DNA of 64,000 nucleotides from Paracoccus sp. MA. Lineage in GTDB: Bacteria; Pseudomonadota; Alphaproteobacteria; Rhodobacterales; Rhodobacteraceae. Numbering within the stretch: the stretch's first letter is position 1; each line of letters opens with the position of its first letter. The notes below the pieces were generated by a model. That model was not told the DNA's origin. It was given only the letters and a program-made list of their open reading frames with translations, and made no database searches. This document shows, piece by piece, positions 1 through 64,000 of the stretch. A program made the translations under genes and the position numbers. Location: contig NZ_CP087598.1 of assembly GCF_020990385.1 (NCBI RefSeq), positions 1,989,001 to 2,053,000 of the forward strand, written 5' to 3'.

Positions 1-299
1 TGCAGTTCCGAGGCGGTGAAGTTCGCCAGCTTCTTGCGCAGGGTCTCGATATCGGCGCCTTTCTTGCCGATGATCACGCCCGGACGCGCGGCATAGATCG
101 TGACGCGGCACTTCTTGTGCGGGCGCTCGATGATGACGCGGCTGACGCCGGCCTGCTTCACTTCCTGATGGATGAAGTCGCGGATCTTCAGGTCTTCCAG
201 CAGCAGATTGCCGTAGTCCTTGTCATCCGCATACCAGCGGCTGTCCCAGGTGCGGTTGACCTGGAGACGCATCCCGATGGGGTTTACCTTCTGACCCAT
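1..299 (-). CDS. rpsC: 30S ribosomal protein S3, 5' part only
   Basis: S3 sits at the mRNA entry site of the small ribosomal subunit. Ninety-nine N-terminal codons are visible. They begin [12 protein letters not shown] and continue into the KH-type RNA-binding region with its GKKG loop; the C-terminal half lies beyond the window edge, so this is a truncation by sampling and not a broken gene. The start codon shares its A with the TAA stop of rplV (TAATG), so translation is coupled. It is the eighth gene of the S10 operon seen here, in the usual order after rplV. Confidence 0.97.
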
Positions 300-679
300 T
301 ACGCGCGCTCCTCGACCTGACGCACCTTGATGGTGATTTCCGAAAACGGCTTCATGATCTTGCCGTAACGACCACGGGCGCGCGGACGGCCACGCTTCAT
401 GACCAGGTTCTTGCCGACCCAGGCCTCGGCGACGATCAGATTGTCCACGTCGAGGTTATGGTTGTTCTCGGCATTGGCGATGGCCGATTGCAGGCATTTC
501 TTCACGTCGCCGGCGATGCGGCGCTTCGAGAAGGTCAGGTCGGCCAGGGCCTTGTCCACCTTCTTGCCGCGGATCAGCGCCGCGACCAGATTCAGCTTCT
601 GCGGCGAGGTGCGCAGCATCTTGGTCTTCGCGAACGCCTCGTTCTCCGCCACGCGGCGCGGATTCTGTTCCTTACCCAT
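299..679 (-). CDS. rplV: 50S ribosomal protein L22
   Basis: L22 is a large-subunit protein whose long hairpin lines the peptide exit tunnel. The 126-residue product matches family length and carries the typical [16 protein letters not shown] segment near the N-terminus and the conserved [10 protein letters not shown] hairpin tip near residue 95. It lies between rpsS (5 bases upstream) and rpsC (one-base overlap), as in S10 operons generally. Nothing unusual is seen. Confidence 0.98.
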
Positions 680-684
680 GACGA

Positions 685-963
685 TTACTTCCTTTTCGCT
701 TTCTTGTCGGCGGCGTGACCGTAATAGGTCCGCGTCGGCGAATATTCACCGAACTTCTGGCCGATCATCTCCTCGGTCACGGCGACCGGGATGTGCTTGT
801 GACCATTGTAGACGCCGAAGGTCAGGCCGACGAATTGCGGCAGGATGGTCGAACGGCGCGACCAGATCTTGATGACATCCGACTTGCCGGATTCGCGGGC
901 CTTTTCCGCCTTGCGAAGCACATATGCGTCGACAAAGGGGCCCTTCCAAACTGAACGTGCCAT
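685..963 (-). CDS. rpsS: 30S ribosomal protein S19
   Basis: S19 binds 16S rRNA in the head of the small subunit next to S13. The 92-residue protein begins [14 protein letters not shown] and contains the conserved [13 protein letters not shown] and GHKHIPV segments, with a basic C-terminus. Length is normal for the family. It follows rplB after 3 bases and precedes rplV by 5 bases, which indicates one transcript. Confidence 0.98.
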
Positions 964-966
964 GGA

Positions 967-1803
967 TTAGCGTCCCTTCTTCGCGTGACGCGACCGCAGG
1001 ATGTACTTGTCGGTCGATTTGTTCGTGCGGGTGCGGTTGCCCTTGGTGCCCTTGCCCCAGGGGGTGACCGGGTGGCGGCCGCCCGAGGTCCGGCCCTCGC
1101 CACCGCCATGCGGGTGGTCGATCGGGTTCATCGCGACGCCGCGCACGCTCGGGCGGATGCCCTTGTGGCGGTTGCGGCCGGCCTTGCCGAGGTTCTGGTT
1201 CGAATGGTCGGCATTCGACACAGCGCCGATGGTGGCCATGCATTCCTGACGGACCAAGCGCAGCTCGCCCGAGCTGAGGCGGATCTGGGCATAGCCGCCG
1301 TCGCGGCCGACGAATTGGGCATAGGTGCCGGCCGAGCGGGCGATCTGGCCGCCCTTGCCGGGCTTCAGCTCGACGTTGTGGACGATGGTGCCGATCGGCA
1401 TGCCGCTGAAGGGCATGGCGTTGCCGGGCTTCACGTCGACCTTGGCGCCGGCGATCACCTTGTCGCCCACGGCCAGACGCTGCGGCGCCAGGATATAGGC
1501 CTGCTCGCCGTCTTCATATTTGATCAGCGCGATGAAGGCGGTGCGGTTGGGATCGTATTCGATCCGCTCGACCGTGGCCGAAACATCGAACTTGGTGCGT
1601 TTGAAATCGACGATGCGGTAGAGACGCTTCGCCCCGCCGCCCTTGCGGCGCATCGTGATCCGTCCGGTGTTGTTCCGGCCGCCGTTCTTGGTCAGCCCCT
1701 CGGTGAGGGATTTGACCGGGCGCCCTTTCCAAAGCTCCGAACGGTCGATCAGAACCAGCCCACGCTGGCCAGGCGTCGTCGGCTTATACGACTTGAGTGC
1801 CAT
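967..1803 (-). CDS. rplB: 50S ribosomal protein L2
   Basis: L2 is needed for subunit joining and for the peptidyl transferase region. The 278-residue product has the family length and shows the N-terminal [14 protein letters not shown], the RNA-binding core, and near the C-terminus the HPHGGGEGR motif, whose histidine region approaches the catalytic centre of the ribosome. Unlike its neighbours it is separated from the preceding gene (rplW) by 94 bases that hold a terminator-like hairpin, so its expression may be tuned separately from rpsJ-rplW. Confidence 0.98.
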
Positions 1804-1825
1804 GCTCTCTGTCTTCCGTTGCTTT

Positions 1826-1882
1826 GGACCGTGATTGGTCCGTTTCAGTCAAAAGGCGACGGCCCCGCTGCCGGGGCCGTCG
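1826..1882 (-). terminator. Terminator-like hairpin inside the S10 operon (rplW/rplB gap)
   Basis: On the minus strand a ten-base GC-rich stem (CGACGGCCCC at 1857-1866 with its complement at 1873-1882; six-base loop) is followed at once by GCCTTTTG, the layout of an intrinsic terminator with a short U run. A second small hairpin (GGACC at 1826-1830 with GGTCC at 1837-1841) comes next. Both sit in the 94-base gap before rplB, so partial termination or RNA processing is more likely than a full stop, because five further ribosomal genes lie downstream without a promoter that I can see. Confidence 0.55.
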
Positions 1883-1897
1883 ATTCGTCGGCTTCTA

Positions 1898-2194
1898 TCA
1901 GAGGCCGGTCGAGACGTCGATGCTGTTGCCAGCTTCCAGCGTCACATAGGCCTTCTTCACGTCCGAGCGCACGCCGGGGCGGCCGCGGAAACGCTTGGTC
2001 TTGCCCTTGGTGATGGTGGTGTTGACCGCCTTCACCTTGACGTTGAACAGGGCCTCGACGGCCTGCTTGATCGCCGGCTTGCTCGAATCCTTGGCCACCT
2101 CGAAGACATAGGCGTTGGCCTCGGAGACCAGCGTCGCCTTCTCGGTGATGATCGGCTTGACGATCACGTCGTAATGTTCGGGTTTCACGCTCAT
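1898..2194 (-). CDS. rplW: 50S ribosomal protein L23
   Basis: L23 lies at the exit of the peptide tunnel and is the docking site for trigger factor and SRP. The 98-residue product starts [20 protein letters not shown] and contains the conserved [16 protein letters not shown] helix and the RFRGRPG loop. Its ATG overlaps the TGA of rplD (ATGA), so the two are translationally coupled. Length is normal. It is followed by the unusual 94-base gap before rplB. Confidence 0.98.
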
Positions 2195-2811
2195 TTCAGG
2201 CGAGCCTCCAGGGCTTCGACACCGGCGCGGGTCAGCACGAGCGTATCCCGGCGCAGGATGTCATAGACATTGGCACCGATCGAGGGCAGCACATCGACGC
2301 CTTCCAGGTTGCGGGCGGCGCGGGCGAAGTTCTCGTTCACTTCCGCGCCGTCGATCACCAGAACCCGCTTCCAGCCGTTTTCCTTGACCGCCTTGGCGAC
2401 GGCCGCGGTCTTGGCTTCCGCGATGTTCAGGCTGTCCACGACGACCAGCTCACCCGCGGCGGCCTTGGCCGACAGCGCATGCTTCAGGCCGAGCGCGCGG
2501 ACCTTCTTGGGCAGGTCGAAGGCGTGCGAGCGCGGGGTCGGGCCCTTGTAGACGCCGCCGTGACGGAAGATCGGCGCCTTGCGCGAACCGTGGCGGGCGC
2601 CGCCGGTGCCCTTCTGGCGGTAGATCTTCTTGGTCGAGTAGCTGACATCCGACTTGCCCAGCACCGAATGGGTGCCCGCCTGCGCTTTCGCACGCTGCCA
2701 GCGCACGACGCGATGCAGCAGGTCCGCACGCGGTTCGAGCCCGAAGATGTCATCGCTCAGGTCGATGTCCCCGGCCTTGCCGGCATCGAGCGTGATAACG
2801 TCGAGTTTCAT
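2191..2811 (-). CDS. rplD: 50S ribosomal protein L4
   Basis: L4 is a large-subunit protein lining the exit tunnel; in some bacteria it also represses its own operon. The 206-residue product starts [11 protein letters not shown], with the tunnel loop near residues 50-95 marked by [14 protein letters not shown] and the [14 protein letters not shown] stretch. A longer open frame exists upstream, but this ATG shares its A with the TGA of rplC (TGATG) and gives the family length, so it is the start chosen. It overlaps rplW by four bases at the other end. Confidence 0.97.
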
Positions 2812-3548
2812 CAGTTGTCTCCTTCGGGCGCGGCGGCCTCGGCAGGGGCGGCAGCCTCGGCCTGGGCAGCTTTCGAACGGGTCTCGGCCGGGAAAACGGT
2901 GTTTTCGGCCAGCGGCTTCTTCACGGCGTCCTTGATCGTGACCCAGCCGCCCTTCGAACCCGGGACCGAGCCCTTGACCATGATCAGGCCACGCTCGGCA
3001 TCGGTCTTGACGACCTGCAGGTTCTGGGTGGTGACGCGGACGGCACCGAGGTGACCCGCCATCTTCTTGCCCTTGAACACCTTGCCCGGGTCCTGGCACT
3101 GGCCGGTCGAACCATGCGAGCGGTGGCTGATCGACACGCCATGCGAGGCGCGCAGACCGCCGAAATTGTGCCGCTTCATCGCACCGGCAAAGCCCTTGCC
3201 GATCGAGGTGCCGGCGATGTCGACATACTGGCCCTCGAAATAGTGGTCGGCGATGATCTCCTCGCCCACTTCCACCAGGTTTTCCGGCGCGACGCGGAAT
3301 TCCGCGATCTTGCGCTTGGGCGCGACATTCGCCTTGGCGAAATGGCCACGCAGCGCGGCGGTCGTGCGCTTGGCCTTGGCCTCGCCCGCGCCGAGCTGCA
3401 GCGCCACGTAGCCGTCTTTCTCGGCAGTGCGCTGAGCGATGACCTGCACGTTGTCCACGTGCAGAACGGTGACGGGCACCTGACGCCCGTCTTCCAGGAA
3501 CAGCCGGGTCATGCCCAGCTTCTTGGCGATAACACCAGTCCGCAGCAT
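2811..3548 (-). CDS. rplC: 50S ribosomal protein L3
   Basis: L3 is an early-assembly large-subunit protein near the peptidyl transferase centre. The 245-residue product begins [17 protein letters not shown]. The frame is open further upstream, but AAGGAGG lies at ideal distance before this ATG and the N-terminus matches the family. The conserved [20 protein letters not shown] region (about residues 135-155) includes the glutamine that PrmB methylates in other bacteria. The C-terminus is extended by an Ala/Glu-rich tail (about residues 228-245), common in alphaproteobacteria. Confidence 0.97.
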
Positions 3549-3558
3549 GTCAGCCTCC

Positions 3559-3867
3559 TTACACCTTGATCTCGACATCCACGCCGGCGGCGAGGTCGAG
3601 CTTCATCAGGGCGTCCACGGTCTGGGGGGTCGGGTCGACGATGTCCAGCAGGCGCTTATGCGTGCGGATTTCCCACTGGTCGCGGGATTTCTTGTCGATA
3701 TGCGGACCGCGCAGAACGGTGAATTTCTCGATCTTGTTGGGCAGCGGAATCGGACCACGGACCTGGGCGCCGGTGCGCTTGGCGGTGTTGACGATTTCCT
3801 GCGTGCTGGCATCCAGGACGCGGTAATCGAACGCCTTCAGCCGGATGCGGATATTCTGGCTTTGCAT
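3559..3867 (-). CDS. rpsJ: 30S ribosomal protein S10 (NusE)
   Basis: S10 is part of the small-subunit head and, with NusB, joins the transcription antitermination complex on rRNA operons. The 102-residue product starts [19 protein letters not shown] and shows the conserved [20 protein letters not shown] and HKRLLDI segments. An upstream in-frame extension is rejected because it breaks the very conserved family N-terminus. It is the first gene of the S10 operon and follows a long non-coding stretch with a good promoter candidate. Confidence 0.97.
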
Positions 3868-3959
3868 TATCATCCCTCTTGCGGGGAGTTCCAGTTGAGA
3901 GGCTGACCGCACACCACGCGCTGCCAGCATCGAACCGTATCAAATAAGAGCAGGCCGCC

Positions 3960-3988
3960 CCATTACATGGCGGCCCGGCACAATGCAA
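3960..3988 (-). promoter_or_regulatory. Likely promoter of the S10 operon
   Basis: On the minus strand TTGCAT (3983-3988) and TAATGG (3960-3965) are separated by exactly 17 bases, about 93 bases before the rpsJ start. A seven-base inverted repeat (GGCCGCC at 3953-3959, GGCGGCC at 3969-3975) brackets the -10 element, which could allow regulation or form a small hairpin. The same -35 hexamer with the same spacing is found before nusG. This is a prediction from sequence alone. Confidence 0.5.
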
Positions 3989-4563
3989 CCGATTCTCCGT
4001 GAAAAGGACGAGGAGCGGCGGCGATGGCGCCCCTTTAGCCGCTTCGGCCGGCGCGGTCAAGCCTGGCCGGGGCCGACCCGGCGCTTGCGCCACCGCAATC
4101 CCGGGATAAGAGAGCCGACGCGGGCCAGGCGCTCGTCACCCCGCACCGCCCGCCAGGGAGATCGGCGATGCACGGCCGCCAGCTGCTGGGCCGGGTGGAC
4201 CAGAAAATCCTGATCCCGCGCCGCCGCCCGCACAGCGTCATGGCGCGCGAAAAGCTGGCGCCCCGCTGCCGCCCACTCGACTGCGCTCCGGTCATTGCCG
4301 CCTTCGCCCGGCCGGTCGGACGGGACGGGGCGCCAATGCCGCCGCATGGCATCGCCTTCCATGACACGGGAAAGCTGCAGGCGGTCATGCTGCGGCACGG
4401 AATCGATCTGGCGCTACATGAGCGCCCCGGGGGAATACCGCGCCTGCTTGATCGCGGATGCGCGCTGCGGGCTGCGGACCCTGGCCCGGTCCGATATCGA
4501 CCGGGATGAAACGATCGGCAGCATCCACAAGGAATTCCGTCGCGCGGGCCTTGCCGAACTGAT
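3989..4563. other. Intergenic stretch without a recognisable gene
   Basis: About 575 bases between the S10 promoter and the repeated flank of tuf. Short open frames exist on both strands, for example a 49-codon frame at 4418-4567 on the plus strand and a 113-codon frame at 4057-4398 on the minus strand. None has a good ribosome binding site or resembles a family I know. It may be the remnant of a lost gene or simply a long spacer. Confidence 0.5.
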
Positions 4564-4622
4564 CTGAAAACCACGCCCCGGCACCCGCCCGCGCGCCCTG
4601 GCCCTGGGCCGCCCTCCGCGCG

Positions 4623-4669
4623 CTTCTTTCTTGCGCAAATATCCCGGGGTCCGGGGCAGAGCCCCGGAA
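4623..4669 (-). repeat. Intergenic repeat element, copy A
   Basis: Read on the minus strand it is a small perfect hairpin (CCGGGGC, AGA/TCT loop, GCCCCGG), then CCCCGGGATATTTG and AAGAAAGAAG. Close relatives occur at 29818-29864, 46179-46240 and 27887-27947. Elements with this layout are common between genes in Rhodobacterales as I know them; no function is established to my knowledge. Confidence 0.7.
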
Positions 4670-4691
4670 AGCCCGCGCCGCCCCAGACGGC

Positions 4692-4719
4692 AAAGGCCGC
4701 CCCTCGCGGAGCGGCCTTC
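4692..4719 (-). terminator. Intrinsic terminator after tuf copy 1
   Basis: The eight-base stem AAGGCCGC/GCGGCCTT (4693-4700 and 4711-4718) with a ten-base loop is followed on the minus strand by TTTGCC. It lies about 115 bases after the tuf stop codon and would end the str operon transcript before the S10 operon, which has its own promoter. The U run is short, so efficiency is uncertain. Confidence 0.6.
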
Positions 4720-4832
4720 CTCATCGCGATATCCCGGCAGGGATCACCCGATGACGGTCCCGGAGCGCAAAGCCCGCGGCGCAAGGCAGCGCGGGCCTGC
4801 GCCCCGCCACCCGGCCGCCGCGGACCAGCCCG

Positions 4833-6008
<1,176 letters not shown>

Positions 6009-6030
6009 GGGCATGGCTCCTTATGTTGAC

Positions 6031-6088
6031 GGTGCGTGCAGGCACGCACCCTACGGGGTTGGTAGGGTGCGCGGTTGCCCACGCACCG
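6031..6088. repeat. Compound hairpin element in the fusA/tuf gap
   Basis: Three nested inverted repeats fill most of the 86-base gap: GGTGCGTG/CACGCACC (6031-6038 and 6043-6050), CCCTAC/GTAGGG (6049-6054 and 6062-6067) and GGTGCG/CGCACC (6066-6071 and 6082-6087). The arms share the GGTGCG core, so alternative folds are possible. It is absent from the 5' side of tuf copy 2 and marks the end of homology between the copies. It may be a mobile repeat or an mRNA structure affecting the fusA:tuf ratio. Confidence 0.6.
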
Positions 6089-6094
6089 CCGGGA

Positions 6095-8218
6095 TTACGC
6101 GTATTTCTTCTGGATCTCGTCCGAGATGTTCTGCGGCACGGCCTCGTAATGGTCGAACTGCATCGTGAACACCGCGCGGCCCGAGGACATCGAGCGCAGG
6201 TTGTTGATGTAGCCGAACATGTTGGCCAGCGGCACGAAGGCGTCGATGACATTCGCATTGCCGCGCGAGTCCTGGCCGCGGACCATGCCGCGACGGCTGG
6301 TCAGGTCGCCGATGATCGAACCGGTATATTCCTCCGGCGTGACCACCTCGACGCGCATGATCGGTTCGAGCAGCTTGGCCCCCGCCTTCTTCAGGCCTTC
6401 GCGCATGGCGGCACGCGCCGCAATCTCGAAGGCCAGGACCGAGGAGTCGACGTCATGGAAGGCACCGTCGATCAGCGCCACCTTGAAGTCGATCACCGGG
6501 AAGCCGGCCAGCGGACCCGAGTCCATGACGGACTTGATGCCTTTTTCGACGCCGGGGATGTATTCCTTCGGCACCGCACCGCCGACGATCTTCGATTCGA
6601 ACGAGTAGCCCTCGCCCGGCTCGGTCGGGGTGATGACCAGCTTGACGCGCGCGAACTGGCCGGTCCCGCCGGTCTGTTTCTTGTGCGTGTAGTCGATCTC
6701 GGCCTCGGTCGAGATGGTCTCGCGATAGGCCACCTGCGGGGCGCCGATATTCGCCTCGACCTTGAACTCGCGCTTCATGCGGTCGACCAGGATGTCGAGG
6801 TGAAGTTCGCCCATGCCCTTCATGATGGTCTGGCCCGATTCCAGGTCGGTCTCGACGCGGAAGGACGGGTCCTCGGCGGCCAGGCGCTGCAGGGCAAGGC
6901 CCATCTTCTCCTGGTCGGCCTTCGACTTCGGCTCGACGGCGATCTCGATCACCGGCTCGGGGAAGGTCATGGTTTCCAGGACCACCGGCTTCGCGGGATC
7001 GCAAAGCGTGTCGCCCGTGGTGGTTTCCTTCAGCCCGGCCAGGGCGATGATGTCGCCGGCGAAAGCCTCGTCGATCTCTTCGCGGTTGATGGCGTGCATG
7101 ACCATCATCCGGCCGACGCGCTCGCGCTTGCCCTTGGTCGAGTTCAGCATCTGGTCGCCCTTCTTGAGCTGGCCAGAATAGATCCGCGTGAAGGTCAGCG
7201 AGCCGACGAAGGGGTCGTTCATGATCTTGAACGCCAGCGCCGAGAACGGATCCGCGTCCGAGGCATGGCGGGCGATGTTGCGCTCTTCCGTCTCGTCGCC
7301 CGGGGCGAAGCCCATATAGGCGGGCACGTCGGTCGGCGCCGGCAGGAAGTCCACCACGGCGTTCAGCAGCGGCTGCACGCCCTTGTTCTTGAAGGCGGAA
7401 CCGGCCATGACCGGGAAGAAGGACAGCGACAGCGTGCCCTTGCGGATCAGCTTGCGCAGCGTCGCCTCGTCCGGCTCGTTGCCTTCCAGATAGGCTTCCA
7501 TCGCCTCGTCGTCCTGTTCGACGGCGAGTTCGATCATCTTGCCGCGCCATTCCTCGGCGACGTCCTGAAGCTCGTCACGGATGGGCTGGCGGATCCACGA
7601 GGCGCCCAGGTCCTCGCCCTTCCAGACCCATTCTTCCATCTTGATCAGGTCGACGATGCCTTCCAGCTTGTCCTCGGCGCCGATCGGCAGGGCGATCGGG
7701 CAGGGGGTGCCGCCGGTGCGGTCCTTGATCATGGCGACGCATTTGAAGAAGTCGGCGCCGATCTTGTCCATCTTGTTGACGAAGACGATCCGCGGAACCT
7801 TGTAGCGGTCGGCCTGGCGCCAGACGGTCTCGGTCTGCGGCTCGACGCCGGCATTGCCGTCCAGCAGGCAGATCGCGCCGTCCAGAACCGCCAGCGAACG
7901 CTCGACCTCGATGGTGAAGTCGACGTGGCCGGGGGTGTCGATGATGTTGAAGCGGCAACGCTCCTTGTCATCGGGGGTGAAGTCGGCATCCTCGTGGCGC
8001 TGCCAGAAGGTGGTGGTCGCCGCCGAGGTGATGGTGATGCCGCGCTCGGCTTCCTGCTCCATCCAGTCCATGGTGGACGCACCTTCGTGCGTCTCGCCCA
8101 TCTTGTGGTTCTTGCCGGTGTAGAACAGGATGCGCTCGGTCGTCGTGGTCTTGCCCGCGTCGATATGGGCCATGATCCCGAAGTTCCGGTAGCGCTCCAG
8201 CGGATATTCGCGTGCCAT
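6095..8218 (-). CDS. fusA: Elongation factor G
   Basis: EF-G is the GTPase that drives translocation and, with RRF, ribosome recycling. The 707-residue product has normal length; the G domain shows AHIDAGKT (17-24), the switch I region ending [15 protein letters not shown] (94-98) and NKMD (148-151), followed by domains II to V. It is the third gene of the str operon, 18 bases after rpsG, and precedes tuf copy 1. Nothing atypical is seen. Confidence 0.98.
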
Positions 8219-8236
8219 AAAGGGCCTTCCTTCCGG

Positions 8237-8719
<483 letters not shown>

Positions 8720-9091
8720 TTACTTCGGACGCTTCGCGCCGTATTTCGAACGACGCTGACGACGATCCTTGACGCCCTGGGTATCCAGAACACCGCGCAG
8801 GATGTGATAGCGGACACCCGGAAGGTCTTTCACCCGGCCGCCGCGGATCAGCACGACGCTGTGTTCCTGCAGGTTGTGCTTTTCGCCCGGGATGTAGGAG
8901 ATCACCTCGAAGCCATTGGTCAGGCGGACCTTGGCCACCTTACGCATGGCCGAGTTCGGCTTCTTCGGCGTCGTGGTATAGACGCGCGTGCATACGCCCC
9001 GCTTCTGCGGGCAGGATTGCAGGTGCTGCGACTTCGAGCGCTGCACCTTGGGCTGCCGCGGTTTGCGGATCAGCTGTTGGATCGTCGGCAT
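8720..9091 (-). CDS. rpsL: 30S ribosomal protein S12
   Basis: S12 lies at the decoding centre and is the classic target site of streptomycin resistance mutations. The 123-residue product begins [15 protein letters not shown] and contains [11 protein letters not shown], with lysines at positions 43 and 88, the residues found in streptomycin-sensitive wild types. A 25-codon upstream extension of the frame is rejected because the chosen ATG gives the invariant family N-terminus. It is the first gene of the str operon and has a strong promoter candidate about 210 bases upstream. Confidence 0.98.
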
Positions 9092-9299
9092 TCGGTTCCC
9101 CGTCTTGCTTTCGTCAATACTCGCAGCCACCGGCTGCGCCACTTCTCGACGGCGAATCACGCCCATCGTGAAACGCCAGAACCCATCCTGTCCCCAAGCC
9201 GGGAAGGACGGGTTGAATTACCAGAGGATCGGGGCATTCCGGCCCGGATCATGACCACAGAGGTTCTGGGCCCCGATCAGATTCCTGACGGGTGTGCGG

Positions 9300-9328
9300 C
9301 GTATATGGGGTTTCCACAGGCGAGTCAA
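9300..9328 (-). promoter_or_regulatory. Likely promoter of the str operon
   Basis: TTGACT (9323-9328) and TATACG (9300-9305) on the minus strand are spaced by exactly 17 bases. The -35 element overlaps the TGA stop codon of the glycosyltransferase-like gene, so the promoter begins inside the upstream gene. It would give rpsL an untranslated leader of about 200 bases. Confidence 0.65.
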
Positions 9329-10182
9329 CAGCCGCCCCCCTGCCCCGCCCGGGCCGAAAGCAGTCGCCGCGCCCCGGCTTCGAGACCCGGCAGGTCGATG
9401 CGGAAACGCCGGGCAAGCAGCGCCGCCATGTCCTCTTCGGGGCCCGCGCCCTGCCCCGCGACTGCATAGCCCGCGCCCACCGCGCCCGAGTCGTTGTCCT
9501 CGTGCAGCATGCGCACATACATCGGCTTTCCCGCCAGGGTCACGCCCGGCATGGACAGGTTCACCTTGAAATGCGGGAAATGCAGCACACAGCGCCCCGC
9601 ATCCGGCCGCAGGTAGATGGTCAGCGCCGCGCTGGCATTGTGGATGATCCGCATCTCGGACCGGATGCCGCCCGGCCCGGCCCGCATCACCACGCCGCGC
9701 GCGTAATCGCAGGACAGCCGGCCGTGTTGGCGCCAGAGCGGCTGCATGCGCACGAAATCGCGGCGCGCGTCGCGGATATAGTCAAGGGCCACCGCATCGT
9801 CGTCGTCATGGCGGAAATGGCCGACCACATCGGCCGAATGGTCGATATGCGGGGCGACGGCGGCCATGCAGGCCTCGACATGCTTCTCCATCGGCGGGAC
9901 CAGCGCCAGCCGCAGTTGCGGCATGATCCCCGCCAGCTCGTGCAGCCGGGCCAGCCAGGGCTCGGGCAGGTCCGGCCCGGTCATCAGCACCAGCGTGAAA
10001 TCCGGATCGGTCTGCGCCAGCCAAGCCGGCAGGGCGACATGCTCGAACCAGAACCAGCGCCGGGCCAGCCGTTCGGGATCGTAGAGAAAGGCCCGCCGCT
10101 CCTCCAGCGTCTCGTGGGTCACCTGAAATCCCCGGCCGCCCGGATAGGAAAAGCGGCACAAGCCCAGCATCTGCACCCGCAT
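9325..10182 (-). CDS. Putative glycosyltransferase (rhamnosyltransferase-like)
   Basis: The 285-residue protein resembles the putative rhamnosyl transferase family (PF11316) of alphaproteobacteria. Visible support: an N-terminal LGLCRFSYPG segment, a central acidic RHDDDDA motif (about residue 130) typical of a DxD metal-nucleotide-sugar site, and no membrane segment. The likely role is cytoplasmic transfer of a sugar to a surface polysaccharide; donor and acceptor are unknown. Its start overlaps the stop of the EamA gene (TGATG), so the two are coupled. The family call is from memory of motifs, so moderate. Confidence 0.6.
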   Translation of the reverse strand: MRVQMLGLCRFSYPGGRGFQVTHETLEERRAFLYDPERLARRWFWFEHVALPAWLAQTDPDFTLVLMTGPDLPEPWLARLHELAGIMPQLRLALVPPMEKHVEACMAAVAPHIDHSADVVGHFRHDDDDAVALDYIRDARRDFVRMQPLWRQHGRLSCDYARGVVMRAGPGGIRSEMRIIHNASAALTIYLRPDAGRCVLHFPHFKVNLSMPGVTLAGKPMYVRMLHEDNDSGAVGAGYAVAGQGAGPEEDMAALLARRFRIDLPGLEAGARRLLSARAGQGGGC

Positions 10183-11129
10183 CAGCTTCGCCTCTGCAAT
10201 TGTCCTTCGCGCAGGATGGTATAGATCCCCGCCCCCACCACCAGCGCCGAACCCGCCCAGGTCCACAGGTCCGGCCAGTCGCCGAACACCGCCAGCCCCA
10301 GCAGGATGGCCCAGAGCAGCGAACTGTAGCGGAACGGCGCGACGAAGGAAATCTCGCCCACCCGCATGGTGGCGACGGCGGTGATATAGCCCACGGTCAG
10401 GAACAGCGCGGCAGCGGTCAGCAGCGCGAATTCGGCCAGGGTCGGCAGCCGCCAGTTTTCCGCCCAGCCCAGAACGAAGCCCGACAGCATCACCGTCAGC
10501 GCCGCGTAAAAGGCGATGCTGGACGAGGCGAGCCGGGCCGAGAATGTCCGGGTGACCATGTCCCGCACCACGATCAGCAGCATCGCCGCCAGCGCCACGG
10601 CCGACCAGCGGTCGAAGGCTCCGGTGCCCGGCCGCAGGATCAGCAGCACGCCGACGAAGCCGATGCCGATGGCCAGCAGCCGGCGCCAGCCCAGCCTTTC
10701 GCGAAAGAACAGCGCCGCGGCCAGCGTCACCGCCAGCGGCAGCGCCTGCATGATCGCCGAGATGTCGGCCAGCGCCATCCGCCGCAGCGCCAGCAGGTAA
10801 AGCACGGTCGAGACGATATCCGCCGCCGTGCGCAGCACCAGCGGCCAAAGATCGCCGCGCGGCACCCGCAGCCGGACCCCGCCCTGCCCCTGCGCGACCA
10901 GCACCATCAGCAGCAGCACCATGCCGCCGCGGATGGTGATGGATTCGTAAAGCGGCAGGCTCTGGGTCACCGCCTTCATCAGCGTGTCGTTGCAGATGAA
11001 GGCCGCCATGCTGAGCATCATCAGCGCCGAGCCGCGCAGGTTGTCGGCCCGCCCCTGCCGGGGGTCCGGGACATGCGGGCGAAGGGCGGTTGCCGGCGCG
11101 CTGGCAGAGGGCAGGTCGGGGGTCAGCAT
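10182..11129 (-). CDS. EamA/DMT-family transporter
   Basis: The 315-residue protein has about ten hydrophobic segments in two halves, each like an EamA domain, after a 35-residue polar N-terminus. The family exports or imports small metabolites through the inner membrane; the substrate cannot be told from sequence. It is coupled to the downstream glycosyltransferase-like gene and follows the methyltransferase-like membrane gene by 36 bases. All three lie between rpoC and rpsL, where I would expect little or nothing in related genomes. A second EamA gene is at 59856-60815. Confidence 0.8.
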   Translation of the reverse strand: MLTPDLPSASAPATALRPHVPDPRQGRADNLRGSALMMLSMAAFICNDTLMKAVTQSLPLYESITIRGGMVLLLMVLVAQGQGGVRLRVPRGDLWPLVLRTAADIVSTVLYLLALRRMALADISAIMQALPLAVTLAAALFFRERLGWRRLLAIGIGFVGVLLILRPGTGAFDRWSAVALAAMLLIVVRDMVTRTFSARLASSSIAFYAALTVMLSGFVLGWAENWRLPTLAEFALLTAAALFLTVGYITAVATMRVGEISFVAPFRYSSLLWAILLGLAVFGDWPDLWTWAGSALVVGAGIYTILREGQLQRRS

Positions 11130-11165
11130 GGTTCTGGCTGTGCGGCTTGGGAGATGAGAAACAGG

Positions 11166-11771
11166 CTACCAGAGCGCCAGCAGCGACCAGCCGAGGCTCA
11201 GCTTCAACTGGTCCACCGACTCGACAATGGGAATGAAGCTCAGAAAGACGAACGCATCGAACAGGTTGCGGCGCAGCGTCGCCGTGTCGAACCGCGCGGT
11301 CCGCCCGGTGCGGAACAGCCGCGGATCGGGCAGGAAGAACGGCGTGCGCACCGCATAGGCATCGTATTCCGCGCCGAAGTGCTGCGACAGGAACGCCGCT
11401 TCGCGCCGCGCGGTGATCCACAGGATCAGCCCCACCGTGCCGCCGACCAGCAGCGCAAGGCTGACCGCGCCGAACATCAGCCCGATCCCCGTCGCCGCCA
11501 CGGTCGAAAAGAAATACAGCGGGTTGCGCGTCATCGAATAGGGCCCGTCCTGCATCACCCGCCGGTTCTTGGCGCCGCCGACATAGAGGATCGACCAGAA
11601 CCGGCCGAGCACGCCCGCCAGCAGCAGCAGAATGCCCAGGGTTTCGATGGCCTCGTGCCCGAACCCCTCGAGGCCGAGGAGCGGGTTGATCACCAGGATG
11701 GCCGGCAACAAGGCCAGGCCCGACAGCCGCAGGATGTTGATGCGGATCTTCTGATTGACTGCCGCGCGCAT
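11166..11771 (-). CDS. Isoprenylcysteine methyltransferase-like (ICMT/PEMT) membrane protein
   Basis: The 201-residue protein has four or more membrane segments and the region VMQDGPYSMTRNPLYF, which matches the GPY..xRNPxY S-adenosylmethionine site of the ICMT/phospholipid methyltransferase superfamily, followed by EAAFLSQHFGAEYDAY, also typical. It probably methylates a lipid or a small lipophilic compound at the inner membrane. The start (MRAAVNQ) is chosen because GAGGGTGG stands at good distance before it; the frame is open for another 67 codons upstream but those run through the repeat at 11838-11943. Confidence 0.75.
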   Translation of the reverse strand: MRAAVNQKIRINILRLSGLALLPAILVINPLLGLEGFGHEAIETLGILLLLAGVLGRFWSILYVGGAKNRRVMQDGPYSMTRNPLYFFSTVAATGIGLMFGAVSLALLVGGTVGLILWITARREAAFLSQHFGAEYDAYAVRTPFFLPDPRLFRTGRTARFDTATLRRNLFDAFVFLSFIPIVESVDQLKLSLGWSLLALW

Positions 11772-11837
11772 CAAACCACCCTCGCAAAACGCCCCGACCG
11801 CCCTTTGGCCCCTCATCGTTATCCCCTGCCAGGGCTT

Positions 11838-11943
11838 TGCGCAATCGCGACCTGCGGATGAGAGGGTTGCGGCGATCCGCCGGACGGCGCCCCATCGGAC
11901 GGCGCGCTGCGCAATCGGGACTTGGGGATGAGAGGGTTGCGGC
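11838..11943. repeat. Imperfect 36-base direct repeat behind rpoC
   Basis: Two copies (11838-11873 and 11908-11943) of a sequence beginning TGCGCAATCG and ending GAGAGGGTTGCGGC match at 33 of 36 positions, with a period of 70 bases. The DNA between them contains CGGACGGCGC twice. It looks like a decayed 70-base tandem duplication between the rpoC terminator and the next gene. Confidence 0.8.
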
Positions 11944-11956
11944 AGCCCACCCATGC

Positions 11957-11988
11957 AAAAAAGGCCCGGCATCGCTGCCGGGCCTTTC
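11957..11988 (-). terminator. Intrinsic terminator of the rpoBC operon
   Basis: An eleven-base perfect stem (AAGGCCCGGCA at 11961-11971 with TGCCGGGCCTT at 11976-11986, four-base loop) is followed on the minus strand by a run of six T. It lies 20 bases after the rpoC stop codon and is the strongest terminator in the window. Confidence 0.95.
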
Positions 11989-12008
11989 CAATTCGTTTCA
12001 ACGGGCGA

Positions 12009-16217
<4,209 letters not shown>

Positions 16218-16266
16218 TTCCAAATCCTAATGAGGGGCGCGGTGGGGGAGATGAGGGGTCGCCCCC

Positions 16267-20415
<4,149 letters not shown>

Positions 20416-20547
20416 AGAGGGTCTAACCTTTCGTCTTTCGCTTGCGCAGACCGTCGGGGCCCGGGCTGCGCAAGGCGGCGAATGAGGGGCGGGGTCCCAT
20501 TCGTGCCGCGCGTCCCACCGCGCGGCTCCCGAACCCCGAACATGCCC

Positions 20548-20621
20548 TGAAGGAAGGTCTGTTCTGGAAACCGTCCTTCAAGACAGGTTCGGCAGGGACC
20601 GGGGAAACCCCGGACCCTGCC
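20548..20621 (-). promoter_or_regulatory. Two hairpins in the rplL/rpoB gap
   Basis: The first hairpin reached by transcription has arms at 20591-20604 and 20608-20621 (seven pairs, one T-T mismatch, six pairs, three-base loop) and no U run. The second pairs TGAAGGA (20548-20554) with TCCTTCA (20574-20580). In Escherichia coli the same gap holds a partial attenuator and an RNase III site that lower rpoBC relative to rplJL; a similar role is my inference here. I see no convincing promoter in the gap. Confidence 0.55.
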
Positions 20622-20654
20622 CGTTTCGTGCAGTCAATCGGCCAGAGCGGCCAA

Positions 20655-21029
20655 TTACTTCAGCTCGACCTTGGCGCCAGCCGCTTCGAGCTTCTTCTTC
20701 ATTTCTTCGGCATCGGCTTTCGAGGCACCCTCTTTCACCTTGCCGCCGGCTTCGACCAGGTCCTTGGCTTCTTTCAGGCCCAGACCGGTGATGCCGCGCA
20801 CTTCCTTGATCACGTTGATCTTGTTGGCGCCGGCATCGACCAGGACGACGTCGAATTCGGTCTTCTCTTCGGCGGCTTCAGCCGGGCCAGCGGCCGGGCC
20901 GGCAACCATGACGGCGCCACCGGCGGCCGGCTCGATGCCGTATTCGTCTTTCAGGATGGTCTTCAGTTCCTGGGCTTCCAGCAGGGTCAGGCCCACGATT
21001 TCTTCGGCGAGTTTCTTCAGGTCAGCCAT
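20655..21029 (-). CDS. rplL: 50S ribosomal protein L7/L12
   Basis: L7/L12 forms the flexible stalk that recruits GTPase factors. The 124-residue product begins [20 protein letters not shown] (dimerisation domain), has an Ala/Gly/Pro-rich hinge around residues 38-54, and ends with the factor-binding domain ([20 protein letters not shown] and [10 protein letters not shown]). It follows rplJ after 67 bases and precedes the hairpin-containing gap before rpoB. Confidence 0.98.
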
Positions 21030-21096
21030 TTTTCCGTTCTTTCCATTAAGTGTTCCAACGTCAGGGTTTCAACCCCACGCGGGAATGGGGATTGCC

Positions 21097-21612
21097 TCAG
21101 GCGGCCTCGCGCTCTTCCAGAGTCGAGAGGATGCCCGCGATGTTGCTGGCAGGTGCGCCGATCGCGCCCGCGATGTTGGAAGCAGGGGCGCCGATGCAGG
21201 ACACGATCGAAGCGATAAGCTCCTCGCGCGACGGCATCTGGGCCACGGCTTTCACACCGGCCGGGTCAAGCGCCGTGTCGCCCATCGCACCGCCCAGGAT
21301 CACGAACTTGTCGTTCCCCTTGGCGTATTTGTCCGCGACCTTGGCCGCAGCCACAGGGTCCTCGGAGAAGGCGAGCACGGTCATGCCCGTCAGATAGTCG
21401 GCGATGCTGGCGCAAGGCTTCCCATCCAGGGCGATCTTGGCGAGCCTGTTCTTGGCAACGCGGACGGACCCGCCGCTTTCGCGCATCTGCGCGCGCAGGT
21501 CCTGCATTTCGGCAACCGTCATTCCCTCGTAGCGGGCAACCACCACGACGCCAGAGGCTTCAAAGATCTGGCCGAGTTCTTCGACCACCTGTTCTTTTTG
21601 CGCTCTATCCAC
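21097..21612 (-). CDS. rplJ: 50S ribosomal protein L10
   Basis: L10 anchors the L7/L12 stalk to 23S rRNA. I start it at GTG ([17 protein letters not shown]), which has GGAG seven bases upstream and gives a normal 171 residues; the 13-codon upstream extension is not conserved. The segment [13 protein letters not shown] matches the RNA-binding region. Near the C-terminus [10 protein letters not shown] occurs twice (about residues 142-162), a small internal duplication in the stalk helix that binds L12 dimers, consistent with the longer L10 helix of alphaproteobacteria. Confidence 0.96.
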
Positions 21613-21866
21613 GGTTTCACTCCAAGTTGGGGGTTTCCCCCCGGCTCTCACTTTCCCGACGCCCGAACAGCGTCAGGACGGGTCCGTGACGGTCCCAAGA
21701 TCACCCGGAGCGAGGCCCGGAAAATGGTCTTGATCCCATCTCAGGAAGGACGATTAAGCCGGCCAGATAGCGTATCGGGTCGGCACCCTCCGTCTCGGAC
21801 AGGACGGGGCATTGCTGCCCCGCCATCCGCCGGCCCCGCAAGGACGCCGGCGAAATTCTTGCGCGC
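21613..21866 (-). promoter_or_regulatory. Long leader between rplA and rplJ
   Basis: This 254-base gap has no gene. In other bacteria the equivalent leader binds the L10-L12 complex and represses rplJL translation; the size and position fit, but I cannot identify the kink-turn with confidence. The inverted pair TGACGCTG/CAGCGTCA-like and the GC-rich stem just before the ribosome binding site (about 21620-21650) suggest folded RNA. Confidence 0.35.
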
Positions 21867-22565
21867 TTACTGCGCGACAGCCGAAGACAGGTCCAGCGAC
21901 ACGCCCGGACCCATGGTCGAGCTGATCGAGACCTTCTTCACATAGGTGCCCTTCGCGCCCGAGGGCTTGGCCCGGTTCACCGCGTCCACGAAGGCGCGGA
22001 TGTTCTGGGCCAGCTTCTCGGCGTCGAACGAGGCCTTGCCGACGCCGGCATGGACCACGCCCGCCTTCTCGGCCTTGAACTGGACTTCGCCGCCCTTGGC
22101 AGCTTCCACGGCCGCTTTCACGTCCATGGTCACCGTGCCGACCTTGGGGTTCGGCATCAGGTTGCGCGGGCCCAGGATCTTGCCCAGACGGCCGACCAGC
22201 GGCATCATGTCCGGGGTGGCGATGCAGCGATCGAATTCGATCTTGCCGGACTGGATGGCCTCCAGCAGGTCTTCCGCACCGACGATCTCGGCGCCGGCGG
22301 CCTTGGCTTCGTCAGCCTTGGGACCACGGGCGAAGACGGCGACGCGCACATGCTTGCCGGTGCCGTTGGGCAGGGTGACCACGCCGCGGACCATCTGGTC
22401 GGCGTGACGCGGATCGACGCCCAGGTTCATCGCGATCTCGACGGTCTCGTCGAACTTCGCGGTGGCGTTGTCCTTGACCAGCTTGACGGCGTCCTCGACC
22501 GAGAGGTTCACCTTGCCGGCAAAGGCTTCGCGGGCGGCGGCTTGCTTTTTCGACAGTTTAGCCAT
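21867..22565 (-). CDS. rplA: 50S ribosomal protein L1
   Basis: L1 forms the mobile stalk at the E site and can repress the rplKA transcript. The 232-residue product begins [15 protein letters not shown] and carries the conserved [20 protein letters not shown] signature (near residues 121-140) and GTVTMDV. It starts three bases after the rplK stop, so the pair is translated together. Confidence 0.98.
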
Positions 22566-22568
22566 GGC

Positions 22569-23021
22569 TTAGCCTTTCACCTCGATGCCGATCGAACGCG
22601 CCGAGCCGAGGATGATCTGCATCGCGGCTTCCACGTCGTTCGCGGACAGGTCCTTCATCTTGGCTTCGGCGATCTCGCGCACCTGCTTGGCGGTCACGGT
22701 GCCGGCGACCTGACGGCCGGGCTTTTCCGAACCCTTGGCGCGGTTGCGCTTGCCGACCGGCTTCAGGCCGGCGGCTTTCTTCAGCAGGAACGAGGCCGGG
22801 GGGGTCTTGGTCTCGAAGGTGAAGGACTTGTCGGCGTAATAGGTGATCACGACCGGAACCGGGGCACCCTGTTCCATCTCCTGCGTCTTGGCGTTGAACG
22901 CCTTGCAGAATTCCATGATGTTGATGCCGCGCTGACCCAGGGCCGGGCCGACGGGCGGGGACGGGTTCGCCTGACCCGCCTTGATTTGCAGCTTGAGGCT
23001 GCCGACAACTTTCTTGGCCAT
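22569..23021 (-). CDS. rplK: 50S ribosomal protein L11
   Basis: L11 is at the GTPase-associated centre and is needed for the stringent response through RelA. The 150-residue product begins [16 protein letters not shown] and has the [19 protein letters not shown] segment and, near the C-terminus, the rRNA-binding [19 protein letters not shown]. It follows nusG after 107 bases that contain a good AAGGAGAAGG ribosome binding site and no promoter that I can see. Confidence 0.97.
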
Positions 23022-23128
23022 CTGGCCTTCTCCTTATCATCACGCCCCGCCCCTGACGGGCTTCGGGCCGACTTAGCGGTGCGGCCTTGCCCCGGGTCCG
23101 TTCCCGGCGGCGCAGCCTCCCGCGACGA

Positions 23129-23668
23129 TCACGCGGTCTTGGCGACCTGCGTGAATTCCAGTTCCACCGGCGTCGGACGGCCGAAGATGGACACCGTGAC
23201 CTTGATGCGGTTCGCGGCCTCGTCCACTTCCTCGACCATGCCCGAGAAGCCCTCGAAGGGCCCGTCGGTCACGTTCACCTTCTCGCCCACGTCGAACCGG
23301 ATCAGGTTGCGCGGCGCCACCTCGGCCCCACCCTCGCCGGTGCGATGCAGGATCGCGTTCACCTCGTCGTCGCGCATCGGCATCGGCTTGCCCTGGGCGC
23401 CCAGGAAGCCGGTGACGCGGTTGATCGAGTTCACCAGGTGGTAGGTCTGATCCGACAGCTCCATGCGCACCAGCACATAGCCGGGCATGAAGCGGCGCTC
23501 GGACGTGACCTTCTTGCCGCGGCGGATCTCGATCACTTCCTCGGTCGGGACCAGCACCTCGTCGATCTGGTCCTCGAGACCTTTCTCGACCACGGCCTGG
23601 CGAATCGCCTCGGCGACCTTCTTTTCAAAGTTCGACAGGACGCTGACCGAATACCAACGCTTTGCCAT
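23129..23668 (-). CDS. nusG: Transcription termination/antitermination factor NusG
   Basis: NusG binds RNA polymerase and links it to Rho, NusE (S10) or the ribosome. The 179-residue protein starts MAKRWYSVSVLSNFEKKV; the NGN domain is followed by a C-terminal KOW domain with VGEKVNVTDGPFEGFSGMVE. A 16-codon upstream extension is rejected as unconserved. It lies 195 bases after secE, which is a longer gap than usual and contains a promoter candidate. Confidence 0.97.
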   Translation of the reverse strand: MAKRWYSVSVLSNFEKKVAEAIRQAVVEKGLEDQIDEVLVPTEEVIEIRRGKKVTSERRFMPGYVLVRMELSDQTYHLVNSINRVTGFLGAQGKPMPMRDDEVNAILHRTGEGGAEVAPRNLIRFDVGEKVNVTDGPFEGFSGMVEEVDEAANRIKVTVSIFGRPTPVELEFTQVAKTA

Positions 23669-23830
23669 GTCTCGATCGACCCCTGTTGCCTTCCGGGTCA
23701 GCCATGGCCAACCCATTGAATTCCTTGTCTACCCCAACCGGATCGCGCGCAATCGCGGCAAGCTCCGGCCAAATTGAAATCGGCGCGCACGACCGAATCG
23801 ATGCACGCCGCGTCACGGGCAGGTCGGGCG

Positions 23831-23859
23831 GACATACCGCCCCGCGCCCTGCAATGCAA
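23831..23859 (-). promoter_or_regulatory. Likely promoter before nusG
   Basis: TTGCAT (23854-23859) and TATGTC (23831-23836) on the minus strand stand 17 bases apart, just after the secE stop codon and about 165 bases before nusG. The -35 hexamer is identical to that of the S10 promoter candidate. It would let nusG-rplKAJL-rpoBC be transcribed apart from secE. Confidence 0.45.
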
Positions 23860-23863
23860 GCCC

Positions 23864-24058
23864 TCAGCTGCCGACCAGATGGATCACGGCCGAGAGGCCG
23901 GTCTTGATCAGCAGATCGACGAGGAAGAAAAAGATCGAGGCCAGCGCCGCCATGATGAAGACCATGATGGTGGTCGTCACCACCTCGCGGCGGGTGGGCC
24001 AGGTGATCTTGCCGAGTTCGGCGCGGACCTGGCTGATGAACTGGACGGGGTTGGCCAT
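23864..24058 (-). CDS. secE: Preprotein translocase subunit SecE
   Basis: SecE stabilises SecY in the SecYEG channel of the inner membrane. The 64-residue form has a single membrane segment (about residues 30-55) preceded by the amphipathic RAELGKITWPTRREV motif that clamps SecY; the short one-span form is normal in alphaproteobacteria. The start MANPVQFISQV follows AAGGG, and the upstream frame is not conserved. It has its own promoter candidate. Confidence 0.97.
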   Translation of the reverse strand: MANPVQFISQVRAELGKITWPTRREVVTTTIMVFIMAALASIFFFLVDLLIKTGLSAVIHLVGS

Positions 24059-24085
24059 GGGTTTCCCTTCGGTCTTGCAGCGGGT

Positions 24086-24114
24086 CAGATAGCCTGCGCC
24101 GACCGGCATTTCAA
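24086..24114 (-). promoter_or_regulatory. Likely promoter of secE
   Basis: TTGAAA (24109-24114) and TATCTG (24086-24091) on the minus strand are exactly 17 bases apart, 27 bases before the secE start codon. Both hexamers are close to the standard sigma-70 consensus and lie in the 78-base gap after the sulfotransferase-like gene. Confidence 0.65.
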
Positions 24115-24136
24115 GCACCGATCTGGCCGCGGGGCG

Positions 24137-25006
24137 TCAGGGTTCCAGAAACTCGACCCCCGGCAGCGCGCGCAGCTGCCGCAGATCCTCGGCATAGGCG
24201 ACGGCCGAGCGCCGGTAATCCGCCTCCGGCAGCAGCCGCAGGGCGGCATGGCCGTCGGCGCGGCGAAAGCGCAGCCGCGCCCGGTTGGCCAGCACACGCA
24301 GGTCGGCCTCGCTGTCGGCCATGGCGCGGCGCAGGAACCATTCGTAGCCCGGCTGGGTCAGGCTCTCGTTCGAGGGCGGCGGCTCGGGCACAAGCGCCGC
24401 CAACCCCGGCGGCAGGATCCGCGCCAGCAGGCGCGGCCGCAGCGCGGGATAATCCTCGTAGCGCCAGACCAGCAGCCGCGCCACGCCGGGGACCGAGGCC
24501 AGGCGCTGCGCCAGCCCGCTCCAGCTCAGGGCGGCGGGGTCGCGGCCCTGCAGATAGGCGTCGATCTCGATCTCGTTGCCAAGCGCAAGCTGCAGGGCGA
24601 AGGCCGAGACGTTGAACTGCGCCGGATCGCGCACCGACAGGCACAGCACCGCCGGCCCGCCCCCGGCCAGCGCCAGGCAGCGCCGCAACCGCGCCCGCAC
24701 GCCGGGATAGATCATGCCCCGGCGGCTGAACAGGCAGCTGCGATGGGTGCCTCCCAGGATGTTTTCGTCGGAAAGCAGGAGCTCGGGATAGCAGGCCCGG
24801 GCCTCGGCCAGCCTTTCGGAGGCGACCCGCGCCGCCCGGCCGCCATGCGTCAGGGCCCGGACCAGCGGCAGACCGTCATGGCGCAGCACGCCCGGATCGG
24901 CATAAAAGACCCCGCCCGCGCGCAATTCGTGCCGCGCCAGGCGCAGCGAGACCTGCAGATGCGTCGAGGCGGTCTTGTGCGCCCCCAGATGAAGGGTCAG
25001 GGCCAT
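24137..25006 (-). CDS. Sulfotransferase-like protein
   Basis: The 289-residue soluble protein begins MALTLHLGAHKTASTHLQ. The GAHKTASTHLQ loop matches the 5'-phosphosulfate-binding loop of PAPS-dependent sulfotransferases, and a later LCLSVRDPAQFNVSAFA segment fits the 3'-phosphate site (Arg and Ser). Acceptor unknown; relatives modify surface sugars or small metabolites. The gene is inserted between tRNA-Trp and secE, which are usually neighbours, and would be read through from the tRNA promoter. Codon use looks like its surroundings. Confidence 0.65.
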   Translation of the reverse strand: MALTLHLGAHKTASTHLQVSLRLARHELRAGGVFYADPGVLRHDGLPLVRALTHGGRAARVASERLAEARACYPELLLSDENILGGTHRSCLFSRRGMIYPGVRARLRRCLALAGGGPAVLCLSVRDPAQFNVSAFALQLALGNEIEIDAYLQGRDPAALSWSGLAQRLASVPGVARLLVWRYEDYPALRPRLLARILPPGLAALVPEPPPSNESLTQPGYEWFLRRAMADSEADLRVLANRARLRFRRADGHAALRLLPEADYRRSAVAYAEDLRQLRALPGVEFLEP

Positions 25007-25067
25007 GGCCGGACGATTCTGGACGGGACTGGTGCGGTCCGGACCGCGAAGGCTGGCCGGATGCGGC

Positions 25068-25143
25068 TGGCAGGGGCAGAGGGACTCGAACCCCCGACCC
25101 TCGGTTTTGGAGACCGATGCTCTACCAACTGAGCTATACCCCT
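25068..25143 (-). tRNA. trnW: tRNA-Trp (anticodon CCA)
   Basis: The 76-base minus-strand sequence folds into a standard cloverleaf. The acceptor arm AGGGGTA pairs with TGCCCCT, the D loop has AGCTCAGTTGGTAGAGC, the anticodon loop CTCCAAA gives anticodon CCA, and the T arm contains GGTTCGAGTCC. The 3' CCA is encoded. A tRNA-Trp just upstream of secE-nusG is the normal arrangement in this order, here with one gene inserted between. Confidence 0.97.
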
Positions 25144-25155
25144 AGGCCGCGCTGC

Positions 25156-25184
25156 TGATTACGGCAGGTCCGGGCGCGGTTCAA
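25156..25184 (-). promoter_or_regulatory. Likely promoter of tRNA-Trp
   Basis: TTGAAC (25179-25184) and TAATCA (25156-25161) on the minus strand have a 17-base spacer, and the -10 element ends 12 bases before the mature tRNA 5' end, so transcription would begin a few bases upstream of the tRNA. The -35 lies between the tRNA and the stop codon of the ABC exporter gene. Confidence 0.65.
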
Positions 25185-25193
25185 GAGGGAAGA

Positions 25194-27035
25194 TCATTCG
25201 GCCTCAAGAAACCCGCCCGACTGCCGCGCCCAAAGCCCGGCATAGATGCCGCCCTGCGCCAGCAGCGCCTCATGCGTGCCCTGCTCGACGATACGGCCCC
25301 GCTCCATCACCACCAGCCGGTCCATGCGGGCGATGGTGGAAAGCCGGTGCGCGATGGCGATCACCGTCTTGCCCTGCATCAGCATGTCGAGCTGCGACTG
25401 GATCGCCGCCTCGACCTCGCTGTCCAGCGCGCTGGTCGCCTCGTCCAGAACCAGGATCGGCGCGTCCTTCAGCAGCACCCGCGCGATGGCGATGCGCTGG
25501 CGCTGGCCGCCCGACAGCTTGACCCCGCGCTCGCCGACATGGGCGTCGAGGCCGCGCCGGCCCTGCGAATCGGTCAGGCCAGCGATGAAATCCGCCTCGG
25601 CCAGCTCGGCGGCGCGCAGGATCTCGGCCTCGGACGCGTCCGGCCGGCCATAGGCGATATTGTCGCGGATCGAGCGGTGCAAGAGCGAGGTGTCCTGCGT
25701 CACCACCCCGATGGCGGCACGCAGGCTTTCCTGCGTGACCTGCGCGATGTCCTGGCCGTCGATCAGGATGCGGCCCGATTCCAGGTCGTGGAAGCGCAGC
25801 ATCAGATTCACCAGCGTCGACTTCCCGGCGCCCGAACGCCCGACCAACCCGATCCGCTCGCCCGGCGCGATGGTCAGCGACAGGTCGTCCAGCACCGCGC
25901 CGCGGCCGGGCCGCGCCGCCTCGCCATAGCGGAAGGTCACGCGGTCGAACTCGACCCGTCCCTCGGGCACCGAAAGCGGGCGGGCGCCGCGCGCATCCGT
26001 CACCATGCGCGGCAAGGACAGCGAGCCGATGCCGTCGCGCACCGTGCCGATATTCTCGAAAAGCGTGGCGAATTCCCACATGATCCAATGCGACATGTTG
26101 CCCAGCCGCAGCGCCAGCGGGACCGCCACGGCGACCGCGCCGACCTCGATCTTGCCGCCGACCCACAGCCACAGGCCCAGCACCGTGACCGAAAAGGTCA
26201 AGAGCGAGTTCAGCGTGGACAGCAGGATGTTCTGGATCGAGGCCAGCCGCATCTGCCCGTGTACGGTCTGCAGGAACCCGTCCATGCTCTCGCGCACGTA
26301 AGCTTCCTCGCGCGAGCTGTGCGAGAACAGCTTCACCGTCGAGATGTTGGTATAGCTGTCCACCACCCGGCCGGTCATCACCGCACGGGCATCGGCCTGC
26401 GCCTCGCTGATGCGGCCAATGCGCGGGATCAGCCACCACAGCAGAAGCCCGTAAAGGATGCCCCAGCCGGCAAAGGGCAATGCCAGCCAACCGTCGGTCG
26501 AGGCCGCCAGCACCAGCGCACCGATGAAATAGACGCAGACATAGGTCAATACGTCCATGAACTTCATCGCCACTTCGCGCACCGCCAGGGCGGTCTGCAT
26601 CAGCTTGGTGGCGATGCGTCCGGCGAACTCATCCTGGAAATAGCTCATCGACTGGCGCAGCAGGTAGCGATGCGCCTGCCAGCGGATGCGCTGAGGGAAA
26701 TTGCCCATCAGCGTCTGGTGCATCAAGAGCGAGAACAGCACCTGCAGCAGCGGCAGGCCGATCACCAGGATCGCGCCCATCAGGATCAGCCGATTGCCCT
26801 CGACCGCCCAGAAATTCTCGCGGTCGGCCCCGGCCAGCCGGTTCACCAACTCGCCCAGATAGCCGAACAGCACCACCTCGGCCACGGCGATCATGGCCGA
26901 GCAGGCGGCCATGGACAGCATGTAGCCCTCGGCCCCGCGCGAGAAATGCAGGATGAACCGCCACAACCCCTGCGGCGGCATGCGCGGCGGATCGGCGGGA
27001 TAGGGATCAAGCCGGCGCTCGAACCAGCTGAACAT
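25194..27035 (-). CDS. ABC exporter, fused membrane and ATPase domains
   Basis: The 613-residue protein has six predicted membrane helices (about residues 30-330) followed by an ATPase domain with Walker A GRSGAGKST, signature LSGGQRQR, Walker B ILVLDEATSALD and the H-loop AHRLSTI. This is a half-exporter that should act as a homodimer in the inner membrane; substrate unknown (lipid, drug or peptide). I start at MFSWFERRL because GAGG stands six bases before it; six more in-frame codons exist upstream. It belongs to the group of genes lying between tuf copy 2 and tRNA-Trp. Confidence 0.9.
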   Translation of the reverse strand: MFSWFERRLDPYPADPPRMPPQGLWRFILHFSRGAEGYMLSMAACSAMIAVAEVVLFGYLGELVNRLAGADRENFWAVEGNRLILMGAILVIGLPLLQVLFSLLMHQTLMGNFPQRIRWQAHRYLLRQSMSYFQDEFAGRIATKLMQTALAVREVAMKFMDVLTYVCVYFIGALVLAASTDGWLALPFAGWGILYGLLLWWLIPRIGRISEAQADARAVMTGRVVDSYTNISTVKLFSHSSREEAYVRESMDGFLQTVHGQMRLASIQNILLSTLNSLLTFSVTVLGLWLWVGGKIEVGAVAVAVPLALRLGNMSHWIMWEFATLFENIGTVRDGIGSLSLPRMVTDARGARPLSVPEGRVEFDRVTFRYGEAARPGRGAVLDDLSLTIAPGERIGLVGRSGAGKSTLVNLMLRFHDLESGRILIDGQDIAQVTQESLRAAIGVVTQDTSLLHRSIRDNIAYGRPDASEAEILRAAELAEADFIAGLTDSQGRRGLDAHVGERGVKLSGGQRQRIAIARVLLKDAPILVLDEATSALDSEVEAAIQSQLDMLMQGKTVIAIAHRLSTIARMDRLVVMERGRIVEQGTHEALLAQGGIYAGLWARQSGGFLEAE

Positions 27036-27092
27036 GTCGGACCTCATTCGCATCAGCCCGGGCCCTCGCCCGGTTCGTTTCGTCCGGCCGCC

Positions 27093-27746
27093 TCAGGCGG
27101 CCAGTTTCTCAAGCGCCGCGACATCGGCACGGGCCAGCGCGGCGGTGGCGCCGGCGATCCGCTCCGGCGGCCAATGCCACCATTGCAGCGCCATGAGCCG
27201 GGCGATGGTGGCATCGTCGAAGCGCATCCTTATGACACGGCCGGGATTGCCCGCGACCACGGCGTAATCCGGCACCACGCCGCCGACCACCGCACCCGCG
27301 CCGATAACGGCGCCGCTGCCGATCCGCGCGCCCGGCAGGATGGTGGCGCCGTCGCCGATCCAGACATCGTGGCCGATCACCGTATCCGGCAGGCCGCTGA
27401 TCTGGTCGATGTAATCGCCGACCCGCGCATGGTCGAAGATCGCGAAGGGATAGGTCGAGATCCCGGCCATCGGATGATTGGCCGAGGCGGTGACGATCCG
27501 CACCCGGTCGGCGATCTGGCAGAACCGTCCGATCACCAGCCGCTCGGGCGCGCCGGCATAGGTATAGGGCGCCAGCCGCGCCGCCCAGTCGTCCGGCGGG
27601 TCGAAGCTGCTGGCATAGGTGAAATCGCCGATTTCGATATTCGGATGGTCGATCACCCGGTTCAGATGCACCAGCCCCCGGTTCAGGGTGCCGTCGGGAA
27701 AGCGCATGGGATGGGGCGAAGCCGCATCAAGGAAGTGGGCAGTCAT
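27093..27746 (-). CDS. CatB-type hexapeptide O-acetyltransferase
   Basis: The 217-residue protein resembles xenobiotic acetyltransferases of the CatB/Vat family, which form left-handed beta-helix trimers and move acetyl from acetyl-CoA to a hydroxyl. Support: IEIGDFTYAS, a central ANHPMAG with the catalytic-type His, then hexapeptide turns VIGHDVWIGDGATILPGARI and IGAGAVVGGVVPDYAVVAGNP. Start chosen at MTAHFLDA, preceded by AGAGGA; an ATG five codons upstream overlaps that site. Resistance to a drug is possible but not implied; many relatives are housekeeping. Confidence 0.85.
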   Translation of the reverse strand: MTAHFLDAASPHPMRFPDGTLNRGLVHLNRVIDHPNIEIGDFTYASSFDPPDDWAARLAPYTYAGAPERLVIGRFCQIADRVRIVTASANHPMAGISTYPFAIFDHARVGDYIDQISGLPDTVIGHDVWIGDGATILPGARIGSGAVIGAGAVVGGVVPDYAVVAGNPGRVIRMRFDDATIARLMALQWWHWPPERIAGATAALARADVAALEKLAA

Positions 27747-27886
27747 GGGAATCCTCTTCAATCCGTCCGTGAAAGGTCAGATCTGCGAGTTGTCCATGAC
27801 ACCGTTCTCCTCTGCTGCGGCAGGCACCATAGCCGGATTTCGCCTCCGAGGCAACCGGGGCGGCGGTCGGGCCCGGGCGCGCGTGA

Positions 27887-27947
27887 GCCGGGGGGCTCTG
27901 CCCCCGCCCCTGCGGGGCTCCCCCGGGGTATTTGGAAAACAGAGAAG
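27887..27947 (+). repeat. Intergenic repeat element, copy C
   Basis: The sequence holds a GGGGGCTCTGCCCCC hairpin, then CCCCGGGGTATTTGGAAAAC and AGAGAAG. It has the same layout as the elements at 4623, 29818 and 46179, but runs in the opposite direction and has GGAAAAC in place of the GCGCAAG/GGGCAAG segment. It fills most of the 234-base gap between two minus-strand genes; nothing else is seen there. Confidence 0.65.
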
Positions 27948-27980
27948 GTGCATTCGGCCCTTGCCGGCAGCGCGGTCGGG

Positions 27981-28394
27981 TTACAGGTGCCGGGTCTCGG
28001 GTGCCGGGTTCCACCAGGCGTCATGCGCCCCGTCGGCATGGAAGACCGGGGCGGCGATCAACTCGGCCTCGGGCACATCGTCCAGCGCGCTGACGCAGAC
28101 CTGGACGAAGCGGCCGCCCATTTCCTCGATATCGCCCTCGGTCCAGAGGCGGGTGCCGCAGCGGGCGCAGAACATGTGGTGCATGTCCACCCCGTCCCGC
28201 TGCCGGCGCGGAGTTTCGGCCAGCATCCCGGTGCCGTGGGTGATGCGGAATCCCTCGGGGTCGGGCAGGCGCATCTCCCAATAGCGCATTTTGCGGCAGA
28301 AGCTGCAATTGCAGCGCATAGTGCCCTGCGACAGGTCGCCCTCGGCCTCGAAGCGGACGGCGCCGCAGAAGCAGGAGCCGCGATAGAGGGTCAT
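27981..28394 (-). CDS. GFA-family (glutathione-dependent formaldehyde-activating-like) zinc protein
   Basis: The 137-residue protein begins MTLYRGSCFCGAVRFEAEGD and carries the GFA zinc ligands: CFCG near residues 8-11, CNCSFCRK near 28-35 and CARCGTRLW near 76-84. The family includes a protein once thought to speed glutathione-formaldehyde adduct formation, but most members have no proven reaction. Its ATG overlaps the TGA of the glyoxalase-like gene (ATGA), so the two are coupled, which hints at shared aldehyde handling. Confidence 0.85.
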   Translation of the reverse strand: MTLYRGSCFCGAVRFEAEGDLSQGTMRCNCSFCRKMRYWEMRLPDPEGFRITHGTGMLAETPRRQRDGVDMHHMFCARCGTRLWTEGDIEEMGGRFVQVCVSALDDVPEAELIAAPVFHADGAHDAWWNPAPETRHL

Positions 28395-28783
28395 GCCGGG
28401 TCTCCGTGATGGACCGCCTCGATATTGTTGCCGTCGGGGTCGAGCACGAAGGCGCCGTAATAGCCGGGATGGTATTCCGGCCGCAGCCCCGGCGCGCCGT
28501 TGTCGCGTGCCCCCGCGGCCAGCGCGGAGGCATGAAAGGCGTCCACCATGGCCCGGTCGGCCGCGGCAAAGGCGACATGGGTGCCGGTGACGGCCGGTCT
28601 GCCGCTGCCGATCCAGAAGAACGGCTTGCCCTCGCGGCCATAGCCCAAATGCGCGCCATGGCCGCCGGTCATCTCTTCGGTCACCTCCATCAGCAGCTCG
28701 ATGCCCAGGGGCGCCAGGGCCCGGTCGTAGAAGGCGCGCGAGCGGGCCAGGTCCGAAACGGGAAATCCGATATGGTCGATCAT
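28391..28783 (-). CDS. Glyoxalase/bleomycin-resistance family (VOC) protein
   Basis: The 130-residue protein is a two-module vicinal oxygen chelate protein. It begins MIDHIGFPVSDLARSRAFYD and has THVAFAA near the middle and GAFVLDPDGNNIEAV near the end; His, Glu and the spacing fit metal ligands of lyases or dioxygenases in this superfamily. The substrate is unknown. It is coupled with the GFA-family gene downstream and lies 51 bases after the dienelactone hydrolase-like gene. Confidence 0.85.
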   Translation of the reverse strand: MIDHIGFPVSDLARSRAFYDRALAPLGIELLMEVTEEMTGGHGAHLGYGREGKPFFWIGSGRPAVTGTHVAFAAADRAMVDAFHASALAAGARDNGAPGLRPEYHPGYYGAFVLDPDGNNIEAVHHGDPA

Positions 28784-28834
28784 GCGAAATCTCCTTTCCC
28801 GGCAAGCATCGCCCCGACCTGCTGACAGTTCGCG

Positions 28835-29725
28835 TCAGGAGAGCTTTTCGGCAAAGAAATCCAGCGTCCGCTGCCAGGCAAGTTCCGCCGCCGCCTCGTC
28901 GTAGCGCGGCGTGGTGTCGTTGTGGAAACCGTGCTGGGTGCCAGGATAGAAAAAGACCTGGTATTCCTTGCCGTGTTCCTGCAGCGCAGCCTCGTAGGCG
29001 GGCCAGCCCTCGTTCACGCCCTCGTCGTTCTCGGCATAATGCAGCATCAGCGGCGCCTGGATCTGCGCCGCTTCCTCGGGCCGGGGCTGGCGGCCGTAGA
29101 AGGGGACCGAGGCAGCCAGTTCGGGATAGGCCACCGCCAGCGCGTTGCAGACCCCGCCGCCATAGCAAAACCCGACCGCACCGACCTTGCCGGTGGCATC
29201 GGCATGGTCGCGCAGGAACTCGTGGGCGGCGAAGAAATCCTCCATCAGCTTGGCCGGGTCGAGGCTGGCCTGCATCTCGCGCCCCTCGTCGTCATTGCCC
29301 GGATAGCCGCCCAGCGGGCTCAGCCCGTCCGGTCCGAAGGCCAGGTAGCCCGCCTTGCCGAGCCGGCGCACCACATCCTCGATATAGGGGTTGAGCCCGC
29401 GATTTTCGTGCACCACCAGCACGGCGGGCAGCTTGCCCTGCGCCTCGGCCGGCCGCGCCATCAGCCCGCTGATGCGGCCGTTGCCCTTGGGACTGTCATA
29501 GCTCGCCGTCTCGGTGCGGATGGCGGGGTCGTCGGGCGGCACCTGCTGGGCCAAGGCGTAATTTGGCCTCAGCGCCTCGAAGATCGCGGCAGCGGTCATG
29601 CCCGCGGTGGCGAATTGCGCCGCCTGCAGCATGAAATCGCGCTTGCCGATCCGGCCATGCACATAGCCGTCAAAGATCTCCAAGATACGCGGATGAAAAT
29701 CGGAAGCCTTCCTGCGTTCGTTCAT
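28835..29725 (-). CDS. Dienelactone hydrolase-family protein (YghX-like)
   Basis: The 296-residue alpha/beta hydrolase has the nucleophile elbow GFCYGGG with Cys187, the ENDEGVNEGWPAYE segment with the acid, and QHGFHND with the histidine: the Cys-Asp-His triad of dienelactone hydrolases. The N-terminus (about residues 25-60) has KRDFMLQAAQFATAGMTAAA, close to a Tat-like signal with Lys-Arg; it resembles E. coli YghX in this and elsewhere. The natural substrate is not known. The start at MNERRKASDF follows GGGAGAGGG; the upstream frame is unconserved. Confidence 0.85.
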   Translation of the reverse strand: MNERRKASDFHPRILEIFDGYVHGRIGKRDFMLQAAQFATAGMTAAAIFEALRPNYALAQQVPPDDPAIRTETASYDSPKGNGRISGLMARPAEAQGKLPAVLVVHENRGLNPYIEDVVRRLGKAGYLAFGPDGLSPLGGYPGNDDEGREMQASLDPAKLMEDFFAAHEFLRDHADATGKVGAVGFCYGGGVCNALAVAYPELAASVPFYGRQPRPEEAAQIQAPLMLHYAENDEGVNEGWPAYEAALQEHGKEYQVFFYPGTQHGFHNDTTPRYDEAAAELAWQRTLDFFAEKLS

Positions 29726-29817
29726 CGCCCTCTCCCTTCCTGCTGACGAAAGGATAGCATGAAAAACCGCGCCCCGGCACCCGCCCGCGCGCCCCGCCCT
29801 GGGCCGCCCCCCGCGCC

Positions 29818-29864
29818 CTTCTTTCTTGCGCAAATATCCCGGGGTCCGGGGCAGAGCCCCGGAA
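29818..29864 (-). repeat. Intergenic repeat element, copy A'
   Basis: Identical to the element at 4623-4669, because it lies within the duplicated tuf flank. It has the CCGGGGC/GCCCCGG hairpin, CCCCGGGATATTTG and AAGAAAGAAG on the minus strand. Exact identity between the tuf copies stops just at the outer edge of this element. Confidence 0.7.
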
Positions 29865-29886
29865 AGCCCGCGCCGCCCCAGACGGC

Positions 29887-29914
29887 AAAGGCCGCCCCTC
29901 GCGGAGCGGCCTTC
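29887..29914 (-). terminator. Intrinsic terminator after tuf copy 2
   Basis: Same AAGGCCGC/GCGGCCTT hairpin with following TTT as at 4692-4719. It would end the short tuf transcript before the dienelactone hydrolase-like gene, so the downstream accessory genes need their own promoters or read-through. Confidence 0.6.
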
Positions 29915-30027
29915 CTCATCGCGATATCCCGGCAGGGATCACCCGATGACGGTCCCGGAGCGCAAAGCCCGCGGCGCAAGGCAGCGCGGGCCTGCGCCCC
30001 GCCACCCGGCCGCCGCGGACCAGCCCG

Positions 30028-31203
<1,176 letters not shown>

Positions 31204-31265
31204 CATGGCCTCCTATCGGGGGGGCCACCCGCGCGACAGCCCCCGTCGTGAAACATCCGCCGCGA

Positions 31266-31292
31266 CTTATAATCGTGCCGGGGAAAAATCAA
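31266..31292 (-). promoter_or_regulatory. Likely promoter of tuf copy 2
   Basis: On the minus strand TTGATT (31287-31292) precedes TATAAG (31266-31271) by 15 bases, or CTTGAT by 16. It is the most AT-rich point of the 209-base gap between the divergent tuf and DUF533 genes and lies about 63 bases before the tuf start. The short spacer lowers confidence. Confidence 0.45.
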
Positions 31293-31412
31293 GGGCGCCC
31301 GGGCCTTTGCCGCGGCGCTGTGGCGATGGAACCGGAACCGGACGAATACGTTGGAATTGCGCAAAGAAGGCTGCCCGGCCCGGCGGCCCCGCAACGCTTT
31401 CGGAGGAACGAG

Positions 31413-32333
31413 ATGAGCCTGATGAAATCCCTCGCCCGCGTCGCGGCCGGCGTGATGCTGGCCAAGGGGATCGGAACCATGATGAAGAACGCCCAGAACC
31501 GGCCGCAATCCGCCGGGGGACGGGGGTCTGGCGGGCTGCTCGACGAGCTGTTCGGCAGCAATACCGGCGGGGCCGGCAATCGATCGGCCGGCTCTGGCGG
31601 GCTGGGCGACATGCTCGGCCAGGTGCTGGGCGGACGCTCGGGCGGCGGCACCGCCTATGGCGGGCCGAACTCGCCCCGCCACACCGGCGCGGCGCAAGGC
31701 GGGCTGGGCGGATTGCTCGACCAGCTGACGGGCTCGCGCGGCGGTTCCGGCTCGGGCGGTGTCCTGGGCGGCGCGGCCGCCGGGGGCCTTGGCGGGATGC
31801 TGGGCGATCTGCTGGGCGGACGCGGCGCGCAGGCGCAGCAGGCACCCGGGCAGCCCCAGCCAGGCGCCGGCGGCTTGGCGCAGAAGGATGCCCAGCCGCA
31901 GAACGACGCCAGCTTCGGCGAACTTTTCAACGAGGCGCTGGCCAGCGGCGACGAGCCCTCGACCGCGCCCACGCCGGAACAGAACGCGCTGGCCGGGCTG
32001 ATGCTGAAGGCGATGATCCAGGCCGCGAAATCCGACGGCGAGATCGACGAGAATGAAAAGGCCAAGCTGATGGACCAGTTCGGCGAGCTGGACGACGAGG
32101 AGCGCGCCTTCATCCGCGAGCAGATGGCCGCGCCGGTCGATGCCGCCGCCCTGGCCCGCGAGGTGCCGGAGGGCTTCGGGCCGCAGGTCTATCTGATGTC
32201 TCTGATGGCCATCGAACTCGACAACCGCAAGGAGGCCGAATACCTGCACACGCTGGCGCAGGGCCTCGGCCTCGACAAGGAGACGGTGAACGGCATCCAC
32301 CAGAAGGTCGGCGTCATCAACCTTTACGCCTGA
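31413..32333 (+). CDS. DUF533 (TerB-like) protein with Gly-rich middle
   Basis: The 306-residue protein starts MSLMKSLARVAAGVMLAKGI after GGAGG. Residues 30-150 are low in complexity, with repeated GGLGGLL/GGMLG-like turns rich in Gly, Ser and Gln, and the C-terminal 130 residues form a helical TerB-like domain (KSDGEIDENEKAKLMDQF). It resembles YebE-type DUF533 proteins, whose function is not established. The N-terminal hydrophobic helix may bind membranes. Its last 10 bases overlap the convergent dinB gene. Confidence 0.8.
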   Translation: MSLMKSLARVAAGVMLAKGIGTMMKNAQNRPQSAGGRGSGGLLDELFGSNTGGAGNRSAGSGGLGDMLGQVLGGRSGGGTAYGGPNSPRHTGAAQGGLGGLLDQLTGSRGGSGSGGVLGGAAAGGLGGMLGDLLGGRGAQAQQAPGQPQPGAGGLAQKDAQPQNDASFGELFNEALASGDEPSTAPTPEQNALAGLMLKAMIQAAKSDGEIDENEKAKLMDQFGELDDEERAFIREQMAAPVDAAALAREVPEGFGPQVYLMSLMAIELDNRKEAEYLHTLAQGLGLDKETVNGIHQKVGVINLYA

Positions 32334-33418
32334 TCGAACAGGCCCAGCTGGCGCGGCGGCTCGTCCTGCCGCGCCTCCTCCAGCCCCGACAGGGTGATGC
32401 CCAAGAGCCGCACGCCATGCGGATCGGCAAAGACCGGGGCCAGCAATTCGCAGGCCATCTCCAGCATCTCGTCGCGGCTTTCGACCGGGCGCGGCAGGGA
32501 CCGGGCGCGGGTGATCTGGCGGAAATCGCCGTATTTCACCTTCAGCGTCACCGTCCGCCCGGCGCGGCCCGCATTCGCGGCATGGCGCCAGACCTTCTCG
32601 GCCAGCTCGGCCAGCGCCTCATGCGCGGCGGCCAGGTCGCGCAGGTCCTCGAAATAGGTGTTCTCGGCGCCGATGCTCTTGCGGATGCGGTTCGGCTTGA
32701 CCTCGCGATGGTCGATGCCGCGGGCGATGTTCCAGTAATAGCTGCCCGACTTGCCGAAGCGCGCGGACAGGAATTCCAGGCTCTGCCGGGCCAGGTCGGC
32801 GCCGGTCAGGATGCCATGCGCCTCCATCCGCGCCGCCGTGGCCGGGCCGATGCCGTGAAAGCGGCCGATGGGGAGGCTTTGCACGAATTCCGCCCCGGCC
32901 TCGGGCGGGATCACGAACAGCCCGTCCGGCTTGCGCTGGTCCGAGGCCAGCTTGGCCAGGAACTTGTTGTAGCTGACCCCGGCCGAGGCGGTTAGCCCGG
33001 TCGCCTGCCGGATGCGCGCCCGGATCTCTTGCGCGATGCGGGTCGCGGTGCGGCCGTCGAGATGGTCGGTCAGGTCCAGATAGGCCTCGTCCAGCGACAG
33101 CGGCTCGACCAGCGGGGTGTATTCGGCAAAGATCGCCCGCACCTGCTGGCTGACGGCGCGATAGACGTCGAAGCGCGGCTTCACGAAGATCAGGGCCGGG
33201 CAAAGCCGCATCGCCCGCATCGAGGGCATGGCCGAGCGCACGCCGAAGCGGCGCGCCTCGTAGCTGGCCGCCGCCACCACGCCGCGCTGGATGCCCCCCA
33301 CCGCGACCGGACGCCCGCGCAGCTCGGGATTGTCGCGCTGCTCGACCGAGGCATAGAAGGCGTCCATGTCCACATGCACGATGCGGCGGACGCGCTCCCC
33401 GGCCGGCCCGGTCGTCAT
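32324..33418 (-). CDS. dinB: DNA polymerase IV (Y family)
   Basis: Error-prone translesion polymerase that lacks proofreading. The 364-residue product contains HVDMDAFYASVEQRDNPELR at the N-terminus and SLDEAYLDLT with the catalytic acids, a helix-hairpin-helix region (GRFHGIGPATAARME), and the little-finger domain. It ends PPRQLGLFDQA, which contains a QLGLF clamp-binding peptide. The start overlaps the ygfZ stop (ATGA). No LexA-like site is obvious, and as part of this operon it may be transcribed constitutively. Confidence 0.97.
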   Translation of the reverse strand: MTTGPAGERVRRIVHVDMDAFYASVEQRDNPELRGRPVAVGGIQRGVVAAASYEARRFGVRSAMPSMRAMRLCPALIFVKPRFDVYRAVSQQVRAIFAEYTPLVEPLSLDEAYLDLTDHLDGRTATRIAQEIRARIRQATGLTASAGVSYNKFLAKLASDQRKPDGLFVIPPEAGAEFVQSLPIGRFHGIGPATAARMEAHGILTGADLARQSLEFLSARFGKSGSYYWNIARGIDHREVKPNRIRKSIGAENTYFEDLRDLAAAHEALAELAEKVWRHAANAGRAGRTVTLKVKYGDFRQITRARSLPRPVESRDEMLEMACELLAPVFADPHGVRLLGITLSGLEEARQDEPPRQLGLFDQA

Positions 33419-34146
33419 GGGATGATGCGGGCGCCCCCCGCCGTCAGCCCACCCCCGTCAGAAAAGGGGCCCATGCGGTCGAAGCGCATATGGGCGATGG
33501 CGCGCCCGCCGGACTGGGTGAAGAGCGTGCCTGCCTCGCGCCCGTCCGCCATCAGGATCGGCGTGCCGACGGGTGCGGCGCCCTCGATCCCGACCGTCAC
33601 CAGCCCCTTGCGCAGTTCGGTCTTGTGCTTCATCCGCGCCGTGACCTCCTGCCCGACATAGCAGCCCTTGCGGAAATCGACGCCATGCAGGCGCTCGAAC
33701 CCGGCTTCCAGGATGAAGGTCTCGTTCGGGATCAGCTCGATCAGGGTTTCGGGGATGCAATGCGCGACCCGGATGGCATCCCAGTCGGTACCGTCGTCGC
33801 CCTGCCCGCCATAAAGCCGCCAGCCAAGCGCCGGATGCCGGGGGTCGGCGATGGCGGCATCGGGCATCTCGCCGATGCCGCGGGCGACGGTCAGGTCGGT
33901 CGGCTCCAGCGCGACCTTCGAGCGCAGCTTGTACATCGACAGCCGCCGGAGCAGGTCGTCGGCCAGCCGCGCATCGACATCGACCAGCAGCCGCCCGCCG
34001 TCCGGCACCACCAGGAAATCGGCCAGATACTTGCCCTGCGGCGTCAAGAGCGCCGCCCAGGCCGGCACCTCGCCCACCTTGTTCGTCACCAGCCCCTGCA
34101 GGAACTCGACCCGATCCTCGCCCGAGACCGCCAGAATGCGCCGCAT
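33415..34146 (-). CDS. ygfZ: tRNA-modifying/Fe-S maintenance protein YgfZ
   Basis: Folate-binding protein of the glycine cleavage T-protein fold that helps maintain certain iron-sulfur enzymes such as MiaB. The 243-residue product shows the invariant KGCYVGQE motif (160-167). Start choice: the ATG shares its A with the TGA of the ABC exporter; a GTG codon directly before it is an alternative. Its own stop overlaps the dinB start. The three genes thus form one coupled operon. Confidence 0.93.
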   Translation of the reverse strand: MRRILAVSGEDRVEFLQGLVTNKVGEVPAWAALLTPQGKYLADFLVVPDGGRLLVDVDARLADDLLRRLSMYKLRSKVALEPTDLTVARGIGEMPDAAIADPRHPALGWRLYGGQGDDGTDWDAIRVAHCIPETLIELIPNETFILEAGFERLHGVDFRKGCYVGQEVTARMKHKTELRKGLVTVGIEGAAPVGTPILMADGREAGTLFTQSGGRAIAHMRFDRMGPFSDGGGLTAGGARIIP

Positions 34147-35885
34147 CACGTCTCTCCGAATTGCAGTTTGACCAGGGCCGCATAGGCGCCGCCCCGGGCC
34201 ATAAGCTGGTCGTGATCGCCCTCCTCGACAACCCTGCCCTGATCCATCACCACGATCTTGTCCGCCTGCCGCACGGTCGAGAGCCTGTGCGCGATGACCA
34301 GCGTGGTGCGCCCCGCGGAAAGCTCGTCCAGCGCCTGCTGCACCAGCCGTTCGCTTTGCGCGTCCAGCGCGCTGGTCGCCTCGTCCAGAAGCAGGATCGG
34401 CGCGTTGCGCAGCACGGCGCGGGCAATGGCCACGCGCTGGCGCTGCCCGCCCGACAGGGCCGAGCCGCGCGGCCCGGCCGGCGTGTCCAGCCCCAGGGGC
34501 AGCGCATCGGTGAAATCCGCGACATGGGCGGCGACGATGGCGCGGCGCAGCGCCTCGTCGTCCTGCTCGCGGCCCAGCAGGATGTTCTCGCGCAGCGTCT
34601 CGTCGAACAGCGCCGCATCCTGGCTGACGGTCGAGAACTGGTCGCGCAGCACCCCCAGGTCATAATCCCGCAAGGCCACGCCGCCCAGGGTGATCTGCCC
34701 CGATTCGGGATCGATCAGCCGGGTCAGCAGGTTGAAGACGGTGGATTTCCCCGCCCCCGACGGCCCGACCAGCGCCGTGGTCTGGCCCGCCTCGGCGGTA
34801 AAGCTCAGCCCGTTCAGCACCGGGTGGTCGTCATAGGCCAGCCGCACGTCCTCAAAGCGGATCGTGGTGTCGGGCGGCGGCTCGCGCCGCGGGCCCGAGG
34901 TGATGGCCGGCCGCATGTCCAGCACCGCGTAGATGCGCTCCAGGCTCGCCGCCGCGATCTGCCAGGTGCCGGTCAAGGCCCCCAGCCGGCGCAGCGGCTG
35001 AAAGGCCAGCGCCATGGCGGTGAAGAAGGACATGAAATCGCCGACCGTGCGCTCACCCCGCGTCACCTCGGCCCCGCCAAGCGCCAGCACGCCGACGAAG
35101 CCCAGCCCGGTCACCACATCGACCAGCGCCGGCACGGTGGCGCCGATGCCGGACATCTTGACCTCGGCCTGGCGGATGCGGGCGACGATCTGGGAAAAGC
35201 GGCTGGCCTGGTAATCCTCCATGCGGTTCAGCTTGACGGCGTTGATGCCGTGCAGCACCTCGTCCAGCCGGGTGGCGCGCTGGCTGGCATTGACGCGGTT
35301 CTGCCGCATCTTGCGCCGGATGTAGCGCTGCACCAGCACGGTGGGGAGGATCAGCAGCGGCGCGCCGACCAGCGCCGCCATGGTCCACCACGGGTCCACG
35401 GCCAGCGCCACCGCGAACAGCGACACCAGCGACACCATGTCCCGCCCCGCGCCCGAGATGAAGGTGGACCACACACCCTGCACGGCGATGGAATCGCCCT
35501 GCACCCGCTCGATCAGCGCGCCGGGCGGGTTCTGCTGGAAGAAGCCGCTGTCCAGCACCATGATATGGCGCAGCATGTCGCTCTGCATCGTGGTCGAAAC
35601 CGCCAGCGAGACCGAGGTCATCAGGCTGCGGTTGATGACGAAGGTCGCGGCGCGGATCAGGAACAGCGCGAAGATCGCGCCGCCCACCCACCAGATCGCA
35701 TCGGTGTCGCCGCCGACGAAGACCCGGTCGAACAGCGGCTTCAGCATCCAGCTGAGCAGGCCCAGGGTCGAGCCCTCGACGATCAGGAACAGCAGCGCCA
35801 GCAGGATGCGCCCGGAATAGGGATGCAGATAGTCGCGCCACATGCGGGCGAACAGATTGGCCGTCCTGTGAATCCTGTCCGCCAT
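34146..35885 (-). CDS. ABC exporter, MsbA-like half transporter
   Basis: The 579-residue protein has six membrane helices (about residues 20-310) and an ATPase domain with Walker A GPSGAGKST, Q-loop, signature LSGGQRQR, Walker B ILLLDEATSALD and AHRLSTV. In length and layout it matches lipid A/phospholipid flippases (MsbA) and related multidrug exporters; I cannot decide between them. Start at MADRIHRTANLF; the longer open frame would add an Arg-rich low-complexity stretch and is rejected. First gene of the exporter-ygfZ-dinB operon. Confidence 0.9.
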   Translation of the reverse strand: MADRIHRTANLFARMWRDYLHPYSGRILLALLFLIVEGSTLGLLSWMLKPLFDRVFVGGDTDAIWWVGGAIFALFLIRAATFVINRSLMTSVSLAVSTTMQSDMLRHIMVLDSGFFQQNPPGALIERVQGDSIAVQGVWSTFISGAGRDMVSLVSLFAVALAVDPWWTMAALVGAPLLILPTVLVQRYIRRKMRQNRVNASQRATRLDEVLHGINAVKLNRMEDYQASRFSQIVARIRQAEVKMSGIGATVPALVDVVTGLGFVGVLALGGAEVTRGERTVGDFMSFFTAMALAFQPLRRLGALTGTWQIAAASLERIYAVLDMRPAITSGPRREPPPDTTIRFEDVRLAYDDHPVLNGLSFTAEAGQTTALVGPSGAGKSTVFNLLTRLIDPESGQITLGGVALRDYDLGVLRDQFSTVSQDAALFDETLRENILLGREQDDEALRRAIVAAHVADFTDALPLGLDTPAGPRGSALSGGQRQRVAIARAVLRNAPILLLDEATSALDAQSERLVQQALDELSAGRTTLVIAHRLSTVRQADKIVVMDQGRVVEEGDHDQLMARGGAYAALVKLQFGET

Positions 35886-36030
35886 CGCGCCCCCGGGAAT
35901 TCGGTCCGGCCAAGGGATAAGCCGCAAGCCGCGCGGGGGCAACCCGCCGCCCTCCCCTGCCCGCCACCCCCGCCGCCGTCCTCGCCGCCTTCGCCGCCAT
36001 CGATGCCTCGGCCGCCTGCCCCTGCCCTTG

Positions 36031-36060
36031 CGCTTCACCGTTTTCCAAATACTCCTGCGA
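36031..36060 (-). repeat. Possible partial intergenic repeat
   Basis: The stretch CGTTTTCCAAATACTCC, read on the minus strand, is GGAGTATTTGGAAAACG, close to the CCCCGGGGTATTTGGAAAAC core of the element at 27887-27947, but the paired hairpin is not clear. The rest of the 283-base gap between the two divergent genes is pyrimidine-rich and shows no gene. Confidence 0.35.
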
Positions 36061-36168
36061 CCGTGCGGGCCGGCCCCGGCACCGCCGCCTCGCCCGGCCC
36101 GCGCGCGCCCCGTTGACCTCGCGCAGGGGCCGTCCTACCGATGGCGGGTCATCAGAAAGGCATCCTCC

Positions 36169-37341
36169 ATGAGCTTTGCCCAAGGCGCCGCCGTCCTTGC
36201 CATTCCCGGCCCCTCGCCCGTCCCCGACCGCGTGCTGCGCGCCATGCACCGCCCCTCGCCCGATATCTACGGCCCGGATCTGGCGGCCGAGAATCAGGCC
36301 ATGATCGCCGGGCTGAAACGGCTGGCCGGCACCGCGGGCCATGTCGCGCCCTATATCGGCAACGGCCATGCCGGCTGGGAGGCGGCGAATGTCAACCTGC
36401 TCGACCGGGGCGAACGGGCCCTGGCGCTGGTCTCGGGCCATTTCGGCCGCAGCTGGGCCGCCTCGGCCCGGGCGCTGGGGATCGAGGTCGAGGAGCTGGA
36501 TTTCGGCCTCGCGCCCCCCGACCCGCAGCGGCTGGCCGACCGGCTGGCGCAGGACCGCGAAGGGCGGATCCGCGCGGTGCTGGTCTGCCAGGTCGATACC
36601 GCAAGCTCGGCCCGCGCCGACATTCCCGCCCTGCGCGCGGCCATGGGCGGCCATCCGGCCTTCCTGGCCGTCGATGCCATCGCCTCGCTGGGCTGCGAGC
36701 CGATGCGGATGGACGAATGGGGCGTCGACCTGCTGGTCGCGGCCAGCCAGAAGGGGCTGATGGTGCCGCCGGGGCTGGCCTTCGTCTGGTTCTCGGACCG
36801 GGTCAAGGCGCGGGGACGCAGCGGCCTTGCCACGCCCTATTGGGACTGGACCCCGCGCGCCGAGGCGCAGGAGCTGTGGCAGTTCTGGGGCGGCACGCCG
36901 CCGGTCCAGCACATCTTCGGTCTGAACGAGGCGCTGCGCATGCTGCTGGACGAGGAGACCCTGCCCGCCGCCTGGGCCCGGCACGACGGACTGGCGCGGG
37001 CCACCTGGGCGGCGCTGGACCGCTGGGGCGCCGGCCATCCCGGCATCGGCCCGCTGATCGGCGATCCCGCCGGCCGCGCCCGCTCGGTCACCGCGGCCCG
37101 CCTGACGAATGCCAGCGCGCTGCGCGAATGGACCGCGGCCAGGACGGGGGTGACGCTGGGCATCGGCCTTGGCGCGCCCAATCCCGACAACGCGCTGCGC
37201 ATCGCCCATATGGGCCATGCCAATGCCCATCAGCTGCTGGGCGTGCTGGCGGCGATCGAGGCCGGGATGACCGCGCTGGCCATCCCGCACGGCCCGGGCG
37301 CGCTGGAGGCGGCGGCGGCCGAAATCGCCCGGCTGGCCTGA
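36169..37341 (+). CDS. Class V aminotransferase (alanine-glyoxylate / serine-glyoxylate type)
   Basis: The 390-residue pyridoxal-phosphate enzyme has the PGPSPVPDRVL opening of alanine-glyoxylate and serine-pyruvate aminotransferases, SGHFGRSW, and the cofactor lysine in AASQKGLMVPPG (about residue 200). It probably moves an amino group from alanine or serine to glyoxylate in the cytoplasm; the exact donor is uncertain. AAAGG precedes the ATG. It is followed after 62 bases by the siderophore-interacting protein, with no clear functional link. Confidence 0.85.
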   Translation: MSFAQGAAVLAIPGPSPVPDRVLRAMHRPSPDIYGPDLAAENQAMIAGLKRLAGTAGHVAPYIGNGHAGWEAANVNLLDRGERALALVSGHFGRSWAASARALGIEVEELDFGLAPPDPQRLADRLAQDREGRIRAVLVCQVDTASSARADIPALRAAMGGHPAFLAVDAIASLGCEPMRMDEWGVDLLVAASQKGLMVPPGLAFVWFSDRVKARGRSGLATPYWDWTPRAEAQELWQFWGGTPPVQHIFGLNEALRMLLDEETLPAAWARHDGLARATWAALDRWGAGHPGIGPLIGDPAGRARSVTAARLTNASALREWTAARTGVTLGIGLGAPNPDNALRIAHMGHANAHQLLGVLAAIEAGMTALAIPHGPGALEAAAAEIARLA

Positions 37342-37403
37342 ACCGCCTTGAAGCGCCGGGCCGGATCCCCGACCTTTCCGGGGTAAGGCACGAAAGGCGA
37401 CCG

Positions 37404-38471
37404 ATGCGCATCACCCCCCTGCCCGAGTTCCAGTCCGAATCCCTGCTGCCCGGCCAGGACTTCGCGCCCATCGAGCGGCTGATCCGAGACAAGGCCCGGG
37501 AACACGGGCTGGACCTGCATACCGGTCACGGCCGCTCGATCTGGTGCGAGGTCGGGATGGGCGAGTTCGGCGCCCGCAAGCGCGGCGACGGCGTGCTGGT
37601 CTTTGCCCGGGCGCATCGCGCCGAATGGCTGGGCGCGATGCAGCAGGCGATCTCGGACCATCTGGCGCAGCACCTGCCGGCCGCGGCGGCGGCGTTGCGC
37701 TGGCCCTCGGCCGGGGATGCGGGCCGGCTGCCCGACAATTTCAGCCTGGCCCGCGTCGTGGGCGCCGAACCGCTCTGCCCCGATTTCCTGCGCCTGCGAC
37801 TGGCCGCGCCCGACCTGCACCGGCTCGCCGGCGCGGATTCGATGCATTTCCGGCTGGTGCTGCCCCGGCCCGGGGACGCGGCGCCGGAATGGCCGCATAT
37901 CGGCGCCAGCGGCCAGATCGTCTGGCCCAGGGGCGACAAGGCGCTGCACCGGCCGGTCTATACCGTGCGCCGCATCGATGCCGAAGCCGGCTGGCTCGAC
38001 CTGGACATCTTCGACCATGCCGGCGGCCGGGCGGCGGCCTGGGCGCGCCGCGCCCGGCCCGGCCAGCGCCTCGGCCTCGCCGGTCCCAGCGGCGGCGGCA
38101 TCCCGCAGGCCGGGCGGCTGGTCCTGGCCGGGGACGAGACCGCCTATCCCGCCCTTGCCCGCATCCTCGAATCGCAGGCAGGCAAGGCGGACGGCGAGGT
38201 GTTCCTGCTCGGCGCCCGCGCCGACTACCCCCTGCCCCGGCCAAAGGGCTTCCGCCTGCGCCACCTGCCGGGCGGGACCGCGGCCCTCGGCGCGCTGCTG
38301 CGGGCCGAACCGCCGCCCCGCGACAGCTATCTGTGGATGGCGGCAGAAAAATCCGGCATCGCCGCCCTGCGCGCCCTGCTCTTGCAGGAACTGGGCCACG
38401 ACAAGGCCCGCAGCCATCTGGCGGCCTACTGGTCGGCAGAAAGCCCGGCGGACCGCCCGAGGAATAGTTGA
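37404..38471 (+). CDS. Siderophore-interacting protein (ferric-siderophore reductase)
   Basis: The 355-residue cytoplasmic flavoprotein has an N-terminal DUF2218-like domain (about 1-100) followed by an FAD-binding SIP domain with RPVYTVRRID (flavin binding) and a C-terminal NAD(P)H domain with LAGDETAYPALARIL and AYWSAE. It would release iron from imported siderophores by reduction. Position directly upstream of exbB-exbD-tonB supports a role in iron uptake. It ends in TGA overlapping the -35 box of the next operon. Confidence 0.9.
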   Translation: MRITPLPEFQSESLLPGQDFAPIERLIRDKAREHGLDLHTGHGRSIWCEVGMGEFGARKRGDGVLVFARAHRAEWLGAMQQAISDHLAQHLPAAAAALRWPSAGDAGRLPDNFSLARVVGAEPLCPDFLRLRLAAPDLHRLAGADSMHFRLVLPRPGDAAPEWPHIGASGQIVWPRGDKALHRPVYTVRRIDAEAGWLDLDIFDHAGGRAAAWARRARPGQRLGLAGPSGGGIPQAGRLVLAGDETAYPALARILESQAGKADGEVFLLGARADYPLPRPKGFRLRHLPGGTAALGALLRAEPPPRDSYLWMAAEKSGIAALRALLLQELGHDKARSHLAAYWSAESPADRPRNS

Positions 38472-38496
38472 CAATTTTACCTTGGTGATCGATACG
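38468..38496 (+). promoter_or_regulatory. Likely promoter of exbB-exbD-tonB
   Basis: A perfect TTGACA (38468-38473), 17 bases, then GATACG (38491-38496). The -35 overlaps the stop codon of the reductase gene and transcription would start about 95 bases before exbB. I do not see a clear Fur box or iron-control element, although iron control is expected. Confidence 0.6.
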
Positions 38497-38597
38497 AACC
38501 TCGAACCGCGGCCAAAGGGTCGGCGGCACGCCCTTTGCCATGTGCCACGCCCCAGCAAGATGCGGACGGACCGAATGCCGGAACTACAAGGATCGCC

Positions 38598-39818
38598 ATG
38601 ACTCACCTGTCGCTGCCGCGCCACCGCGCGGGGACCGCCGTCGCATTGACCTGCCTGCTGCTCGGCATGCCGCTCTCGGCGCAGGAAAGCGCCCCCGACA
38701 GCCAGCCCGGCCCGGCACCGCAGGTCCAGACCCAGCCGGCCAGCCCCGCCGCGCCGGAAACCGCCCCGTCGGGAACCGCCACCCCGGAAACCGCTGCGCC
38801 CGAAGCGGCCGCGCCCCAGACGGCGGCGCCGGAGTCCCCCGGTCCGGCCAGCCCCGCCGCGCCTGAACCCGCAGCGCCTGAACCCGCAGCGCCGGCGGCC
38901 TCGACCCCCGCCGCAGAGGCGCCCGCACCGGCCGCGACCACGCCGGAAGCCGCCGGCGGCCAGACCGCTCCAGCCGCTGATCTCGTCCCGGCGGCGCCTG
39001 CGACCGCTCCGGCGGCAGCGACCGAAGCCCAGGCCCCCCCGGCGAGCGAGGCCCAGCCCATCGGCTCGGGCCTGCTGCCGCAATCGGTGCAGGACATGCT
39101 GACCCCGGCCGAGCGCGATCCGAACCTGCCGCATGACCTGTCGCCGATGGGCATGTTCCTGGCCGCCGACTGGGTGGTGAAGGCGGTGATGATCGGGCTG
39201 GCCTTCGCCTCGGTCGTGACCTGGACCGTCCTGGTCGCCAAGATGCTGGAACTGATGGGCGCCACGAACCGCGCGCAATCCGGCATCCGCCGCATCGAGG
39301 ACGCGGCCAGCCTGCCCGCCGCGCTGGCCTCGGCCGGCAACCGCCGCGACCCGGTCTCGCGCATGATCCGCGCCGCCGCCGCCGAATACGACCGCTCGGT
39401 CCCGGCCCTGGAGCAGGCCGGCGACGCCGGCGTCAAGGAACGCGTCGATTCGCATCTGGACCGCATCGAGGCCATCGCCGGCCGCCGCATGAGCCGGGGC
39501 ACCGGCGTGCTGGCCACCATCGGCTCGACCGCGCCCTTCGTCGGCCTGTTCGGCACCGTCTGGGGCATCATGAACAGCTTCATCGGCATCTCGCAGGCGC
39601 AGACCACCAACCTGGCCGTCGTGGCGCCGGGCATCGCCGAGGCGCTGCTGGCCACCGCCCTCGGCCTGGTCGCCGCCATCCCGGCCGTGGTGATCTACAA
39701 CGTCTTCGCCCGCGCCATCACCGGCTACCGGCTGCGGCTGGCCAATGCCGCCGCCGGGGTCAAGCGCCTTGTCAGCCGCGACCTCGATTTCCGCGGCCCC
39801 CGGCGCGCGGAGGTCTGA
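38598..39818 (+). CDS. exbB: TonB-system proton channel subunit ExbB
   Basis: ExbB forms with ExbD the proton-driven motor that energises TonB. The 406-residue form is much longer than the E. coli protein. After a signal-like segment (about 10-30, ending LSAQES) there is a 125-residue Ala/Pro/Glu-rich stretch with [15 protein letters not shown] units, then the MotA/TolQ/ExbB domain with three membrane helices and the conserved [10 protein letters not shown] and [20 protein letters not shown] segments. Long-N-terminus ExbB is known in alphaproteobacteria. ATG follows AAGGATCGCC. Confidence 0.93.
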
Positions 39819-39821
39819 ACC

Positions 39822-40321
<500 letters not shown>

Positions 40322-40325
<4 letters not shown>

Positions 40326-41170
40326 GCTGGACCCCCTCTCCCGCCCTGCGCGAAGGCGCGCTCTGGGGCACCGCCGCAGTGGTGGTGCTGGCCGCGCATC
40401 TGGGCGGCGGGCTGTGGATCATGCAGCGCGCCGAGGCCGCCGCGCCGCCGGGCCTGCCCGACCCGGTCTTCGTCGATCTGGCACCGATGCCCGAAGCCGC
40501 CGCGCCCGAGGACGAGTTCGAGATGCCCGAGATGGCCGAAACCGAGCCGGAGCCCGAACCAGAGCCGGAGCCAGAGCCGGAACCGGAGCCCGAACCCGAG
40601 CTCGCCATGCCGCCGCTGCAGGAGCTCGAGCCGCTCGCGGACATGAATTCGCTGTTCCCGCCGCCACCCGACGCGGTGGTGCTGCAGAAATCCGAGCGCC
40701 CGCCGGAACGCCCCGAGCGCGAGCCGGAGCCCGAGCCGAAGGTGGTGGAAAAGCAGCCCGAACCGAAAAAGCGCGAGAAGAAGGAAAAGGCCCCCGAGCA
40801 GCAGCCCTCCCGCCAGGCCGCGACCCAGGTCCGGGCACCGCAATCCGAACGCACCGCCGCGCCGCAGACCCAGGCGGGCACGCCCAGCCCGCGGCAGGTG
40901 GCCAACTGGCAGTCCAAGGTGCAGGCCGCCGTGGCGCGGCACATGCAGCGCACCCGCTTCACCGGCCGCGGCGCCTCGGTGACCGTCACGGTGCGTTTCA
41001 GCGTCGATCCCAGCGGCCGCGTGGCCGGGGCGCAGCTGGCCAACTCGACCGGCGACGCCAGGATCGACGCGGCACTGAGCCGGCAGGCATCGAGCATGCC
41101 GCGCATGCCGGCCCCGCCCTCGGGCAAGACCACCGCGCTGGTGCTGCCGGTCAAGATCGTGTTGCGCTGA
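40322..41170 (+). CDS. tonB: TonB energy-transducing protein
   Basis: The 282-residue protein has one N-terminal membrane helix (about 15-33), then a proline-rich periplasmic spacer containing about ten uninterrupted Glu-Pro pairs (residues 74-94) and a later Lys-rich part, and a C-terminal TonB fold with VTVTVRFSVDPSGRVAGAQL. It transmits the proton force to outer-membrane receptors for siderophores, haem or vitamin B12. No receptor gene lies nearby. The EP run is coded by a near-perfect six-base repeat, so its length may vary. Confidence 0.95.
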
Positions 41171-41185
41171 CCGGCCGATGCCGGC

Positions 41186-42121
41186 TCATTCCGGGCCGGG
41201 CAAGGCGATCGGCTCGACCCCCAGCACCGGCGCGAGGCCGCGCACCACCGCGGCCAGCGCCCTGGCATCCGTTCCCGCCTCGGCATTGCGCCGCCAGACC
41301 ACCGCCAGATCGCGCGAGGGCGCGGGCTCGGCAAAGGGCACGATGCGCAGCCGCCCGTCGCGGTTCTCGTCGGCCAGCGCCAGCCGCGGGATCAGCGTCA
41401 TGCCCATGCCGCTGGCCACCATCCGCATCAGCGTCGCCATCGAGGCCGCTTCGAGGTTCAGCTTGCGGCGCGGGCTGCGCATGCCGCAGACCTCCAGCGC
41501 CTGATCGCGCAGACAATGACCGTCGGCCAGCAGCAGCAGCCGCTCGGCCTCGATGCTTTCCGGGCGGGCGGGACCGGACAGGAAGGTCGTATCATCCTCG
41601 GACAGCGCGATCAGAAAGGCGTCGCGCAGCACCGGCTCGGCCTCGATCCCGGCCTCGCCCGCGGGCAGGGCCATGATCCCCGCATCGAAACGGTGGCTCA
41701 GCACGCCCGCGACCAGATCGTCGGTCACCACCTCGTGCAGTTCCAGGTCCAGCGCGGGATGGCGGTCGCGCAGCGCCGGCACCAGATGCGGGATCAGATA
41801 GGGCGCGACCGTCGGGATGATCGCCAGCCGCAGCCGCCCCGACAGCGCCGAGCGGCCGGCCCGCGCCAGCGCGTCCAGCCGCTTGGCGGTGTCGATCAAC
41901 TCTTGCGCCACCGGCAAGAGCCGCTCTCCCAGCGCGGTCAGCCGCACCGGCCCTGCCCCGGCCCCGCGCTCGAACAGCGCCCCGCCCAGCCGGGCCTCGA
42001 GCTGGGCGATCTGGCTCGACAGGCCCGGCTGCGAGACATGCACCGTCTCGGCGGCGCGGCCGAAATTGCCCAGCCGCGCGACGGCAAGAAAATAGGTGAT
42101 CTGGCGCAGGGTGAAGTTCAT
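41186..42121 (-). CDS. oxyR: Hydrogen peroxide-sensing LysR regulator OxyR
   Basis: The 311-residue protein has an N-terminal helix-turn-helix (ITYFLAVARLGNFGRAAE and HVSQPGLSSQI) and a sensor domain with LLADGHCLRDQALEVC, in which Cys203 and Cys212 stand where E. coli has Cys199 and Cys208 and at the same nine-residue distance. It should activate catalase and peroxidase genes on oxidation. No such target gene is next to it. It converges on tonB with a 15-base gap, so peroxide and iron control meet at this point. Confidence 0.93.
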   Translation of the reverse strand: MNFTLRQITYFLAVARLGNFGRAAETVHVSQPGLSSQIAQLEARLGGALFERGAGAGPVRLTALGERLLPVAQELIDTAKRLDALARAGRSALSGRLRLAIIPTVAPYLIPHLVPALRDRHPALDLELHEVVTDDLVAGVLSHRFDAGIMALPAGEAGIEAEPVLRDAFLIALSEDDTTFLSGPARPESIEAERLLLLADGHCLRDQALEVCGMRSPRRKLNLEAASMATLMRMVASGMGMTLIPRLALADENRDGRLRIVPFAEPAPSRDLAVVWRRNAEAGTDARALAAVVRGLAPVLGVEPIALPGPE

Positions 42122-42227
42122 AATTCCTGATTATCACCGTGTAGGGCAATCACAAGCACCGATTCTAAACCGGCGCCCGGGCCGGGAAAGCCGGAGCCGC
42201 GGACCGGGGCGGACCGGTGGGGCGAGA

Positions 42228-43505
42228 TCAGCCCGGCTGGCGCTGCACCAGCAGCTTGTCGATGCGGCGGCCGTCCATGTCCACCACCTCGATGCGCCAG
42301 CCCTGCCAGTCCACGCGGTCGCCGGCCTGCGGCAGCCGCCCGGCCAGGTCCAGCACCAGCCCGGCCACGGTGGAGAAGTCGTGATCCTCGTCCAGCGGCA
42401 GCGAAAGGCGGTCGGCGAATTCGTCGACCGGCATCCAGCCGGCGACCAGCAGGCTGCCGTCCTCGCGCTCGACCAGCTTCGGCTCGTCGTCGGAAAAGCC
42501 GGCGAATTCGCCGGTGATCGCCTCCAGCACGTCCATGGGCGTCACCACGCCCTCGAAATGGCCGTATTCGTCATAGACCAGCAGCATCTGCCCAGGCGCG
42601 GCGCGCAGCCGGCTGATGACCTCGGGCGCGTCCATGGTCTCGGGGATGATCGGGGCGGGCTGCATGACCTCGCGCAGGTCCACCGCCTCGGCCCGGCTCT
42701 GCGACATCAGGTCCACGCTGGCGATCACCCCGATCAGGTTGTTCGGATCGCCGTCGCTGACCGGCAGGCGGGTGCGGCGACTGTCGCGGAACTTGCGCGC
42801 CATCTCCTCCCAGCTGTCGCCGACATCGATCGCCTCGATGTCGCGCCGGGGCGTCATCAGCCCGCGCGCGCTGCGGTCGGCGATGCGCATGACGCCGGCG
42901 ATCATCTCGGTCTCGGCGCGATGCATGACACCGGCCGTCTCGGCCTCCGAGATGACCAGCTTGATCTCCTCGTCGCTGATGGTCTGGCGGTCCTGGCCCG
43001 ATTGCCCCAGCGCCGCCAGCACCAGCTTGCCGGACCGGTCGAGCAGCCAGACCAGCGGCGCCGCCCCGCGCGAGATGGCGTGCATCAGCGGCGCGACCCG
43101 GGCAGCGACCCGCTCGGGCGCCTTCAGCGCCAGCTGCTTGGGCACCAGTTCGCCCACGATCAGCGACAGATAGGTGATCGCCACCACCACGCCGCCCATG
43201 CCGAGCGGCTGCGCCAGCGAGGCCGGCACGCCCCAGCCCGGCAGCGCCGCCGCCAGCCGCGCCCCCAGCGTCGCACCGGAAAAGGCCCCGGACAGCACGC
43301 CGACCAGCGTGATGCCGATCTGGACCGAGGACAGGAAGCGCCCCGGATCCTCGCCCAGCTGCAAGGCGGTGGCGGCACCCCGGTCGCCGCGCTCGGCCAG
43401 CACCTTCAGCCGCGCCGGGCGGGCCGAGACGATGGCCAGCTCGGACATGGCCAGAAGCCCGTTCAGCAGGGTCAGGACAAAAACAACAAGGATTTCGATC
43501 CACAT
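42228..43505 (-). CDS. CorC/HlyC-family membrane protein (CNNM-CBS-CorC_HlyC domains)
   Basis: The 425-residue protein has a CNNM/DUF21 membrane domain with three to four helices (about 1-185), two CBS domains (GLMTPRRDIEAIDVG and the later YDEYGHFEGVVTPMDVLEAI) and a C-terminal CorC_HlyC domain. Related proteins are implicated in magnesium or cobalt efflux; the old name hemolysin is misleading. I start at MWIEILVVF; the 26 upstream in-frame codons look non-membrane and unconserved. The ribosome binding site of the chosen ATG is weak. Confidence 0.88.
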   Translation of the reverse strand: MWIEILVVFVLTLLNGLLAMSELAIVSARPARLKVLAERGDRGAATALQLGEDPGRFLSSVQIGITLVGVLSGAFSGATLGARLAAALPGWGVPASLAQPLGMGGVVVAITYLSLIVGELVPKQLALKAPERVAARVAPLMHAISRGAAPLVWLLDRSGKLVLAALGQSGQDRQTISDEEIKLVISEAETAGVMHRAETEMIAGVMRIADRSARGLMTPRRDIEAIDVGDSWEEMARKFRDSRRTRLPVSDGDPNNLIGVIASVDLMSQSRAEAVDLREVMQPAPIIPETMDAPEVISRLRAAPGQMLLVYDEYGHFEGVVTPMDVLEAITGEFAGFSDDEPKLVEREDGSLLVAGWMPVDEFADRLSLPLDEDHDFSTVAGLVLDLAGRLPQAGDRVDWQGWRIEVVDMDGRRIDKLLVQRQPG

Positions 43506-43809
43506 CGAAGGGAGCTCGCTCGGGTCAGGGCAATGCCGGAAGGTGGCGCGGGCGCAGCGGGCTGCGCCGGTCGGAAGGGGCATCGGTCATGCGCGTGTCG
43601 GCATCTGGCTCCGGCTGTGTCATGCCCCACTATATCGGCTGCCGCCGCCGTGGCAATCGCCGAAGCCGCCACCGCGCCGGACGCAACGTCACCCCCCGCG
43701 CCAATCCCGAATTCGAGAGATTTTTTCTTTCGTCTTATTGGCCGTTATGGAAATTTTCATTCCCGGGGCATAGCGTGACAAGAATCACTGTATGCGTAAC
43801 GAGGGGCAA
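43506..43809. other. Spacer between divergent corC-like and patatin genes
   Basis: This 304-base stretch has no gene I can support. The first 200 bases are GC-rich with a GGCGCAGCG/CGCTGCGCC-like inverted repeat; the part from about 43716 is AT-rich (a six-T run, TTATTGGCCGTTATGG) and probably holds the promoters of both genes, though I cannot single out one pair of hexamers. Confidence 0.4.
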
Positions 43810-44961
43810 ATGAAGGACAGATCCGAGGAAACACCGGAAAAAATTGTTCTGGTCCTTCAGGGCGGCGGGGCCCTGGGGGCGTTTCAGGCCGGCGCCTACG
43901 AGGCGCTTTGCCGTGCGGGGCAGGAACCGGAATGGCTGGCCGGCATCTCGATCGGCTCGATCAACGCCGCGCTGATCGCCGGCAACCGGCCCGGCCAGCG
44001 GCTCGCGGCGCTGCGCCAGTTCTGGGAAGGGGTGACGGGCGCGCCCTGGCTGCTCGGCGCCTGTTTCGAGGGCGGGCCGCTGCACGACCCGATGCGCGCC
44101 TTCTGCAACGAAAGCCGCGCCGCTCTGACCACGATGCTGGGCGCGCCGGGCTTCTTCCGCCCGCGCATGCCGGACATGTTCTCGTTCCTGCCCGGGCTGA
44201 TGCGGCAGACCAGCTGGTATGACACCACGCCGCTGCGGGACACGCTGCTGCACCTGATCGATTTCGACTATCTCAATGGCGAGGGCCCGCGCCTGTCCGT
44301 CGGCGCGGTGGATGTCGAGACCGGCAACTTCACCTGTTTCGACAGCCGCGAGACGCGCATCTCCGTCGATCACATCATGGCCTCGGGCGCGCTGCCGCCG
44401 GGCTTTCCCGCGGTCGAGATCGACGGCCGGCAATATTGGGACGGCGGGCTGGTGTCGAACTCGCCGCTGCAATTCGTGCTGGCGACGCCCAGCAACCGGC
44501 CGCTCTGCATCTATCAGGTGGACCTCTACCCCTCGCGCGACATCCTGCCGCGCAACATGGCCCAGGTCGAGCAGCGCGAACGCGAGATCCGCTTTTCCAG
44601 CCGCACCCGGCTGAACACCGACGATTTCCGCATCCGCCATGCGCTGGCCAGCGCCGCGCGCCGGCTGCACGGCCGCCTGCCGGTCGAGCTGCGCGACGAC
44701 CCCGACCTCGCCATGCTGATCGAGGCCGGCCCCGCCCATCCAGTCAGCCTGATGCACCTGATCTATCGCCATGCCGATTACGAAAGCGCATCCAAGGATT
44801 ACGAGTTCTCGCGCCTGTCGATGCTGGACCATTGGCGCGACGGGCTGCGCGACGCGGAACAGTCGCTGCGCGACCCCCGCTGGACCGAGCGGCAGGTGCC
44901 CGAGGACGGGCTGATGGTCTTCGACCGCAACGACCCGCACCGGCAGGACACCGCGGTCTGA
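43810..44961 (+). CDS. Patatin-like phospholipase (DUF3734 type)
   Basis: The 383-residue hydrolase has the oxyanion motif QGGGALGAFQ (17-26), nucleophile motif GISIG with Ser47, and the second dyad residue Asp211 in WDGGL. A C-terminal region of about 110 residues (SRTRLNTDDFRIRH onward) fits DUF3734. It would cleave acyl chains from membrane lipids or possibly storage polyester; the substrate is unproven. No signal peptide, so cytoplasmic. I start at MKDRSEE, which has GAGGGG before it, and not six codons upstream, where no binding site is seen. Confidence 0.88.
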   Translation: MKDRSEETPEKIVLVLQGGGALGAFQAGAYEALCRAGQEPEWLAGISIGSINAALIAGNRPGQRLAALRQFWEGVTGAPWLLGACFEGGPLHDPMRAFCNESRAALTTMLGAPGFFRPRMPDMFSFLPGLMRQTSWYDTTPLRDTLLHLIDFDYLNGEGPRLSVGAVDVETGNFTCFDSRETRISVDHIMASGALPPGFPAVEIDGRQYWDGGLVSNSPLQFVLATPSNRPLCIYQVDLYPSRDILPRNMAQVEQREREIRFSSRTRLNTDDFRIRHALASAARRLHGRLPVELRDDPDLAMLIEAGPAHPVSLMHLIYRHADYESASKDYEFSRLSMLDHWRDGLRDAEQSLRDPRWTERQVPEDGLMVFDRNDPHRQDTAV

Positions 44962-44970
44962 ACCCGGGGC

Positions 44971-44994
44971 GGCACCGGCGGGAAAGCCGGCGCC
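44971..44994. terminator. Hairpin between convergent genes
   Basis: GGCACCGGC and GCCGGCGCC arms with a GGGAAA loop (one A-C mismatch) in the 43-base gap between the convergent patatin and Old Yellow Enzyme genes. There is no T run on either side, so it may slow polymerase or protect transcript ends and not be a full intrinsic terminator. Confidence 0.4.
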
Positions 44995-45004
44995 CGCGCC
45001 GCGG

Positions 45005-46108
45005 TCACTTGCGGAACAGGTCCCGCAGCCCCGAGGGCTGGCTGCGCCAGAACTGCGGCGGCGCCGTGACGCTTGCACCCAGCTTCGCCGCCGCGTGCCA
45101 GGGCCAGCGCGGATCGTAAAGCACCGTCCGGGCCAGCGCGATCATGTCGGCATCGCCGGTGGCGACGATGGCTTCGGCCTGCTCGGGCTCGGTGATCAGC
45201 CCCACGGCGATGACCGGGATGCCCACGGCCTGCCTGACCGCCCGGGCCAGCGGCACCTGATAGCCGGGACCGACCGGGATCTGCTGGCGCGGATCCAGCC
45301 CGCCGCTGCTGACATGGATGGCGGCGCAGCCCCGCGCCTCCAGCGCCTGCGAAAAGGCAATGCTGCCCTCGATGTCCCAGCCGCCCTCGACCCAGTCCGT
45401 GCCCGAGATGCGCATGGTGACCGGATAGCCTTGCGGCACCGCGTCCCGCACCGCCTCGAAAACCTCCAGCGGAAAGCGCATGCGGTTTTCCGGGCTGCCG
45501 CCATAGTCGTCCTCGCGCCGGTTGGACAGCGGCGACAGGAACTGGTGCAGCAGATAGCCATGCGCGGCATGGATCTGGATCGCGTCGATCCCCAGCCGCA
45601 CCGAGCGGCGCGCCGCCTCGGCAAAGGCGTCGCGCACCCGCGCCAGCCCGGCGCGGTCCAGCGCCAGGGGCGGGTTCTCGCCCTCGGCGAAGGGCAGGGC
45701 CGAGGCCGAAACGGTCTGCCAGCCATGCGCCGCATCGGGGGCGATCTGCGCCCCGCCCTCCCAGGGCTTCGCGGTCGAGGCCTTGCGCCCGGCATGGGCC
45801 AGCTGGATGGCGATGGGCATGTCCGACCAGGCCCGCACGCCCTTCAGCACCCGGTCCATGGCCGCCTCGGTCGCATCGTCCCACAACCCGACATCGGCAT
45901 AGGAGATGCGGCCCTCGGGCAGGACAGCGGTGGCCTCGATGGTCAGGATCGCCGCGCCGGAATGCGACAGCGCGCCCAGATGGATCAGGTGCCAGTCGGT
46001 CATCCGCCCGTCCTCGGCCGAATACATGCACATCGGCGCGATGACAATCCGGTTCGCAAGGGTCTGGCCGCCAATGGCGATCGGCTCGAAAAGCTTCGGT
46101 TTGGGCAT
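45005..46108 (-). CDS. NADH:flavin oxidoreductase, Old Yellow Enzyme (YqjM/XenA type)
   Basis: The 367-residue FMN enzyme reduces activated C=C bonds with NAD(P)H. Features of the YqjM class are Cys27 and Tyr29 in PMCMYS, AHAGRK near residue 105, the substrate-binding pair His180 and His183 in IQIHAAHGYL, and LSNRREDDYGGS. It ends GLRDLFRK. The physiological substrate is unknown; xenobiotic enones and nitro compounds are typical in vitro. It is the last gene before the histidine locus and converges on the patatin gene. Confidence 0.92.
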   Translation of the reverse strand: MPKPKLFEPIAIGGQTLANRIVIAPMCMYSAEDGRMTDWHLIHLGALSHSGAAILTIEATAVLPEGRISYADVGLWDDATEAAMDRVLKGVRAWSDMPIAIQLAHAGRKASTAKPWEGGAQIAPDAAHGWQTVSASALPFAEGENPPLALDRAGLARVRDAFAEAARRSVRLGIDAIQIHAAHGYLLHQFLSPLSNRREDDYGGSPENRMRFPLEVFEAVRDAVPQGYPVTMRISGTDWVEGGWDIEGSIAFSQALEARGCAAIHVSSGGLDPRQQIPVGPGYQVPLARAVRQAVGIPVIAVGLITEPEQAEAIVATGDADMIALARTVLYDPRWPWHAAAKLGASVTAPPQFWRSQPSGLRDLFRK

Positions 46109-46178
46109 GAATGGGGTCCTTGCTGTTGCCCGTTCCAGATAAGCCTCGGCCGCCCCGCCGCAACCCCCCGCCGGCACG

Positions 46179-46240
46179 CTTCTTTCTTGCCCAAATATCC
46201 CGGGGGAGTCGCGGAACGCGACGGGGGCAGAGCCCCCGCC
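46179..46240 (-). repeat. Intergenic repeat element, copy B
   Basis: On the minus strand it reads as a GGGGGCTCTGCCCCC hairpin, a short CGTCGCGTTCCGCGAC hairpin, then CCCCCGGGATATTTGGGC and AAGAAAGAAG. It is the fullest member of the family seen at 4623, 29818 and 27887. It lies between the last gene of the histidine operon and the Old Yellow Enzyme gene and could act as terminator for the former. Confidence 0.7.
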
Positions 46241-46245
46241 CGCCA

Positions 46246-47016
46246 TCAGAAGCTGTTGCGCTCGTGATAGGTGCGCAGGAAATTCTGGATGCGCTGGTCC
46301 TTCGGCGCGTGGAAGATGGCCTGCGGGCTGTCCACCGCCACCAGCTCGCCCTTTTCCATGAAGGCGACCTGGTCGGCGACATGGGCGGCGAAGCCCATCT
46401 CATGCGTGACCACCACCATGGTCATCCCCTCATTCGCCAGCGCCTTCATCACGTTCAGCACCTCGCCCACCAGCTCGGGATCGAGCGCCGAGGTCGGCTC
46501 GTCGAACAGCATCAGCCGCGGCTCCATGGCGATGGCGCGGGCGATGGCGACGCGCTGCTGCTGGCCGCCCGACAGGCGCGAGGGGTGGTTGCCCATCTTG
46601 TCGGCCAGCCCGACCTTGGCCAGCGCCTCGGCGGCACGCTTTTCCGCCTCGGCTTTCGGCAGGCCGCGGACGCGGACCAGCCCCTCGGCCACGTTCTCCT
46701 TGGCGGTCATGTGCGGCCACAGGTTGAACTGCTGGAACACCATGCCGATGGCGCGGCGCATCTCGCGCAGCTTGCGCCCCGCCATCTTGCGGCCCGGCGC
46801 CTCGTAGCCGATCAGCTGGCCGTCGATGCGGATCTCGCCTGAGTCGTATTCCTCGAGGAAGTTGATGCAGCGCAGCAGCGTGGACTTGCCCGAGCCCGAG
46901 GGCCCGATCAGGCAGGTCACCTTGCCCGGCGGGATGGACAGGTCCACGTCCTTCAGCGCGTGGAAGGGACCGTAATACTTGTTGACCTTGCGGATCTCGA
47001 CGGCGGATGCCTGCAT
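46246..47016 (-). CDS. Amino acid ABC transporter ATPase
   Basis: The 256-residue ATPase has Walker [11 protein letters not shown]-loop, signature LSGGQQQR, Walker [13 protein letters not shown] and H-loop THEMGFA, all typical of polar amino acid importers (HisP/GlnQ group). It is the last gene of the ten-gene hut operon, four bases after the second permease. By context it probably imports histidine, urocanate or a related imidazole acid. Confidence 0.93.
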
Positions 47017-47020
47017 CGGC

Positions 47021-47683
47021 TCAGGTCCTTTCGATCAGGTGTTTGGTGATGCGCGTCTCAAGCCGGCGGCCGATGCGCGAGATGGTCTCGACCAGCGCCC
47101 AGAAGAACAGCGCCAGCACCAGGTTCGCCTCCAGATAGCGGAAGGTCTCGGTGGACATGCGGCTGACCTGATACATCAGCTCGGGCACGGTGATGATCGA
47201 CAGGATCACCGTCTCCTTGGTCAGGATGATCGAGAAGTTGACCAGCGCCGGCAGCGACGAGACCAGGCCCAGCGGCAGCAGGATGCGGCGCACGATGGCC
47301 GGCTCGGCCATGCCGATGGCGCGGGCGGCCTCGATCTGGCCATGCGGCACGGCGCGGAAGCCCGAGCGGAAGATCTCGGCGAAATAGGGGCTGCCGTAGA
47401 GGGTCAGGCCCAGCAGGCCCGCCGGCAGCGCGTCCAGCCGCAGCCCGATCAGCGGGCCGCCGTAATACAGCACGAAAAGCTGCACCAGGAAGGGCGTGCC
47501 GCGGATCACCTCGATATAGGCCTGGATGATCCAGCCCAGCCAGCGCGGCCCGTAGCGTTGCATGAGCGCGATCACCAGCCCCAGCGCCATGCCGAAGATG
47601 GTGCCGAGAACCCAGCACAGCACGGTGACGCCAAAGCCCCTCAGCAGGGCGGGGCCGTATTGTTCAAGGATGCTCCATTCCAT
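47021..47683 (-). CDS. Amino acid ABC transporter permease (second)
   Basis: The 220-residue inner-membrane protein has five membrane helices and the EAA coupling loop [20 protein letters not shown], as in HisM/HisQ-type permeases. Its ATG shares a base with the TGA of the preceding permease (TGATG). The two permeases should form a heterodimer in the transporter served by the ATPase and the binding protein of this operon. Confidence 0.92.
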
Positions 47684-48330
47684 CAGACGGCCGTCCTGTG
47701 TTCAAGGTAACGTCCCAGCGCCGCAAGGCAGAGGTTGATCGCCAGATAGATGCAGGCGGCGGCGATATAGACCTCGAGCGGGCGGAAGGTGGTCGCGGCC
47801 TGGGCCTGGCTGGCGCGGGTCAGTTCCAGGATGCCGACGACCGAGACCAGCGAGCTGGCCTTGACCAGCAGGATCAGCTCGTTGACCAGCGCCGGCAGCG
47901 ACATGGTGAAGGCCTGGGGCAGGATCACCCGCATCCAGACATCGCGCGGGGTCATGCCGATGGCGACGGCGGCCTCGGTCTGGCCCCTGGGCAGCGCCGC
48001 GATGGCGCCGCGCCAGATCTCCGAGATATAGGCGCTGGCGCAGATGCCGACGGTGACGACCGCCGCGAAGATGGCGGGCACGTCGATGCCGATCACCGGC
48101 AGCGTGTAATAGAACACCAGCAGCTGGACCAGCAGCGGCACGCCGCGCAGGAAGCTGACCCAGATGGCGGCGAAGTTGCGCAGGGCCGCATAGGGCGACA
48201 GCCGCGCCGCACAGATCAGCGTGCCGATCACCAGCCCCAGCGCGATGCCAAGGCCCGAGATCAGCAGCGTATAGCGCGCCGCCCAGAACAGCGGTTCGAA
48301 ACTTTGAAGAAAGACCGGGATGGAGAACAT
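47683..48330 (-). CDS. Amino acid ABC transporter permease (first)
   Basis: The 215-residue permease has five membrane helices and the EAA loop EAAVAIGMTPRDVWMRVILP. I start at MFSIPVFLQ, preceded by GAGG; thirteen further in-frame codons upstream (RPFPKGQG) are polar and lie over the intergenic hairpin. It follows the binding-protein gene after 57 bases and is coupled to the next permease. Confidence 0.92.
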   Translation of the reverse strand: MFSIPVFLQSFEPLFWAARYTLLISGLGIALGLVIGTLICAARLSPYAALRNFAAIWVSFLRGVPLLVQLLVFYYTLPVIGIDVPAIFAAVVTVGICASAYISEIWRGAIAALPRGQTEAAVAIGMTPRDVWMRVILPQAFTMSLPALVNELILLVKASSLVSVVGILELTRASQAQAATTFRPLEVYIAAACIYLAINLCLAALGRYLEHRTAV

Positions 48331-48358
48331 GCGCGCCTCGCCTTGGCCCTTGGGGAAC

Positions 48359-48378
48359 GGGCGGGGCATCCCCCGCCC
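48359..48378 (-). promoter_or_regulatory. Hairpin between binding-protein and permease genes
   Basis: A perfect eight-base GC stem (GGGCGGGG at 48359-48366, CCCCGCCC at 48371-48378, loop CATC) lies ten bases after the stop of the binding-protein gene. There is no T run. In other transport operons a hairpin at this place protects the upstream mRNA, giving much more binding protein than permease; the same role is likely here. Confidence 0.6.
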
Positions 48379-48387
48379 GCCAGCGGC

Positions 48388-49206
48388 TTAGTTGGTCGGG
48401 ACTTCGCGGGGCAGTTCGGTATAGCTGCCCAGCCATTTCTCCTGGATCGCCTTGACCCGGCCGTCATCGGTCATCTTCAGCAGCGCGTCGTTGATGGCCT
48501 GGGCAAAGCTTTCGCTGGCTTCCTCCTTGCGCAGCACCCAGGCGAAATAGGTCGGCTGGCCGAACTGTGCCGGCTCGAACAGCGCGAAGGTCTCGGGGCG
48601 GTTCTTCACCAGATAGGTCAGGTTCGGAAGCGAGCCCGCCACCGCGTCCAGACGGCCGGCGGCCAGGTCGGCATAGGCTTCGTCCGTGGTGCCGTATTCC
48701 TTGACGTTCACGCCGCCCAGGCTTTCGCCATAGGCTTGCAGCTGGCGGAACTGCGCGGTGCCCTGCTGGACGCCGACGGTCTTGCCCTTAATGTCCTCGG
48801 GCTTGGTCAGCTCGGTGTTCGAGGCGGCCTTGACCAGCGAGACGGTGGCATCGGCGATCGGCAGGGTGAAGGTGTAACGCTCCAGCCGCTCGGGCGTGAT
48901 GGTGACGGGCGCGATGACGATGTCGAATTTCTTGACTTCGAGGCCCGGCAGCTCGGCGGTCCAGGGGATGTCCTGATAGACCGGCTCGACGCCGATTTCC
49001 TTGGAAACCTCGTCGAACAGGTCCTTGGTCATGCCCTCATAGGTGCCGTTGTTCAGCATGTCGAAGGGGGCATAGTGCATGTCGGTGGCGGTGACGATCT
49101 TGCCGGCGGCCTTGATGTCGGCAAGCTGGTCGGCCTGCGCAGCAGTGCCGAGCGCAAGCGCGGTCAGGCCGAACAGGGCAGCCTTGATGCTGGTGTGGAA
49201 GGTCAT
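48388..49206 (-). CDS. Periplasmic amino acid-binding protein of the hut operon
   Basis: The 272-residue protein has a signal peptide (about 1-25, cleavage after AAQA), then a bacterial family 3 solute-binding fold with IVTATDMHYAPFDMLNNGTY near the start of the mature part and the DAVAGSLPNLTYLV hinge region. It would capture the substrate in the periplasm for the two permeases. Ligand unknown; the operon points to histidine, urocanate or another imidazole carboxylate. AGGAG stands before the ATG. The 64-base gap before it holds a small GGGGC/GCCCC hairpin. Confidence 0.9.
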   Translation of the reverse strand: MTFHTSIKAALFGLTALALGTAAQADQLADIKAAGKIVTATDMHYAPFDMLNNGTYEGMTKDLFDEVSKEIGVEPVYQDIPWTAELPGLEVKKFDIVIAPVTITPERLERYTFTLPIADATVSLVKAASNTELTKPEDIKGKTVGVQQGTAQFRQLQAYGESLGGVNVKEYGTTDEAYADLAAGRLDAVAGSLPNLTYLVKNRPETFALFEPAQFGQPTYFAWVLRKEEASESFAQAINDALLKMTDDGRVKAIQEKWLGSYTELPREVPTN

Positions 49207-49270
49207 GTCTGTCTCCTAGTTGGACGGTGAGGGGCGCGGCCCCGGTGCGTTGCGACGCCGCGCCTATGGA

Positions 49271-50947
<1,677 letters not shown>

Positions 50948-50959
50948 CTCGGTCTCCGT

Positions 50960-52114
50960 TCAGGCCAGCATGTTGCCGGAAATGATGATGCGTTGGATTT
51001 CGGACGAACCTTCATAGATCCGCATGATGCGCAGATCGCGGTTGATCCTCTCGATGGGAAAGTCGCGGGTATAGCCATAGCCGCCATGCAGCTGCAGCGC
51101 GGTGTCGGCGATCCTGCCCGCCGCCTCGCTGGCGGCCAGTTTCGCCATGCTCGACGCCAGCGAGAACCGCCCGCCGTGGTCATGGGCCTGCTGGCGCTGG
51201 CGCGCGGCATCCTGCGACAAGAGCAGCGCCTGACGAAAAGCGACGCCCATGTCGGCGATCATCCAGCGGATGCCCTGCCGGTCGGTCAGCCGCTCGCCGC
51301 CGATGACGCGGTCCTTGGCATAGGCGATGGCGGCGTCCATCGCCGCTTTCGCCAGCCCCAGGCATTGCGCCGCGACCTCGATGCGGCCGTTGTCCAGCAC
51401 CTGCATGGCGGTGCGAAAGCCCCTACCCTCTTCGCCCAGCAGGGCATCCTCGGGCAGCTGGCAGTCGAGGTTCAGGGTGAACACATGCCCGCCCTTCAGC
51501 CCCATGGTCTTTTCCGGTGCGCCCGGATCCAGCCCCGGCGTGCCTTTCGGCAGGATGAAGGCCGAGATGCCGCGATGGCCCTTCTCGGGATCGGTCACCG
51601 CATAGACGACGATGAAATCCGCCACGCCGCCGTTCGAGATGAAGCATTTCGTGCCCTTCAGGTGCCAGCCGGTTTCCGTGCGGCGGGCGCGGGTCTTCAT
51701 GTCGGCGGGGTCCGAGCCGGCGGTCGGCTCGGTCAGGGCGAATGCCCCCAGCGCCCCGCCGGCGGCGGCTTTCGGCAGCCATTCCTGCTTTTGCGCCTCC
51801 GTTCCGCCGATCAGGATCGAATCGGTCGCCAGGTAATGCGCCGTCAGCGCCGAGGCCGTGGACCCGCAGGCCCCCGCCACGATGGCGACGGCGCGCAGCA
51901 GCGCCGGGGCCGAGATGCCCGAGCCGCCATAGGCTTCGGGCAGGTTCGCGCCCATCATCCCGGCCTCGCCCAGCACGGCAAGCTGGTCATGGACGAAACC
52001 CGAAGTCTCATCCGTCTCCGCCGCTCTGGGCGCGATCCGCTCGGCGCAGATGCGCTCTAGCACGTCGCAGAACAGCCTTTCCTCTTCGGCCAGCATGGGC
52101 CAGTCGTCGCTCAT
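50960..52114 (-). CDS. Acyl-CoA dehydrogenase within the hut operon
   Basis: The 384-residue FAD enzyme has GAFALTEPTAGSDPADMKT, the FAD/substrate motif, and the catalytic base Glu368 in RIYEGSSEIQR, so it should oxidise an acyl-CoA to the 2,3-enoyl-CoA. No step of textbook histidine breakdown needs it. Its ATG overlaps the TGA of the CoA transferase gene and hutU follows after 12 bases, so it is fixed inside the operon. I infer that its substrate is imidazolepropionyl-CoA, giving urocanyl-CoA; a general short-chain substrate is the main alternative. No electron-transfer flavoprotein gene is nearby. Confidence 0.93.
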   Translation of the reverse strand: MSDDWPMLAEEERLFCDVLERICAERIAPRAAETDETSGFVHDQLAVLGEAGMMGANLPEAYGGSGISAPALLRAVAIVAGACGSTASALTAHYLATDSILIGGTEAQKQEWLPKAAAGGALGAFALTEPTAGSDPADMKTRARRTETGWHLKGTKCFISNGGVADFIVVYAVTDPEKGHRGISAFILPKGTPGLDPGAPEKTMGLKGGHVFTLNLDCQLPEDALLGEEGRGFRTAMQVLDNGRIEVAAQCLGLAKAAMDAAIAYAKDRVIGGERLTDRQGIRWMIADMGVAFRQALLLSQDAARQRQQAHDHGGRFSLASSMAKLAASEAAGRIADTALQLHGGYGYTRDFPIERINRDLRIMRIYEGSSEIQRIIISGNMLA

Positions 52115-53259
52115 GCGGTCTCCTCCAATCCGAATGTGCGCAGGATGGCGGCGCGGTCGCCGCCAAGGCGCGGGGCCGAGGTCTCGGCCACGGGTTTCTC
52201 TGCATCGAAGCGCACCGGCTGGCCGACGGTCGGCGCCAGTCCCAGCACCGGATGCGGCAGGCGGCTGACCAGCCCGCGCGTCTGCGCATGCTCGTTGCCC
52301 GCAGCCTGGGCGATGTCCCAGATCGGCGCGGCGGGCAGGCCGACGCCGGCCAGAGCCGCGACGGCTTCCTCGGTCGTGCGCTCGCGCGACCAGCTTTCGA
52401 TCAGGCGCTTGAGCTCGGGCTCATGCGCGGTGCGGCTTTCGTCGCTGGCAAAGCGCGGATCGTCCGCGGCATCCGGCGCGCCGATCAGCGCGGCCAGCGC
52501 GGCGAATTGCTTGCCGTTCAGCACCGCGATCACCACCTGCCCGTCTTGCGTCGCAAAACAGCCGAAGGGGGTGGACAGGGGATGGCGGTTGCCCACCCGC
52601 TGCGGCAGCGCCCCGGCATAGAAATGCAGCGCGTGGCTGGTGGTCAGCATCGAAAACAGCGCGTCATACATGGCGACATCCAGCGTGGCGCCCTGCCCCG
52701 TGGCGTTGCGATTGACCAGCGCCGCCATGATCGCCCAGCTTCCGAACAGGCCGGCGATCAGGTCGGCGACGCTTTCGCCGGTCTTCAGCGGCGCGCCGCC
52801 TTCCTCGCCGGTGCCGGCCATCAGCCCGGACATGGCCTGCACCACCAGGTCATAGGCCGGCAGGTCGCGGAACGGCCCGTCCTGGCCGAAGCCCGAGATC
52901 GAGCAATAGACCAGCCGCGGATTCGCCGCCCGCAGCGCCTCGGCCCCAAGGCCCAGCCGGGCCGCGACGCCGGGGCGGAAGTTCTCCACCACCACGTCGA
53001 CCTGCGCCGCGATTTCGCGCGCCAGCGCCAGGTCGGCGGGGTCCTTCAGGTCTAGGACAAGGCTCTGCTTGCCGCGGTTGTTCAGCGTGAAGAGCGCGCT
53101 TTCGCCGTCCTTGAACGGGCCGATATGGCGATAGTCGTCGCCGGCGGGAGGCTCCAGCTTGATGATTTCGGCACCCAGATCGGCCAGAAGCGCGGTGCAA
53201 TAGGGCCCCGCCAGCACGCGGGACAGGTCCAGCACCTTGATGCCTTGCAGCGGCTTCAT
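52111..53259 (-). CDS. Class III (CaiB/BaiF) CoA transferase within the hut operon
   Basis: The 382-residue protein is a family III CoA transferase: VLDLSRVLAGPYCTALLADL at the start, NRGKQSLVLDLK, and the acyl-forming aspartate Asp166 in ESVADLIAGL, equivalent to Asp169 of formyl-CoA transferase. It overlaps hutG upstream and the dehydrogenase downstream by four bases each (ATGA). Class III enzymes are known to shuttle CoA between aryl-acrylates and aryl-propionates or lactates in anaerobes; here I infer CoA exchange between urocanyl-CoA and imidazolepropionate. Confidence 0.93.
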   Translation of the reverse strand: MKPLQGIKVLDLSRVLAGPYCTALLADLGAEIIKLEPPAGDDYRHIGPFKDGESALFTLNNRGKQSLVLDLKDPADLALAREIAAQVDVVVENFRPGVAARLGLGAEALRAANPRLVYCSISGFGQDGPFRDLPAYDLVVQAMSGLMAGTGEEGGAPLKTGESVADLIAGLFGSWAIMAALVNRNATGQGATLDVAMYDALFSMLTTSHALHFYAGALPQRVGNRHPLSTPFGCFATQDGQVVIAVLNGKQFAALAALIGAPDAADDPRFASDESRTAHEPELKRLIESWSRERTTEEAVAALAGVGLPAAPIWDIAQAAGNEHAQTRGLVSRLPHPVLGLAPTVGQPVRFDAEKPVAETSAPRLGGDRAAILRTFGLEETA

Positions 53260-54047
53260 GCGCGCAACTCCGGCGCCAGCGCGGCCAGGCGCTCAAGGAT
53301 CGCCTTCAGCGTCACCCGCAGCGCCTCGGCCTTCTGCTCGTCATAGGCGAAGGGCGGGGTTTCGGTCGCCAGATGCGTCGCCTGCGCCAGTTCCATCTGG
53401 ATGGCATGCACACCCTGCCCCGGCTGGCCGTAATGCCGCGTCGTCCAGCCGCCCTTGAAGCGGCCGTTCAGCACATGGCTGCGGCCGCTTGCGGCGCAAA
53501 GCTCGAACGTCGCGGCCTCGATGCGCTTGTCGCAAGCGGCGCCGCTGTTGGTGCCGATGTTGAAATCCGGCAGCACGCCCTGAAACAGGAAGGGGATCAC
53601 CGAGCGGATCGAGTGGCAGTCATAAAGGATCGCCACGCCGTGACGCGCCCGCACCCGCTCGATCTCGGCGGCCAGCGCCGCGTGATAGGGGGCGTGGAAC
53701 TGCGCTTTGCGGGTGGCGATCTCCTCGGCGGTCGGCTCCACCTCCCAGATCGGTTCGCCGTCGAAATCGGTCAGCGGCACAAGGCCGGTGGTGTTCTGCC
53801 CGGGATAGAGGCTCGCATCGTCCGGCCCGCGATTGGCGTCGATGACATAGCGGTGAAAGGTCGCCCGCACCGTTGTCGCGCCGGGCAGAAGCCCGTCATA
53901 GAGCCGATGGATATGCCAGTCGGCATCGGCCAGCACCTGCCCGCGCGGGTTCAGCCGGGCGCGCATCCCATCGGGCAGCCAGGTCCCGGTATGCGGCAGG
54001 CCGAGGATGACCGGGCTGTCGCCCTGCGTGACTTCGACGGGGGTCAC
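53256..54047 (-). CDS. hutG: N-formylglutamate deformylase
   Basis: HutG splits N-formylglutamate into glutamate and formate, the last step of the HutF route. The 263-residue product shows [27 protein letters not shown] and [12 protein letters not shown], which supply zinc and substrate ligands. I start it at GTG, whose last two bases lie in the hutH stop (GTGA); upstream codons are unconserved, and 263 residues is normal. This is the true deformylase type, not the arginase-like formiminoglutamase, which agrees with the presence of hutF. Confidence 0.95.
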
Positions 54048-55585
54048 GGCCGCACCTCGTCCAGCAGGTGGCCGGGAACGGCGCCGACCAGCACGCCCTC
54101 GCGCACCAGCCGGGCGGATTCGGCCAGGTCGGGGGCAAGATAGCGGTCCTGCTCCAGCGCCGGCACCGTCTGGCGCAGCGCGGCGATCACCGCCTGCAAG
54201 GGCGCCGAGGTCGCCAGCGGCGCGCGGAACTCGACGCCCGCGCTGGCGCAAAGCGCCTCGATGCCCAGGATCTGCGCGAGGTTCGCATTCATGCGCTTCA
54301 GCCGCCGGGCGCCATGCGCGGCCATGCTGACGTGATCCTCCTGATTCGCCGAGGTCGGCGTCGAGTCGGTGCTGCACGGCGTCGCCAGGTGCTTGTTCTC
54401 GCTCATCAGCGCCGCCGAGGTCACTTCCGCGATCATCAGGCCCGAGTTCAGCCCCGGATCGGGGGTCAGGAAGGGCGGCAGGTCATGCGACAGCGCCGGA
54501 TCGACCATCAGCGCAATGCGGCGCTGGGAAATGGCGCCGATCTCGGCAATGGCCAGCGCGATCTGGTCGGCGGCGAAGGCCACCGGCTCGGCATGGAAGT
54601 TGCCGCCCGAGACGATGCGGTCGGCGCCGACCAGCACCAGCGGGTTGTCGGTGGCGGCGTTCGATTCGATCTCCAGCGTGCGGGCGGCCTGCCAGAGCAG
54701 GTCGATGCAGGCGCCCGTCACCTGCGGCTGGCAGCGGATGCAATAGGGATCCTGCACGCGCGTATCGCCCTCGCGGTGGCTCTCGCGGATCTCGGACCCA
54801 TCCATCAGTGCGCGGATCGTCCGCGCCGCGACGATCTGGCCGCGATGGCCGCGCAGCGTGTGGATCTCGTCCAGGAAGGGCGCGGTCGAGCCCATGATCG
54901 CATCGGTCGAAAGCGAGGACGTGACCAGCGCCGCGCGGGCCGAGGCGAAAGCCTCGAACAGCCCCGCCAGCGCGAAGGCGGTCGAGACCTGGGTGCCGTT
55001 GATCAGCGCCAGCCCCTCTTTCGCGGCCAGCACCACGGGCGCGAGGCCGGCGGCGGCCAACGCCTCGGCGGCGGGCATCTCGCGGCCGTCATAGGTTGCG
55101 CGGCCCTCGCCCAGCATGGCGGCGGCCATATGCGCCAGCGGCGCCAGATCGCCCGAGGCGCCGACCGAACCCTGCGACGGGATCACCGGCAGCACGCCGC
55201 GCGCCAGCATGTCCTCGATCAGCTGGATCACCTGGGGGCGCACGCCCGAGGCGCCGCGGCCCAGCGACAGAAGCTTCAGCACCATGATCAGGCGCACGGT
55301 TTCCGGCTCGACCGGCTCGCCCACGCCGCAGCAATGCGACAGGATCAGGTTGCGTTGCAGGGTGGCGGTGTCCTCGGCCCTGATCTTGATCGAGGCGAGC
55401 TTGCCGAAGCCGGTATTCACGCCATAGACCGGCGCGTCACCATTGGCGGCGGCGGCGATGCGCGCGGCGGATTCGGCAATGCCGGGACGAGCCGAGTCGG
55501 CCAGCCGCACGGCTAGGCCCTGACGCCAGACCTGTTCAAGCTGCGCGAGCGTGGTTTCACCGGGGATAAGGATCAGTTCAGACAA
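54044..55585 (-). CDS. hutH: Histidine ammonia-lyase
   Basis: HutH removes ammonia from histidine to give urocanate, by means of the MIO group formed from Ala143-Ser144-Gly145 within [12 protein letters not shown] start the gene at TTG ([13 protein letters not shown]) because GGAGG stands five bases before it and the result, 513 residues, is the family length; an ATG eight codons upstream lacks such a site. The start lies inside the last codons of hutI, so the two overlap by eight bases. Confidence 0.95.
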
Positions 55586-56780
55586 GTTCGCCTCCGACGA
55601 TGCGGGCATGAAGGGGGTTGAAGCCGATGCGATAGGTCAGTTCGGCCGGGTGCCGGATGTCCCAGACCGCCAGGTCGGCGCGCATGCCGGGCGCCAGCCG
55701 GCCGCGATCCGCAAGGCCCAGCGCCCGGGCGGCGTGGCGCGTGACACCCGCCAGGCATTCCGAGGGCGTCATGCGGAACAGCGTCGCGCCCATGTTCATG
55801 GTCAGCAGCAGCGAGGTCAGCGGCGAGGTGCCGGGATTGCAATCGGTGGCCAGCGCGATCGGCACGCCGGCATCGCGCAAGGCGCCCATCGGCGGGTATT
55901 GCGTCTCGCGCAGGGTATAGAAGGCGCCGGGCAGCAGCACCGCCACGGTGCCAGAAGCCGCCATGGCCTCGATACCGTCCGGTCCCAGATATTCCAGATG
56001 ATCCGCCGACAGCGCGCCGTGCTGCGCCGCCATGGCCGCGCCGCCCAGGTCGGAAAGCTGCTCGGCATGCAGCTTGACCGGCAGGCCCAGCCTTGCCGCA
56101 TGGTCGAAGATGCCGGCCATTTCCTCGCGCGTAAACGCGATGCCCTCGCAGAACCCGTCCACCGCGTCGATCAGCCCCTCGGCATGGCCGCGCTGCATGC
56201 CGGCGACCACCACCTCGCGGATATATCCCTCGCGGTCGTCCCTGTATTCCGGCGGCAAGGCATGGGCGGCCAGCCAGGTGGTGCGCACCGTCACCTTGCG
56301 GACCTGCCCGATGCGGCGGGCGACGCGCAGCATCTTCAGCTCGCTGTCGATGTCCAGCCCGTAGCCCGACTTGATCTCCAGCGTCGTCACGCCCTCGGCC
56401 AGCAGCGTATCGACACGCGGCAGGGCGGATGCCAGCAGCGCATCCTCATCCGCCTCGCGCGTGGCGCGGACGCTGGACAGGATGCCGCCGCCGGCCCGCG
56501 CGATCTCCTCGTAGGAGGCACCCTCCAGCCGCATCTCGAACTCGCGCGCGCGGTCGCCGCCGAAGACGATATGGGTGTGGCAGTCGATCAGCCCCGGCGT
56601 CACCAGCCGGCCGCCCATGTCGCGGCGCGTCGCATCGCCATAGCGCGCAGGCAGGTCCGATTCGGCGCCGACCCAAGCGATTCGCCCGGCCTCGATCACC
56701 AGCACCCCCTGCTCGATCAGGCCGTAACTACCTGATTCTTCGTCCATCGTGACAAGCTGGGCGTTATGGAGAAGCTGCAT
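55578..56780 (-). CDS. hutI: Imidazolonepropionase
   Basis: HutI opens the imidazolone ring to give N-formiminoglutamate. The 400-residue amidohydrolase shows the metal motif [12 protein letters not shown] (His68, His70), [10 protein letters not shown], the metal-ligand region [11 protein letters not shown] and [10 protein letters not shown]. It is the first gene of the minus-strand hut operon and is transcribed divergently from hutF across a 96-base gap. Confidence 0.97.
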
Positions 56781-56808
56781 CGGATCGCATCCCGGATTGA
56801 TTTCTCGG

Positions 56809-56851
56809 TTGTTCTATGTCTAAACTTAATTAATCTCTATGTCTAAACTTA
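56809..56851. promoter_or_regulatory. Divergent hut control region with two exact 16-base repeats
   Basis: TCTATGTCTAAACTTA occurs at 56813-56828 and again at 56836-56851, a 23-base period or about two helical turns on one face. This AT-rich core contrasts with the GC-rich surroundings. A candidate hutF promoter is TTGTTC (56809-56814) with TAATCT (56831-56836), 16 bases apart, so the repeats would overlap it. They are good candidates for HutC binding, although the sequence is not the palindrome I know from pseudomonad HutC sites. Confidence 0.65.
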
Positions 56852-56876
56852 TTTTGGCGCAAAGAAGGGCGACGGG

Positions 56877-58238
56877 ATGACGGTTATCTGGGCGGAACGG
56901 GCCTTGTTGCCCGATGGATGGGCAGAAAATGTCCGGGTGACGGTCGAGCAAGGCCGAATCGCCGCCGTGGAAAAGGATGCGGCGCCGCAGGGCCATCGCG
57001 CCGGCCTGCTGCTGCCGGCGCTCGCGAACCTGCACAGCCACGCCTTCCAGCGCGCCATGGCCGGGCTTTCCGAGGCGAAGGGCCCCGAGCCGCGCGACAC
57101 CTTCTGGACCTGGCGGCAGATCATGTATCGCTTCCTCGACCACCTGACGCCCGAGGATGTCGAAGCCATCGCCGCGCTGGTGCAGATGGAGATGCTGGAG
57201 GCCGGCTATGCCACCAATGTCGAGTTCCACTATCTGCACCACCGTCCCGGGGCTGGGCATTACGACAATATCGCCGAGATGGGCGAACGCATCGCCGCCG
57301 CGGCCGGCCGCACCGGCATCGGCCTGACCCTGCTGCCCGTGCATTACCAGTTCGGCGGCGTGGACCGTCGGCCGCTCGCCCCCGGCCAGAACCGCTTCGG
57401 CACCACGCCCGAGGAATTCCAGCGCCTGCTGGAAGGCTGCGAGGCGGCGCTGCGCGCCCTGCCCGGCGATTCCGGCATCGGCGTCGCCCCGCATTCGCTG
57501 CGCGCCGTCTCGCCCGAGGGGCTGGCGGCCTGCGTCGCGCTGCGCCCCGGCCGGCCGCTGCACATGCACCTGGCCGAGCAGGTGCCCGAGATCGAGGAAA
57601 TCAGCGCCGCCTATGGCCGCCGCCCGGTCGAATGGCTGCTGGAGAACCACGGCCCCGACCGGTGCTGGACGCTGATCCACCTGACCCACATGACCGAGGA
57701 CGAGACCCGCCGCCTGGCCGCCACCGGCGCCGTGGCGGGCCTTTGCCCGATCACCGAATCGTCGCTGGGCGACGGCATCTTCAACGGCACCATCTGGGCC
57801 GGGGAAAGCGGCCGCATCGGCTTCGGCTCGGACAGCAACATCCGCATCTCGCTGGTCGAGGAGTTGCGGACGCTGGAATACAGCCAGCGCCTGCGCGACC
57901 GCGGCCGGGCGATCCTGGCCGAGCCGGGGCGCTCGACCGGCCGGGTGATCTACGAGGCCGGGCTGGACGGCGGCGCCACGGCGGCGGGGCGCGAGACCGG
58001 GGCGATCCGGCCGGGGCTCTGGGCCGATCTGGTCGCGGTCGGGCTGGACAATCCGGTGATGTTCGGCCGCAAGGGCGACCAGATGCTCGACAGCCTGGTC
58101 TTTGCCGGCCATGACGGGCTGGTCCGCGACGTCTGGTCGGCGGGCCGCCACGTGGTGCGGGACGGCCGGCATATGGACCGCGACCGCATCATCGCCGATT
58201 ATCTGGCGACCATCGCCCGACTTCAGGACCGCATGTGA
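56877..58238 (+). CDS. hutF: Formimidoylglutamate deiminase
   Basis: HutF hydrolyses N-formimino-L-glutamate to N-formylglutamate and ammonia. The 453-residue amidohydrolase shows NLHSHAFQRAMAGLSE (metal ligands His53, His55), EFHYLHHRPG, MHLAEQ and GFGSDSNIRISLVEEL with the late metal aspartate. It is divergent from hutI and overlaps hutC by four bases (GTGA). Its presence with the deformylase-type HutG defines the five-step route to glutamate plus formate. Confidence 0.97.
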   Translation: MTVIWAERALLPDGWAENVRVTVEQGRIAAVEKDAAPQGHRAGLLLPALANLHSHAFQRAMAGLSEAKGPEPRDTFWTWRQIMYRFLDHLTPEDVEAIAALVQMEMLEAGYATNVEFHYLHHRPGAGHYDNIAEMGERIAAAAGRTGIGLTLLPVHYQFGGVDRRPLAPGQNRFGTTPEEFQRLLEGCEAALRALPGDSGIGVAPHSLRAVSPEGLAACVALRPGRPLHMHLAEQVPEIEEISAAYGRRPVEWLLENHGPDRCWTLIHLTHMTEDETRRLAATGAVAGLCPITESSLGDGIFNGTIWAGESGRIGFGSDSNIRISLVEELRTLEYSQRLRDRGRAILAEPGRSTGRVIYEAGLDGGATAAGRETGAIRPGLWADLVAVGLDNPVMFGRKGDQMLDSLVFAGHDGLVRDVWSAGRHVVRDGRHMDRDRIIADYLATIARLQDRM

Positions 58239-58936
58239 CCGAAAGAAGCTCCTCCAAGGCCCAGGCCATCACCAGCGAGGTGCGCCGCCGCATCGTGGAC
58301 CGCGAATGGCGGCAGGGCGACCGCATCCCGGACGAGGCCGAGCTGGCCGTCGAGTTCGGCGTCGCCCGCGCCACGGTGAACAAGGCCCTGCAGATGCTGG
58401 CCGAGGAGGGGCTCTTGGACCGCAAGCGCCGGGCCGGCACCCATGTGACGGTGAACCCGGCGCGCAAGGCCACGCTGACCATCCCCATCGTGCGCGAGCA
58501 GATCGAGCAGGCGGGGATGGAATACAGCCACCGGGTCATCGCGCAGAAGGAAAGCCCGATCCCGGCCGAGATCGCGCAGCGCATGGAACTGCCCGAGGGG
58601 CGGATGCTGATCCATCTGCGCACCGTGCATTACGGCGACGGCAAGCCCTTCCAGGTCGAGGACCGCTGGATCAATCCCGGCGCCGCGCCCGGCGTCGCCG
58701 GCATCGACTTCCACCGCGTCAACGCCAATGAATGGCTGGTGCGCAACGCGCCCTGGCTGCGCGCCGACATGGCCTTTTCGGCCGAGAACGCCAATGCCCG
58801 CGACGCCCGGCTGCTGGAGACCCGGCAGGGCAGCGCGCTGCTGATCCTGCAGCGCACCACCTTCAACGACCTGGGCGCGATCACCACCGTCCGGGTGGCC
58901 TTTCATCCCGGCTATGCCATGATCGCAACGCACTAG
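58235..58936 (+). CDS. hutC: Histidine utilisation repressor HutC (GntR/UTRA)
   Basis: The 233-residue regulator has an N-terminal winged helix (ITSEVRRRIVDREWRQGDRI, with VEFGVARATVNKALQ) and a C-terminal UTRA ligand domain. HutC proteins repress hut genes and are released by urocanate. It starts with GTG overlapping the hutF stop, so it is made from the same transcript it would control, giving negative feedback. The likely operators are the repeats upstream of hutF. Confidence 0.95.
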   Translation: MTERSSSKAQAITSEVRRRIVDREWRQGDRIPDEAELAVEFGVARATVNKALQMLAEEGLLDRKRRAGTHVTVNPARKATLTIPIVREQIEQAGMEYSHRVIAQKESPIPAEIAQRMELPEGRMLIHLRTVHYGDGKPFQVEDRWINPGAAPGVAGIDFHRVNANEWLVRNAPWLRADMAFSAENANARDARLLETRQGSALLILQRTTFNDLGAITTVRVAFHPGYAMIATH

Positions 58937-59004
58937 ACGCCGCGCCGGCTTCACTTTGCGCGGCCCTTCGCCTAAGAGGCTGGCAATCCCAAAAAGGAAA
59001 AGCC

Positions 59005-59793
59005 ATGGCCAGCGCCAATCTCAACATCATGATCAAGGCCGCGCGCAAGGCGGGCCGCAGCCTCGTCAAGGACTTCCGCGAGGTCGAGAACCTGCAGGTC
59101 TCGGTCAAGGGCGCCGGCGATTTCGTCAGCCGCGCCGACCGCGAGGCCGAGCGCATCATCAAGGAAGAACTGCGCACCGCCCGCCCGAACTATGGCTGGA
59201 TCGGCGAGGAAACCGGCGAAGAGGCCGGCGAGGACCCGACCCGGCGCTGGATCGTCGATCCGCTGGACGGCACCACCAATTTCCTGCACGGGTTGCCGCA
59301 TTGGGCGATCAGCATCGCGCTGGAGCACAAGGGCGAGATCGTCGCCGGCGTGGTCTTCGACGCCGCCAAGGACGAGCTGTTCACCGCCGAAAAGGGCGAC
59401 GGCGCCTTCCTGAACGACCGCCGCATCCGCGTCTCGGGCCGCCGCCAGATGATCGAATCGATCTTCGCCACCGGCGTGCCCTTCGCCGGGCGCGGCACCC
59501 TGCCCGCCACGCTGCGCGACCTGTCGCGGCTGATGCCGCTGACCGCCGGCGTGCGGCGCTGGGGCGCGGCCTCGCTGGATCTGGCCTATGTTGCGGCCGG
59601 CCGCTACGAGGGCTATTGGGAACGCGGCATCAAGTCCTGGGACGTGGCCGCCGGCAGCCTGCTGGTGAAAGAGGCCGGCGGTTTCGTGGAATCGATCCGT
59701 TCCGAGGAAAGCCCGGTCGAATCGGGCTCGATCGTCGCCGCCAACCCGCAGCTTTTCGACGAGTTCGCAGGAATAGTGCGTCAACGGGACTGA
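59005..59793 (+). CDS. suhB: Inositol-1-monophosphatase family protein (SuhB type)
   Basis: The 262-residue magnesium-dependent phosphatase shows the metal motifs GEETGEE (about 69-75), WIVDPLDGTTNFLHG (about 85-99) and SWDVAAGSLLVKEAGG near residue 215. The family cleaves inositol monophosphate and related sugar or nucleotide phosphates; SuhB also joins rRNA antitermination complexes in E. coli. Reaction in this organism unproven. AAAGGAAAAGCC precedes the ATG. Confidence 0.88.
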   Translation: MASANLNIMIKAARKAGRSLVKDFREVENLQVSVKGAGDFVSRADREAERIIKEELRTARPNYGWIGEETGEEAGEDPTRRWIVDPLDGTTNFLHGLPHWAISIALEHKGEIVAGVVFDAAKDELFTAEKGDGAFLNDRRIRVSGRRQMIESIFATGVPFAGRGTLPATLRDLSRLMPLTAGVRRWGAASLDLAYVAAGRYEGYWERGIKSWDVAAGSLLVKEAGGFVESIRSEESPVESGSIVAANPQLFDEFAGIVRQRD

Positions 59794-59855
59794 GCCCGGC
59801 TTGACCTTTCCGGCGCGCGAAGGCATGGGCGAGTCTCAAGCCCGGGATTCCCGCC

Positions 59856-60815
59856 ATGCCAAATAACCGCCAGACGGGGCCGCTGATGGCCCCGGCAGCC
59901 CGTCCGCCTGCCGTTCCCCCGCCGCTTGCCGCGCCCCGCGCCGAACGGCAGGGCACGGCGATCCTGCTGATCTGCGGCTCGGCGCTGATCTTCGCGGCGC
60001 AGGACGGCATCTCGCGCCATCTGGGCGCAGCCTATTCGCCGATCTTCGTGATCATGCTGCGCTACTGGTTCTTCGCGGCCTTCGTGATCCTGCTTTGCGC
60101 CCGCGCGCCGGGCGGGCTGTCGCGCGCCCTGCACTCGAAACGGCCCTGGACGCAGATCTTCCGCGGCGTGCTGCTGGTGGCCGAGGTGGTGATCACGGTC
60201 GAGGCCTTCGTGCGGCTGGGCCTGATCAACACCCATGCGATCTTTGCCTGCTATCCGCTGCTGATCTCGGCGCTGTCCGGCCCGATCCTGGGCGAAAAGG
60301 TCGGCTGGCGCCGCTGGGCGGCGGTCGCCGTGGGCTTTGCGGGCATCCTCATCGTGCTGAAACCGGGCAGCGGCGTCTTCAGCGCCGATGCGGTGCTGCC
60401 CTTCGTCGGCGCGGCCATGTTCGCGGTCTATGGGCTGCTGACCCGGATGGTCGGGCGCGACGACCCGGCCATGGTCAGCTTTTTCTGGACCGGCATCGCC
60501 GGGGCGGTCGCCATCACCCTGGTCGGCATCTGGCATTGGGAACCGATCGCCGGGCGCGACATCCCCTGGCTTCTGCTGCTGTGCCTGACGGCCGTGGTGG
60601 CGCATTTCATGCTGATCAAGGCCTATGAGCTGGCCGAGGCCTCGGCCCTGCAGCCGTTTTCCTACACCCAGCTGGTCTGGGTCAGCATCTTCGGCGTGGT
60701 GATCTTCGGCGAGACGCTGGCGCCGAACGTCGCGCTCGGCGGGCTCATCGTGGTCGGCGCGGGGCTCTTCACCTGGTGGCGCTCGCGCCAGCGCGAGCGG
60801 GCCGGGCTGACGTGA
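59856..60815 (+). CDS. EamA/DMT-family transporter
   Basis: The 319-residue protein has about ten membrane helices in two EamA halves after a 35-residue Pro/Ala-rich N-terminus; the second half contains QPFSYTQLVWVSIFGVVIFG, typical of the family. Substrate unknown. It is a paralogue in type, not a close copy, of 10182-11129. Its last 47 bases overlap the 3' end of the convergent transglycosylase gene, a long overlap for convergent genes. Confidence 0.85.
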   Translation: MPNNRQTGPLMAPAARPPAVPPPLAAPRAERQGTAILLICGSALIFAAQDGISRHLGAAYSPIFVIMLRYWFFAAFVILLCARAPGGLSRALHSKRPWTQIFRGVLLVAEVVITVEAFVRLGLINTHAIFACYPLLISALSGPILGEKVGWRRWAAVAVGFAGILIVLKPGSGVFSADAVLPFVGAAMFAVYGLLTRMVGRDDPAMVSFFWTGIAGAVAITLVGIWHWEPIAGRDIPWLLLLCLTAVVAHFMLIKAYELAEASALQPFSYTQLVWVSIFGVVIFGETLAPNVALGGLIVVGAGLFTWWRSRQRERAGLT

Positions 60816-62922
60816 CGGCGCCGGCGCTGGCCGCCTCGACCGGCGCCGGACCCAGCACCTCGGCCAGCGCCCCGCCCGAGGCATAGCCGGCCAGCGTGCG
60901 CGCCGGCATCACCGGCCGGGCAGAGACCGTCAGCCGGATGGGCGGCGGCGCCGGCGCGGGCTTCATGCCGCCCCCGGTCAGATCCCAGCTCGGCACCAGC
61001 GGCACCGGCGCGCCCTTGATGCGGGCGCGATAGACGGGCAGCGCCTCGGCCACGCGCATGACGTAGTTGCGCGTCTCGTCGAAGGGGATCATCTCGACCC
61101 AATCGACCGGATCGACCTCGCCGCGCAGGTCGCCGAACTCGCCCAGCCAGCGGGCCGAGCGGCCGGGCCCGGCATTGTAGCCCGCCGCGACCAGCGCGAC
61201 CGAGGGGCCGAAGCGTTCGCGCAGCCCCGCCAGATAGGCCGCGCCCAGCCGGGCGTTATAGGCGGCGTCGCGGGTCAGCCGCGCCTGGTCGAAGGGCTCG
61301 CCGATCCTGCGCGCCATCGAGCGCGCGGTGTCGGGCATGACCTGCATCAGCCCCAGTGCCCCGGCATGCGAGGAAACGGTATGGTTGAACTCGCTTTCCC
61401 GCCGGGCAATGGCCATGACCAGCTCGGGCGGCAGGCCCAGTTCGGCCTGCTCAAGCCCGGTCAGCGGGAAATAGGCGGCCGGATAGACGGCGCCCTTGGC
61501 GGCGGCGGCCTTGGCCAGCCGCAGCGCGTGCCAGGGCAGCCGCATCTCCAGCATCATCCGCGCCATGCGGCCGATATCCTCGGGCGCGGCGGTCTCGGCC
61601 AGGTGCAGGAAGAAGCGCGCGCCCTGATCGGCCTCGCCCGCCGCGACCAGCCAGGTGCCGGCCTGCCAGACCGGGTTCTCGCGCAGGCGGCTGCCGCGCC
61701 AGTCGGGCAGGCTGGCCTCGCTGCGCCCGGCAAGGGCCAGGTCGGGCAGCATCGGCAGGCCCAGCCGTTCCGCGGCCAGCTGCCCGTACCAGGCCGACTG
61801 ATAGCCGGCGGCGCGGGCATAGGCCGCATCGGCGCCGGCCTCGTCGCCCCCGGCCTCCAGCGCCCGGCCCTGCCAGTAATGCGCGCGGGACAGCGAGATC
61901 GGGCTGGCCACCGCCTGCTCCAGCGTGCGGAAATGCCGAAGCGCCCGGTCCGCCGCGCCGCCGCGCAGCGCGGCGTAGCCGGCAAGCCATTCCAGGTCCG
62001 AATAGGCATCGCTTCCCGGCGGCAGGAAATGCCCGGCCGCCAGTCTCTCGGCCAGCGCCCAGTCGCCCTGCCGCAATGCCAGCCGGGCGTAATCGGCGCG
62101 CTTGCCGGCCCAGGCGGCGGGGTCGCGCAGCGCCTCGGCGCTGGTCGAGCGTTCCAGCATCAGCGCGCGCGCCAGGTCCGGCATCTTGGCCCAGACCCGC
62201 CAGCGGAAGCGGTCCAGCGCCAGCCCCGCATCGCCCCGCTGCGCGTCCGGCAGGGCCAGGATCAGCGCATCCACCCCCGCCTGCCCCGATTGCAGCGCCA
62301 GCCGCGCGCGGCCCAGGGCCTGCGCGGGATCCGAGGCCAGGGGCAGCACCACCTGCGCCGCCTGCCATTCGCCCAGATCCAGAAGCCGCATCAGCCGCGC
62401 ATCGTGCAGGCCGGCAACCTCGGCGCCATGCGCGGCCAGGAAGGCGTCGGCCTCGGGCTTGGTCAGCGCCTGCTCGGACCAGAAGCGGGCGATCTCGGCC
62501 TTGGCGGCCGGCGGGTCGGTGGCCTGCAGGGCGGCGATCAGCGCCATCGCGCCGTTCAGCGTGTCCGGGCGGCGGGTGCCGAACCACGCGATCACCTCGG
62601 CCGGCGGCAGGTCCGGGCGCAGCACCGCGTCGCCGCGCTTCCAGAACAGCGCCATGCCGGGCCAGTCGCGGTTGCGGGCGGCGAAATCGCGGTATTCCGG
62701 CCAGCTGCCCTGCCCGGCCCGCAGCCGCTGCCACTGGATCAGGTCGCGGGCGATGGGGCCCGAGGCCTCGGCCTCGGCCGTGGCGGTCGCCCAGTCGCGC
62801 ATCGCCGCCGCCGCAAGCGCGCGCGACAGGTGCCCGGCATCCTCGGCCCCGGCCGGCTGGGCAAGGCTTACGGCAAGGGCCAGCACCGGCGCCAGGAGCC
62901 TGTCACGGAAAGGATACATCAT
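60769..62922 (-). CDS. slt: Soluble lytic murein transglycosylase
   Basis: The 717-residue periplasmic enzyme cleaves peptidoglycan to 1,6-anhydromuropeptides. It has a signal peptide (about 1-26, ending AQPAGA), a long helical superhelix domain (about 40-480) and the Slt catalytic domain with Glu509 in [21 protein letters not shown] and [11 protein letters not shown] Pro/Ala-rich tail of about 70 residues follows and its last codons overlap the EamA gene. Two adjacent ATG codons can serve as start; I give the outer one. Confidence 0.92.
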
Positions 62923-62967
62923 GCCCCCCTTTCTGCGAGGTTCCGCCGGGCGGCGCAACTCACATCC

Positions 62968-62996
62968 TTGGCAATCCGCGCGCCCGGATGTAAGCC
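62968..62996 (+). promoter_or_regulatory. Possible promoter of dapA
   Basis: TTGGCA (62968-62973) and TAAGCC (62991-62996) are 17 bases apart, 30 bases before the dapA start, in the 103-base gap between the divergent slt and dapA genes. The -10 is weak. Confidence 0.4.
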
Positions 62997-63025
62997 GCCA
63001 GCAGAGGCAAATTCAGGATACCCAC

Positions 63026-63901
63026 ATGTTCAAAGGCTCGCTGCCCGCGCTGGTCACGCCCTTCACCCCGGACGGGGAGCTGGATCTCCCCGCGCTGGAA
63101 AAGCTCGTCGACTGGCATGTCGCACAGGGCAGCCACGGGCTGGTGCCCGTCGGCACCACCGGCGAAAGCCCGACGCTGAGCCATGAGGAACACCGCAAGG
63201 TCATCGAAGAGGTGGTGCGCATGGCCGCCGGCCGCATCCCGGTCGTCGCCGGCGCCGGCTCGAACTCGACGCGCGAGGGGATCGGGCTGGTGCAGCACGC
63301 GCAGGCCGCCGGCGCCGATGCGGCGCTGGTGGTGACGCCCTATTACAACAAGCCGACCCAGGCCGGGCTGATCGCGCATTACACCGCGCTGCACGACGCC
63401 AGCGACCTGCCGATCATCATCTACAACATCCCCGGCCGCTCGGTCATCGACATGCTGCCCGAGACCATGGGCGAACTGGCGAAGCTGCCGCGCATCATCG
63501 GCGTCAAGGACGCCACCGGCAAGCTTGAGCGGGTCAGCCAGCAGCGCGCCGCCTGCGGCAAGGATTTCGTGCAGCTTTCGGGCGAGGACGCCACCGCGCT
63601 CGGCTTCAACGCCCATGGCGGGGTGGGCTGCATCTCGGTCACGGCGAATGTGGCGCCGAAGCTCTGCGCCCAGTTCCAGGAGGCGACGCTCGCCGGCGAC
63701 TACGCCAAGGCGCTGGACTACCAGGACAGGCTGATGCCGCTGCACGAGGCGATCTTCCTTGAGCCGGGCGTCGCCGGGGCGAAATATGCCATGTCGCGGC
63801 TGGGTCTTTGCAGCGACGCCGTGCGCCTGCCGCTGGTCGGGCTGACCGAGGCCACCAAGGCGCGGATCGACGCGGCCTTGGCCCATGCCGGGCTGATCTG
63901 A
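63026..63901 (+). CDS. dapA: 4-Hydroxy-tetrahydrodipicolinate synthase
   Basis: DapA condenses pyruvate with aspartate semialdehyde at the start of the lysine and diaminopimelate pathway. The 291-residue TIM barrel carries Thr44-Thr45 in PVGTTGE, Tyr107, Tyr133 in IYNIPGR, and the Schiff-base Lys161 in [20 protein letters not shown] precedes the ATG. Its place next to a peptidoglycan transglycosylase fits cell-wall metabolism, though the two genes are divergent. Confidence 0.97.
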
Positions 63902-63912
63902 GCGGCGCATCA

Positions 63913-63948
63913 GGACGGACAAGGGGGGCGGGTTTCCGTCCCCTTTTT
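63913..63948 (+). terminator. Intrinsic terminator after dapA
   Basis: GGACGGA (63913-63919) pairs with TCCGTCC (63935-63941), and an alternative inner pairing is AAGGGG/CCCCTT; a run of five T follows (63944-63948). It starts 11 bases after the dapA stop. Confidence 0.8.
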
Positions 63949-63971
63949 CATGCCCTGGCCTGGCCGGACCG

Positions 63972-64000
63972 CCGCGGCCGGGGGCTTTGCGCCCCCGGAC
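63972..64000 (+). repeat. Possible start of another intergenic repeat
   Basis: The last 29 bases contain GGGGGCTTTGCGCCCCC, much like the GGGGGCTCTGCCCCC hairpin of the intergenic family at 27887 and 46179. The window ends before the CCCGGGATATTTG part would appear. Confidence 0.35.

Follow-up and report, generated by a model that had tools for sequence, protein, structure and literature searches.

The 64-kb stretch of DNA analysed here (the window) carries a histidine utilization (hut) operon in which the genes of a class III CoA-transferase and an acyl-CoA dehydrogenase (ACAD) lie between hutG and hutU (Table 1). The neighbouring hutU, hutH, hutI, hutG, hutF, and hutC genes all score above the cut-offs of their NCBIfam models. 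A four-base overlap (ATGA) joins hutG to the transferase gene and the latter to the ACAD gene, hutH and hutG overlap by four bases as well, and a gap of 12 bases separates the end of the ACAD stop codon at 50960 from the hutU start at 50947. The overlaps described in an earlier, sequence-only reading of this DNA are exact to the base, and the coordinates agree with the 12-base distance that it gave for hutU. Such overlapping genes, together with the putative HutC operators of the window, would make the pair a member of the hut regulon.

Table 1. Features of the hut region in the window
Feature	Position	Strand	Remarks
Amino-acid-type ABC transporter, ATPase	46246..47016	-	
ABC permease 2	47021..47683	-	
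ABC permease 1	47683..48369	-	
ABC transporter, substrate-binding protein	48388..49206	-	profile scores below the cut-offs of named models
hutU, urocanate hydratase	49271..50947	-	TIGR01228, 955 bits (cut-off 375)
ACAD, 384 aa	50960-52114	-	PF02771/PF02770/PF00441
Catalytic Glu368 codon of ACAD	51011..51013	-	
ACAD signature, residues 88-98 (SALTAHYLATD)	51821..51853	-	on helix 84-103
Class III CoA-transferase, 382 aa	52111-53259	-	PF02515, 424 bits; kept in 21-row alignment A2
Catalytic Asp166 codon of CoA-transferase	52762..52764	-	
hutG, N-formylglutamate deformylase	53256..54047	-	GTG start; TIGR02017, 373 bits (cut-off 278.75)
hutH, histidine ammonia-lyase	54044..55609	-	ORF, true start may be further in; TIGR01225, 702 bits (cut-off 539.15)
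hutI, imidazolonepropionase	55578..56780	-	TIGR01224, 460 bits (cut-off 298.15)
Putative HutC operator 1 (TATGTCTAAACTTA)	56815..56828		hutF/hutI intergenic region
Putative HutC operator 2 (TATGTCTAAACTTA)	56838..56851		23 bases on from operator 1
hutF, formimidoylglutamate deiminase	56877..58238	+	TIGR02022, 540.5 bits (cut-off 413.05)
hutC, GntR-family repressor of histidine utilization	58235..58936	+	TIGR02018, 253.7 bits (cut-off 220)

The CoA-transferase fits PF02515 over residues 4-368 of 382 (cut-off 23.3 bits), and its Asp166, presumably the catalytic residue of class III CoA-transferases, is Asp in 66 of 66 aligned members of the class. The ACAD carries the N-terminal, middle, and C-terminal domains in order, each above its cut-off, and Glu368, which we take to be the catalytic glutamate of ACADs, is unchanged across 35 aligned ACADs; both residues are present as had been claimed. 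The best NCBIfam score of the transferase is to the succinate-glutarate CoA-transferase model (307 bits, cut-off 750), followed by the oxalate (299, cut-off 522), mesaconate (287, cut-off 700), and formyl-CoA (227, cut-off 504) models. The ACAD scores best among characterised families with acryloyl-CoA reductase (363 bits, cut-off 640), and lower with cyclohexane-1-carbonyl-CoA dehydrogenase (258, cut-off 650), sulfinopropanoyl-CoA desulfinase (237.5, cut-off 600), and glutaryl-CoA dehydrogenase (212, cut-off 470). Since every equivalog score of both proteins falls below its cut-off, the family models name no substrate for either, and a substrate taken from a family name was rejected.

The AlphaFold2 model of the ACAD (pLDDT 93.2) has the predicted fold of the short-chain ACADs, with a Foldseek TM of 0.93 to 1ws9, while the model of the CoA-transferase was poor (pLDDT 69.0) and was left unused. 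The hut-linked ACADs have in common a signature that is absent from 138 other ACADs, its positions having been chosen from the very data that display them. In the predicted model the signature sits on the helix 84-103, which presumably lines the acyl pocket in ACADs. A comparable analysis of positions in the CoA-transferase had 12 control sequences only and is not counted as evidence. Among the 8000 candidates scored, 2303 are ACAD homologues at E <= 1e-90, not all of them of the same family.

A survey of other loci and genomes supports the linkage of the pair to hut. The two genes lie side by side in all 55 loci examined, and hut enzymes share the locus with them in 30 of 49 proteobacterial cases (window included) and in all six Virgibacillus-family loci, against none of 76 generic ACAD loci, of which 45 are 15 kb or longer (a 77th, the Virgibacillus hut operon itself, was set aside). 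The 49 loci include 13 plasmid records, some possibly of the same species as other genomes, and three are P. yeei strains, so not all are independent. The relatives named here are among the matches listed, the true number being at least that counted, and 4 to 13 candidates were scored per genome in the class, phylum, and family searches. Linkage was found in Alphaproteobacteria, in Comamonas and other Pseudomonadota outside Alphaproteobacteria, and in the Virgibacillus family, which goes against a chance occurrence of the pair in a single genome. Other Paracoccus genomes and other genera repeat the order hutG-transferase-ACAD-hutU, so the arrangement is not due to chance. P. aminophilus JCM 7686 has the operon on pAMI6. 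In other loci the pair stands between hutH and hutU, follows hutU or the hut transporter, or adjoins hutH/hutC together with a LysR-type gene. In 16 of the 49 proteobacterial loci no hut gene is nearby, and a LysR-type gene lies beside the transferase gene in 13 of these; judged by such contexts, the pair is no fixed hut enzyme but a peripheral module able to plug into hut.

The co-occurrence with hutU was followed in whole genomes. Among 61 Paracoccus genomes, 37 have hutU and 21 have the pair; hutU is present in all 21 of the latter, and the pair in none of the 24 genomes without hutU (Fisher p 1e-6, ignoring the relatedness of the genomes). The other whole genomes tested that carry the pair also have hutU (13 of 13). 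In all, the 34 whole genomes with the pair that were tested have hutU. Of six plasmid records tested, three (Mesorhizobium, Leisingera, and P. yeei) carry no hutU on the record itself, to which the search was confined. In 4-kb stretches, hutU is present with all six ACADs of >=75% identity to the Virgibacillus ACAD and with none of the next 14. In a Comamonas sp. (MAG), the pair is about 10 kb from hutU.

A first guess for the operator, TTGTATATACAA, which we take to be the Pseudomonas-type HutC operator, gave no site in the window. The 14-base consensus derived from the window and its relatives gave 29 operator-like sites in 48 loci (1,025,046 bases), against two in 1,219,577 bases of control DNA. 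Of the 29 sites, 23 are in hutF/hutI regions, where by the derivation of the consensus they are partly expected by construction, and six are upstream of the transferase gene in Sinorhizobium and Mesorhizobium, to which this applies less. In these two genera the pair stands apart from the hut enzymes, yet behind a putative hut operator. S. mexicanum and S. chiapasense carry hutC, the pair, and a hut-type transporter (87-90%), with no hut enzymes within the 25-kb stretch around the pair. A further 16 transferase upstream regions were examined and showed no such site; in 15 of these cases a LysR-type gene lies alongside. Urocanate releases HutC, so a pathway from imidazolepropionate, having urocanate as its product, would induce itself.

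Further genes accompany the pair in relatives. In one Virgibacillus-family genome (G1095) the order is transferase-ACAD-hutU-etfB-etfA, followed by a gene for a large FeS protein that contains CCG domains, of the kind that links ETF to menaquinone. A HisC-type aminotransferase gene and one for a hydroxyacid oxidase or dehydrogenase adjoin the pair in Gemmobacter, Mesorhizobium, and G1136, as expected if imidazolelactate were also used. Genes for a VanA-type Rieske oxygenase and its reductase adjoin it in Gemmobacter and Mesorhizobium, Rieske genes lie near it in G102, and some relatives have an acyl-CoA ligase gene downstream. No relatives of these ETF, ligase, Rieske, aminotransferase, or hydroxyacid-oxidase genes lie within the window.

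We propose, with a probability of about 0.72, that the pair forms a CoA loop that oxidises imidazolepropionate to urocanate and feeds the histidine pathway. The transferase would move CoA from urocanyl-CoA to imidazolepropionate, setting urocanate free, and the ACAD would convert imidazolepropionyl-CoA to urocanyl-CoA, passing electrons to ETF and on to the quinone pool. The net reaction would turn imidazolepropionate into urocanate at no ATP per turn, and HutU, HutI, HutF, and HutG would then yield glutamate. The first CoA ester would have to come from another donor, perhaps succinyl- or acetyl-CoA. We infer the substrate, the direction, the electron path, and this first donor from sequence; chemistry of this kind through CoA esters, as put forward in the earlier reading, is supported by comparison of genomes as the simplest fit to all the gene contexts, the ETF and imidazolelactate-type genes of some relatives being counted within that support.

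Several known systems resemble this arrangement. CaiB is a class III CoA-transferase and CaiA belongs to the ACAD family, in agreement with the NCBIfam model names. In the carnitine metabolism of Escherichia coli, the two likewise combine CoA exchange without ATP cost with a second enzyme acting on CoA esters (PMC3680233, in excerpt), a principle that the window pair would run oxidatively. CaiA/CaiB differ in acting on betaines, with CaiA as a reductase, and in being accompanied by a ligase (CaiC) and a hydratase (CaiD). The window transferase reaches 116 bits with the L-carnitine CoA-transferase model (cut-off 413), and the ACAD 153 bits with that of crotonobetainyl-CoA dehydrogenase (cut-off 540). 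Among the PDB matches is CarC of Acetobacterium woodii (6fah, 227 bits). CarC/CarA also pair an ACAD-type enzyme working on an aryl-propionyl/aryl-acrylyl-CoA couple with CoA recycling, but are anaerobic, electron-bifurcating, and reductive, with no hut context; nothing on caffeyl-CoA CarA was found in the open-licence literature. The cinnamate/phenylpropionate branch of Clostridium sporogenes (FldA, AcdA) uses a class III CoA-transferase and an ACAD on an aryl-acrylate and aryl-propionate, in contrast to the window pair within a reductive Stickland fermentation with a dehydratase. Urocanate reductase UrdA is a fumarate-reductase-type flavoprotein that uses no CoA. It acts reductively on urocanate and imidazolepropionate (PMC13320830, in excerpt), the two compounds of the proposed loop.

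The same genes were weighed against other explanations. It is very improbable that the pair works further down the hut pathway, on N-formylglutamate, formate, or glutamate/glutarate, the transferase being specific for formyl-CoA or glutarate and the ACAD a glutaryl-CoA-type dehydrogenase: the best model of the transferase, a match of the ACAD to glutaryl-CoA dehydrogenase among others, and the adjoining hutG agree with such a role, but both scores are far below their cut-offs, the genes that keep recurring beside the pair are hutU, hutH, and hutC, and the Virgibacillus HutG is a formimidoylglutamase, an enzyme different from that of the window. No hutG was seen at the pair's locus in G040, G044, or Pseudorhodobacter, or in the islands of Sinorhizobium and Mesorhizobium; such loci, with the pair but without hutG, count against a link of formyl-CoA or glutarate chemistry to that gene. 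Enzymes of ordinary short-chain fatty-acid metabolism that ended up in the operon, unrelated to histidine, would suit the fold and the source names, which include butyryl-CoA dehydrogenase and 3-sulfinopropanoyl-CoA desulfinase; we find this hardly credible against a linkage that recurs in separate lineages and arrangements, the co-occurrence with hutU, the placement of the operators, and the family-specific signature.

Two explanations keep closer to imidazole chemistry. Another imidazole or histidine-derived acid, such as N-methyl-imidazolepropionate, whose product would enter hut as urocanate or methyl-urocanate, is unlikely, given that the VanA-type oxygenase, which with the Rieske genes of G102 would fit N-demethylation, occurs in just three of 47 loci searched and is absent from the window. 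That the reaction runs in reverse, with urocanyl-CoA reduced to imidazolepropionyl-CoA and imidazolepropionate serving as electron sink, as CaiA/CaiB do with crotonobetaine, seems quite unlikely, even though CaiA is described as a crotonobetainyl-CoA reductase (PMC3680233, in excerpt) and UrdA of gut bacteria forms imidazolepropionate from urocanate (PMC13320830, in excerpt). The G1095 ETF alpha gene also has its best score, below cut-off, with an acryloyl-CoA reductase subunit (225 of 600 bits), and the beta gene scores about equally with the ETF and reductase subunit models. Against reduction stand the complete degradative hut operon and transporter around the window pair, the presumably menaquinone-linking FeS protein behind the G1095 ETF genes, the two ETF alpha genes and one full-length ETF:quinone oxidoreductase domain elsewhere in the window genome, and the catabolic look of units with hydroxyacid oxidase and aminotransferase.

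Oxidation of imidazolepropionate may also belong to a broader picture, in which the pair would form the heart of a mobile island devoted to consuming compounds that other bacteria make from histidine; taken as a whole, origin and 1973 activity included, we give this even odds. Imidazolepropionate would be handled by the transferase and the ACAD, imidazolelactate by the hydroxyacid oxidase or dehydrogenase and the HisC-type aminotransferase, and N-methylated imidazoles perhaps by the VanA-type oxygenase. The same enzyme classes would have been used to build the island in Proteobacteria and in the Virgibacillus family, possibly independently. In the ACAD tree the Virgibacillus-family clade falls outside the proteobacterial clade (branch support 0.969, lower around it), and likewise in the transferase tree. 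The signature common to both clades, however, falls within a segment that is shorter by one residue than its counterpart in 10 of the 12 other ACADs shown, which may speak for common descent over independent recruitment in the Virgibacillus family. By its title, a 1973 paper of Coote and Hassall reportedly concerns imidazolylpropionate degradation by Pseudomonas testosteroni, presumably now Comamonas; to our knowledge, this degradation has no assigned genes. In the same picture, the pair would supply these genes; as far as the title goes, that activity, beside the pair in Comamonas sp., would fit the imidazolepropionate reading.

The open-licence literature yielded no published assignment of a gene for bacterial removal of imidazolepropionate and nothing on bacteria degrading it. 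Its formation by UrdA is already known (PMC13320830, in excerpt), and this microbial product of histidine is raised in serum in prediabetes and diabetes (PMC7676231, in excerpt). If the proposed function is right, the pair would represent the genes by which bacteria remove imidazolepropionate, returning it to urocanate for use as food, and may account for the activity reported in 1973; degraders could then be sought in metagenomes, and the two enzymes would offer a route to remove or measure imidazolepropionate.

The sequence-only reading had placed a class III CoA-transferase gene and an acyl-CoA dehydrogenase (ACAD) gene within the hut operon of the window, and both are confirmed on the minus strand, in the order hutI, hutH, hutG, transferase, ACAD, hutU and a four-gene amino-acid-type ABC transporter, with hutF and hutC in the opposite orientation. 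Its tight coupling is also borne out by the sequence: ATGA overlaps place the transferase start on the hutG stop and the ACAD start on the transferase stop, and the gap from the ACAD stop to hutU is 12 bases. The named hut proteins score above their NCBIfam cut-offs; the transferase and the ACAD score above those of Pfam, and neither reaches an NCBIfam equivalog cut-off. The nearest organism-named ACAD is that of Paracoccus aminovorans (97% identity), which makes Paracoccus the most probable genus. Within the genus, certain hut loci (L050, L052, L053) retain the FMN oxidoreductase gene beyond the hut transporter, and genome G496 (locus L150) has a relative of 47% identity close to the pair.

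Coordinates of the pair and of neighboring features, in the window or in other loci (L numbers)
Feature	Location	Strand
Class III CoA-transferase	window 52111-53259	minus
ACAD	window 50960-52114	minus
Old-yellow-enzyme-type FMN oxidoreductase (PF00724)	window 45005-46246	
LysR/Rieske/reductase/HisC-type aminotransferase/FAD-linked oxidase cluster beside pair	L159:4824-10524	
Same cluster, VanA-type Rieske oxygenase	L162:11215-17149	
Second, divergent urocanate hydratase	L204:10734-12395	
Second, divergent urocanate hydratase	L205:1870-3510	
Nitronate-monooxygenase-type and acyl-CoA ligase genes beyond hutH	L072:17898-20620; L201-L203	

The ACAD was searched in 101 genomes (the window's and its relatives), 385 of the class, 398 of the phylum, 200 of the family of G615 and 146 of the family of the Virgibacillus genome, in a plasmid collection and among the matches listed from named genomes. 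The module is rare and patchy in distribution: besides the window's genome, the ACAD was detected in 4/384 genomes of the class sample (E ≤ 1e-100) and 8/397 of the phylum sample (E ≤ 1e-90). The proposed survey for the same gene pair in hut operons, run on 49 proteobacterial loci (window counted) and six from the Virgibacillus family, found the transferase adjoining the ACAD in 55/55 loci and a hut enzyme in the same stretch in 30/49 and 6/6, respectively, versus 0/76 generic ACAD loci. Three further loci have only a hutC gene near the pair, and 16 of the 49 proteobacterial stretches carry neither a hut enzyme nor hutC; 30/49 is a lower bound, since two of these 16 (L069 and L199) end close to the pair. 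The control set comprised 77 loci (1.22 million bases) with ACADs 39–47% identical to the named-genome query. Hut enzymes were present in one, the Virgibacillus operon transferase-ACAD-hutU-hutG-hutI-hutP-hutH, and absent from the remaining 76 (median length 18.5 kb, 45 being at least 15 kb long). In 4-kb stretches from the Virgibacillus family, the ACADs at least 75% identical to that of Virgibacillus are accompanied by a transferase and hutU in 6/6 cases, and the next 14 ACADs by neither; wider stretches were viewed for five of the six. By this comparison of sequences, the linkage of the pair to hut genes is established.

Among 61 genomes of the genus, the window's included, the pair is present in 21 and hutU in 37; hutU is found in all 21 genomes with the pair, and the pair in none of the 24 that lack hutU (Fisher p about 1e-6, kinship ignored). 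HutU also accompanies the pair in nine further genomes and in the four behind L069-L072. On the question whether the pair occurs only with hutU, the whole genomes tested give 34/34 with hutU. Of six single plasmid records, searched as plasmids alone, three carry hutU, and those of Mesorhizobium, Leisingera and P. yeei have none on the record itself. On the P. yeei plasmids (L161, L164, L165), a LysR-type pair adjoins nucleoside deaminase and nucleobase transporter genes, with no hut gene in these stretches and no hutU on the L161 record.

The position of the pair varies across genomes: between hutG and hutU in the window type, Roseovarius and G791; between hutH and hutU, in a locus without hutG, in G040, G044 and Pseudorhodobacter; past the hut transporter, on the opposite strand and with its own LysR gene, in G047, G052 and G055; near hutU, with LysR and hutC-like genes, in G653; and immediately after hutU in G496. 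Comamonas sp., G615, G941 and G805 share a cluster of the pair, LysR, an ABC transporter, a hutC-like gene and hutH, with hutU about 10 kb from the pair on the Comamonas sp. contig (overlap of L071 and L176). Such variety argues that selection, not inertia, maintains the link. Sinorhizobium mexicanum and S. chiapasense carry islands ordered hutC, transferase, ACAD and four transporter genes (identities to the window of 71–73% for hutC, 86–88% for the ACAD and 87–90% for the transporter), with no hut enzyme within 25 kb and hutU elsewhere on the same plasmids; in Mesorhizobium sp. AR02, a transporter and hutC are divergent from the pair. The traveling part thus consists of regulator, transporter and pair. 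In L047, from a genome 79% complete and 6% contaminated (G031), hutC, hutF, the ACAD and the transporter binding protein each matched in two pieces, probably through sequencing errors.

HutC is expected to respond to urocanate. A putative operator, TATGTCTAAACTTA, occurs twice in the hutF/hutI region of the window, at a spacing of 23 bases. A search of 48 loci (1,025,046 bases) that allowed up to two mismatches to the palindrome TATGTCTAGACATA yielded 29 sites in 19 loci, versus 2 in 1,219,577 control bases. By comparison with the gene maps, 23/29 lie in hutF/hutI regions, and the other six precede the transferase gene in the islands of the two Sinorhizobium species and of Mesorhizobium; these six are the more independent result, as the consensus derives from hut promoters. 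Some hut loci have no site at this threshold, and 16 other transferase upstream regions have none even at three mismatches, 15 of them adjoining a LysR-type gene.

The 48 ACADs of the pair, which include members without nearby hut genes, were compared by position with 138 others. Of the 30 most strongly differing positions, exactly S88, T91, Y94, D98 and V239 are common to all six Virgibacillus-family ACADs; four of these five, spaced by 3, 3 and 4, lie on one helix (residues 84–103, model pLDDT 93.2). With H93 added, the six-residue signature is exact in 33/48 ACADs of the pair and in 6/6 from the Virgibacillus family, and each family ACAD scores at least 5/6; the other 138 reach at most 3/6 (one sequence), with 2/6 in 12 and 0 or 1 in 125. 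Such a polar, acidic helix face would be better suited to an imidazole ring than to an alkyl chain. Both Virgibacillus-family proteins fall outside the proteobacterial clades in the trees, which implies either two recruitments of both enzyme classes or a misled tree; either reading favors a common substrate.

In the Virgibacillus-family genome G1095, the transferase, ACAD and hutU are followed by both electron-transfer flavoprotein (ETF) subunits and then by an FeS protein of 705 residues that contains CCG domains, which places electron transfer beside the pair; such FeS proteins presumably pass ETF electrons to menaquinone. The 64-kb window holds no such genes, and elsewhere its genome has two genes for ETF alpha and a single full-length ETF:quinone oxidoreductase domain. 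In G1136, of the same family, a second urocanate hydratase and an AraC-type regulator come next in the cluster, followed by a HisC-type aminotransferase that exceeds the TIGR01141 cut-off, a D-2-hydroxyacid dehydrogenase and a sodium symporter. The second hydratases of L204 and L205, both hut clusters of this family, are 48% identical to Virgibacillus hutU and fall below the thiourocanate hydratase cut-offs; an AraC-type regulator gene comes after each. Gemmobacter fulvus (L159) and Mesorhizobium sp. AR02 (L162, with a GlcD-like oxidase below cut-off) associate the pair with a HisC-type aminotransferase, an FAD-linked oxidase and a Rieske oxygenase with reductase. An oxidase or dehydrogenase together with an aminotransferase would be the set required to convert imidazolelactate to histidine, and the L159 and L162 clusters possibly serve imidazolelactate and N-methyl-imidazole compounds. 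PMC4447125 describes histidinol-phosphate aminotransferase, D-lactate dehydrogenase, vanillate and hut modules on one 28-kb P. yeei plasmid. Four loci of the Virgibacillus family (L072, L201-L203) have an acyl-CoA ligase gene as the second gene after hutH; the ligase might prime the loop by making the first CoA ester.

Degradation of imidazolylpropionate by Pseudomonas testosteroni, which we take to be the present Comamonas testosteroni, was reportedly the subject of a 1973 paper by Coote and Hassall, to judge from its title as cited in PMC3953581. The literature searched, with few subscription papers covered, yielded no genes for imidazolepropionate degradation. Oxidation of imidazolepropionate to urocanate by the pair through a CoA loop, as proposed in the sequence-only reading, is the best explanation of the sequence data, with a probability of about 0.72. 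For comparison, we used the mechanisms of CaiA and CaiB and of UrdA, from PMC3680233 and PMC13320830, respectively. Both enzyme families and the principle of the CoA loop are already known; the deployment of such a loop in histidine catabolism appears to be new.
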